Below the pieces are notes generated by a model, which was not told the origin of the DNA, ran no database searches, and saw only the letters and a list, made by a program, of their open reading frames with translations. DNA of 32,541 nt from a virus, in the IMG/VR virus record IMGVR_UViG_3300028883_000101, positions 1 through 32,541 of that record, one strand, 5' to 3'. The translations under genes were made by a program, and so were the position numbers. Of this stretch, positions 1 through 32,541 are shown piece by piece (within the stretch, counting starts at the first letter, position 1; the number at the start of each line of letters is the position of its first letter).

Positions 1-1730
1 CGGGGAACTGGGCAGCAAATCTCATCCTGACCAATGCTCCTGCTTCGGGAGTAAATAGGCACTGGTGGATTCACCATACACCAACAACCCACAGCACAGA
101 TCCAGAATCTCTGCATTGGAACTATATTGCATCTAGCACGGAAGGGGATGTTGGTGGTGAGGGTGGGGTTTCTACCGTACACGCTATGCAGCTCAGCAAC
201 TCTGGCGACCTCAATGTTCTTAATGATATAACGCTTGGTGGGACCGTTGACGGCGTGGATGTAGCATCTCTCAGCTCATCCTGCACCTCGCACTTCAACG
301 ACACCGACAACCCCCATGACGTAAACAAAGCCGATGTCGGCCTTGGTAGCGTAGAGAATACCGCTCTCTCAACTTGGGCAGGCACGAGTAACATTACTAC
401 GGTCGGTGAGTCTGCGGTTACTGCACACGAGGCAGCACTCAGTATTGCTGCGAGCCAGATTACCGGCTTGGACAGTTCCGATCTGTCCGATGTCTCATCT
501 ATTGCAATGCTAGATGAGAATGAAACAATTACTGGAGACTGGGCTTTTAGCGGTCAGGTAAACTTGGGTGGTGGCACCACCTACTATATCTCCAATGCTG
601 GAGCAGCGTATTTACCCTCAATTTACACCAATGAGTATCTTTACCATCGTGGCGACACCGATACCTATCTTCGCTTTACGGCAGATCAGGTTGCACTAGG
701 GGCTGGTGGGACTGAAAGACTTACGGCCAACGCAAGCGGCATTAGTGTCACAGGAGATGTATATGCAACAGGGGCAGGAGTTTACTTAGATGCAGCAGCA
801 GATTACGGAATAGATAAATCAGGTACTACTGTTCGAATTATTGCTAATGCGGGTATCACTATGACTGCAGACGGATCAACAGGGGTTGTAGATTTTACAA
901 ATGCTACTCCTACTGTAGCTTCGGGAGCTGCTACCCTTCTTACTACGGCTGATGTGGATGACACCCCTGTTAATGCGGCTACTACTGCTCCTGTTTCAAG
1001 TAATTGGGCATACGACCACGTGAATGGGTCTGATCCTCATAGTATTTATGCTCGAGAAGCTAGCACTACCACTATTTCAGGGGCTTGGACTTTTACTAGT
1101 GCCAATACTAAATCCTCTATTACTACTGGGGGTGAGTTTACTCTTTACCGCAATGATTCTGATGTTGGTAGCGGTGACCTTGTGGGTATGTTGAATTTTG
1201 CTTCTCAGGATGGGGGGGCAGCTGACCTTGCTTCTATTCGAGCATATGCAAGGAACACCATAAGTCCCACTGTTTTTGATACTTCTCTTGATTTCTATGT
1301 AGGAAACGGGTCAAGTCTTAACAACGATATGAGGCTAGAAAGCGACGGGGACCTCCACGTTGACGGCGATGTCATCGCTTACTCCACCACTATTTCTTCT
1401 GACCGCAGGCTTAAGGAGAATATTCAGGATTTTAACTCGGGGTTAGAAGTTGTCATGGCTCTTCGCCCCATTACTTATGAATATAAAGAAGGTGTTTTCG
1501 GTCAGCAAAACAGGGGTCAGCACTACGGTCTTATTGCTCAAGAAGCTTTAGGAGTAGCCCCCAACATCGTCAGTAAGAAGAAGATGCCTCTTTGGAAGGA
1601 CGAAATCACTGATTATTTTACTATTGACTATACTCAACTAGTCCCAGTTCTTATTGCAGCAGTTCAAGAACAGCAAGAAATCATTGAGGGGCTGGAGAGA
1701 AAAATCGAAGAATTAAGGAGAGCGGCATGA
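1..1730 (+). CDS. Tail fibre with C-terminal S74 self-cleaving chaperone (5' partial)
   Basis: This is a receptor-binding tail fibre or spike. The reading frame is open back to the window edge (frame starting at base 3), so the ATG at 186 is probably internal and the true start lies outside; about 575 residues are visible. Seen: a fibre motif NPHDVNKADVGLGSVENT near nucleotide 310, typical of Phage_fiber_2 trimeric fibres; Gly/Thr/Ala-rich beta-strand repeats; a second SDPHSIY motif near 1030; then SDRRLKENI at about 1398, the signature of the peptidase S74 (endosialidase-type) intramolecular chaperone, ending in a coiled coil (EQQEIIEGLERKIEEL). In that family the chaperone trimerises the fibre and cleaves itself off just before the Ser-Asp pair, which would release about 110 residues here. 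The next gene overlaps by ATGA. The beta-rich fibre body cannot reveal the receptor. Confidence 0.9.
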   Translation, partial: GNWAANLILTNAPASGVNRHWWIHHTPTTHSTDPESLHWNYIASSTEGDVGGEGGVSTVHAMQLSNSGDLNVLNDITLGGTVDGVDVASLSSSCTSHFNDTDNPHDVNKADVGLGSVENTALSTWAGTSNITTVGESAVTAHEAALSIAASQITGLDSSDLSDVSSIAMLDENETITGDWAFSGQVNLGGGTTYYISNAGAAYLPSIYTNEYLYHRGDTDTYLRFTADQVALGAGGTERLTANASGISVTGDVYATGAGVYLDAAADYGIDKSGTTVRIIANAGITMTADGSTGVVDFTNATPTVASGAATLLTTADVDDTPVNAATTAPVSSNWAYDHVNGSDPHSIYAREASTTTISGAWTFTSANTKSSITTGGEFTLYRNDSDVGSGDLVGMLNFASQDGGAADLASIRAYARNTISPTVFDTSLDFYVGNGSSLNNDMRLESDGDLHVDGDVIAYSTTISSDRRLKENIQDFNSGLEVVMALRPITYEYKEGVFGQQNRGQHYGLIAQEALGVAPNIVSKKKMPLWKDEITDYFTIDYTQLVPVLIAAVQEQQEIIEGLERKIEELRRAA

Positions 1731-2080
1731 TTGCTTTAACAAACTCGACTACCCTAAAAATGGATGATGTAGAGATTAATACCCACGCTTATGTATCTGG
1801 GTTTAATTTCATGATAGAGAATAAAGCAATGTCTATTCTCTTACAACGAGGGCGTCTTGAAGGCGACTCTTTTATTCCCGACACTCACTCTGACCGGCGT
1901 ACTCGGATTTCAAAAATTTTCTTGGAAGATAAGGTAGAGGGTAATGGAGACGAAATGCTCTATATCAATGATTTTACAGATATGCTAGTTTTTATTGATC
2001 CTCGTAAAGGATTTAATATTTTGGAACTAGAACAGAAGCTCATTGACCTTGGGCATGTGAAAGGTACTTTGGTGAAATAA
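1727..2080 (+). CDS. Hypothetical protein downstream of tail fibre
   Basis: A 117-residue protein that I do not recognise. Its ATG overlaps the stop of the tail-fibre gene (ATGA), and its own stop overlaps the start of the next gene (TAATG), so the three are translationally coupled. The sequence is mixed alpha/beta and charged, with no signal peptide, membrane segment or cysteine. It contains SFIPDTHSDRRTR in the middle and ends with a helix-like LELEQKLIDLGHVKG. Its position suggests a fibre-associated, assembly or accessory role, which is inference from context only. Confidence 0.7.
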   Translation: MIALTNSTTLKMDDVEINTHAYVSGFNFMIENKAMSILLQRGRLEGDSFIPDTHSDRRTRISKIFLEDKVEGNGDEMLYINDFTDMLVFIDPRKGFNILELEQKLIDLGHVKGTLVK

Positions 2081-2274
2081 TGGCTTTACCTGCTTCCGGT
2101 GAAATAGGATTAGAAGAAATTGCAGATGCTCAGTACGGTCCGAGTGACTGGACTGATTGTAGCTTGGGTACTATTTCTGATCTTGTAGTTTCGGATAATT
2201 GGGCGCTTAAGCCTAATTTTGTTGGAGGGGAACCCGATGCTATGTCTGAATTCTATGGAGCGGCAAAGAAGTAG
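2080..2274 (+). CDS. Small virion-type protein (MALPxSG...SEFYG pattern)
   Basis: A 64-residue protein starting MALPASGEIGLEEIADAQYG and ending MSEFYGAAKK. Small phage proteins that begin MxLPxSGxIxLxxI and end with a (S/D)FYG motif are common beside tail-fibre and structural genes, sometimes as a domain repeated in larger tail proteins. That resemblance is from memory of the family and its biochemical function is not established. The start overlaps the previous stop (TAATG), and the gene closes the fibre operon before a 65-base gap. A structural or fibre-attachment role is inferred. Confidence 0.65.
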   Translation: MALPASGEIGLEEIADAQYGPSDWTDCSLGTISDLVVSDNWALKPNFVGGEPDAMSEFYGAAKK

Positions 2275-2304
2275 TTGACTAATGTACTGTATCCAAGCTA
2301 AATT
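2275..2304 (+). promoter_or_regulatory. Possible sigma70-type promoter
   Basis: TTGACT at 2275-2280, an 18-base spacer and TAAATT at 2299-2304 lie in the 65-base gap before the gene at 2340. The -35 box is good and the -10 is weak. The sequence TAAATTACA recurs in the gap before 3907. Sequence match only. Confidence 0.35.
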
Positions 2305-2339
2305 ACAACCACAACCACGATCCCGATAAAGAGGACGTC

Positions 2340-2939
2340 ATGGCTTTAATAGAAAAATTATTCATTACACTTCGGGTTAAAAAGGTTCGTAACTACACGG
2401 GTATTACTCGTGTTAATGCTGAGCATATCCTTAAAGCCGCTGATGGGGGCTATACTTCATTAGAGAAATTGGTTGAGAGGATTAGGACTCTCCAAGATGA
2501 AGAAAAGACTATCTTTAGCGAACTTGAAGAGGTTATTGAAACCCTCTCGACTCCTCAAGTGAAAAAAGACAAAGATGGAATCCCTGAGAAAGATCAACAG
2601 GGTCAACCCATAAAGATACCCCTCAACATCAAAGAACAGCGGGCTTTCCTCCGTCTTATTACTATAATTGAAGATGCTCAAACTAAAGCTGAGCTGGAGG
2701 GGGTAGACTTTGAACAGGCAGGCGCTGAGTTACAAATTGAACTACCACCCCGTTTAGCTCGTCATCTTGCTAAACGGTTGATTAAACGCTGCAGCGAATA
2801 TTTCTCAGCTAATACAGCTATTGTAGAGATGCATGATAAATTTGTAGATTTAGAAGCCGATGCCAAGAAGGTCTTGGACAAGATGGAGTCAGATGACGAA
2901 GTCGAAGGTGACCTCGACGAAGAGGAGAAAGACAAATGA
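2340..2939 (+). CDS. Hypothetical protein, first of a tandem paralogous pair
   Basis: A 199-residue, highly charged, mostly helical protein of unknown function. An AAAGAGGA ribosome site lies a few bases upstream of the ATG. The centre has FSELEEVIETL, then VKKDKDGIPEKDQQGQPIKI, which aligns with FSELREVINTL and VKRDEDGLPVADGRGNAVPI in the next gene, so the two are diverged duplicates. The C-terminus is an acidic tail (residues about 180-199, rich in Asp, Glu and Lys). There is no signal peptide, membrane segment or cysteine cluster. The repeated alpha layout with a KxDxDGxP turn may be a binding module; no function is assigned. It lies between the fibre genes and the packaging genes. Confidence 0.75.
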   Translation: MALIEKLFITLRVKKVRNYTGITRVNAEHILKAADGGYTSLEKLVERIRTLQDEEKTIFSELEEVIETLSTPQVKKDKDGIPEKDQQGQPIKIPLNIKEQRAFLRLITIIEDAQTKAELEGVDFEQAGAELQIELPPRLARHLAKRLIKRCSEYFSANTAIVEMHDKFVDLEADAKKVLDKMESDDEVEGDLDEEEKDK

Positions 2940-2980
2940 CAATGCAACCTAAAAAACCCCTACCAAGGAGGATGCCGAAA

Positions 2981-3526
2981 ATGAAAATAACTCTGGTATC
3001 GAATCCGATTCGTATGTACGAATCCCAGATGCGAATTCCGGCCGATGTACTCATCAACAAGGTTGATGGTAATCGGGATGAGTATGACAAGTGGATTGAT
3101 AAGATCCGCGATTTCGTAAAGGATGAGAAACAGCATTTCTCTGAACTTCGAGAGGTTATTAACACCCTTCAGAATCCCGAGGTTAAAAGGGACGAGGATG
3201 GACTTCCCGTGGCCGATGGTCGTGGTAATGCTGTTCCAATCCCTTTTAAGAAGGTTACTTTGAAGAAGAATTCCCAAATTCTTCGGGTGATCAATGAAGC
3301 TCTGGATAAATTGGATTCTGATCTTCCAATGGTCGAGATCCCCGAGATTTCTTTCGACCTTTCCCCTGACCATGTCCTCCATTTAGCGGACATGATCCTC
3401 AAGAAGAGCGATTCACAATACACTTTGGCTGCTCCCTACATCTTAGATTTCGTTGAGAAATTTGAGGATTATGATGAGAAGGCCAAGGCTGCTAAGAAAA
3501 ATAAACCCAAGGAGGAAGCCAAATGA
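2981..3526 (+). CDS. Hypothetical protein, second of the tandem paralogous pair
   Basis: About 181 residues of unknown function, paralogous to the protein encoded just upstream. The frame could start at 2936, overlapping the previous stop, but AAGGAGG at 2965-2971 lies 9 bases before ATG 2981. The product from 2981 (MKITLVSNPIRMYESQMRIP) aligns with the paralogue's FITLRVKKVRNYTGITRVNA, so 2981 is preferred. Shared blocks are the FSEL-EVI-TL helix, the VKRDEDGLP turn and an IP strand, then a helical C-terminal half ending in a Lys/Glu-rich tail. The next gene overlaps by ATGA. A role as a paired or heteromeric factor is possible but not shown. Confidence 0.7.
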   Translation: MKITLVSNPIRMYESQMRIPADVLINKVDGNRDEYDKWIDKIRDFVKDEKQHFSELREVINTLQNPEVKRDEDGLPVADGRGNAVPIPFKKVTLKKNSQILRVINEALDKLDSDLPMVEIPEISFDLSPDHVLHLADMILKKSDSQYTLAAPYILDFVEKFEDYDEKAKAAKKNKPKEEAK

Positions 3527-3792
3527 GAGTAACTGAACGTCATGACGATGCCAGCAAGAAGGTCCTATCCCCGCCTTACTGCCGTGTTCGAATCACAATC
3601 TACCGGATTGAAGAAGATGAAGCCAATCCCCTCGAGGAAGGGAAGCCTGGTAACACTTCTTTCTTCAACAAAGAGTATGATTTTGAATCGGTCCAGCAGG
3701 CCACTGCTGCAGTCAAGGCCTTAGGGGAAACGGCCCTGCCTAAGTCGGGTCGCACCCCCGAGCTGAAGACGACCCCCACAACGTCTTCGTAA
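3523..3792 (+). CDS. Hypothetical small protein
   Basis: An 89-residue protein, unrecognised. It starts by ATGA overlap with the upstream paralogue gene, preceded by AAGGAGG (about 3509-3515). It has a beta-like core (CRVRITIYRIEEDEANPLEE), a short helix (FESVQQATAAVKALGE) and a Pro/Thr/Ser-rich disordered C-terminus. It is the last gene before a terminator-like hairpin, so it probably ends the transcription unit that begins near 2340. Function unknown. Confidence 0.65.
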   Translation: MRVTERHDDASKKVLSPPYCRVRITIYRIEEDEANPLEEGKPGNTSFFNKEYDFESVQQATAAVKALGETALPKSGRTPELKTTPTTSS

Positions 3793-3805
3793 GTCCGCAG
3801 ATTTT

Positions 3806-3836
3806 AGCCCCCTACTCTACGGGGGCTTTAGTCTGT
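3806..3836 (+). terminator. Terminator-like hairpin
   Basis: Stem AGCCCCC (3806-3812), loop of 8 bases, GGGGGCT (3821-3827), followed by a moderately T-rich stretch (TTAGTCTGT). It sits just after the stop at 3792. The stem is strong but the T tract is imperfect, so termination may be partial. Confidence 0.6.
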
Positions 3837-3854
3837 CCTCTGTAGAAAGAGGTA

Positions 3855-3883
3855 TTGTGGATAAGCAATTAGTCTGTTAAATT
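3855..3883 (+). promoter_or_regulatory. Possible promoter for the packaging operon
   Basis: TTGTGG (3855-3860), a 17-base spacer and TAAATT (3878-3883) lie between the terminator-like hairpin and the small-terminase candidate. The -35 is weak. The -10 region with following ACA matches the one at 2299. A promoter is expected here because of the upstream hairpin. Sequence match only. Confidence 0.35.
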
Positions 3884-3906
3884 ACAGTAACAGTATTATT
3901 TGAGGA

Positions 3907-4674
3907 ATGATGGAACTAGGAAATACACCGCAGAACCTTCCCGAGGAAAGGCCTAACTCTACTAAACCCCTAATTAAGCGGGTTAATGCTTATGAGGTTT
4001 ATTTGGTAGATGATCATGGCCGCCATATTCGTAGGATATGCGGTGTCCAACGTAATGCGATGCCTGAGGGGTACGTTTGTACCAATGCGGCAGGTCAAGG
4101 GACCGACCACCCGGGCGTAGGACCCTGCTCATTCCACAACAGAGCTATTACGAACTCACGTAATACAGGGCTTTGGTTACAGCTCAATGAACAACACGGC
4201 CTCCCGAAGAACCTTCTCGAACTTTATCAGAATGCAGAGATTATCGAGGAACGTCACCTTACTACGGTAGATGACGACATCAAGACTCTCTATGTCCTGC
4301 AGCAATACCTATTGACGAAGTTTGCAGATGAAGAAGGGAACGACCGGGGGGTTATTCTACCCAACGACACCATTGAATTACTCCTTAAGCTCACAGACAA
4401 AATTGTAAAAACCAAAGAGGTTCGAGCTAAGTTAAAGAAGGAAACCTCACTTGACGTCTCAACGGTTAAAGCACTAGTCACTCAAATCTTTAAGATTATC
4501 ATGACCAATGTAAATGAGAAGGCTGCCAAGATAGTCCTCTCTGAAATCATGGAGAGTGTAGTTGCTCCGTTTAAGACACAGGGCAGAATCATCGGGGGTG
4601 AACTCAACCTTGAGAATGTGGTTGAAGAAGCTGATATCGTTGAGACTGCAGAACATAGCGAGGATTCTAGATGA
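3907..4674 (+). CDS. Putative small terminase subunit with Cys3-His zinc motif
   Basis: About 255 residues. The N-terminal part has C45, C58, C74 and H77 in the context RRICGV..., YVCTNAAGQGTDHPGVGPCS and FHN. This CxnCxnCxxH pattern with a GTDHxGxGxC core occurs in many phage terminase small subunits and related DNA-binding proteins and probably holds one zinc. The rest is predicted helical (residues about 90-230), suitable for oligomerisation. Its place two genes before the terminase ATPase supports a role in recognising phage DNA and delivering it to the motor. GAGGA touches ATG 3907, so the start at 3910 is equally possible. The stop overlaps the next start (ATGA). The assignment rests on motif and context, and another zinc-binding protein cannot be excluded. 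Confidence 0.6.
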   Translation: MMELGNTPQNLPEERPNSTKPLIKRVNAYEVYLVDDHGRHIRRICGVQRNAMPEGYVCTNAAGQGTDHPGVGPCSFHNRAITNSRNTGLWLQLNEQHGLPKNLLELYQNAEIIEERHLTTVDDDIKTLYVLQQYLLTKFADEEGNDRGVILPNDTIELLLKLTDKIVKTKEVRAKLKKETSLDVSTVKALVTQIFKIIMTNVNEKAAKIVLSEIMESVVAPFKTQGRIIGGELNLENVVEEADIVETAEHSEDSR

Positions 4675-5123
4675 TACATGAGCAAGGAGAAGACATTGTG
4701 TGTAACTTAGCTGGTACTGTTCTATTAGTTGATGACGAAACTACCGTCATCCAAGCGCTGAAACTCCATATTGAAAAAGCCTTCCCCAATGTTACTGTGA
4801 TCACAGCTAACAGCTTTGAGCAGGGAAAAAATCGTTTAATGGAGCGGGAGTACTCCCTTGGTATTATCGATTATAACCTGAGTCGAGACCACAAAGGCTT
4901 GGAACTTATCGATTTCAATGTCCATAAAACACCTTTAGTCCTCCTTACGGGTTTTGAGCCAGTGGTGGAAAAAGTGAAAGAAAAAGGATTACCCATAGAG
5001 GTATGGCTTAAGCCCATGGAGAATGGGACATTGATTCACCAACTGGAGAAAGCATTACAATTTCAGTCAATGTACGATTCACTTCGGAGTGTACAAACTA
5101 AACTGAATCAATCTATTGTCTAG
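4671..5123 (+). CDS. Stand-alone CheY-like response-regulator receiver domain
   Basis: A 150-residue single-domain receiver. All hallmark residues are present: the acidic pocket D21-D22 in VLLVDDE, the phospho-acceptor D67 in GIIDYNL, the switch Thr T93 in PLVLLTG, and K114 in VWLKP. Residues about 15-130 cover the whole fold; the last 20 are a short helical tail with no DNA-binding or enzymatic output domain. In bacteria such domains accept phosphate from histidine kinases and act by protein contact. Here the gene overlaps the upstream small-terminase candidate (ATGA) and is followed after 11 bases by a membrane-protein gene, so it is expressed with the packaging genes. It may tap or divert a host kinase or control a phage step; both are inference. 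The complete active site argues against decay. Confidence 0.88.
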   Translation: MIHEQGEDIVCNLAGTVLLVDDETTVIQALKLHIEKAFPNVTVITANSFEQGKNRLMEREYSLGIIDYNLSRDHKGLELIDFNVHKTPLVLLTGFEPVVEKVKEKGLPIEVWLKPMENGTLIHQLEKALQFQSMYDSLRSVQTKLNQSIV

Positions 5124-5134
5124 GTGGGGCCCCC

Positions 5135-5512
5135 ATGGATGACCACTTAGATGCTTTCTTGATTGAGAAATTCAGAGGTATAGTAGACCAAATAGTAGCT
5201 GACCTTAATAGTCGTTTGGATGAAATAGACAAGCTGATTAAGGGAGATACTGCTGTTCTCGATGATACCGGTATGAAGGGTGAAGCTGCTAGGTTTAGGG
5301 CTTGGAAATCCATTATACATCCCCATGATACTGAGATTCTTGAACTGTGTCGAAATAAGGAGTGGGTCCTCAAGGCTGCTCATCGAGCAAAATGGTGGAG
5401 TAGTAAGGGGGGTAAGATTTTGGCCTGGGTTGGGATTATTACTACCGCTGTTCTGGGTATGTTCGGTAAAGAATTAGGCACTTTAATCTTTAAAAAACTT
5501 TTCGGAGGTTAG
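5135..5512 (+). CDS. Small C-terminally anchored membrane protein, holin candidate
   Basis: A 125-residue protein. Residues 1-90 are charged and helical (LIEKFRGIVDQIVADLNSRL), followed by one hydrophobic stretch at about 94-112 (ILAWVGIITTAVLGMFG) and an amphipathic end with basic residues (IFKKLFGG). There is no signal peptide or catalytic motif. Single-span small proteins beside lysis-type genes are often holins or other membrane effectors, and a DUF5675-type gene lies 1.5 kb downstream. Its coupling to the receiver gene also allows a membrane-linked signalling role. The name holin is only a candidate. The start is ATG 5135, preceded by a G-rich stretch (GGTGGGG). Confidence 0.5.
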   Translation: MDDHLDAFLIEKFRGIVDQIVADLNSRLDEIDKLIKGDTAVLDDTGMKGEAARFRAWKSIIHPHDTEILELCRNKEWVLKAAHRAKWWSSKGGKILAWVGIITTAVLGMFGKELGTLIFKKLFGG

Positions 5513-5568
5513 ACACGATCTATGACGACGGTTCACCTTATCTTCAGACCTCCTGAACGGGGGTAATC

Positions 5569-6516
5569 ATGGATCCTAACGGTATTAGCTCGGATGACTT
5601 ACTCATCCGAGAAATCGAGCGTCAAGTAAAAGACTACCAGAATAAAACCGGTGGAGCTCTTTACGACTGGGGGGAGAAACAGATCGGAGAATTTAGAGAT
5701 ATCCCTTTGGAGACCCTTCTCAACGATCCCTACTTCTTAGGGCTTCAAGGACAAATGTATGAGGGGGTGTACCAGGATCTTGTTGATTTGTGGGAAGAGC
5801 GGGAGAAACGCACTATTAACCTGGCAGTATTCTTGGAAGCAATTGGTGCGGGTAAGTCTTTCAAATCCTCTGTAATTTTGTGGTTGTTGTGGTATGAGCT
5901 CAGTATGTATGAGAACCCCCAACGTCACTTCGACCTGGTTGATAATTCAGTCATTGCTGTTATGCTGATGAGTCGGTCTGAAACTCAGGCTAAGCGTGTT
6001 GTATTCACCTATTGTTGGGACCGGTTTCAGTGCGGGTTCAATAACGACTATTTCCCGCCTAACCCTCGACTGTCCCGGGAGATCAGAATTGAACGTAATA
6101 ACACTTGTATCTACGCTGGTACTTCTTCTGCTCTTTCTGCTTTGGGATATAACGTCTATGCTGCTGTCATTGATGAGGCGAATTTTCTCGAAGTTACTGA
6201 GGATTCTAAGAAGTCGGGTCAAGATATTTATGATGCGGGTGAGGAAATGTTCAATGCGGTCATGAACCGCATGACCTCACGATTCATGAAACGGGGTCAC
6301 ATTCCCGGGATGGTGGTCTTGATCAGTTCTCCCTTATACCCCGACTCATTTGTAGAGCGTAAGCGGGATGAGATCATTGCGGTAGGGGCCGATGAATTAA
6401 ATGCTTTCTTCCGTTCTCGTAGCCTTTGGGAAGCGAAGGGACCTAAGTACTTTGATATGAGTAAATATTTCGTAGTGGATACTGACACTCTTGAGATTAA
6501 GAAGGAAGTAGCATGA
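5569..6516 (+). CDS. Large terminase, ATPase half (split gene)
   Basis: A 315-residue motor domain that would drive DNA into the prohead. Motifs in order: Walker A-like AIGAGKSF (91-98), Walker B AAVIDEAN (198-205, D202 and catalytic E203), coupling motif LISSP (251-255), and the SLWEAKGPKYF segment typical of the end of the ATPase domain. The protein stops after KKEVA. No RNase-H-like nuclease domain follows, although large terminases are usually single chains of about 450-600 residues. The missing nuclease is encoded at 7459-8469 in the same frame. The stop overlaps the exonuclease start (ATGA). The ATPase motifs are intact, so this looks like a functional split rather than a broken gene. 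Confidence 0.88.
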   Translation: MDPNGISSDDLLIREIERQVKDYQNKTGGALYDWGEKQIGEFRDIPLETLLNDPYFLGLQGQMYEGVYQDLVDLWEEREKRTINLAVFLEAIGAGKSFKSSVILWLLWYELSMYENPQRHFDLVDNSVIAVMLMSRSETQAKRVVFTYCWDRFQCGFNNDYFPPNPRLSREIRIERNNTCIYAGTSSALSALGYNVYAAVIDEANFLEVTEDSKKSGQDIYDAGEEMFNAVMNRMTSRFMKRGHIPGMVVLISSPLYPDSFVERKRDEIIAVGADELNAFFRSRSLWEAKGPKYFDMSKYFVVDTDTLEIKKEVA

Positions 6517-6995
6517 TCTCTTTCGACTTGGAAACCACGGGTCTCAGTCACCGCAGGGACAAAATCATAGAGGTAGGCATGATCAAGATTGGGAAGACTT
6601 GGTCAGACTTGACTGAATTCCATTCTCTGGTGAATCCTTGCATCAAGGTTGCTTCCACTCGTCTTAGGGAGTTTGGGCATACTCAGGCTGAGCTTGATGC
6701 TTCTCCTACAATTCAAGGGTTAAAGCCTCAAATACTCGAGTTTATGAAAAACCAGCGTATTATTGGTTATAATATAGCGTTTGATAAGCGTTTTATACTC
6801 CACGCCGGATCCGAATTTAATTGTTTCGAATATGTAGATATGTTAAATTACATCAGAGGTTTAGGATATGATTTGCCTAATTATAGACTCACCACAGTTG
6901 CAGCCTTCTTCGGGATCAAGACTCCCGATGCGCATACTGCCTTGGGTGATTCCCGGACTGTCCTTGAACTCATGAAGAAAGTAGGAACACCATGA
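6513..6995 (+). CDS. DnaQ-like DEDDh 3'-5' exonuclease
   Basis: 160 residues, essentially only the exonuclease domain. ExoI is D5/E7 in SFDLETTGL, ExoII is D91 in IGYNIAFDKRF, and ExoIII is H141/D146 in HTALGDS, which together give a complete DEDDh site for two metal ions. This family removes nucleotides from DNA or RNA 3' ends (DNA polymerase proofreading subunit, RNase T, oligoribonuclease relatives). It overlaps the terminase ATPase stop (ATGA) and the DUF5675-type gene (ATGA), and so is inserted between the two terminase halves. No polymerase is visible in the window. A role in trimming DNA ends at packaging or degrading host nucleic acid is inference. Confidence 0.88.
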   Translation: MISFDLETTGLSHRRDKIIEVGMIKIGKTWSDLTEFHSLVNPCIKVASTRLREFGHTQAELDASPTIQGLKPQILEFMKNQRIIGYNIAFDKRFILHAGSEFNCFEYVDMLNYIRGLGYDLPNYRLTTVAAFFGIKTPDAHTALGDSRTVLELMKKVGTP

Positions 6996-7465
6996 ATGTC
7001 ATTGAACTGATCCACCTCAACCAAACCAATAAGAGCTCTATCGGTGTAGTTTTCCTTAATGGGGAATTCCAAATGTTTTCCATCGAAGACCCTCAGCGGG
7101 ACACTAAAATCCCCAAGATCACAGGGATCCCCGATGGTGTTTATCCTGTAGGGTTGCGGGAAGCTGAGAGTGATATGACTATCCATTATAGGAATAAATA
7201 TCCCTGGTTTAAGTATCATATCTGGGTTAAGGAAGTTCCTGATTTTGAGTGGGTCTATTTTCATATTGGTAACTGGGTAAAAAATTCTGACGGCTGTGTC
7301 CTCTCAGGGGATGGGGTGATGAGCAATATCCCTGATGAAGGTAAGACTATCAACTCGACCGATGCTTTCAAGAGGTTCTATCAGAAACTCTATCCCCTAC
7401 TCGAGGCGGGTGAGGAGACCATCCTTATCGTCAAAACTATTGACCTCGTGGGGGCCCTTTGCTAA
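6992..7465 (+). CDS. DUF5675-type protein, possible lysis/cell-wall factor
   Basis: 157 residues. The layout matches DUF5675 as I recall it: TGIPDGVYPVGLR (44-56), then YFHIGNWVKNSDGCVLSG (89-106) with H91, N94, S99 and C102. The H-x-GN-S-x-GC arrangement recalls L,D-transpeptidase/YkuD-type cell-wall enzymes, and this family is repeatedly found in phages, sometimes near lysis genes. The activity is not established, and C102 would be the expected nucleophile. There is no signal peptide, so access to the wall would need a holin; the membrane protein at 5135 is one candidate. It overlaps the exonuclease gene upstream (ATGA), and its own stop overlaps the TTG start of the terminase nuclease. Family assignment moderately sure; function uncertain. 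Confidence 0.65.
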   Translation: MNVIELIHLNQTNKSSIGVVFLNGEFQMFSIEDPQRDTKIPKITGIPDGVYPVGLREAESDMTIHYRNKYPWFKYHIWVKEVPDFEWVYFHIGNWVKNSDGCVLSGDGVMSNIPDEGKTINSTDAFKRFYQKLYPLLEAGEETILIVKTIDLVGALC

Positions 7466-8469
7466 TAAAAGTCCCAATGGAGCTGAAACCGAACTTTCTT
7501 CGGGACCCGGAAAACTTTATCCGGGATATTGCGTGTATCTCTACGGAGGCGGTTAGCCCGTTCTTCCGTAACAGAGAGGCAATCTCCAGTGTCACTAAGA
7601 CTTGGCGACATAACCCCTTTAATGATGGAACTTTAACCTTTGATGATGAATGGCGTTGTAGTGATGAAGATAACGCTTGGCGGTATATGCACATTGACTT
7701 GGGTGTTAACCACGATGCTTGCGGGATTTCAATGTGTCACGCAGACGGGTTTGTAGACCGGGAGGTTGCAGAATACAGCGCTCACGGAACCAAGAACGTC
7801 AAGGTGAGGATGCCCAAGGCTAAATTAGACTTCATAGGCCGCATCAAGGCGGGTCCTCGGGAAGAAGTCCTTATCAGTGCTGTCCGCGAAATCATCTATG
7901 AAACCTCTCGAAGGGGGTTCTATATCGCCCTCATCACGTTTGATGGTTTTCAGTCCGTCGACTCAATCCAGATCCTTAAGTCCCACGGTTACCGAGTAGG
8001 TCGTCTCTCTATTGATCGTACTTCTACCTATTTGAAGATTACTAAGATTGATAAAAAGAAAGATGACGACGACGGCTTGAAGAGGGTATCAACTGAGGGC
8101 CAGGTTCTTGCGGCTTGGCAATCTCTCAAGGATACTCTATATGATGAGCGGCTAGACCTAGTAAAGCATGATTTCTGGGAACCTGAGGCTAGGGCTGCTG
8201 AAGCTAATCTTCGGAAGATGAAAGTCGACCACCCTCCCCGAGGCACTATCGATGTCCTACAAAGTATTGCAGGCTGCGTATACAATATGACTGTCAATGA
8301 ACGGGAATACATTGACAATGATGAGGAAATGGAAGCTGACGCCGCGGATGATTTTTATAGAGATACAGGGGCCTATATTGAAATGGATGATACCCCTGAT
8401 GAGTATTTATATCCCGAAGTGGATGAGGAAGACCAGGAGGAAGACGCATGGCTAAGGACAGACCTGTAA
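7459..8469 (+). CDS. Large terminase, nuclease half (split gene)
   Basis: 336 residues from TTG 7459, or 330 from ATG 7477. It begins LIKVPMELKPNFLRDPENF, the segment that normally follows the ATPase domain inside a full-length terminase, then an RNase-H-like nuclease: D80 in MHIDLGVNHDACG, D162 in LITFDGFQS, and D265 in RGTIDVLQSIAG as likely metal ligands. The C-terminus is very acidic. The conserved VP lies upstream of ATG 7477, which favours the TTG start; no good Shine-Dalgarno is seen, so translation is probably coupled to the DUF5675-type gene, whose TAA overlaps. Together with the product of 5569-6516 this would reconstitute a complete headful- or cos-cutting terminase. The portal gene overlaps its 3' end by 22 bases. 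Confidence 0.8.
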   Translation: MLIKVPMELKPNFLRDPENFIRDIACISTEAVSPFFRNREAISSVTKTWRHNPFNDGTLTFDDEWRCSDEDNAWRYMHIDLGVNHDACGISMCHADGFVDREVAEYSAHGTKNVKVRMPKAKLDFIGRIKAGPREEVLISAVREIIYETSRRGFYIALITFDGFQSVDSIQILKSHGYRVGRLSIDRTSTYLKITKIDKKKDDDDGLKRVSTEGQVLAAWQSLKDTLYDERLDLVKHDFWEPEARAAEANLRKMKVDHPPRGTIDVLQSIAGCVYNMTVNEREYIDNDEEMEADAADDFYRDTGAYIEMDDTPDEYLYPEVDEEDQEEDAWLRTDL

Positions 8470-10217
8470 AGCCCAAGAAAATCAGCCTTAAGGACAAGGC
8501 TCTAGAGTGGCTGGTAGGGGAGGATGCCCAAGTTCTTAATTCTGAGGAGGTAGAAGAGCTTCAGGCTAAGGCTCGGGAAGGGGGGATAAATGAGGAGCGA
8601 GGGTGGCACCGAGATAATCCCGATAGTCCTCTTCAAAAAGAGGCCCAGGTCACTGATGTGTCTGACTACTCTTACCTCTATGAAGCGGGGGTGCCTACTA
8701 CAGAAGAAGAGGCTAAGATTCGGCTGAAGAAGCCCAAGTTCTCCAAACTCCGTAAATCCTTCTTTAGAGCTTTTGAGGCTTTTACTGGTGGTTGGGTTTC
8801 TACTTGGACATTGTTCCAAAGGGGCCAGACTGTAGATGAACTTTTCATGATGCAGGATGCAGTAAACTCTAGGTATTATACTGATCCTCATGCCCGCTCT
8901 ATCCTGGACAACTGGACCAACTACACTATTGGAGGGGGTCTGAAGGTTCAGGTTGAAGTTCCCAAGGTCCAGGAGTGGATCAACGAATTCCGTAAGCGTA
9001 ACAAGATGAAGATCCGTGAGAAGCGGTTGATTAAGCGCTTTTACATCGAGGGTGAGCTCTTCATTGCCTACCATGACAAAGAGGGTAAGGTTTATGTCAG
9101 ACGAATTCGACCCAACGAGGTTGAAGACATCAAAACTGACCCCGATGATTTCGAGACTGTTAAAGAGTACAAGTGGACTTTTGAGTCCACCCTGGAGGGT
9201 TCTCAACAGGTTTATAAACGGAACTCTTGGGTTCCGGATTTCCGTCAAGCAGATTTTGACAACGGTGTAGCTCGGAAGAAAGGTACCGTCAAGGTTCCTT
9301 ATGTCCACTTCATCAAAACTACCGATGATGACCAGCTTAGAGGTCGTGTACCCCTTCAGCCAGTTATCAAGTATCTCAAGTATTACGAAGATTGGTTGAT
9401 TGACCGAATTCGCCTCAACCACGAACGAGCCAAGGTTGTTTGGATCAAAGAGATCAAGGGTAAAGGTGCAACTGCTACCACCCGTGAACGCCGAGCACCT
9501 CGGGGTGGGATGATGCTGGTAGAAAATGAGGACGTACACTACAGAATTGAAAATCCCCAGCTTCAGTCCGATGAAGCTAAAGAGGATGGACTGGCAATCC
9601 TCTACACCATCGGCGCTGGGGCTAACATTCCCATCCATATCCTTAACCAGCGATCTGATCAACAGGTCTATGCCTCTATCCGTAAAGCTGATACTCCCTT
9701 CAGCCAGTTTATCCGTAGCTGGCAAGAATTCTTTGAGGAAGAATTCGAGGACATGTATCGCTACGTGATCCAGGTTGCGGTAGCTGAAGGTAAACTCCCC
9801 AAGCGGGTGGAAGTACCCGACTATTCTATTGAGTCTGTTATCCAGGCTTATGATGTTATTAATCGTCAGGTTGCCGAGGGTATGGACTATGAAAAAGTTG
9901 TGAAAGCCGCAAAGGACGTATTGGGCCCTGAAGGTACGATCAAGAAGCGTAAAGTCTTGACCGTCGATATTCCCATGTCTCTGGAGTTTCCAGATGTCAT
10001 TAGGGAGGACCCAAAATCTCAAGCAGAAGTACTCAAGATTCACAAAGAAATCGGAATTGCTTCACTCTCTACCCTAGCTAGTAAGGCTGGGTATAATTGG
10101 CAACAGGAGTTGGCTCAGATCCTCGCTGAACGCCAACTTAATCCTGTAGAAGAACCCCCAGAGAAAGGAAGCGAGAAAAATGACACAGGAAAGCAGGATT
10201 CGGGGACTGATAATTGA
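8448..10217 (+). CDS. Portal protein
   Basis: 589 residues. The portal is the dodecameric ring at one capsid vertex through which DNA enters and leaves. Seen: DPHARSILDNWTNYTIGGGL (147-166), the usual N-terminal wing motif; a beta region (FYIEGELFIAYHDKEGKVYV); HFIKTTDDDQLRGRVPLQP; and the helical crown/stem region near DWLIDRIRLNHERAKVVW and QVYASIRKADTPFSQF. The C-terminal 40 residues are Glu/Lys/Asp-rich and disordered. The start has AGGAGG just upstream within the terminase nuclease gene. Length and position directly after the terminase fit the family. No odd residues are seen. Confidence 0.9.
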   Translation: MAKDRPVKPKKISLKDKALEWLVGEDAQVLNSEEVEELQAKAREGGINEERGWHRDNPDSPLQKEAQVTDVSDYSYLYEAGVPTTEEEAKIRLKKPKFSKLRKSFFRAFEAFTGGWVSTWTLFQRGQTVDELFMMQDAVNSRYYTDPHARSILDNWTNYTIGGGLKVQVEVPKVQEWINEFRKRNKMKIREKRLIKRFYIEGELFIAYHDKEGKVYVRRIRPNEVEDIKTDPDDFETVKEYKWTFESTLEGSQQVYKRNSWVPDFRQADFDNGVARKKGTVKVPYVHFIKTTDDDQLRGRVPLQPVIKYLKYYEDWLIDRIRLNHERAKVVWIKEIKGKGATATTRERRAPRGGMMLVENEDVHYRIENPQLQSDEAKEDGLAILYTIGAGANIPIHILNQRSDQQVYASIRKADTPFSQFIRSWQEFFEEEFEDMYRYVIQVAVAEGKLPKRVEVPDYSIESVIQAYDVINRQVAEGMDYEKVVKAAKDVLGPEGTIKKRKVLTVDIPMSLEFPDVIREDPKSQAEVLKIHKEIGIASLSTLASKAGYNWQQELAQILAERQLNPVEEPPEKGSEKNDTGKQDSGTDN

Positions 10218-10398
10218 AGAAGAACCTAGTCAAGAGGCTGCAGAGCTGGACGAGTTAGTCGAGTTGGTCCTTTTGACAGTTAGAATAAAAGGTCAGCCTC
10301 ACCCCTATACTTTGGACTTGACTAATCAACCTAAAATTCGTAATTTAATACTGTCGTATTTTTTGACTGAGGAAGAAGAATTAGGAGGATCTGACTAA
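10180..10398 (+). CDS. Small acidic hypothetical protein
   Basis: A 72-residue acidic protein starting 38 bases before the portal stop, in another frame, with AAAGGAAG about 9 bases upstream of the ATG. Its stop overlaps the next start (TAATG). It begins MTQESRIRGLIIEEEP and has one helix/strand region (DELVELVLLTVRIKG) and an acidic end. No motif is recognised. The ribosome site and coupled stop support that it is translated; function unknown. Confidence 0.6.
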   Translation: MTQESRIRGLIIEEEPSQEAAELDELVELVLLTVRIKGQPHPYTLDLTNQPKIRNLILSYFLTEEEELGGSD

Positions 10399-10658
10399 TG
10401 GCTGCCCGGAAAACTGTCCATGGTAAAAAAGGTAACAAAATGTTCGGTAAAAAGAACGGCCGCTGGAAAGGTGGGAAGTCCAAGACTTTTCGTCGCGGTG
10501 TTACCAAAGCCAAGAAGGGTGAAGTAGTTCATCACAAGGACCACAACAAAAAGAATAATAAGCCTTCTAATTTCAAGAAGATGACTCCTGCTCAGCACAA
10601 TAAGTCCCATCCCGAGAAGGGCGGAGACCACAGCGGGAAGCGACGTAAGAAGAAATAA
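10398..10658 (+). CDS. Minimal HNH endonuclease-like protein
   Basis: 86 residues, strongly basic. The core is EVVHHKDHNKKNNKPSNFKK followed by MTPAQHNKSHPEKGG: the His pair (H45/H46), the Asn/loop (N50-N54) and H67/H71 fit the beta-beta-alpha metal fold of HNH_3-type nucleases. The flanks are Lys/Arg/Gly-rich and would bind DNA. AGGAGG lies at 10383-10388, nine bases from the ATG. Small HNH proteins next to terminase and portal genes are known in phages, where some assist packaging-linked DNA cutting; others are homing endonucleases. The gene is intact, compact and coupled to its upstream neighbour, which fits a resident packaging role better than a recent homing insertion, though it could be either. 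Confidence 0.7.
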   Translation: MAARKTVHGKKGNKMFGKKNGRWKGGKSKTFRRGVTKAKKGEVVHHKDHNKKNNKPSNFKKMTPAQHNKSHPEKGGDHSGKRRKKK

Positions 10659-10689
10659 CTCTTTCACACCATAGGAAAGGAAAATAGCT

Positions 10690-10962
10690 ATGGCCGCTGG
10701 CTTAGAATACACCGAAGAACAGAAGCAAGAAATTCGAGAACTTCTGCTTGCAAGGTTGGAACGCTCATTTGAGACCAATAAGCATGGGAAGGGTACTCCT
10801 TTCTGGCTCAACGTCTTATTCATGTTTGACCTCTTTAATCGCGGTAACTACTATGGTACGATGATACTTAAGATCCTAGGTACATCGTGTAATGATGTCC
10901 GCGAGGGTGAGGTTACCCACAAGCTAAGCGAGAAATATAGCGATTTGGACCATCTTCTTTAG
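10690..10962 (+). CDS. Hypothetical small helical protein
   Basis: 90 residues with a GGAAAGGA ribosome site upstream. Starts MAAGLEYTEEQKQEIRELLL, which looks like an amphipathic helix, then a hydrophobic-aromatic section (TPFWLNVLFMFDLFNRGNYY) too broken by charges to be a sure membrane span, and an acidic end. It lies between the HNH gene and the protease-scaffold gene. No family recognised. Confidence 0.6.
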   Translation: MAAGLEYTEEQKQEIRELLLARLERSFETNKHGKGTPFWLNVLFMFDLFNRGNYYGTMILKILGTSCNDVREGEVTHKLSEKYSDLDHLL

Positions 10963-10978
10963 GGTTCCGATATGTTCC

Positions 10979-11006
10979 TTGCGAGGTTCTACTCATCGTA
11001 TATAAA
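10979..11006 (+). promoter_or_regulatory. Possible promoter upstream of protease-scaffold-capsid genes
   Basis: TTGCGA (10979-10984), a 16-base spacer and TATAAA (11001-11006, reading TATAAAT) lie in the 100-base gap before the head genes. TATAAAT also resembles T4-type late promoters. AATTACAG follows at 11020-11027, a sequence also present in the gaps at 2300 and 3880. Sequence match only. Confidence 0.4.
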
Positions 11007-11062
11007 TTTGTGGGTCATGAATTACAGGGCTACGTCTCAGAATTTTTTAAGGAGGATTAAAT

Positions 11063-12370
11063 ATGCAGGGCTTACAATATCCCGGAGGTAATTCTCCCTT
11101 TACTCCTCCGATTCCTATTGGGACTACAGGAAACTTTGATGATGCTTCCCACCAGCTTCATGAGGTTCAACTTGGGGCTGTCAGGTTTCTGGAGTCTGAA
11201 GAGGGGGACGAAAAGGCTGTCGGTAAACTTGAGCTTAAACTCATTGAAGCCGGTAAGTCTAAAAACAATTATTTCTATAGCGCAGAGGTAGCTGAGTCAG
11301 TAGCCGACTTTATCAAGGAACGTCCTCAGCTCTACATGAACCATTCATGGGGGTGGTTTGGTAGAGGCATGGAAGAGGTCGTAGCTATCGCTGTTGAATC
11401 CTGGAAGAAGGACGGTGCGGCCTACGCCATCGCTGAGATGGCAGGCAATCCTAATACTCAATGGATATACGAGTACGCCAAGCGTCACCCCGGTCAAGTG
11501 GGTTGCTCCATTGATGCTCGGGCAAAAGTCCGAGAAAGTACGGCCAAGGATGGGCACCTCTGGGGGGATGAAAGTTTTGATCCAGAAGTAGAAGGTACAC
11601 CCATGGTCTACATCGTTGAGGAAATTGTCTTCCTTAACTCTGTAGACTTTGTTACATACCCTGCTGCCGGCGGGGGGGTTGAGTCCATTGCTGCTTCTCT
11701 CCAGGATGACCCCGAAACTTTCAAACGTTATCAGAAAGCGATGGAAGCTTTTAACAATACTTTCTATGAAACCGAAATGGCTGAACAAATCAACTCACAA
11801 ACACAGGAGGATCACATGGATCTGAAAGAGTTGACACGTGAAGCCCTGAAAGCTAATCGTCCAGACCTCGTTCAGGAACTTGCTGACGAGATTCGCGAAG
11901 CTATTCAGAAGGAGCAGGCAGGACAGACCGCCCAGGACCTTCAGGAACAGCTGGACACGGCCAATGGTACCATCGAGGAATTCGAGGGTAAAATGGCTGA
12001 TCTGGAGGGCAAGCTGAAAGAGGCTGAACGCGAACGGGATGAGGCTCAGGCGAAAGTCGATGAGTTTCAGCTCAAGGAAGAGGTCCAGGCCCACAAGGCC
12101 CATGTGGATCAGCTTATTGCTGAGTCCAAACTGGACGAGAAAGACGAACTCCAGGTTTCTGAAACCTTCCGTAAGGGCCTTTACAAGCTCAAGGAAGATG
12201 ATGACATCTTGGAAAAAATTGCGGACCGCGTCGCTCTGATCGAAGCTGCCCAGAAGCCCGTCTCCGGGCATGGCCAGCGGCAGGACGAGGACGAAGAAGA
12301 GACGGTTACCGAGGATGAGGAAACCCCCTCCTACGATACCAACCGTCTGGTCGCAGAACTCAACGCCTAA
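11063..12370 (+). CDS. Prohead protease fused to scaffold
   Basis: 435 residues. Residues about 30-210 form a herpesvirus/HK97-type prohead protease: H94 in LYMNHSWGW, S149 in GQVGCSIDARAKV, and the family-typical SVDFVTYPAAGGG (193-205). The protease cleaves scaffold and capsid precursor during head maturation. Residues about 252-435 are a long coiled-coil scaffold (DLQEQLDTANGTIEEFEGK and following heptads) with an acidic tail (DEDEEETVTEDEE) and a helix before the end. Such fusions with scaffold at the C-terminus are known in several tailed phages. AAGGAGG precedes ATG 11063. An in-frame ATG at 11816 with its own AGGAGG would make the scaffold alone. The decoration and capsid genes follow closely. 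Confidence 0.85.
   Translation: MQGLQYPGGNSPFTPPIPIGTTGNFDDASHQLHEVQLGAVRFLESEEGDEKAVGKLELKLIEAGKSKNNYFYSAEVAESVADFIKERPQLYMNHSWGWFGRGMEEVVAIAVESWKKDGAAYAIAEMAGNPNTQWIYEYAKRHPGQVGCSIDARAKVRESTAKDGHLWGDESFDPEVEGTPMVYIVEEIVFLNSVDFVTYPAAGGGVESIAASLQDDPETFKRYQKAMEAFNNTFYETEMAEQINSQTQEDHMDLKELTREALKANRPDLVQELADEIREAIQKEQAGQTAQDLQEQLDTANGTIEEFEGKMADLEGKLKEAERERDEAQAKVDEFQLKEEVQAHKAHVDQLIAESKLDEKDELQVSETFRKGLYKLKEDDDILEKIADRVALIEAAQKPVSGHGQRQDEDEEETVTEDEETPSYDTNRLVAELNA
11816..12370 (+). CDS. Nested scaffold protein from internal in-frame start
   Basis: The codon for M252 of the protease-scaffold fusion (ATG 11816) is preceded by AGGAGG (11805-11810) at a spacing of 5 bases, a site as strong as those of independent genes in this window. 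Initiation here would give about 184 residues, scaffold only, beginning MDLKELTREALKANRP. The arrangement parallels lambda C/Nu3, where the scaffold is translated from within the protease gene and shares its C-terminus. It would supply excess scaffold over protease. Inferred from the sequence; no expression data. Confidence 0.6.
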   Translation: MDLKELTREALKANRPDLVQELADEIREAIQKEQAGQTAQDLQEQLDTANGTIEEFEGKMADLEGKLKEAERERDEAQAKVDEFQLKEEVQAHKAHVDQLIAESKLDEKDELQVSETFRKGLYKLKEDDDILEKIADRVALIEAAQKPVSGHGQRQDEDEEETVTEDEETPSYDTNRLVAELNA

Positions 12371-12384
12371 GGAGGATTTGAATC

Positions 12385-12819
12385 ATGGCTGATCTCAAAG
12401 CAACCCAGATCCTTCAGTTCGGCGACGGCAAGTTCGACCGCATGACCCTGGCCAAGAAGACGGCAGCCGATGACATTCAGGTGGGTGACTTCCTGAAATG
12501 CACATCGGGTGAAGTCGAGAAGATGGCTGCTGTCACCGATGATGGCACCTTCTGCGGGGTCTCTGCCATGAAATCTGCCGATGCTAACGGTATCCAGAAC
12601 ATCCTGTTCTATACCCGCTGCATCGTGGAGATGCCCATGGAATCCGCGGCATACGAATTCGGCGCTGGTCTGAAGGGCAATTTCACGAACGGTACCCTGG
12701 AAGCCGATGGTTCGGCCAATACCATCGCCCATGCCTGGGAGACCAAGGCAACGACCACTTCTCTGAAGTGCCTGGTCGACGTTCTCAACCTGGCCAAGCT
12801 GTTCGCAGTTTCTGCGTAA
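12385..12819 (+). CDS. Putative capsid decoration/stabilisation protein
   Basis: 144 residues, beta-rich, with a strong AAGGAGG site. Its position between scaffold and major capsid protein is the usual place for head decoration proteins (lambda gpD-like or other small beta proteins that clamp capsomers). It begins MADLKATQILQFGDGKFDRM and contains VGDFLKCTSGEVEKMAAVTD; I see no diagnostic motif, so the call rests mostly on position, size and codon style shared with the capsid gene. Three cysteines are present. The capsid gene follows immediately. Confidence 0.5.
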   Translation: MADLKATQILQFGDGKFDRMTLAKKTAADDIQVGDFLKCTSGEVEKMAAVTDDGTFCGVSAMKSADANGIQNILFYTRCIVEMPMESAAYEFGAGLKGNFTNGTLEADGSANTIAHAWETKATTTSLKCLVDVLNLAKLFAVSA

Positions 12820-12831
12820 GGAGTGATGATC

Positions 12832-14010
12832 ATGTCTGAACTTCGTAAACTCGTAGAAGCGAAAGTCAAGGAAGCCGGTGGTGATGCACTGGTTGGCCAC
12901 GAGGCTGCAGCTCAGGAGATTATTACCCTTATCAATGAGGGTAAGATTGACCGCCGTAACCTCGGCTTCAAACGGCTGTACCAGGAACTGATCCCTCATG
13001 TCCCCCTCAGCTCTCCGGCTGAACGGGTGGCGGAGGCACTGAACTCCTCGGCATTCCCGACAATCGCTCAGAAGGTGATTCATAAGGACATCATCGACGC
13101 TTATGAACTTCACAAGGGTAACGTGGACGTCCTCGTCCGTGAATCCCAGGCTACCAAGGTCGATGAGGAACTGGTCGTCGGATTCGAAGCTGGCGATACC
13201 GAACTCCAGCTCCGCCGTCAGGGTATGGCGTACGAAGAAACTGACTTCGGCGAGAAAAATTGGAAGATCACCATGGCTGACTTCGGTCGCATGATCTCCC
13301 TTACTCGTGAAGTCATCTTCGAAGATCGTACCGCTGAGGTGATGTCCCGAGCCCGTGATATCGGCCGTTCCGCCGGTGCACATCGCGCCCGGATGATCGT
13401 GCAGACCGTCGAAGGTACCGCCCGTACCGCCATGGAGGAGTCTTCTTTCCAGGGCTGTATTTACAAGGGTACCGCCAAGTCTGCTTCTGACCTCTACAGC
13501 AATGACCACGATACTGCCTTTGACGGGCAGACCAACGACAACCTGGCCGCCAGCAACGCCCTGGCCGATTACACCGATATTGACGCTGTCTATCAGCTGT
13601 TCAACGGTATGGTCGACGAATCCGGCGAGGCTATCGACATCATGCCCAATGCGATCCTGATCCCCAATGCTCTCAAGGCTACGGCCATGAAGATCTTGAA
13701 GTCGGATCTCCTGATCGCCAAGGGTAACACCGACGCTTCCAACATCGGTACCTACAATCCTGTCAAGGATCTCGGGGCTGATAACCTGGCAATCGTCTCC
13801 AGTCGTTACCTGGCTGACACCACCACCTGGTACATGGGTGACTTTCCCAAGCAGATCCTGGCACTGAACGTCTTCGCTCCGCAGACGGCTTCTCAGGGAG
13901 TCAACAGCGAGCTGGCCTTCACCAACCAGATCGTCGCTCGGTTCCGGTTCTCCATGCACTGGGGCCTGGGTCACACCGACTACCGGTACATCGTCAAGTC
14001 CACGGCGTAA
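12832..14010 (+). CDS. Major capsid protein (HK97-fold expected)
   Basis: 392 residues from ATG 12832; AAGGAG at 12818-12823 lies 8 bases upstream. A GTG at 12823 gives an extension of three residues but overlaps that ribosome site and is less likely. The N-terminal about 100 residues are helical and could include a cleaved delta-like segment. The middle has the extended-loop region VRESQATKVDEELVVGFEAG and QGMAYEETDFGEKNWKITMA, then helices (RARDIGRSAGAHRARMIVQT) and a C-terminal beta domain with DLGADNLAIVSS and NSELAFTNQIVARFRFSMHW. These are the hallmarks of phage capsid proteins of the HK97 fold, together with length, position after the scaffold, and biased codon use. A strong terminator follows. 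Confidence 0.9.
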   Translation: MSELRKLVEAKVKEAGGDALVGHEAAAQEIITLINEGKIDRRNLGFKRLYQELIPHVPLSSPAERVAEALNSSAFPTIAQKVIHKDIIDAYELHKGNVDVLVRESQATKVDEELVVGFEAGDTELQLRRQGMAYEETDFGEKNWKITMADFGRMISLTREVIFEDRTAEVMSRARDIGRSAGAHRARMIVQTVEGTARTAMEESSFQGCIYKGTAKSASDLYSNDHDTAFDGQTNDNLAASNALADYTDIDAVYQLFNGMVDESGEAIDIMPNAILIPNALKATAMKILKSDLLIAKGNTDASNIGTYNPVKDLGADNLAIVSSRYLADTTTWYMGDFPKQILALNVFAPQTASQGVNSELAFTNQIVARFRFSMHWGLGHTDYRYIVKSTA

Positions 14011-14030
14011 GCCGCCCTATCACATCAACC

Positions 14031-14060
14031 AAGAGCCCCGACTTGTTCGGGGCTCTTTTC
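14031..14060 (+). terminator. Rho-independent terminator after the capsid gene
   Basis: Perfect 11-base-pair stem AAGAGCCCCGA (14031-14041), loop CTTGT, TCGGGGCTCTT (14047-14057), followed by further T residues. It separates the head genes from the connector and tail genes and would give high capsid mRNA relative to downstream genes. Confidence 0.92.
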
Positions 14061-14184
14061 TGTAAATTCTTTAGTATGATTTGCTTTTTAACAATAGAGG
14101 TAGATTGATTTGATAGTTGACTTATTCAATACTACCAGCTTGCTTGAATAAAGCGCTGGCTTTGAAATTTCAATAGTAGGGATA

Positions 14185-14210
14185 TTGATTGACTTTTCAA
14201 AATCAATCAA
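14185..14210. repeat. Inverted repeat TTGATTGA ... TCAATCAA
   Basis: 8-base arms separated by 10 bases (CTTTTCAAAA, itself nearly self-complementary), with a third copy of the half-site (TGATTGA) at 14214. It is not followed by a clean T tract, so it looks more like a protein-binding site than a terminator. Confidence 0.5.
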
Positions 14211-14232
14211 AAATGATTGACCATAATTGGAT

Positions 14233-14261
14233 TTGAAAAACACGACCAATTTTTGTATATT
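14233..14261 (+). promoter_or_regulatory. Possible promoter of the connector/tail genes
   Basis: TTGAAA (14233-14238), a 17-base spacer and TATATT (14256-14261) just before the gene at 14278. The predicted transcription start would fall at about the ribosome site (CAGGAG, 14267-14272), leaving a very short leader, which is unusual and lowers confidence. Confidence 0.35.
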
Positions 14262-14277
14262 TTAACCAGGAGTAAAC

Positions 14278-15057
14278 ATGTCAGCGTTACAGACTATGTG
14301 CACAACTTGGGATATCATTGGATTATTTCCTCAGCTCTGGGATAGGGAGAATTTAGTATTTTCTGAAGCATCTGAGGAGGAGATGAGGGACACTATTTCT
14401 CTATGTGATTCTCAAATCCTTTCTGAACTCCGCAACCTTTATTCCGCCGACCTCACCACAACGCCGTGGGTAGGAACCCCGTTTCGCCCCCGTGGACAAT
14501 CTACCTCCGGCAAACTGCGTCTGACAAACGGGTCGGTCTCTATCTCTATTTCAGATAGTGCATTGGTCTACACGGGGGCTTATAGATTTGATTTTACCAG
14601 TGCTACTGAATTCACGGTTACCCATGACCTCAGGGGAACTCAAGGCACGGGCTCAACAGATTCTTCTTTTACTTCTACCGACACTTTCCTTACGGTACCT
14701 GCTGCCCTATGGGAAGGGACTTTTGCTGAAAATGATGTGGTCATCGTAAAAGTTTATGAGTATTCCCGGATGTTGGTCCGACTCAGTTCACTGTTGAGTA
14801 CAGTTACTTTACTAGATTCATTATTCACCGATGAGTCACCCAACGCTTCTACGGCTTCTCAGAAATACCAGAGAGCCTATGATAAATTGATGAAAGATAT
14901 CCAGAAAGAAAACGCCTTCCTTGAAGCAGGGCTTATTACTCAGGATATCTCACCGATCCAGGTTGACTATGAAGTTAACGAGTATGGAGAGGACGTAACC
15001 AACTACGACGGCTATGATTGGGACCCAGCAATCGGGTACCAAGACTTGACGGAGTAA
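14278..15057 (+). CDS. Putative head-tail connector/adaptor with beta insert
   Basis: 259 residues. The first about 65 residues (DTISLCDSQILSELRNLYSA) and the last about 60 after a middle segment (KYQRAYDKLMKDIQKENAFL) resemble the helical layout of gp6-like/DUF1320 head-completion proteins, in which an N-terminal helical bundle precedes an Ala/Lys-rich helix. Residues about 75-160 are a beta-rich, Ser/Thr-rich insertion not usual in that family. Position right after the capsid module fits an adaptor between portal and tail. The ATG follows CAGGAG. Distant similarity only; it could be another connector type. Confidence 0.5.
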   Translation: MSALQTMCTTWDIIGLFPQLWDRENLVFSEASEEEMRDTISLCDSQILSELRNLYSADLTTTPWVGTPFRPRGQSTSGKLRLTNGSVSISISDSALVYTGAYRFDFTSATEFTVTHDLRGTQGTGSTDSSFTSTDTFLTVPAALWEGTFAENDVVIVKVYEYSRMLVRLSSLLSTVTLLDSLFTDESPNASTASQKYQRAYDKLMKDIQKENAFLEAGLITQDISPIQVDYEVNEYGEDVTNYDGYDWDPAIGYQDLTE

Positions 15058-15093
15058 GTTAGCAGCGCCGCTGAAGGCGTTCGGAGTTGACAA

Positions 15094-16032
15094 GTGGCCA
15101 AGATGATCGACCTCCTGGAGGGGGTCAAAAAAGCGATTAACGATGAGACAGGTGCTGGCGGCACCTTGTCGAGCGTTAACAAGGTCACTATGTATCCCGA
15201 ACGCAACCCCCTTGGATTTCCCTTTGTTACTGTGCTTCCTTTGAATGAACGTCCCATTCGTTTTCTTTCGGGGGGCGTCTATGAAGCTCAGAAAAGTATT
15301 ACTGTAGAATTCTATTCTCACAAGTCCGATAGCCGGGATGCAAAGAGGGCTTCCATGGGGATGATGGATAAAGCTATGGACCTTTTTGGGGTGGGGGCTA
15401 CTGACTGGTTGATTCCTCATATCGGTACGGGAGCAGACCAGGTTTTCGATGCAGAAATCTTAAATGCCCGCTCAAGCAACCAGTCTATCCCTTATCGCAA
15501 TGGGTTTATCCAGGTCGCTTCTTTTGATATGGCTCTCTTTACTAAAGAAGAGTTGCACCCTGATGTAGGAGGCACTACTGCTTCAACCAATATTGAGGCT
15601 GATGCTAAAACAGTAGTAGACACCATCATGAATACTATTAAGGGGTATAAAACCGGGGTTGAAAATTACTTATCTTCGGTTCAATCTTTCAAAAGCTTCA
15701 CTGCCCCGCCTACCGTTTCTTATCCCCTCGTTTTTGTGGGGATTGATAACGAAGTGAGGGATCACGAGTTCACGGGAATGGATGTTGTAAGCCGGGCAAT
15801 TTCAGTTTACGGCATCCACAAGATGGCTCAGGGGCAGAATGCTTTAGAGAGAAACTTAAACTTGATGGAATACCTTCGGCAGATTATATTTGCCAATAAA
15901 GATTTTGGAGGCATTTCAATTAATACAATTTACGAAGGAACCAATTACAGACAGTCCCACGATGGGCGTGGGATGATGTACGGTAGTAATTTGGACCTCG
16001 TAATAGACACGCTAGACCAGCTCCGAGCTTAA
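15094..16032 (+). CDS. Putative tail terminator with internally duplicated fold
   Basis: 312 residues, starting at GTG 15094 (CGGAG 8 bases upstream) or ATG 15103. The N-terminal half has a helix, then FPFVTVLPLNERPIRFLSGG, KSITVEFYSHKSDSRDAKRA and a long helix; the C-terminal half repeats the plan with YPLVFVGIDNEVRDHEFTG, RAISVYGIHKMAQGQNALER and a helix. Both match the alpha-beta pattern of tail terminator proteins (lambda gpU, HK97 gp10/gp17 and relatives), which cap the tail tube and dock it to the head. The position before the tube protein fits. A fused dimer would be an alternative to a hexamer of single domains; this is inference. Confidence 0.55.
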   Translation: MAKMIDLLEGVKKAINDETGAGGTLSSVNKVTMYPERNPLGFPFVTVLPLNERPIRFLSGGVYEAQKSITVEFYSHKSDSRDAKRASMGMMDKAMDLFGVGATDWLIPHIGTGADQVFDAEILNARSSNQSIPYRNGFIQVASFDMALFTKEELHPDVGGTTASTNIEADAKTVVDTIMNTIKGYKTGVENYLSSVQSFKSFTAPPTVSYPLVFVGIDNEVRDHEFTGMDVVSRAISVYGIHKMAQGQNALERNLNLMEYLRQIIFANKDFGGISINTIYEGTNYRQSHDGRGMMYGSNLDLVIDTLDQLRA

Positions 16033-16042
16033 GGAGGATATC

Positions 16043-16366
16043 ATGAAGGGTACGGTCTTTATCAAAGTCGGGGAAAACGGAATCGGTTTCGTCTTGAGAA
16101 AAGGCGAGAGCTTTGATGATCCTGCTATCCGCCGGAAGCTCTCTAACAGCGCCGGCTTGGTTGTAGAAGTGGATCGGGAAGTCCTCCCCTTCTTAGCCAC
16201 CCATTCCTACAAAATTGTGGACAGGCCTGCCCCTAAGGCTCCACCTCAGAAGGTCGAGGCTCCGAAAGAAGTCTCTAAACCGAAAACACCCAAGAAATCA
16301 GAATCCAAGCCGGACTCATCGACAGCGGCTATCCCAACTATCGGCCAATCCAGTAAAGGAGATTAA
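16043..16366 (+). CDS. Hypothetical small protein with Lys/Pro-rich tail
   Basis: 107 residues. AAGGAGG precedes the ATG, which lies 11 bases after the upstream stop. The first about 60 residues are beta-like (TVFIKVGENGIGFVLRKGES), then a low-complexity Lys/Pro/Ser tail (VSKPKTPKKSESKPDSS). Basic disordered ends suggest binding to DNA or to an acidic protein. It lies between the tail-terminator candidate and the tube protein, so it is perhaps a minor tail or connector part. No family recognised. Confidence 0.6.
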   Translation: MKGTVFIKVGENGIGFVLRKGESFDDPAIRRKLSNSAGLVVEVDREVLPFLATHSYKIVDRPAPKAPPQKVEAPKEVSKPKTPKKSESKPDSSTAAIPTIGQSSKGD

Positions 16367-16368
16367 TT

Positions 16369-17802
16369 ATGGCTCGAGTACTATGGCAAGATTTGTACGC
16401 TATCCAGGTCGACCGGACCGGTCGAGCTCTGGCGACTCACCTTGCCGCTTCTGAACCTTCGTTCGATGCCGCTGATGTCGGTATCCAGGGCACGGGGTCA
16501 GCGAACGGTAAGTTCCTGATGCCCCTGAACGACCACCCCAACTTCAAATCCCCTTCCGGGGTAATCGACACAGCACAGGCACGAGGTATTTCTACTCGCC
16601 ACGAGGGTGAGTATGATACGGTCCAGACCGGGGAACCCGTCGAGTTCACCCTGCCGTTGAATGCCCATGCCTACAACATCGCAACCTTCCTGCCTCTGTT
16701 ATTCCAGACCGGTGCTACTGAGGCTGCCCATGCTGCTTCAGCTTTCAGCCTGAACCGTCTCTCCTGTGTTCCTTATACACAGGCCGACTCTCAGTACTTC
16801 GCGTACATCACTCGTCACGTCCAGATGGCTTCTGAATCTGATGACATCGATCTCCTGGTCAAGGGTGCTATTGCTTCGGCAATTACCTACTCCGGAGAAT
16901 CGGGCGGGGTCTTGACTCAGGAAGTCACCATCCAAGGTGCTTCTTGGTCCCAGACAGCACTGAATGCTTATGTCAACACTCTGGAAACTGCAGGGTTTGA
17001 TAAGGTCAATGCTCTTAAGTATCAGGATTCCCAGATCGCTTTCGAGGACGTCTTCACCTACTCGTATGCTTACTCAGTAGCAAACGGCATTGAGTTCGAT
17101 GCAACGGGTAAGACCATCACGAACTCAGGTGGTGATGCTTTTACCACAGGTGATTGTGCCTTGGCAGTCGGGGGTGGCGACTATATCTACGTCAAGGGCT
17201 CTGCTCTTAACGATGGTCGCTATCTTACCGACGCCGTCACTACAACCGAGATCACACTGGACAGTGGGGAAACCCTGGTAGATGAAACTGCCTCGGGTAT
17301 CGTCACGATTGCCAAGGTGAACTGGGTCACCGTCAATGCTCCGTCCATGTCAGTCACAGTGAACAACAACCCGGCTTGGAACTACTACAACGATGATGCA
17401 GCCTCCTCTGTTTACATGGGTATGCTCACCGCTGAAGGTTCCATTTCACTACCCTTCGGGCAAGACACGGTTGGTGAGAACTACATGATCTCACGCTTCC
17501 TGAACGGGGAACCCCTCCGTATCGCCTGGTACTGGGGTCAGTCCGGGTCTGCTGTCAGTCACGAAAATGACTATGACCTCAACGATGCAACGGGTCCCGA
17601 CCGGTTTAAGAACGACAGTTCTGCTACCGATCCTCGGAACTACTTCTCCATCATCATGAACGCCATGGTCACTGACTACGAAATGGCAGGAGACAACGAG
17701 CTCATGGTTGATTGTACCTTGGCAGCTGTCAAGGATTCAGTTAACAACGCCATCGAGGTCTACGCTTGTTACTTCGATGAGCTCCTGGATCGCATTGCGT
17801 AA
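16369..17802 (+). CDS. Major tail tube protein with inserted beta domain
   Basis: 477 residues; AAGGAG precedes ATG 16369. It forms the stacked rings of the tail tube. The body is beta-rich with Gly/Ser/Asn turns and biased codons like the capsid gene. Residues about 240-316 carry a module with GKTITNSGGDAF, VGGGDYIYVKGSALNDGRYL and ESLVDE-like ETLVDETASGIVTI; a very similar 'NDG(R/T)Y' module recurs in tail tube proteins of other siphoviruses as an add-on domain on the tube surface. The usual tube protein is 150-300 residues, so this one is long because of that domain and an extended N-terminus. It is followed by a hairpin and the tail chaperone, the canonical order. Confidence 0.82.
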   Translation: MARVLWQDLYAIQVDRTGRALATHLAASEPSFDAADVGIQGTGSANGKFLMPLNDHPNFKSPSGVIDTAQARGISTRHEGEYDTVQTGEPVEFTLPLNAHAYNIATFLPLLFQTGATEAAHAASAFSLNRLSCVPYTQADSQYFAYITRHVQMASESDDIDLLVKGAIASAITYSGESGGVLTQEVTIQGASWSQTALNAYVNTLETAGFDKVNALKYQDSQIAFEDVFTYSYAYSVANGIEFDATGKTITNSGGDAFTTGDCALAVGGGDYIYVKGSALNDGRYLTDAVTTTEITLDSGETLVDETASGIVTIAKVNWVTVNAPSMSVTVNNNPAWNYYNDDAASSVYMGMLTAEGSISLPFGQDTVGENYMISRFLNGEPLRIAWYWGQSGSAVSHENDYDLNDATGPDRFKNDSSATDPRNYFSIIMNAMVTDYEMAGDNELMVDCTLAAVKDSVNNAIEVYACYFDELLDRIA

Positions 17803-17813
17803 TTGAAATAATC

Positions 17814-17831
17814 GGGGGCCTTCGGGCCCCC
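17814..17831 (+). terminator. UUCG-loop hairpin after tube gene
   Basis: GGGGGCC (17814-17820), loop TTCG, GGCCCCC (17825-17831): a very stable stem with a UUCG tetraloop. No T tract follows, so it may be an attenuator, processing or mRNA-stabilising hairpin rather than a full terminator. It would lower expression of the chaperone relative to the tube. Confidence 0.45.
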
Positions 17832-17885
17832 ACAACCCAAGAAGGGAAGCCATAAAGGTGAACCCGAGACATAAGGAGAAAGAAA

Positions 17886-18329
17886 ATGATCAAAGGTGTC
17901 AGTAGGGATCCAATTCCCTTTGTCGTCGAGGAAGACCGTAACTCTCCCATGGAGGAGCAGACGATTTTCTGGATCAAACCCAAGACCGGGCACGAGGCCA
18001 ACCAGACCATGGCTCGGTATGCTGCAGCGGGACGTGATGGCCGTAAAGGTTACCGCGACCTGAATGTCGGCAAGCTGGATAATGCAGATATCGAGGAATT
18101 CCTGGCTATCTGTACCAGGGTTGAGAACTTCTGGTTCGCAGGGGACGAAAAGCCCACCAAGATTGTGGAAGGCCCCGTTAACCTGACCAATCTCTGCCGT
18201 GAGCTATCCAGTGATGTGCTCATTGAACTCATGGACGCTTCGAATAATCTCTCAGTGTTGGAGGCGGGAGCAAAAAAAGGTTACAGCTCTTTGTCCACTT
18301 CCAGCTCTGGAAAGCAGAAGACCGCGTAA
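17886..18329 (+). CDS. Tail assembly chaperone (gpG-like, unshifted product)
   Basis: 147 residues. A strong AAGGAG site precedes the ATG. The sequence (VSRDPIPFVVEEDRNSPMEE, FWIKPKTGHEANQTM) and the mostly helical make-up fit the gpG family, which holds the tape measure soluble during tail assembly; chaperones are not in the finished virion. It lies between the tube gene and the genes leading to the tape measure, the conserved location. Near its end the seven-A run causes a -1 shift into the next frame; the unshifted product ends at 18329. Confidence 0.75.
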   Translation: MIKGVSRDPIPFVVEEDRNSPMEEQTIFWIKPKTGHEANQTMARYAAAGRDGRKGYRDLNVGKLDNADIEEFLAICTRVENFWFAGDEKPTKIVEGPVNLTNLCRELSSDVLIELMDASNNLSVLEAGAKKGYSSLSTSSSGKQKTA

Positions 18330-18883
18330 GAACTAAACGGTACGACTGCGATTATTGCATAGCTCAAGGTCTGCACAAGGGTAGGGCTTGTTATTTAGAC
18401 GAGAAACCAGGTCAGGACACCTATCGTCTTAATCTGCCCGTCTTCGATCCCGAAGAACCCAATCAGCAACCGCTAGGCTATGCTGAGGCATGGGTAACTC
18501 GGGAAGGGGTCTTCGAGAAACTTGCCGAGTGGGAAGACCTTTTCCCGGACATGCCTCCCTTTGAAGCAGCGAGGTTATATTTGCTAAATGATCCACTTGA
18601 AGTATGCATAACCTCGTTGATGGATCCCTACTCTCTGTTCCTGATTGAAGCCGAACAGGCTTGTCGGGACTACCAAGTCTTACCCTACGACGGAGGCTTA
18701 TGGGATCAACCAAAGGCAATGCTAGAGGCCTTCTCAGCTATCCGGTCAGAGCGTAATCACTTTGACCGAATTAGGCTAGAGAAGTTTAAGTCGAAGCAGG
18801 AGAAGGGTGGCTCAAGCAGCCACTCAAATAAACGGTTCATTTCACCGAGTCAGCAGGCAGGGTTACCGCCTAGAACTCGATAG
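17886..18883 (+). CDS. Tail assembly chaperone, gpGT-like -1 frameshift fusion
   Basis: The -1 frame is open from the slippery site to TAG at 18883 with no good start of its own, so the downstream part (about 201 residues, beginning RLQLFVHFQLWKAEDRVRTK) is most simply made by -1 slippage during translation of the chaperone gene. The fused product would be about 332 residues, like gpGT in lambda-like tails. The extension contains YDCDYCIAQGLHKGRACY (C-x2-C-x9-C) and a predicted helical rest. The T part contacts tail tube and tape measure in known phages. The ratio of the two products is normally important, and the sequence only shows that the shift is possible. Confidence 0.75.
18272..18278 (+). 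other. -1 frameshift slippery heptamer A AAA AAA
   Basis: In the 0 frame (from 17886) the codons read GCA AAA AAA GGT; the heptamer A AAA AAA fits X XXY YYZ exactly. A short hairpin TTCCA (18299-18303) and TGGAA (18308-18312) lies 20 bases downstream; such weak structures can stimulate slippage but here the support is slight. Confidence 0.8.
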
Positions 18884-18895
18884 TAGGGTAAGTGA

Positions 18896-19627
18896 ATGGC
18901 CAAGCCTAAATACAAGTCGGGTATTAGCATCCGAAGAGGTAGTAAGAATTATGCCTCTTTCGAAGATGTGTTTGACGAGTGGGGTGGAGAACTCCAGGCC
19001 ATTCAGGAGAGACTGGGAGAGCTTACTCCCGTCTTTGATGAGGTAGCTCCCTTCATCCTTAGTCGAGTAGAGTTCAATATCATCTCTGGCGAGATGGCTA
19101 AGATGCCCCACCGTTCAACTAAAGCCCGGTCAGGGTTTACTCAGAAAGCCCGAGAAGCCCGCGGCCACGGGGGTGATGATACTGTCCTGTATGCCTCGGG
19201 GGCTCTGATGGAAGCTATTGGGCGTAAGGAGGGGTCTACTTCTAAAGCTAAGGGGAGGCGGCGAGAAGTATACCGGTTGGTGCTGGGAGGTATTACGGGT
19301 AGGCCGGGTTACCAGAGGCTCCAGGAGCAAATGGAGGGAGGGGTTTGGAATGTCCCAACTCGGGTTACCGAGGAGGGTACTCACTACCTTGACTATGACC
19401 GTTTAGAAGGGTCTAACGTTTCGAATGAAGCCGTTTACGGAAGTCGTTGGACTTCTATCTCTGCTTTACCCGAATCAACACGAGAAGTTCAATACCCGCC
19501 TACTGACGTTTTCGCTCTTGAACCCGGAGACGTGGAAGTAGTCAGGAAAATCGTCAGTGAGTGGGCACAGAAAATGATGAGTAGCTTGAATATCAAGAAG
19601 ATGCAAAAAATTAAAGGAATCCGATAA
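18896..19627 (+). CDS. Virion morphogenesis / minor tail protein candidate
   Basis: 243 residues. The mid-part ASGALMEAIGRKEGSTSKAK recalls the 'SGxLxxSI' element of phage virion-morphogenesis/tail_S proteins (P2 gpS, Mu gpG type) and HK97 gp10-like tail completion proteins; the N-terminus is Lys/Gly-rich. In other phages such proteins sit upstream of the tube gene; here it lies between the chaperone and the tape measure. The ATG follows a GGTAAG-like weak site; the stop overlaps the tape-measure start (TAATG). Family match is weak and the location unusual, so confidence is moderate. Confidence 0.4.
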   Translation: MAKPKYKSGISIRRGSKNYASFEDVFDEWGGELQAIQERLGELTPVFDEVAPFILSRVEFNIISGEMAKMPHRSTKARSGFTQKAREARGHGGDDTVLYASGALMEAIGRKEGSTSKAKGRRREVYRLVLGGITGRPGYQRLQEQMEGGVWNVPTRVTEEGTHYLDYDRLEGSNVSNEAVYGSRWTSISALPESTREVQYPPTDVFALEPGDVEVVRKIVSEWAQKMMSSLNIKKMQKIKGIR

Positions 19628-22600
19628 TGTCGGGTGCAGCGGGTAGAAGGGATAACCGGTTTGACTTTATCTTCAACGTCACGGTTGGAGGTAAGGACAA
19701 TCTGTCGAAGGCGGGTAAAGCTGCCAAGTCTGCTGCGCGAGATTGGGATTCATTTGCTGAAAGTATTGATAAGTCCGGCCACTCCATGGAGGTGGGTAAA
19801 GAACGACTCAAGGAATATGTTGCTACATATCGGTCTCTAGAGAGAGGCCTTACTAAGCTAGAGGTCATCCTTAGAGAAAAGAGGAAGGCCGAAGCAGATG
19901 CGGCTTCTACAGAAAAGAATTTAATAGCTATTGAGAAGCAGGTTAAAGCCACCACTAGCTATATCGCCAAGCTCAAAGAGGGAGGTGCAGCTTGGCAAAG
20001 AGAGAAGGCTAAGCTTGATCAGTTAACAGTTTCCCAGAGAGAATCTTCTACTGCTGCCAAGCGGGCAGCTGATACTCTGGAGAGGGTAAAGGCCAAGTAC
20101 GAAGAGAAGTATCTCACCATGCGGAAGTACTTGAAGATCCTAACTCAGAATCAAGAGATTCAGGTAGACTTGGGTAAGCACACGGGTAAGCTTTCGGGGC
20201 AAGTTAAAAAGCTGAGAACTGCGTACGAAGATGCGAAGGTTGCTTCTGGTAAATTGACTACCGAGATGAAGAAGGGAGCTTCTTCTCAGAACAAGACCCA
20301 GAAGGAGCTCAAGGAAACCACTCGGGACGTTAAAAGCCTGAACCGTGCAGTCAGGGATAACGGGAAGACTTGGGACTTCTGGCACGATCAGAGGATTGGT
20401 ACTAACGCGGGTATCTCTCTTCCCGGTTTCCGCCGCTCCCTTGGAGCCATTCGTAACCAGATCCTCGTTTTAACCTTTGCCACACAGGGCTTACGTAAGG
20501 TTTTCAGCGAGGCTTTTCAGTCTTCTCGTCAAATGGAATCAGCACTCCGAGGCTTGGGCTCAGTTTCTCTCAATACAGGAAACATCATGGGAGTGGCTGA
20601 AGAGAAGGCGAAGAACCTGGCTTCGTCCGGTCTTCTTACGGTTTCCGAGGCTTCGGCGGGTTTGAAGAATCTGCTCTCCGCTGGGTTCGGGTTGCCTGAA
20701 GCCACGAAGATGATGAATACCCTGACTGATGCGGCTTCTTTCAACAGGCAAGGGACATTGAAACTGGGAGAGGCTGTTGTAGGAGCTACCCAAGGTATCA
20801 AGAATCAAAACTCTATCATGGTTGATAATGCCGGTATTACTAAAAACTTATCAATCATGTACAAGGAATACGCAGCCCAGATCGGTACTACCATGGGCAA
20901 GCTGGATGAAGCCCAGAAGCGCCAAGCCATCCTTAATGGTATTCAAAAAGAGGGGGCGGTATTTGCAGGGGATTCTGCCAAAGTTTTAGGTACCATGGAG
21001 GGAGCATTAGCCCAGTTTAATGTGACTGCTTTTAATGCGGCAGCGGCATTGGGAGATGTCATGCAACCTGCCATCACCGCATTCTTAGGAACAGTAAAAG
21101 AGACTTACGGGGAGGTTAAGACTTTCCTATCAGATGAAACCTTCAAGGCAGACGCAATGAGGGCAGCGGCTATCGAGGGTAAGGAGTTGGGTGAGGCTTT
21201 TAAGGGGATGATTGAGAGTCTTAAAACTCTTAATGCTTTGGCTAAGTCTACTATTAATAATCTTGAAAAAGTAGTCAACACTATTAGTAAGCTAACAGGG
21301 AATGCCGAGAAAGTTTCTTTAGGGTTTATTGATGTAGCTAAGGCTATAACTAAGGTAGTCATTATTTCTCGTCTTTTTGGGAGGATTACTCGGAATAGTG
21401 CAAAAGCTGTAGAAAAACTAGTAGCGGAAGAAGCCCTCTATTTAGATATTTACAACCGGAGGACTAAGGTAGGGCGTTTAATCAATGCCCAGACAGGAGA
21501 GAGGTTACGAGGTCTCAAAGCTCTCCGGATTGCCCAGATAAAGGTTAATAACTACTACAAGGAAGAGCTTGGTCTTTTAAGGCAACAGTACGTTGAGTAT
21601 AAGAAAGCCCAACTGGGGCTAAAAGCCTTGGGTGTTCGAGCACAGATTGCCGGTAAAAGAATGGTTATGTTCGGTAAAGCAGTCAAGATGGCGGGTTTGG
21701 GACTTAAGTCTTTTGCTATCTCGGTGGGGGTAGCCCTCAAGTCTCTTGCTAGGATGACGGTCTATCTTTTAGTTATGGAGGGAATTCTTTGGGCATGGGG
21801 TAAATTGACCAATAAGACAGATGAAGCAACCGAAGCCATTAAAGACCACCTAGATCAAGCTTACGAATTGAGTGATGCTTATCTCAAGTTGACGGAGAAT
21901 CGTCGTCAACTAGAAGAACTTACTCAAGAGACCTCTGAAAAAGCTTCTCCTCTGGGGATTAGTACATTTGCTCTTCAAAAAGAACAAGCTTTACTTCTGC
22001 GTCATGCTACTGAAGTGGGAAGGTTAACCCATTTATACTGGGATGCAACTAGTGTTGAGGAACAGCAATGGTTAGAGAGACGGATTCAGAAGGCTAATGA
22101 GACATACGAAAAACAGCGGTCTATTGTAGTTGCAAAACAGCGGCAGATAGAGGCTGAAATTACTCAATTCTATGAGACGATTGCTGGGATCGAACAGGCT
22201 TATGCTGACCATCATGAAGAGTGGTTGAAGAAGCACGGTGATCAAGAACTCCGAGCAAATGTTGATCACTATAACGACATGATCACTCAGCAGAAACTTT
22301 TTAATGAGCGTCGGGCTCGGCTGTATGCTGCAGATGCTGCACGGGCTGCAGAACTTGAGGGTAATCTCAATAGGGGCATATCAGAGGCTTACAGTGATGT
22401 CGTTGATAACCGGATTAAGTTTCAAGACGAAGTCACCAAGGAGCTGGATAGTTTTCAACGGAAGATGGAAACTGTTATCCCTAAGCTCATTGTTGATCCC
22501 GAGAAACAAGCTCAGGCTCAAGCCGAAGCTTGGGAAGAGAAGCAGCTCGAGTCCTTAAATAAGATGATGGACAAATTAGAGGAGTCCCTGGAAAACCGTC

Positions 22601-24477
22601 AAACTACATGGAGACAACAGGGTGAAGCTTTAGCAGAGGAGCTTGCTAAGGGGCTGGGAGCGGAGGCTGGAGCATCTCTTATTCCCAGCATGGGGATGTT
22701 CGATAAGATGTCTGGCGGACCGGGGGCAGATGCAGTAGCGGCTGGTAAGTCCATCGAGCGTATGATGGGTGATCTGGGTAGTATGACTGACTTAGATAAT
22801 TTTAAGAACACCATTGAAGAGATAAATGGGCAATTAGCCATTATGGGCTATAAGGTTAAACAGGTTCTTAATACGCAGGAGACTGATACTTCTCTAGGTT
22901 CTATAAAACAACTAAAGGACGCATACAGTATTTGGATTAGGATTGTTGAAGGGTTGAATACAGTATATAACGAGAACAAAGAGGCTATAGCCCTTCAGTC
23001 CCAGGAGGAGCAGAAACTCGCAGAGATTGGTATTCAACTTTCACAGGGTAAAATAACCTTAACGGAGGGGATTGAGAAATATAAGGCAGCTTTGGCTAGT
23101 CAGACCGAAGCGGAGATTCGACTTCGAGAGGTAGAAAAATCTTTTAGGGAGGACCAGAAAGCAGCTGCCATCGAGCGGAACATTGAAAATATGCGTCTGG
23201 AGAATGGACAAAGCCTGAAACTCATCAATATGCAAAAAGCTTTGAATAAGGGACGCTTCAAAGAGGTAAGTACTCTCCGTTGGATTATCAAAGAAAAGGA
23301 GAAGTCGGGGAAAATTACCCATGAGGAGAAGGACCTTGAACTTTCTCTCTTAGGGATTTTCACCGGTAAGAACCGTCGCTTAGCTGAGCAGGCTATCAAA
23401 GAGCAACAGCTCTCTAATGAGTATCAGAATAAGATCCAAGCTCACAAAGATTCTCAAGCAGCTCTTATGGAGGAGAAGGATCTCTACGAGCAGCTGGTGG
23501 GTGGTACTTATAAGGATGCTCAAGGTAAAATCATTCAATTAAGTAATGCCGATCAAGTTGCTGCTGAGATGAAGTTGAGGTATATCGAGAAGCAGATTGC
23601 AGCCGGTGATGGTTATGATGAGGCTCTTCAAAAGTGGTATGATAATGAAAAGGCTAGAGCAGAGACTGACCCCGAAAAAGAAAAGTGGGAACGTCGGATG
23701 CAGGTCCTCCAGTGGGCAATGGATCAAACTGTGGCCTACTATACTAAGATGCAGGATAATAGGGCTGCATATAACGAAACTTTTGATAAGCTTGACCATG
23801 ACCGTTTACAGGCCAATAGTGACTATCAAAAGGAGTTAGCAGCTGAGGTGAAATCAGGGGCTATTTCCCAGGCTCAAGAACAAGCTTTGTTAGCGGCCAA
23901 GATGGCCCAGACCCAGGCTAAAATGGAGCATGACAGGAAGCTTGCTCAAGCTGCCCTTAAACGAGACAACGAGATTGCCCGGGCAGCAATGATCAAAGAC
24001 GTTACTATCACTATTGCTACGGCAATAGCTAAAGAGCTTGCTTTGAATGGAAGTCCATGGGCTGCTGCAGCGGCAATGGCCGGGTTAGCAGTAATACAGG
24101 TTGCAGCGAATGCTGCCTTTAATAAAGCGAAGAGGGATGCTCAGCAGGATTATAACGCAACAGCCGCTGAAGAGGCTGATAAGCTCAGTGCTGCAAATGC
24201 TGCTTTTAGCGCCCAAGAAAACGCAATCCGAGGGGAAGGGGTTGATGGGGCCGAAGGAGATACCCTGAGAACCTCCGCTCGAAAGATCTCGGGTACAATC
24301 AAGGCTGAGTCCATGAATGTCACTATCTCCCCGACTATTGTGGTCAGCGGGGAGCAGGTATTCATTGGTTCAGGTTCAGTGGTTGAATTCCAACTCCAAC
24401 TCCAGCAGCTCATGGTTCAGGCTATGCAGGATGCTATTAATAACCGTGAAATTAACATCGGTACTCTAGGAGGGTAA
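19627..24477 (+). CDS. Tape measure protein
   Basis: 1616 residues. It sets tail length and is ejected ahead of DNA. Residues about 20-240 are coiled coil; 255-450 form the conserved tape-measure region (RRSLGAIRNQILVLTFATQG, SGLLTVSEASAGLKNLLSAG, QGIKNQNSIMVDNAGITKNL); hydrophobic stretches lie at about 705-727 (VYLLVMEGILWAWG) and 1460-1498 (NGSPWAAAAAMAGLAVIQVA); the rest is heptad-rich coiled coil. At roughly 1.5 A per residue the tail would be about 240 nm. The start overlaps the previous stop (TAATG); the Dit-like gene follows after 2 bases. No lysozyme or peptidase motif was noticed. Confidence 0.95.
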   Translation: MSGAAGRRDNRFDFIFNVTVGGKDNLSKAGKAAKSAARDWDSFAESIDKSGHSMEVGKERLKEYVATYRSLERGLTKLEVILREKRKAEADAASTEKNLIAIEKQVKATTSYIAKLKEGGAAWQREKAKLDQLTVSQRESSTAAKRAADTLERVKAKYEEKYLTMRKYLKILTQNQEIQVDLGKHTGKLSGQVKKLRTAYEDAKVASGKLTTEMKKGASSQNKTQKELKETTRDVKSLNRAVRDNGKTWDFWHDQRIGTNAGISLPGFRRSLGAIRNQILVLTFATQGLRKVFSEAFQSSRQMESALRGLGSVSLNTGNIMGVAEEKAKNLASSGLLTVSEASAGLKNLLSAGFGLPEATKMMNTLTDAASFNRQGTLKLGEAVVGATQGIKNQNSIMVDNAGITKNLSIMYKEYAAQIGTTMGKLDEAQKRQAILNGIQKEGAVFAGDSAKVLGTMEGALAQFNVTAFNAAAALGDVMQPAITAFLGTVKETYGEVKTFLSDETFKADAMRAAAIEGKELGEAFKGMIESLKTLNALAKSTINNLEKVVNTISKLTGNAEKVSLGFIDVAKAITKVVIISRLFGRITRNSAKAVEKLVAEEALYLDIYNRRTKVGRLINAQTGERLRGLKALRIAQIKVNNYYKEELGLLRQQYVEYKKAQLGLKALGVRAQIAGKRMVMFGKAVKMAGLGLKSFAISVGVALKSLARMTVYLLVMEGILWAWGKLTNKTDEATEAIKDHLDQAYELSDAYLKLTENRRQLEELTQETSEKASPLGISTFALQKEQALLLRHATEVGRLTHLYWDATSVEEQQWLERRIQKANETYEKQRSIVVAKQRQIEAEITQFYETIAGIEQAYADHHEEWLKKHGDQELRANVDHYNDMITQQKLFNERRARLYAADAARAAELEGNLNRGISEAYSDVVDNRIKFQDEVTKELDSFQRKMETVIPKLIVDPEKQAQAQAEAWEEKQLESLNKMMDKLEESLENRQTTWRQQGEALAEELAKGLGAEAGASLIPSMGMFDKMSGGPGADAVAAGKSIERMMGDLGSMTDLDNFKNTIEEINGQLAIMGYKVKQVLNTQETDTSLGSIKQLKDAYSIWIRIVEGLNTVYNENKEAIALQSQEEQKLAEIGIQLSQGKITLTEGIEKYKAALASQTEAEIRLREVEKSFREDQKAAAIERNIENMRLENGQSLKLINMQKALNKGRFKEVSTLRWIIKEKEKSGKITHEEKDLELSLLGIFTGKNRRLAEQAIKEQQLSNEYQNKIQAHKDSQAALMEEKDLYEQLVGGTYKDAQGKIIQLSNADQVAAEMKLRYIEKQIAAGDGYDEALQKWYDNEKARAETDPEKEKWERRMQVLQWAMDQTVAYYTKMQDNRAAYNETFDKLDHDRLQANSDYQKELAAEVKSGAISQAQEQALLAAKMAQTQAKMEHDRKLAQAALKRDNEIARAAMIKDVTITIATAIAKELALNGSPWAAAAAMAGLAVIQVAANAAFNKAKRDAQQDYNATAAEEADKLSAANAAFSAQENAIRGEGVDGAEGDTLRTSARKISGTIKAESMNVTISPTIVVSGEQVFIGSGSVVEFQLQLQQLMVQAMQDAINNREINIGTLGG

Positions 24478-24479
24478 CC

Positions 24480-26378
24480 ATGGCTACTACTGCCCAATCA
24501 CTTGATAAAGTAGGGGTTGCCGGAATTGGTACTACCTCTCAAGATGTGGCAGCTGATACTGTTGGGCAGAAATGGGAATTAGCGGTTGCGGTTGATGTCC
24601 TGAATTCCAAATTTGAAATTGGGACCAAGGTCAAATACACTTTAGCAGTCGACACCCACGGTCAATCTGCTTTTGCAGCGAATGCTGTAGAGTTCGGGAT
24701 AGCGGCTGCAACCCAGGACCATAACTCTCTACCCTCCAACTATCTCCAGTTCGGGGATAAGGCAGTTATCGGCCCTTCAAGTTATGAGAATGTTGAGGGG
24801 TATACTGAGTCCTTCAGGGTTGCAGTTGCAGCACAAGTAGTGTCCAATGCTGTAAACGCTAATCTCTGGACAAACGGAGTCATCTACCCCTTAGATCGTC
24901 GAACAGATTACGGTTACTCGGTGGGGGATGATATCACCGTCTTGGGTACAGGTATGGCTAAGGGGTGGGCGGTTGAGAATGCGAAGATGGCTACCTTGGG
25001 TATCTTCAAGGGCACTAGTCACTTCGGAGCCATGAGCCGTTATGCGCTGGGTATCGATGACGCCCCCTGGAACCACTTTGAAATCTGGGAGAACTCCCTG
25101 GCTACAGATTTTGTAGGGATCAAGATGATCCTGCCCCAGTCCAACAATTATGCAGTGGGTACTCAAACGGGACCTCTCAACGGTGAACTCAATTCTTACG
25201 GCCCCGTCATTGAGCATTGCGAATACGTCATTGCTCCTTATCGCGAACCCTTGTTTGACGGTAGTCCTGAAAACTGGGATGCTGATTGGGAAGGGGAAAC
25301 GATCCAGGCTTCTTTCCGGTACATCTATTGGGAAACCGATAGTACAGATAATGCCTACTTAGCTTATCGTACTGACGAGAATGCATTGACCATCGATTCT
25401 AACCAGTTTTCAGCCGGTGTCTTAGTAGGAGCTTCCCACGGTGGTGGGCAATTCGATAAGAAAACTGCTCAGCGTCTGTTCACAATGGTTAATGGTATTT
25501 CTGAAGAAGTAGACACCAACGCCAACTACCAGTCAGTCGGTATCTTTTATCAGTATTTGGTAAAGGACATCGGTAATATCACTAACCCCTCGTACATCCG
25601 CATTGTGCCCAATACTACGTACCGCATGGGGATTACTTGGAAGGGTAGCCTTGAACCTTCCCAAGCCAACCTCATTGCGGGGTCCGAGGCTTTTGCTAGG
25701 TTCCAGTGGGGACCCCTTCTGAATGCAGATGTAAACCAATACAGCTCTCACATGATGAGCACGGATAACCTGGTAAACTCTTCCAACCGGTACCAGAATT
25801 CTTGGGTCACCGACATTGTTTCAGGGTATGTAGGGGAGATCGGGTACGACTTTTACGATGATTATATGCCTGCAAACTTGGCTGTCATCCTTAGGGCGAA
25901 GAGTAATATCACTGCTGCCGATACCCGGTTGATCCGGGGGGCTGAACTAGATGTTTTTGTAGATAGCATCTGGTTAGAGCATCAAGGAGACCTTAGCAGT
26001 ACTCAAGCAAGCAACGGGTATTGCGAAATTAATCATTATCCTGAACAAGACACTTTACAGGTAAGCAAGTACCAGCCTGTAGAACCTGTAACCTCCGTCA
26101 TGGGGGATGGTACTACAGTAAGGATTGATACTACAGGTTTTGCTCACCGCGAACTTTATACCATTGAGTGTGACTTTGTTAATATGAAACAGGCAGAGTA
26201 CGATAAAATCCAGGCTTTGATGAAGTGGCAGAAGTTGGGATATCGCCTTGCCCTGCACCCCTATCTGCCCAATGTTCCGCACTGTTTGGTCGGCCACTTA
26301 ACTATTGATAAGGTAGATAAAAGCTTTTGGGATTTGACTCGTTTTACCTTTAGATTTAGGTTTCAGGAGGAGATATAA
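24480..26378 (+). CDS. Minor tail protein, distal-tail-like
   Basis: 632 residues; AGGAGGG precedes the ATG. The C-terminal about 100 residues (FAHRELYTIECDFVNMKQAE, YRLALHPYLPNVPHCLVGHL, then WDLTRFTFRFRFQEEI) have the strand pattern of distal tail (Dit) proteins, which join tube to tip. The large N-terminal and middle part is beta-rich (jelly-roll-like segments such as PWNHFEIWENSLATDFVGIK) and may include a carbohydrate-binding module. Location directly after the tape measure is typical for Dit. Known Dit proteins are about 250-500 residues, so this one has additional domains. Assignment moderate. Confidence 0.5.
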   Translation: MATTAQSLDKVGVAGIGTTSQDVAADTVGQKWELAVAVDVLNSKFEIGTKVKYTLAVDTHGQSAFAANAVEFGIAAATQDHNSLPSNYLQFGDKAVIGPSSYENVEGYTESFRVAVAAQVVSNAVNANLWTNGVIYPLDRRTDYGYSVGDDITVLGTGMAKGWAVENAKMATLGIFKGTSHFGAMSRYALGIDDAPWNHFEIWENSLATDFVGIKMILPQSNNYAVGTQTGPLNGELNSYGPVIEHCEYVIAPYREPLFDGSPENWDADWEGETIQASFRYIYWETDSTDNAYLAYRTDENALTIDSNQFSAGVLVGASHGGGQFDKKTAQRLFTMVNGISEEVDTNANYQSVGIFYQYLVKDIGNITNPSYIRIVPNTTYRMGITWKGSLEPSQANLIAGSEAFARFQWGPLLNADVNQYSSHMMSTDNLVNSSNRYQNSWVTDIVSGYVGEIGYDFYDDYMPANLAVILRAKSNITAADTRLIRGAELDVFVDSIWLEHQGDLSSTQASNGYCEINHYPEQDTLQVSKYQPVEPVTSVMGDGTTVRIDTTGFAHRELYTIECDFVNMKQAEYDKIQALMKWQKLGYRLALHPYLPNVPHCLVGHLTIDKVDKSFWDLTRFTFRFRFQEEI

Positions 26379-27623
26379 ATGCCCCCTAGTACTAGTCCCA
26401 AACAATCCCTCGGAGAACCTCGTAAAATTATCAGTGCTACTCCCAAGTTCTACATAAAGGACCAAGGTACCGATTATGACACGGGAGAAGAATTCAACGG
26501 TATCTGGAGTGGAGGCACATTTATTGACCCCACCGGCTATGGGAGTATCGGTCATTGGCGCTTAAACGAAGAAGCGGGAGCTATCGGGTTTAATAATCGG
26601 ATTCGTGGGCAGATGAACCTCAGGGGGAGAGGGATTAACAGGGGCTCAGACGACATCGGTTCTTATATTACATATAATCTCAAGAAAGATACTCCAGTAG
26701 ACCCCCTTATCGGTAGCGCTGACCACTATACAATGCTAGGTTCTCCTGGCACCTCTATTGATGAGGACGCAGCTTTCGACACATGGCTTAAGACCCCCGG
26801 CTTCGACTCCTTATCTTATGATAATTCTGAAGGCTTGGGAGATATGAGGTATTTCTTCGATATGTGGGTATATCTCTATCACCCGCCGGCAGCGGGGGAA
26901 AAACAAACCCTCTTAGAGCTCTGGAATGATGAGAGTACAAGCTATAACCGAGTTTTACGGTTTTTCATTGGGAATTATTCAGGTAATATTACAGTCAGTA
27001 TGGAGTATGCGAAAGGTAATGCTGCTACTCGGTCTGGGGTTTCAGTAGCCCACTCTTACCCCGCGGGAGCTAAACTCTACCCCCGAGGAGCAGGGTATGA
27101 CGGAGGTCTTCACCACATTGGTTTTGTCCTTGACCGTACCCGCTTAAGCGGGGGGTATATTGTTTTCAGCGAAGATGATGACAACCCCGAGGGTATCTAT
27201 GTGGACGGTCAGAAGTATACGAAGACAGGAAATATTTCTACTTGGTATACAGGGGCACTAGAGGTTAATACGAATGCTTTAATTGGTTGTAACATCCTTG
27301 ATCCTTCTTCTGACTTAACCGCAATTCGAGGGGGGAGCGGGGGTCAAAGGTTTATCAATCATGTTCAGGGTAAGATATATCAAATCCAGATGTGTCACAT
27401 GACCACACTAGGGGAAGTAAGTAAGGAAAGGGTGCGCAAGGTTTACTCCCTTAAATTCGATATTCCTCGAGGTCCTCGAAAAGTAGATTTTTCGGATAGG
27501 TTTACTCAGGATGGTAAACATCTTCTCCAGACTATCTCCCAGATTAAACAGGCTGTTGAGTTAGACGAGGGCACTTTCTTCATTTCAGTCACAGATGTGA
27601 GGTTAATAAATGGCCAGAGTTGA
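26379..27623 (+). CDS. Tail protein with LamG/concanavalin-type lectin domain
   Basis: 414 residues, strong AGGAGG ribosome site. Residues about 60-340 have the LamG/concanavalin A-like pattern: GSIGHWRLNEEAGAIGFNNR, MRYFFDMWVYLYHPPAAGE, TLLELWNDES, then GGLHHIGFVLDRT and a late strand (GKIYQIQMCHMTTLGEVSKE). These domains bind glycans, so a role in host surface recognition or tip structure is likely. The C-terminal 60 residues (PRKVDFSDRFTQDGKHLLQT) are a separate piece that may anchor it to the tip. It overlaps the next gene by 14 bases. Domain call moderately sure. Confidence 0.6.
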   Translation: MPPSTSPKQSLGEPRKIISATPKFYIKDQGTDYDTGEEFNGIWSGGTFIDPTGYGSIGHWRLNEEAGAIGFNNRIRGQMNLRGRGINRGSDDIGSYITYNLKKDTPVDPLIGSADHYTMLGSPGTSIDEDAAFDTWLKTPGFDSLSYDNSEGLGDMRYFFDMWVYLYHPPAAGEKQTLLELWNDESTSYNRVLRFFIGNYSGNITVSMEYAKGNAATRSGVSVAHSYPAGAKLYPRGAGYDGGLHHIGFVLDRTRLSGGYIVFSEDDDNPEGIYVDGQKYTKTGNISTWYTGALEVNTNALIGCNILDPSSDLTAIRGGSGGQRFINHVQGKIYQIQMCHMTTLGEVSKERVRKVYSLKFDIPRGPRKVDFSDRFTQDGKHLLQTISQIKQAVELDEGTFFISVTDVRLINGQS

Positions 27624-30600
27624 GGAAATTAGGCCTCCAATTCGGGAAGACCAACGTGTAGAACGTTTTTGGGATCAACCTCTCCAGGACCAGCTTTATA
27701 CAGAAGGAGGATATAAAGCAGTATTCCCGCCTACCAAAGGGGGTGGTGGTACTTCGTGGCAGAATAAAGAAATAGTTATTGGCCTCGAGGTTCAATATGC
27801 TGATGGTTCTCGGGAGGAAGTAGAGGTTGTGGGAGGCGTTGTTGATAAAATCCAAACCCAGAGGTCTTCTACTACTGCAGTCATGAAAATAAAATCTCAT
27901 GCAAAAACTCTTCAAGATGATCAAGCAGAGAGAGTACGGGATGGTAGCCGGTGGTATGAAAACGAGCGCCTTAGCTACATACTCAACCGGCTTCTTGAGC
28001 AAGTATTCAGGGATGCTGATGGTAATTTACCCCTAGACAAGAGAGCCAAAGCTAATAAGCTGAAGCTCAATACAATAGATGGGGAAGTAGGCTATTGGAG
28101 TTTGGGTAAGCCTCCGGGATGGGATGGGGAAACCTATACTCCTGACACTAATGCTTACCCGGTTACTTCTTTGTGTACTGGACCAGATCGCGACTATATC
28201 TATGTAGGTCTCGGGGGACGAGTTGAGGATTCTGAGTCTTATTCTCCTCAGTTGTGGAAATACCACATAGATACTAATACTTGGACATTTCTTCAAGAGA
28301 CAGACCCTGCTGGAAGTTCCGGGGTTGGTGATGACGATACCACTTATGCTCAAATTCATAATTTGTTCTACAATACCGAGGATGGGTATCTCTACGGGGT
28401 TCTTTGGAGAGATTGGGCTGATAGTGAAGATTCAATTACTGAGGCTGATACTCCACACCTAGATTGGATGGCCCCTCCTGCCAGGATTTTCTGGTTTAAG
28501 GAAGGACAACCTTTTCTTGACCATGACACCTATAGCCACAAAATAGATAATTTTTGGACAGGCCAGTGGGACTTCCGTGAAATGTTCATGACCGACAAGA
28601 ACCTCAATACCCAGGTCTCTTATGACGGAGGTACCGGGGGTACGGTCTCAGGGTCAGAACCTCATAACGACGGTCAACCTGATAAAGCTACACCCTTAGC
28701 GGGAGTAGGTAACTTTTCGGCTTTCAAGTATATCATGCTTCCTACTCCGGATGGGGATCATGCAATGTTACCCGAGGGAGTTTCTAATATTGAGCACCGA
28801 CGCCAAGTTCACCGTTATTGGCCCCAGCCCTCGTGGAATAATTGGTATAATGATGTGGTTACTGCTGACTGGAATGACCTGGGGACGGGAGAGTTAATTC
28901 CTACTACGCCTACTAATGCGAATACTCAATGGACTAACGCTTCGGGGGCGACTCCTCCTGACGGCTGGTCTACTTATGGTAATGATTCAGCTAATACCAC
29001 GTACAGCGTTACTAACGGTGTACTTACAATGAACGTAGGTAGTGGTTCTGATAAGCTTGATCGTTGCCAGTTAGTCCATACCCTAGTTGAAAGGAATATG
29101 ACTGTTTTTAGAATTAGAGTAGAAGGCCTTTCGGGGGGTCAGGTTTTCGTAGGGGGCACTCCAGTAGGAATAGGTGGGTCCGGCTATTTTGATTGGTGGA
29201 AAACTCAAGGACCTCTAGGCTTTCCATGGGGCGGGGCTATTGGAGCTGACGGCGACTACTACTTTACTTATCTCCAATCAAATGCCATCCCCAACATGGG
29301 AGCCCAAGGCCAGTTTGATGAGCAAAGCTCTGCCTATCTTGATATGTTTGCATGTTTGGGGATCAGCTTTGCTCCCAACTCTTATACATCACCTCTGCAG
29401 ATTAATAATCTTAGTGTAGCGGTTGCTCGATATTGGGACCGTTCACATGAAGAAAAATATTCTGCAGGGGAAAATATCCCTATTACTGGTTTTAGTAAGA
29501 TTGTGGTTTGTACCTATATTAGCCCCAGCTCTCACAAGGCGGAGTACGGCCCCTATTTTGACTCCTACGCAAATAACTCCGTAAATCAATACTCATCTCG
29601 TAATGCAGTTCCTGATTTAGGTGATGACCTCAACATGGAGTATTTTTTGGAGTTTAACTTCATTGCCCAGGACCGTTCCCTTATTGAGGCGGGCATGAAT
29701 AGCGCATGCTGGAACGGGCTTTGGGGTCCCAGTTATGCAGAAGAGGGAGTTGCTCCTGATAATACTTCACGGTTTATCATAGGCACTGACGAGAGTGCTC
29801 CAGGGGTTGGAGCGGTTAATGAAGAGAAAATCATTACAGTAGCTCCAGATTTCTACGAAGCTAATGCTGCTAACATGGTTATCGGCCAAAACGCTAACCT
29901 CTATGGAAACCCCGAGCATTATATCGGTGCAAGAAAAGGTCATGGCTACGGCTCTGTCCAAGTAATTCCCATTGGCGAACCGGCAATGTGGCATACTTCC
30001 GAAGATAATTACGAAATCTCTGGTGCAGTTCGGTATACTAACGGACAACAGGGTTTCTTCTGCTTTAGTCAAGAAGCCGACGACGGGAATGGGCTTATCC
30101 TTTTTGCCCAGTTTGACGGGGAGTCTGATGCAACTGCTTCCCGGAGAAACCGTTGGGGACCTGACAACTATCAGCACCTTGGAATTAAGTACTCTGTGAT
30201 GAAGTGTTCAGACCACTCCGTTACTGATTTTTACCAGGGAACTACCCATGCGGTAGGCGGAACCATTCTCACTAAGAGATCCAATACCAATCCTCCTTAT
30301 CATACTACAGATCAGTATGATGCGATTTATCCTATTGCCGGTTGTGCAGACGCAACGGGTACTTTTTATATCTCGGCTGTAGAGAGTATTACTTATGAAA
30401 CAAAGAGTGCCTCTGGTGCTCAAGTAGGTAAGAATTACTTATTTTGTTGGGAACCCGGAACAGACCCCCTGCCTGCAATAGGGTCTTGGCCTTCCCCTTA
30501 TACTAAGTGGACAAGTACTAGCGATGCTTCTGTATATAACACCGACGGTGTATCTACTTGTTACGGTAATCTGTCTGACAATTACTATGGAGCTACGGGG

Positions 30601-32541
30601 GCGGCAGGGCCTGTAGATAATTTTAGAAAAATCCTCTGGCTCCACTATAGCACAGCGCTAGAAGAAATAGTGGGTTGGTGTTTTCGCAGAGATCGACTCC
30701 TGGCTGATCCCGATGGAGTAAGTGGAGTTGGAATCCCCTGTCACGAAGTTTTTGTATACTCGGGGACTAATTCTCTCAAAATCATTGACCATGACATAGC
30801 GGATAGTATGTATACTGACTCCGTTGGTTTTGTTGGGTTCTGCGATACACAAGGTAACTTTGCTACTGATATTGCTCCTCCCGGTACTTCTAATGCTCTG
30901 TGGTATTTTAGAGTTAAGAAGGTCTCGGTAGGAGGAGGAAAGTTCGAGTACATCGGTGAAGACATTGTTATGAACTGTGCTTACCTTGATGGTAGCGGTA
31001 ATATCATTGCAGGAGAATACTGGGACAATGCAGACTCCCCCGATGAGTCGACTCCACTTTATCCGGGGGAACATTATCTGGGGGCAAAGGTTGCGGTCTC
31101 TGCTTTGGTAGATAAGGGGTTGACTACTGAGCGGGAAGCCATCTTCTCTTCTTTCGATCAAGCCCTCTCTTATTTCCACATTGGTAAAGAAGCCCGAGAT
31201 AGCCTGGGTGATTCTACGTGGGACTTTTTCAAATTGGATGATCGGGAAGTAGATCCCATCATTCAAGTAGCAGATTTCACAGGACTAACTGTTTTCGATG
31301 CTATTGCCCAGCTTGCTAGGGCTAACAACTTCATTTTCGGTTTCGATATTAATGAGTTTTTCATGGTGGATCGAGATACTACTTCTCTAACCCATACATT
31401 TGACTCAGCCCTGGGTGAGATAAAGGATATCACCAAACAGCAGATTGATAACATTAAGAACGTTATCACCATCCAGCCTTATACTCCTCAAGTTCAGGAT
31501 TTGGATTGGGAAGTCACTCATGTGGGTACAGAAGAGGACCTTGCTGATGAGGAATTGTTTAACGGTGATTTAGTGATCACGGTTAAAACCCACAAAGAGC
31601 TTTCCATGAACTTCATCTGCTCCCGTAAAGGTCGTCTGATTCTGGATAGAGAAGGAGACCCCAGCGAGGACACTACTATTATTCCCGTAGACGCCTTGAA
31701 TGACCCCGAGGAACGGTACACCCCCTTCTTTAAATTCAAGACTAATGCTCCGTTGAAGAAGGTTATTCTGATGCGGAATTTAGCTGCTGACGATACTACT
31801 GTTTATACCAATACGGTATTTACGGGCGGTAGCGACCCTATTCAGGTCGGGGATGCAATCATTTTTACACACCCTACTACTTTTGTACAATTCGGAAGAA
31901 TTATCACGGATATCGATACTACTAACAGTGAAATTACTATTGAAGGAGGCCCAGGGTTTGCGGTAGAGAAAGGCATGCCCTTGGATGTAGTAACCACCTC
32001 GATAGGGACGTTTCAAGATATTAACGGTAATACCAAGATTCACGACTATGCAAATACCTGGTCTGACCAAGGGGTTTGTGTTATTACCTCAGCCCCTACC
32101 CTTACTACGGGATTAGCTAATGAGCCGGGCTCAGGATTTACTAAATTCACAGTTAATAATATTGCGCCTTTTAGGGGTTTTAAGTTCAGGCATTATAATG
32201 CAGATGGGTATCGGTATTACCCCTTCTTAATCACGACTCAAAACTCTATTGGTTTTGCTAGTGGGACTCAGTCTTTGCCGAAGGGAGCTCTTTCTACCAC
32301 TCCTGCTCAAGGTACCCCCTCCTCTTGGATTTGGGATGTAGACGAGGATACTCGAACGATTTACTTAAACGGACGTAATGACTTGTTTGTTCAGGGAGAT
32401 GTACTAAACGTCCACTTTGCGATGCCCCCAGCCACCCTGATTAAGCAACTCTCTACACAAGGTCGAAGTGATTACGAGCCTCCGCCGTACCAAAGCCTCA
32501 CAACTGACTTCCCCAGCGGGCTCGCACATTTCCATTGGTAT
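27610..32541 (+). CDS. Giant tail hub/tip protein with large beta-rich insertion (3' partial)
   Basis: Open from ATG 27610 (GAGG 7 bases upstream) to the window end: 1644 codons with no stop. Residues about 50-150 (AVMKIKSHAKTLQDDQAERV, SYILNRLLEQVF) and 1212-1300 (REVDPIIQVADFTGLTVFDA, FGFDINEFFMVDRD, IKNVITIQPY) resemble tail hub / Tal-gp27-type proteins, which form the tip ring. Between them lies about 1000 residues: a kelch/propeller-like blade (YIYVGLGGRVEDSES, LWKYHIDTNTW at about 190-230), a jelly-roll-like part (about 434-520) and further blade-like repeats (YPIAGCADATGTFYISAVES, VGFVGFCDTQGNFATDIAPP). After 1300 it is beta-sandwich-like. It would read host surface sugars and possibly trigger DNA release. 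The C-terminus is outside the window. Confidence 0.75.
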   Translation, partial: MARVEEIRPPIREDQRVERFWDQPLQDQLYTEGGYKAVFPPTKGGGGTSWQNKEIVIGLEVQYADGSREEVEVVGGVVDKIQTQRSSTTAVMKIKSHAKTLQDDQAERVRDGSRWYENERLSYILNRLLEQVFRDADGNLPLDKRAKANKLKLNTIDGEVGYWSLGKPPGWDGETYTPDTNAYPVTSLCTGPDRDYIYVGLGGRVEDSESYSPQLWKYHIDTNTWTFLQETDPAGSSGVGDDDTTYAQIHNLFYNTEDGYLYGVLWRDWADSEDSITEADTPHLDWMAPPARIFWFKEGQPFLDHDTYSHKIDNFWTGQWDFREMFMTDKNLNTQVSYDGGTGGTVSGSEPHNDGQPDKATPLAGVGNFSAFKYIMLPTPDGDHAMLPEGVSNIEHRRQVHRYWPQPSWNNWYNDVVTADWNDLGTGELIPTTPTNANTQWTNASGATPPDGWSTYGNDSANTTYSVTNGVLTMNVGSGSDKLDRCQLVHTLVERNMTVFRIRVEGLSGGQVFVGGTPVGIGGSGYFDWWKTQGPLGFPWGGAIGADGDYYFTYLQSNAIPNMGAQGQFDEQSSAYLDMFACLGISFAPNSYTSPLQINNLSVAVARYWDRSHEEKYSAGENIPITGFSKIVVCTYISPSSHKAEYGPYFDSYANNSVNQYSSRNAVPDLGDDLNMEYFLEFNFIAQDRSLIEAGMNSACWNGLWGPSYAEEGVAPDNTSRFIIGTDESAPGVGAVNEEKIITVAPDFYEANAANMVIGQNANLYGNPEHYIGARKGHGYGSVQVIPIGEPAMWHTSEDNYEISGAVRYTNGQQGFFCFSQEADDGNGLILFAQFDGESDATASRRNRWGPDNYQHLGIKYSVMKCSDHSVTDFYQGTTHAVGGTILTKRSNTNPPYHTTDQYDAIYPIAGCADATGTFYISAVESITYETKSASGAQVGKNYLFCWEPGTDPLPAIGSWPSPYTKWTSTSDASVYNTDGVSTCYGNLSDNYYGATGAAGPVDNFRKILWLHYSTALEEIVGWCFRRDRLLADPDGVSGVGIPCHEVFVYSGTNSLKIIDHDIADSMYTDSVGFVGFCDTQGNFATDIAPPGTSNALWYFRVKKVSVGGGKFEYIGEDIVMNCAYLDGSGNIIAGEYWDNADSPDESTPLYPGEHYLGAKVAVSALVDKGLTTEREAIFSSFDQALSYFHIGKEARDSLGDSTWDFFKLDDREVDPIIQVADFTGLTVFDAIAQLARANNFIFGFDINEFFMVDRDTTSLTHTFDSALGEIKDITKQQIDNIKNVITIQPYTPQVQDLDWEVTHVGTEEDLADEELFNGDLVITVKTHKELSMNFICSRKGRLILDREGDPSEDTTIIPVDALNDPEERYTPFFKFKTNAPLKKVILMRNLAADDTTVYTNTVFTGGSDPIQVGDAIIFTHPTTFVQFGRIITDIDTTNSEITIEGGPGFAVEKGMPLDVVTTSIGTFQDINGNTKIHDYANTWSDQGVCVITSAPTLTTGLANEPGSGFTKFTVNNIAPFRGFKFRHYNADGYRYYPFLITTQNSIGFASGTQSLPKGALSTTPAQGTPSSWIWDVDEDTRTIYLNGRNDLFVQGDVLNVHFAMPPATLIKQLSTQGRSDYEPPPYQSLTTDFPSGLAHFHWY

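What the first reader, a model, noticed from the sequence alone, without database searches (positions are those of the whole stretch)
5569..8469. Large terminase split by an in-frame two-gene insert (DEDDh exonuclease + DUF5675-type protein)
The ATPase half (Walker A AIGAGKSF, Walker B VIDEAN, coupling ISSP, WEAKGPKYF) ends at KKEVA (stop 6514-6516), and the nuclease half starts LIKVPMELKPNFLRDPENF at 7459, the segment expected to follow directly in a full-length TerL. Both halves are in the same frame and the stretch between (6517-7458) is 942 bases, a multiple of three, filled by two overlapping intact genes. Removing 6514-7458 would give a seamless TerL. Both halves keep their catalytic residues. 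Full-length TerL is normal, so this is either a two-protein motor or an excised insertion; introns and homing genes in terminases are known, but this cargo is not one I recognise.
Basis: partly seen in the sequence, partly recalled or inferred. Interest (0 to 1): 0.85.

Follow-up and report, generated by a model that had tools for sequence, protein, structure and literature searches.

The report
Two-gene phage DNA-packaging motor
In this uncultivated phage and in a broad group of its relatives, the DNA-packaging enzyme that other tailed phages make as one protein is encoded as two separate proteins, a motor and a nuclease, with other genes (usually a DNA-trimming enzyme and often a lysis enzyme) sitting between them; this matters because cutting the phage T4 version in two at the same place is reported to stop packaging.

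Summary
Window 5569-6516 is the ATPase half and 7459-8469 the nuclease half of one large terminase (TerL), with a DEDDh exonuclease and a DUF5675 gene between. Both halves match the same phage TerLs, which are single ORFs, and their predicted folds match T4 gp17 up to about residue 345 and from about residue 361.

The idea of a recent two-gene insertion that is later removed does not hold. All 37 non-redundant split contigs in the tree break at the same place. The content between varies from nothing (stop and start share one base) to about 2.5 kb. It usually holds the exonuclease (23 of 37) and often a peptidoglycan hydrolase (GH108, Amidase_2, DUF5675, possibly M15). The halves are in different frames in 19 of 37, so "in frame" is chance. 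No intron or intein lies at the break. Most gene junctions overlap by 1 or 4 bases, and both halves are under strong purifying selection. The closest unsplit relative (L068) sits at the base of the clade and still has the linker.

Best reading: an old, stable split gave a two-polypeptide TerL, and the gap became a slot for cargo genes. Whether the chains re-associate is untested.

The parts
5569..6516 (+). TerL ATPase chain (315 aa): Walker A AIGAGKS, Walker B VIDEAN, motif III SSP; ends at DTDTLEIKKEVA
   Evidence: tblastn to phage TerLs; Walker A/B and SS residues invariant in 21 relatives; AlphaFold model pLDDT 85 matches T4 gp17, HK97, P74-26 TerL ATPase domains, Z 15-17
6513..6516 (+). 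ATGA stop/start overlap: TGA of the ATPase gene overlaps the ATG of the exonuclease; likely termination-reinitiation junction
   Evidence: sequence; the same kind of 1- or 4-base overlap at this junction in most relatives
6513..6995 (+). DEDDh (DnaQ-like) 3'-5' exonuclease, 160 aa, cargo gene 1
   Evidence: Pfam RNase_T 5e-19; phmmer to DnaQ and PolC exonuclease structures; D-E-D-H-D residues present; in 23 of 37 split relatives
6992..7465 (+). DUF5675 protein, 157 aa, cargo gene 2, in the position where relatives carry a peptidoglycan hydrolase
   Evidence: Pfam DUF5675 3e-19; homologues deposited as 'L,D-carboxypeptidase/transpeptidase' and 'peptidoglycan hydrolase'; GH108 or Amidase_2 in this position in relatives
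7459..8469 (+). TerL nuclease chain (336 aa, TTG start): connector VPMELKPNFLRDPENFIRDIA followed by an RNase-H-fold nuclease with D80, D162, D265
   Evidence: tblastn; catalytic D residues invariant in 31 relatives; AlphaFold model pLDDT 83 matches TerL nuclease domains, Z up to 15
3907..4674 (+). Possible small terminase subunit, upstream gene (weak)
   Evidence: PHROG 'terminase small subunit' only at E 0.009; similar ORFs at the same place in relatives
8448..10217 (+). Portal protein, downstream gene
   Evidence: PHROG portal 8e-17; portal relatives at 44-48% led to the split relatives

Best explanation
The window carries a naturally two-polypeptide large terminase. The gene was broken once, long ago, in the linker between the ATPase and nuclease domains, and the clade has kept it that way. 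The ATPase chain keeps the whole motor domain. The nuclease chain keeps the short connector element (VPxE...F..DP...RD.A) and the whole nuclease domain. All genes from the ATPase to the nuclease are translated as separate proteins from one operon through overlapping stop/start codons. The gap between the two genes is a cargo slot that gained a DEDDh exonuclease and then a peptidoglycan hydrolase gene that has been exchanged several times. Shown: the homology, the break point, the separate ORFs, conservation of both active sites, purifying selection, and the variable cargo. Inferred: that the two chains associate non-covalently at the portal, most likely through the conserved connector, and package DNA together.
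For: Same break in 37 non-redundant split contigs, with gap lengths from -1 base to about 2.5 kb, different contents, and 19 of 37 in different frames. Two relatives have no gap at all, only a TAATG overlap in a different frame (L057, L064). Tree: split rows fall on one side of one branch; clade plus unsplit L068 supported 100/100. L068 keeps both domains on one ORF with linker FIFDIDELRVIPEGEEIPKNSNGEENNTLDIPIEL, against window FVVDTDTLEIKKEVA* and LIKVPMEL. dN/dS 0.035-0.057 (ATPase) and 0.04-0.18 (nuclease). Catalytic residues invariant. Folds match T4 gp17 81-345 and 361-561. Connector conserved in split and unsplit forms.
Against: No protein or RNA data, so association of the two chains is inferred. 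T4 gp17 split at its linker is reported to lose translocation (PMC3012670), so a working split motor needs something T4 lacks. The branch separating L068 from the split rows is weakly supported (67/14, or 60/67 with long rows removed), so more than one split, or a re-fusion in L068, is not excluded.
Confidence: 0.85

Rival explanations
1. The two chains work apart rather than as one enzyme: the ATPase chain alone translocates DNA, and the nuclease chain is a separate cutter called in at the start and end of packaging.
For: The genes are separate and can be expressed at different levels. Nuclease chains diverge faster than ATPase chains in every close pair tested except the closest one. phi29 gp16 is a known case of a packaging ATPase that does not cut its genome (own knowledge).
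Against: The nuclease chain keeps the interdomain connector that unsplit TerLs have, conserved at 0.59-0.69 against a mean of 0.52. In the T4 model the C-domain moves the DNA (PMC3012670). The ATPase-nuclease distance correlation (r 0.89) is the same as in one-chain TerLs, although shared ancestry alone can give this.
Confidence: 0.25
2. The 6514-7458 stretch is an intron or mobile insertion removed at RNA level, so that one full-length TerL is made.
For: In the window the halves are in frame. Terminase genes of other phages carry self-splicing introns; in Jug phages terL is split by group I introns with splicing seen in RNA (PMC12363816), and Bastillevirinae introns were shown to splice (PMC11878797).
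Against: No Rfam intron in the window or in 16 relatives; gap genes fill the space with 1- or 4-base overlaps; gaps differ in length, content and frame, and two relatives have none; no homing endonuclease among the gap genes tested; the ATPase tails of relatives run on for tens of residues unlike the linker.
Confidence: 0.04
3. The halves are joined after translation by trans-splicing of a split intein.
For: Split inteins do occur in TerL genes near this clade, at the Walker B site: L054/L055, L064, and L068.
Against: At the ATPase/nuclease break neither half carries intein sequence: the window ATPase ends 13 residues after its last conserved strand and the nuclease begins directly with LIKVP; Pfam finds intein domains only at the P-loop in L013 and L015 and none in the window halves.
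Confidence: 0.01
4. Assembly artefact or a decayed, non-functional TerL with another complete copy elsewhere.
For: The window is a linear 32.5 kb virus record, so the rest of the genome is not seen.
Against: The same arrangement is found in contigs from many metagenomes and in a genome-bin contig (L124). dN/dS is far below 1 for both halves. The own-record search finds only this nuclease copy.
Confidence: 0.03

Closest known systems
One-chain TerL of T4 gp17 type (also HK97, P74-26/G20c, D6E)
   Same: ATPase domain and RNase-H-fold nuclease domain, same motifs and folds
   Different: There the two domains are one polypeptide joined by a hinge; here they are two genes with other genes between. 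T4 gp17 split at the linker is reported to lose translocation (PMC3012670)
One-chain TerLs of Vibrio, Rhizobium, Rhodobacter, Gordonia, Streptomyces and Maribacter phages (for example Vibrio phage Vpas_PP24)
   Same: Closest isolates by sequence, 25-32% identity over both halves
   Different: Single ORF with a longer linker
IMG/VR contig 3300024259_000061 (L068/L083)
   Same: Nearest unsplit relative, at the base of the split clade
   Different: ATPase C-terminal part and nuclease on one ORF with the linker intact; the ATPase is instead interrupted at Walker B by a split intein with a methyltransferase ORF
Aeromonas phage Aeh1 split nrdA (MobE insertion) and similar split phage genes (own knowledge; lead papers)
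   Same: An essential enzyme encoded as two separately translated pieces that act together
   Different: There a homing endonuclease sits in the break; here no homing endonuclease was found and the cargo is exchangeable or absent
Intron-interrupted terL of Jug phages (PMC12363816) and Bastillevirinae (PMC11878797)
   Same: terL in pieces on the genome
   Different: Those are rejoined by RNA splicing; here no intron was detected and relatives with no gap exist
Herpes simplex UL15 (own knowledge)
   Same: TerL homologue whose two exons flank other genes (UL16, UL17); nuclease fold matches
   Different: Spliced in the nucleus to one protein; the genes inside lie on the other strand

Membership tests
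Large terminase (TerL) | Walker A, Walker B and motif III of the packaging ATPase | tested here: met
   G93, G95, K96; D202, E203; S253, S254 invariant in 21 relatives
Large terminase (TerL) | RNase-H-fold nuclease with acidic triad | tested here: met
   D80, D162, D265 invariant in 31 relatives; fold matches TerL nucleases, Z up to 15.2
Large terminase (TerL) | ATPase and nuclease domains on one polypeptide | tested here: not met
   Separate ORFs in the window and in 36 relatives, with different frames or zero gap
Large terminase (TerL) | Packages and cuts phage DNA at the portal | not testable with these tools
   Needs protein work
Group I or II intron | Ribozyme core in the intervening sequence | tested here: not met
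   No Rfam match at gathering threshold, nor at E up to 10 across 6300-7700; none in 16 relatives
Intein / split intein at the break | Intein splicing motifs at the end of half 1 and the start of half 2 | tested here: not met
   No intein domain in the window halves; direct reading of the ends
DEDDh exonuclease | D-x-E, D and H-x4-D motifs | tested here: met
   Window: FDLETTG, FDKRF, HTALGD; Pfam RNase_T 5e-19. In L015, L016, L034 and L055 the H is Y or F
DUF5675 | Pfam PF18925 score above gathering cut-off | tested here: met
   69.4 bits against a cut-off of 26.7
Peptidoglycan hydrolase (for the DUF5675 gene) | Cell-wall cleaving activity | tested here: inconclusive
   Only depositors' names of homologues and the position shared with GH108 and Amidase_2 genes

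The most novel reading that the evidence does not exclude
The packaging motor of this clade really runs without a covalent link between ATPase and nuclease, and the nuclease is a dissociable subunit whose amount or timing is set separately, perhaps together with the exonuclease and lysis enzyme encoded in the same slot, so that cutting, end trimming and lysis are regulated apart from translocation.
Probability: 0.25. Interest if true: 0.88.

Novelty: new variant of a known kind. Interest (0 to 1): 0.74.

Why it matters
A leading model of DNA packaging has the ATPase pull the nuclease/translocation domain through a covalent hinge, and in T4 splitting that hinge is reported to abolish translocation (PMC3012670). 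A broad natural clade that keeps both halves under strong selection as separate proteins makes that requirement directly testable and offers motors whose ATPase and nuclease can be titrated or swapped. It is also a practical point: annotation that expects a full-length TerL may miss or truncate the marker gene in these phages; neither half of the window protein hit a terminase family in Pfam or PHROGs. I found no report of this arrangement in the open-access library, using ten searches with the terms listed; this is not proof that none exists.

Tried and rejected
Single-protein scan with the window nuclease in viral contigs found nothing, and eight-sequence profiles across split and unsplit forms were too diverse to search; the portal protein was the way in. 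Intron: no Rfam evidence. In-frame removal: rejected because frames vary. Homing endonuclease in the gap: none among the gap genes tested. Sequence search of PDB with the ATPase and nuclease profiles gave no terminase, so fold comparison was used instead. The window portal has no tblastn match in the isolate phage collection. GTDB genomes: no hit with the ATPase profile; two hits with the nuclease profile, one split (L124) and one unsplit (L125). Host not established. Association of the two chains was not modelled, as only single chains can be predicted here. Mirror-tree correlation is the same in split and unsplit forms and so is uninformative about binding.

Full report
Check of the observation. 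tblastn with each half separately found largely the same set of about 340 phages, and in both searches the hits lie in genes called terminase large subunit. In the records opened (Vibrio, Aeromonas, Rhizobium, Rhodobacter, Maribacter, Agrobacterium, Escherichia phages) both halves lie in one ORF, with 20-30 residues of linker that the window lacks in part. The exonuclease and DUF5675 assignments are firm.

Folds. AlphaFold models built on alignments of relatives gave pLDDT 85 for the ATPase and 83 for the nuclease. The ATPase model matches TerL ATPase domains of P74-26, HK97 and T4 at Z 15-17, ending at T4 gp17 residue 344-345. All top 34 rows for the nuclease model are terminases, and it aligns to T4 gp17 from residue 361. 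So the break falls in the ATPase/nuclease linker region. The first 30 residues of the nuclease chain are the connector VPxE...F..D....RD.A, which is conserved in split and unsplit TerLs alike.

Relatives. The portal protein led to three further viruses with the same break. In them the DEDDh exonuclease is present, but the second gene is a GH108 muramidase (L013) or an Amidase_2 (L015, L016) instead of DUF5675. Profiles from these found 52 and 30 loci in IMG/VR, and two further scans extended the set. In 37 non-redundant rows (the window included) the TerL is split at this site. The gap holds: nothing (L057, L064; stop and start share one base, different frame); no clear gene (L052); exonuclease alone (L058, L062, L082); exonuclease plus hydrolase; the same plus small genes, a family 11 glycosyltransferase (L026), a radical SAM protein and a possible sulfotransferase (L032); or unrelated small genes in more distant branches. 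The exonuclease is present in 23 of 37, and those 23 together with L057 and L064 form one branch of the first tree (97/76). Twelve rows carry GH108, three Amidase_2, one DUF5675 (the window), and one (L055) a weak M15 peptidase match at E 0.022, below cut-off.

Order of events. In the tree of both halves the split rows lie on one side of a single branch, and the nearest unsplit contig, L068, stands at the base; clade plus L068 is supported 100/100, but the branch between L068 and the rest is weak (67/14; 60/67 with long rows removed). L068 keeps the linker that is missing in the window. The simplest history is one split in the linker, then gain of the exonuclease in one branch, then gain and exchange of a cell-wall hydrolase.

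Why it is not an intron, intein or artefact. No Rfam intron is found in the window or 16 relatives. The halves share a frame in 18 of 37 rows only. The ATPase stop overlaps the next start by 4 bases (ATGA) or 1 base (TAATG) in most of the 22 relatives inspected, including the window, which is the usual signature of translational coupling. Intein pieces occur in this clade, but at the P-loop or the Walker B site and not at the break. Contigs from many samples agree, and so does a contig from a genome bin (L124). Pairwise dN/dS is 0.035-0.057 for the ATPase, 0.04-0.18 for the nuclease and 0.09-0.32 for the exonuclease. The catalytic residues are invariant.

How it most likely works. Shown: two separately translated chains, each complete for its domain and under selection. 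Inferred: they meet at the portal and form a non-covalent version of the usual TerL, the conserved connector on the nuclease chain being the likely docking element. The T4 literature reports that gp17 divided at the linker keeps both enzyme activities but loses translocation (PMC3012670), so these phages either have a stronger interface or do not need the link. The alternative is a dissociable nuclease with the ATPase translocating alone. The exonuclease is not essential to the arrangement, since 14 of 37 rows lack it in this position; trimming of cut ends is a guess. The hydrolase position suggests that a lysis gene is carried in the packaging operon; for DUF5675 this rests on depositors' names of homologues and on position.

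Comparison with what is known. Terminase genes in pieces are known from introns (PMC12363816, PMC11878797) and inteins (PMC7156551), all rejoined before function. Split phage genes that stay split are known for other enzymes (nrdA of Aeh1; own knowledge). I found no description of a stably two-gene TerL in ten library searches. I rate it a new variant of a known kind.

Noticed in passing
L009 3324-4280 and L010 2982-5600 (Streptococcus phage vB_SagM-GXN1, PQ819873.1): TerL in two genes about 60 kb apart: the first ends in an intein N part, the second starts with an intein C part (..FVLSNGVVSHN|CALMDEIEF) and carries the nuclease and a further intein. It looks like a trans-spliced terminase in an isolated phage.
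   Followed up: partly
L054/L055 3192-4910, L064 1019-2816: TerL ATPase broken at the Walker B site by what reads as a split intein, the C part being a short ORF start (KKSLGKQK.YD.INS.....NNGVIVHN).
   Followed up: partly
L068 3966-7886: TerL ATPase interrupted at Walker B by an intein with an HNH domain ending in a stop, then a separate DNA methyltransferase reading frame, then an intein C part on the ORF with the rest of TerL.
   Followed up: partly
L013 1742-3943, L015 1485-3809: Inteins with LAGLIDADG domains inside the TerL P-loop at two different positions in close relatives; the window has none.
   Followed up: partly
L006 (Rhodobacter phage RcKickapoo) and L005 (Gordonia phage GordDuk1): Deposited TerL proteins of over 1000 residues: an intein-like insertion at the P-loop in RcKickapoo, and an unexplained insertion of about 900 bases in GordDuk1.
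   Followed up: no
window 4671-5123: Response-regulator receiver-like protein (Pfam Response_reg 2e-6, just below cut-off) next to the terminase genes; role unknown.
   Followed up: no
window 10398-10658: Small basic protein with an HNH-like stretch (EVVHHKDHNKKNNKPSNFK) downstream of the portal.
   Followed up: no
L015, L016, L034, L055 exonuclease genes: The catalytic H of the DEDDh motif is replaced by Y or F while the other acidic residues stay.
   Followed up: no
L124 4266-7026 (QZJF01000008.1, candidate division WWE3 bin): A further split TerL in a contig binned to a candidate-phylum genome: a possible host lead, though binning of phage contigs is unreliable.
   Followed up: partly

Follow-up and report, generated by a model that had tools for sequence, protein, structure and literature searches.

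A phage baseplate-hub protein predicted to carry about 1060 extra residues, in part propeller-like, inside one loop of its domain II

The gene that runs off the end of the window (the whole 32,541-nucleotide stretch of IMG/VR virus record IMGVR_UViG_3300028883_000101 analysed here) very probably encodes a single baseplate-hub protein in which about 1060 extra residues lie inside one loop of domain II. A sequence-only reading of this DNA had proposed a tail hub interrupted by about 1000 residues, and this central idea was borne out as sequence profiles identify the outer parts as the halves of one hub. The middle was also found to lie within the hub rather than being appended at its end, as had been claimed, with collinear hub matches flanking an insert of 1062 residues. 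The hub-like ranges given earlier (about residues 50-150 and 1212-1300) were upheld and widened to approximately 15-142 and 1205-1420, together with a C-terminal segment present in relatives.

The hub gene (baseplate hub, Tal-type) occupies positions 27610-32541 on the + strand, and the frame of at least 1644 codons leaving the window, reported earlier, was confirmed from the ATG at 27610 to the last base with zero stop codons. Its 3' end is missing at the contig end, and alignment against four full-length relatives indicates that about 145 C-terminal residues are absent (residue 1659 of the 1803 residues of the G012 hub pairs with residue 1643 of the window hub). A possible ribosome-binding site, GAGG at 27599-27602 (+ strand), was read by eye seven bases ahead of the ATG, and the gene shares a 14-base overlap with the preceding gene. 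The order of genes in the window is tape measure (19627), Dit-position protein (24480; labelled by gene position only), a third gene (26379) and the hub (27610), and the position of the hub gene after the tape measure and Dit-position genes is kept in the relatives. A separate tail-fibre gene was observed at positions 186-1730.

Hub half 1 (27652-28035, + strand; residues 15-142) covers hub-domain I and domain II as far as its first helix, and hub half 2 (31222-31869, + strand; residues 1205-1420) covers the rest of domain II plus domain III. Next comes a beta-rich stretch (31870-32541, + strand; residues 1421-1644), and the C-terminal hub segment follows it beyond the window. The insertion site in domain II was set against uninterrupted hubs, with the domains numbered by order and not by structure. 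These uninterrupted hubs come from phages having the same tape-measure core and comprise 17 distinct hubs (27 ORFs before duplicates were removed), picked by requiring one HMM domain spanning the insertion site; that 17 of 17 have no large insert is therefore by construction and does not represent a census. They have just 10-25 residues at the insertion loop. L064, with approximately 190 extra residues at the same loop, failed the one-domain filter and was viewed separately. Matches to the PHROG 'baseplate hub' were found in two of nine members of the set (best 1.5e-7), and Pfam matches to Phage_GPD in one of nine (1e-8) and to YQBQ in three of nine (1.3e-7).

Against the profile of the uninterrupted hubs, half 1 matched columns 23-125 (P 1.5e-3), half 2 matched columns 125-354, with a convincing portion at about 125-210 (P 3.9e-4), and the C-terminal piece matched columns 258-395 (P 1.1e-4). 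The three pieces are collinear with the uninterrupted hubs and the first two abut. A second uninterrupted set was matched by half 1 at columns 97-199 (P 3e-4) and gave no match to half 2 (P 0.22). The C-terminal piece of the relatives, which represents hub domain IV and is lacking in the window, recovered uninterrupted hubs at E 2.1e-6 in a plain HMM search. The profile of the joined halves scored 50.8 and 58.0 in the two comparisons with uninterrupted hubs, against maxima of 24.4 and 23.6 among 100 column-shuffled decoys per comparison, and the halves in swapped order scored 37.1 and 48.6. Profiles and decoys together thus place hub domains I-III in order, the halves being weak singly.

It is very improbable that the outer parts do not form one hub and that the protein is instead a multi-domain fibre whose likeness to a hub reflects chance or generic beta-sandwiches. 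Such a fibre would agree with the weakness of each half on its own, with the failure of half 2 to match the second set and with the comparisons to T5 pb3 and lambda L/J, where no significant profile match was obtained (P 0.097 to 0.72) and the best single-HMM match was to lambda J at E 0.025. However, the ordered and partly abutting pieces, a joined score far over the shuffled decoys in both comparisons and the position of the gene all argue for a single hub. The uninterrupted-hub HMM alone gave E 0.59 on the window protein. AlphaFold2 models of the L043 hub (the smallest relative, in one piece; mean pLDDT 31.0) and of window residues 14-1213 (31.2) both failed overall, so that they show no single hub fold and no closed propeller; fold searches with the low-confidence model of residues 14-1213 returned no hub match, and such a model cannot exclude one.

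Relatives were reached via the portal protein and the tape-measure core; their clade is not known to include a cultured phage. Hub relatives at E <= 0.01 were found in nine of the 49 records searched; seven match at both ends and the other two at the start only, because the record ends there. Both hub halves occur in one frame, 567-1166 residues apart, in all eight records containing both (G012, G007, G009, G014, G015, G016, G026 and the contig of L141), which represent seven distinct proteins as G014 and G015 are the same in sequence. This continuous frame speaks against a middle that is released or made separately, through a start of its own or by proteolytic cleavage, a case that the sequence-only reading had raised; nothing was found in its favour and we consider it extremely improbable. 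A comparison of relatives with and without the insertion had also been suggested, and both kinds were found.

The window protein alone matched nothing in PHROGs or among the PDB sequences and no hub family in Pfam, and a profile of five relatives retrieved one chain only (E 1.7) from the PDB sequences. Searching 50,697 phage records by tblastn, the queries being the window hub and two of its relatives, gave no matches, nor did scans with hub sequence, two of IMG/VR and one of genomes, and none were found for the tape-measure core in the scan of genome contigs. Among public sequences, A0A218MKP7 (uncharacterised, uncultured virus; BFVD) is related to the window hub (E 1.2e-37; 29% identity in an alignment of 1013 columns); its entry describes neither function nor architecture.

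The insert (28036-31221, + strand) consists of 1062 residues (143-1204), those of the relatives ranging from 567 to 1166, and is quite likely to be mainly a propeller. Its first part (28036-28839, + strand; residues 143-410) has propeller-like blades, including two four-stranded meanders at about residues 185-312. Kelch-like blades had been proposed earlier, and the blades stand on these meanders and on one Pfam Kelch_6 match at residues 194-229 (E 1.7e-4), whereas the kelch assignment does not, since the 21.9 bits of this match miss the curated cut-off of 25.3; we therefore label the region propeller-like. The meanders are the best part of the low-confidence AlphaFold2 model (block pLDDT up to 75), and the VIA fold rows of this model are mostly chains that we take to be propellers (best Z 10.2 over 90 residues). 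Profile homology of the first part was found with G014/G016, G026 and G003, i.e., with all distant members tested, and the same insert in G003 shows Sortilin-Vps10 and PSII_BNR matches above the Pfam cut-offs. The insert is thus common to the members of a divergent clade. In this clade, conservation of the blades (43 and 41%) is close to that of hub half 1 (47 and 41%), and the idea that fast evolution of the insert marks receptor reading was thus found to be unsupported. Lower values were observed for the jelly roll described below (38 and 35%) and for residues 676-800 (37 and 30%).

A jelly roll of CBM4 type is probably nested in the insert (28840-29445, + strand; residues 411-612), although the assignment, made from the failed model, is weak. 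The jelly-roll-like part noted earlier is retained in so far as CBM4 is the best Foldseek match (1cx1; E 1.4e-3, TMt 0.38), but the model has low confidence (block pLDDT of about 20-52 in this stretch) and homology was confined to the close clade, as G014/G016, G026 and G003 gave no profile match. The placement at residues 411-612 follows the strand pattern because the match range in the model was not printed. The strand-rich remainder (29446-31221, + strand; residues 613-1204) probably represents further blades. Its profile was not significant against G014/G016 (P 0.11) and weak against G026 (P 0.007), and indel-rich patches occur at residues 613-800. The repeated 'GFCDTQGNF/AGCADATGTF' units reported earlier could not be substantiated, as both strings are real (at 1076 and 910, respectively) but their repetition is not above chance. 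Self-comparison of the window hub gave no BLASTP match at E <= 10 and no hhalign match with P below 0.79, while a motif built from the two strings had three occurrences where 1.87 would be expected (three or more in 581 of 2000 shuffles) and none in L141, L142, L143 and L089. Internal repeats were therefore rejected as support for blades.

Large hub inserts as such are already known, having been described in the gene transfer agent as well as in T5 pb3 (PMC10038345), in roseophage R4C (PMC10276861) and in the streptococcal phages SW13/TP-778L (PMC9437275), and the earlier statement that an insert inside the hub would be unusual was thus too strong. The size of the window insert is unusually large and we did not find its kind described; no propeller inserted in a hub was found in the literature searched, in which subscription journals are thinly covered. 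R4C and RcGTA resemble the window in having very large extra domains between the first and central hub domains (PMC10276861, PMC7296036), and a CBM11-like domain of R4C is itself nested in the peripheral domain, as is the jelly roll in the window insert (PMC10276861). In contrast to the window, two proteins make up the hub in this hub/megatron pair, and an iron-sulfur domain is present (PMC10276861, PMC7296036); the inserts as described there include no propeller, the RcGTA text mentioning one only for a tail-fibre foot and the R4C text never using the word. The R4C peripheral domain is predicted to be mannanase-like (PMC10276861). This prediction, the GH43 and sialidase NanA propellers among the Foldseek rows of the failed model and the BNR-type matches in G003 would suit an insert that is an enzyme cutting surface polysaccharide (propeller glycosidase type) within the same architecture; we regard this as improbable, as no Pfam enzyme family was found in the window protein or four close relatives and the fold rows are low-confidence and mostly generic propellers.

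In T5 pb3, as in the window protein, a single chain forms the hub and its domain II (hdII) bears a large insertion, but the T5 insertion is a tube-closing plug (PMC10038345) and is smaller, pb3 having 949 residues in all. That the same loop is used in T5 and the window is deduced from domain order only, since the profile comparison was not significant (P 0.21-0.59). As the hdII insertion seals the tube in T5 and the gene transfer agent (PMC10038345), the window insert could likewise be structural, closing the tube or forming an outer shell or fibre docking site like the T5 hdII/GTA peripheral domain, with no host recognition. We consider this unlikely. On the one hand, the insert is conserved about as hub half 1 is, its first blades are kept in all divergent members tested and a tail-fibre gene exists elsewhere in the window, while on the other, the nested CBM4-like domain (weak) and a BNR-type propeller that G003 has in addition resemble surface-binding modules, and the patches at residues 613-800 are rich in indels.

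Two further systems share features with the window. The evolved Tals of SW13/TP-778L carry functional modules within a gp27-like hub domain and a CBM4-type module elsewhere in the same protein (PMC9437275, PMC7291167); unlike in the window, the inserted modules are two lysin modules, one of about 170 residues and the other of about 150, located between sub-domains 3 and 4 rather than in domain II (PMC9437275), and no propeller is described there (PMC9437275, PMC7291167). The phi11 receptor-binding protein Gp45 has a tail-tip beta-propeller proposed to hold sugar, but Gp45 is a protein of its own, with a five-bladed propeller, that sits around the core of the baseplate and is not a hub insert (PMC4901313).

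On balance, we favour a tailed-phage hub (Tal/BHP, gp27-like) whose insert of propeller blades and a probable CBM4-like jelly roll would form glycan-binding arms. The chain would comprise hub domain I and the start of domain II, then approximately 1060 residues within one domain II loop, and would continue with domains II-III (and IV in the relatives). From published hubs we infer that the protein stacks as a trimer beneath the Dit ring, and three inserts would therefore stick out from the tail tip, where they may attach to glycans on the cell surface and so draw the tip to the envelope. Binding of glycan or receptor by the insert is plausible, the scales being about evenly balanced. In T5 the hub domain carrying the insertion rotates as the tube opens (PMC10038345), so that binding by the insert could be coupled to tube opening.

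These hubs, of 1400-1900 residues, are invisible to PHROGs and PDB by sequence, which explains to annotators why they go unrecognised. In characterised long-tailed phages, how contact with the receptor leads to opening of the tube is a mechanical puzzle, usually with several proteins involved. It is possible, although we think it unlikely, that the host is read by the hub itself, with three propeller/CBM arms in the moving domain II that sense the receptor and open the tube directly, and that a modular propeller slot in this domain is widespread among environmental phages as a design not yet described. If true, sensing and gating would be one polypeptide. Related phages with no, smaller or larger inserts at the same loop provide a natural series for examining loop tolerance, and the same series allows one to ask whether recognition can be built directly into the gate.

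The outer parts of the window protein (residues 15-142 and 1205-1420) are, as judged from profile comparisons, one baseplate hub, as the sequence-only reading had claimed. Relatives both with and without the insertion were found: in more distant phages with the same tape-measure core, the hub is mostly 350-540 residues long and lacks a large insert. These uninterrupted hubs are anchored by the PHROG 'baseplate hub' (two of nine members, best E 1.5e-7), match tail PHROGs in up to six of the nine members, and match Phage_GPD (1/9, 1e-8) and YQBQ (3/9, 1.3e-7) in Pfam. With hhalign, the uninterrupted-hub profile was compared with three conserved pieces from the inserted family. The N piece aligned to columns 23-125 (P 1.5e-3), the C piece to columns 125-354, convincingly over about 125-210 (P 3.9e-4), and the C-terminal piece, present in relatives only, to columns 258-395 (P 1.1e-4). 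Against a second, overlapping uninterrupted set, the N piece (P 3.2e-4) and the C-terminal piece (P 2e-6) were again matched and the C piece alone was not (P 0.22). A plain HMM search also matched the C-terminal piece to the uninterrupted hub of locus L115 (E 2.1e-6). With the middle removed, the joined profile scored 50.8 and 58.0 against the uninterrupted hubs, above all column-shuffled decoys (100 per comparison; maxima 24.4 and 23.6); the reversed profile gave 12.4 and 16.3, and swapping the first two pieces lowered the scores to 37.1 and 48.6. None of the very distant hubs T5 pb3, lambda L and lambda J matched these profiles significantly (all P at least 0.097; in single-HMM searches lambda J came closest, E 0.025), a result that limits the reach of the comparison and also shows that the profile method does not match everything.

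Direct searches of the window hub protein gave no match in PHROGs or among PDB sequences, and scans using the hub sequence itself as query recovered no relatives. Four records were reached through the portal, including G003, which carries the start of a homologous hub, and the conserved tape-measure core (alignment A4) then led to 48 loci. The window hub was matched in nine of the 49 records searched (E <= 0.01): over the full length in G012 (45%), nearly so in G007 and G009 (about 40%), at both ends only in G014, G015, G016 and G026, and at the start only in G003 and G005 because these records end there. Of the 40 records in which the hub was not matched, many stop before the hub gene. A scan with the C-terminal half added a full-length relative of 1900 residues in L141, and A0A218MKP7 is a public relative with 29% identity.

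The hub gene is open for 1644 codons from the ATG at 27610, with GAGG 7 bases 5' of it, through the final base of the window, where it is cut by the contig end since the 32,541-base window is an IMG/VR record in its entirety. The tape-measure gene (19627-24477) precedes the hub gene on the same strand, followed by genes for a 632-residue Dit-position protein (24480-26378) and a 414-residue protein (26379-27623), with portal and major-head/protease matches further left. The ends of the Dit-position protein are conserved among relatives and its middle is rich in insertions and deletions, so this neighbour may be decorated like the hub. The 414-residue product looks LamG/ConA-like by eye and has no Pfam match; in G002 its gene is replaced by one for a protein of beta-helix-like appearance (L014:9623-10585); the L135 hub itself has a LamG-like stretch at its N-terminus. 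A tail-fibre gene (186-1730; best phrog_5668, E 9.1e-31) sits much further upstream, beyond the portal gene on the left. Small genes and one gene of 200-380 residues come after the hub in L140, L141 and L143; the stretches listed contain no longer same-strand frame 3' of the hub and thus no long fibre gene there.

Uninterrupted hubs have a helix ('...IIEDILTNVGFG...'), then roughly 10-25 residues leading to a strand and the next helix. The corresponding helix in the window ends near residue 135, and the strand and helix were placed by eye at about 1218-1240. The insert, measured between the N and C pieces, has 1062 residues in the window, 1083, 1156, 1155 and 1166 in L140, L141, L142 and L143, 772 in G014/G015, 814 in G016 and 567 in G026. 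The middle is not a separate gene, as both hub halves lie in a single open frame in all eight records holding both (seven distinct proteins). In L064, from a distant phage (hub 4484-6910), about 190 jelly-roll-like residues were seen by eye at the same loop. An in-frame TAG at 5252 within this stretch may be an error, a split gene or a real stop; the other long frames of the locus end in TAA or TGA. Since L064 independently carries extra residues here, the loop looks like a place that accepts modules.

Residues 143-410 are homologous in G014/G016 (P 1.9e-5), G026 (P 1.6e-6) and G003 (P 4e-34), which makes a single ancestral insert common to all of them likely. Kelch-type Pfam models touch this first part in the window, G012 and L141. 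The kelch-like blades proposed earlier are partly borne out: the single Pfam stretch of the window hub is a Kelch_6 match at residues 194-229 (E 1.7e-4), also touched by two weaker propeller models, but its 21.9 bits fall below the cut-off of 25.3. The second AlphaFold2 model, which failed overall (pLDDT 31.2), has two four-stranded meanders at about residues 185-312, with 10-residue blocks ranging from pLDDT 24 (loop) to 75. The best VIA rows align residues 150-354 of the failed model, mostly to propeller chains (best Z 10.2, rmsd 2.3, 90 residues; a best Z of 7-8 is typical without a clear match). The G003 insert (L018:9947-12583) matches Sortilin-Vps10 (41.4 bits, cut-off 33) and PSII_BNR (35.8, cut-off 27) in Pfam, apparently in addition to the shared first blades.

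A putative CBM4-like jelly roll was placed by strand pattern at about residues 411-612, a stretch that profile comparison did not match to G014/G016, G026 or G003. In Foldseek against the PDB, the failed model's top row was a cellulose-binding domain of the CBM4 family (E 1.4e-3, TMt 0.38), with CelK CBM4 and CBM29 lower and no row at E 0.001 or better. The strand-rich residues 613-1204 match G003 (P 5e-7), the match starting with a conserved bridge, and G026 weakly (P 0.007), and do not match G014/G016 significantly (P 0.11); they may complete the propeller. The repeated units that had been seen by eye did not rise above chance.

Compared with L140 and L143 respectively, conservation is 47 and 41% in the first hub half, 43 and 41% in the blades, 38 and 35% in the jelly roll, 37 and 30% at residues 676-800, 45 and 39% at 801-1000, 45 and 36% at 1001-1204, and 57 and 54% in the second hub half (1205-1340). 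Within the clade the insert is not hypervariable, an argument against its being a receptor reader that switches rapidly, and one that would allow it a structural role. The larger differences fall between clades.

Designs of a related kind have been published. A large hdII insertion closes the tube in T5 pb3 and the gene transfer agent (PMC10038345), in the R4C megatron a CBM11-like domain is nested in a peripheral domain that precedes the central hub domain (PMC10276861), the SW13/TP-778L Tals have a pair of lysin modules inserted between sub-domains 3 and 4 (PMC9437275), 'evolved Tals' are decorated with CBMs (PMC7291167), and the phi11 RBP has a propeller that could hold wall sugar (PMC4901313). 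The uninterrupted hub at L042:6209-8251 bears a long serine-proline low-complexity tail at its end (SPSPSASVSPSGS...). Our literature search found no paper on a propeller inserted into a hub, and with these precedents the arrangement is read as a variant of a known design. Based on the CBM-like fold, the propeller and the published precedents, glycan binding is the preferred, putative function of the insert, with the chances standing about even.
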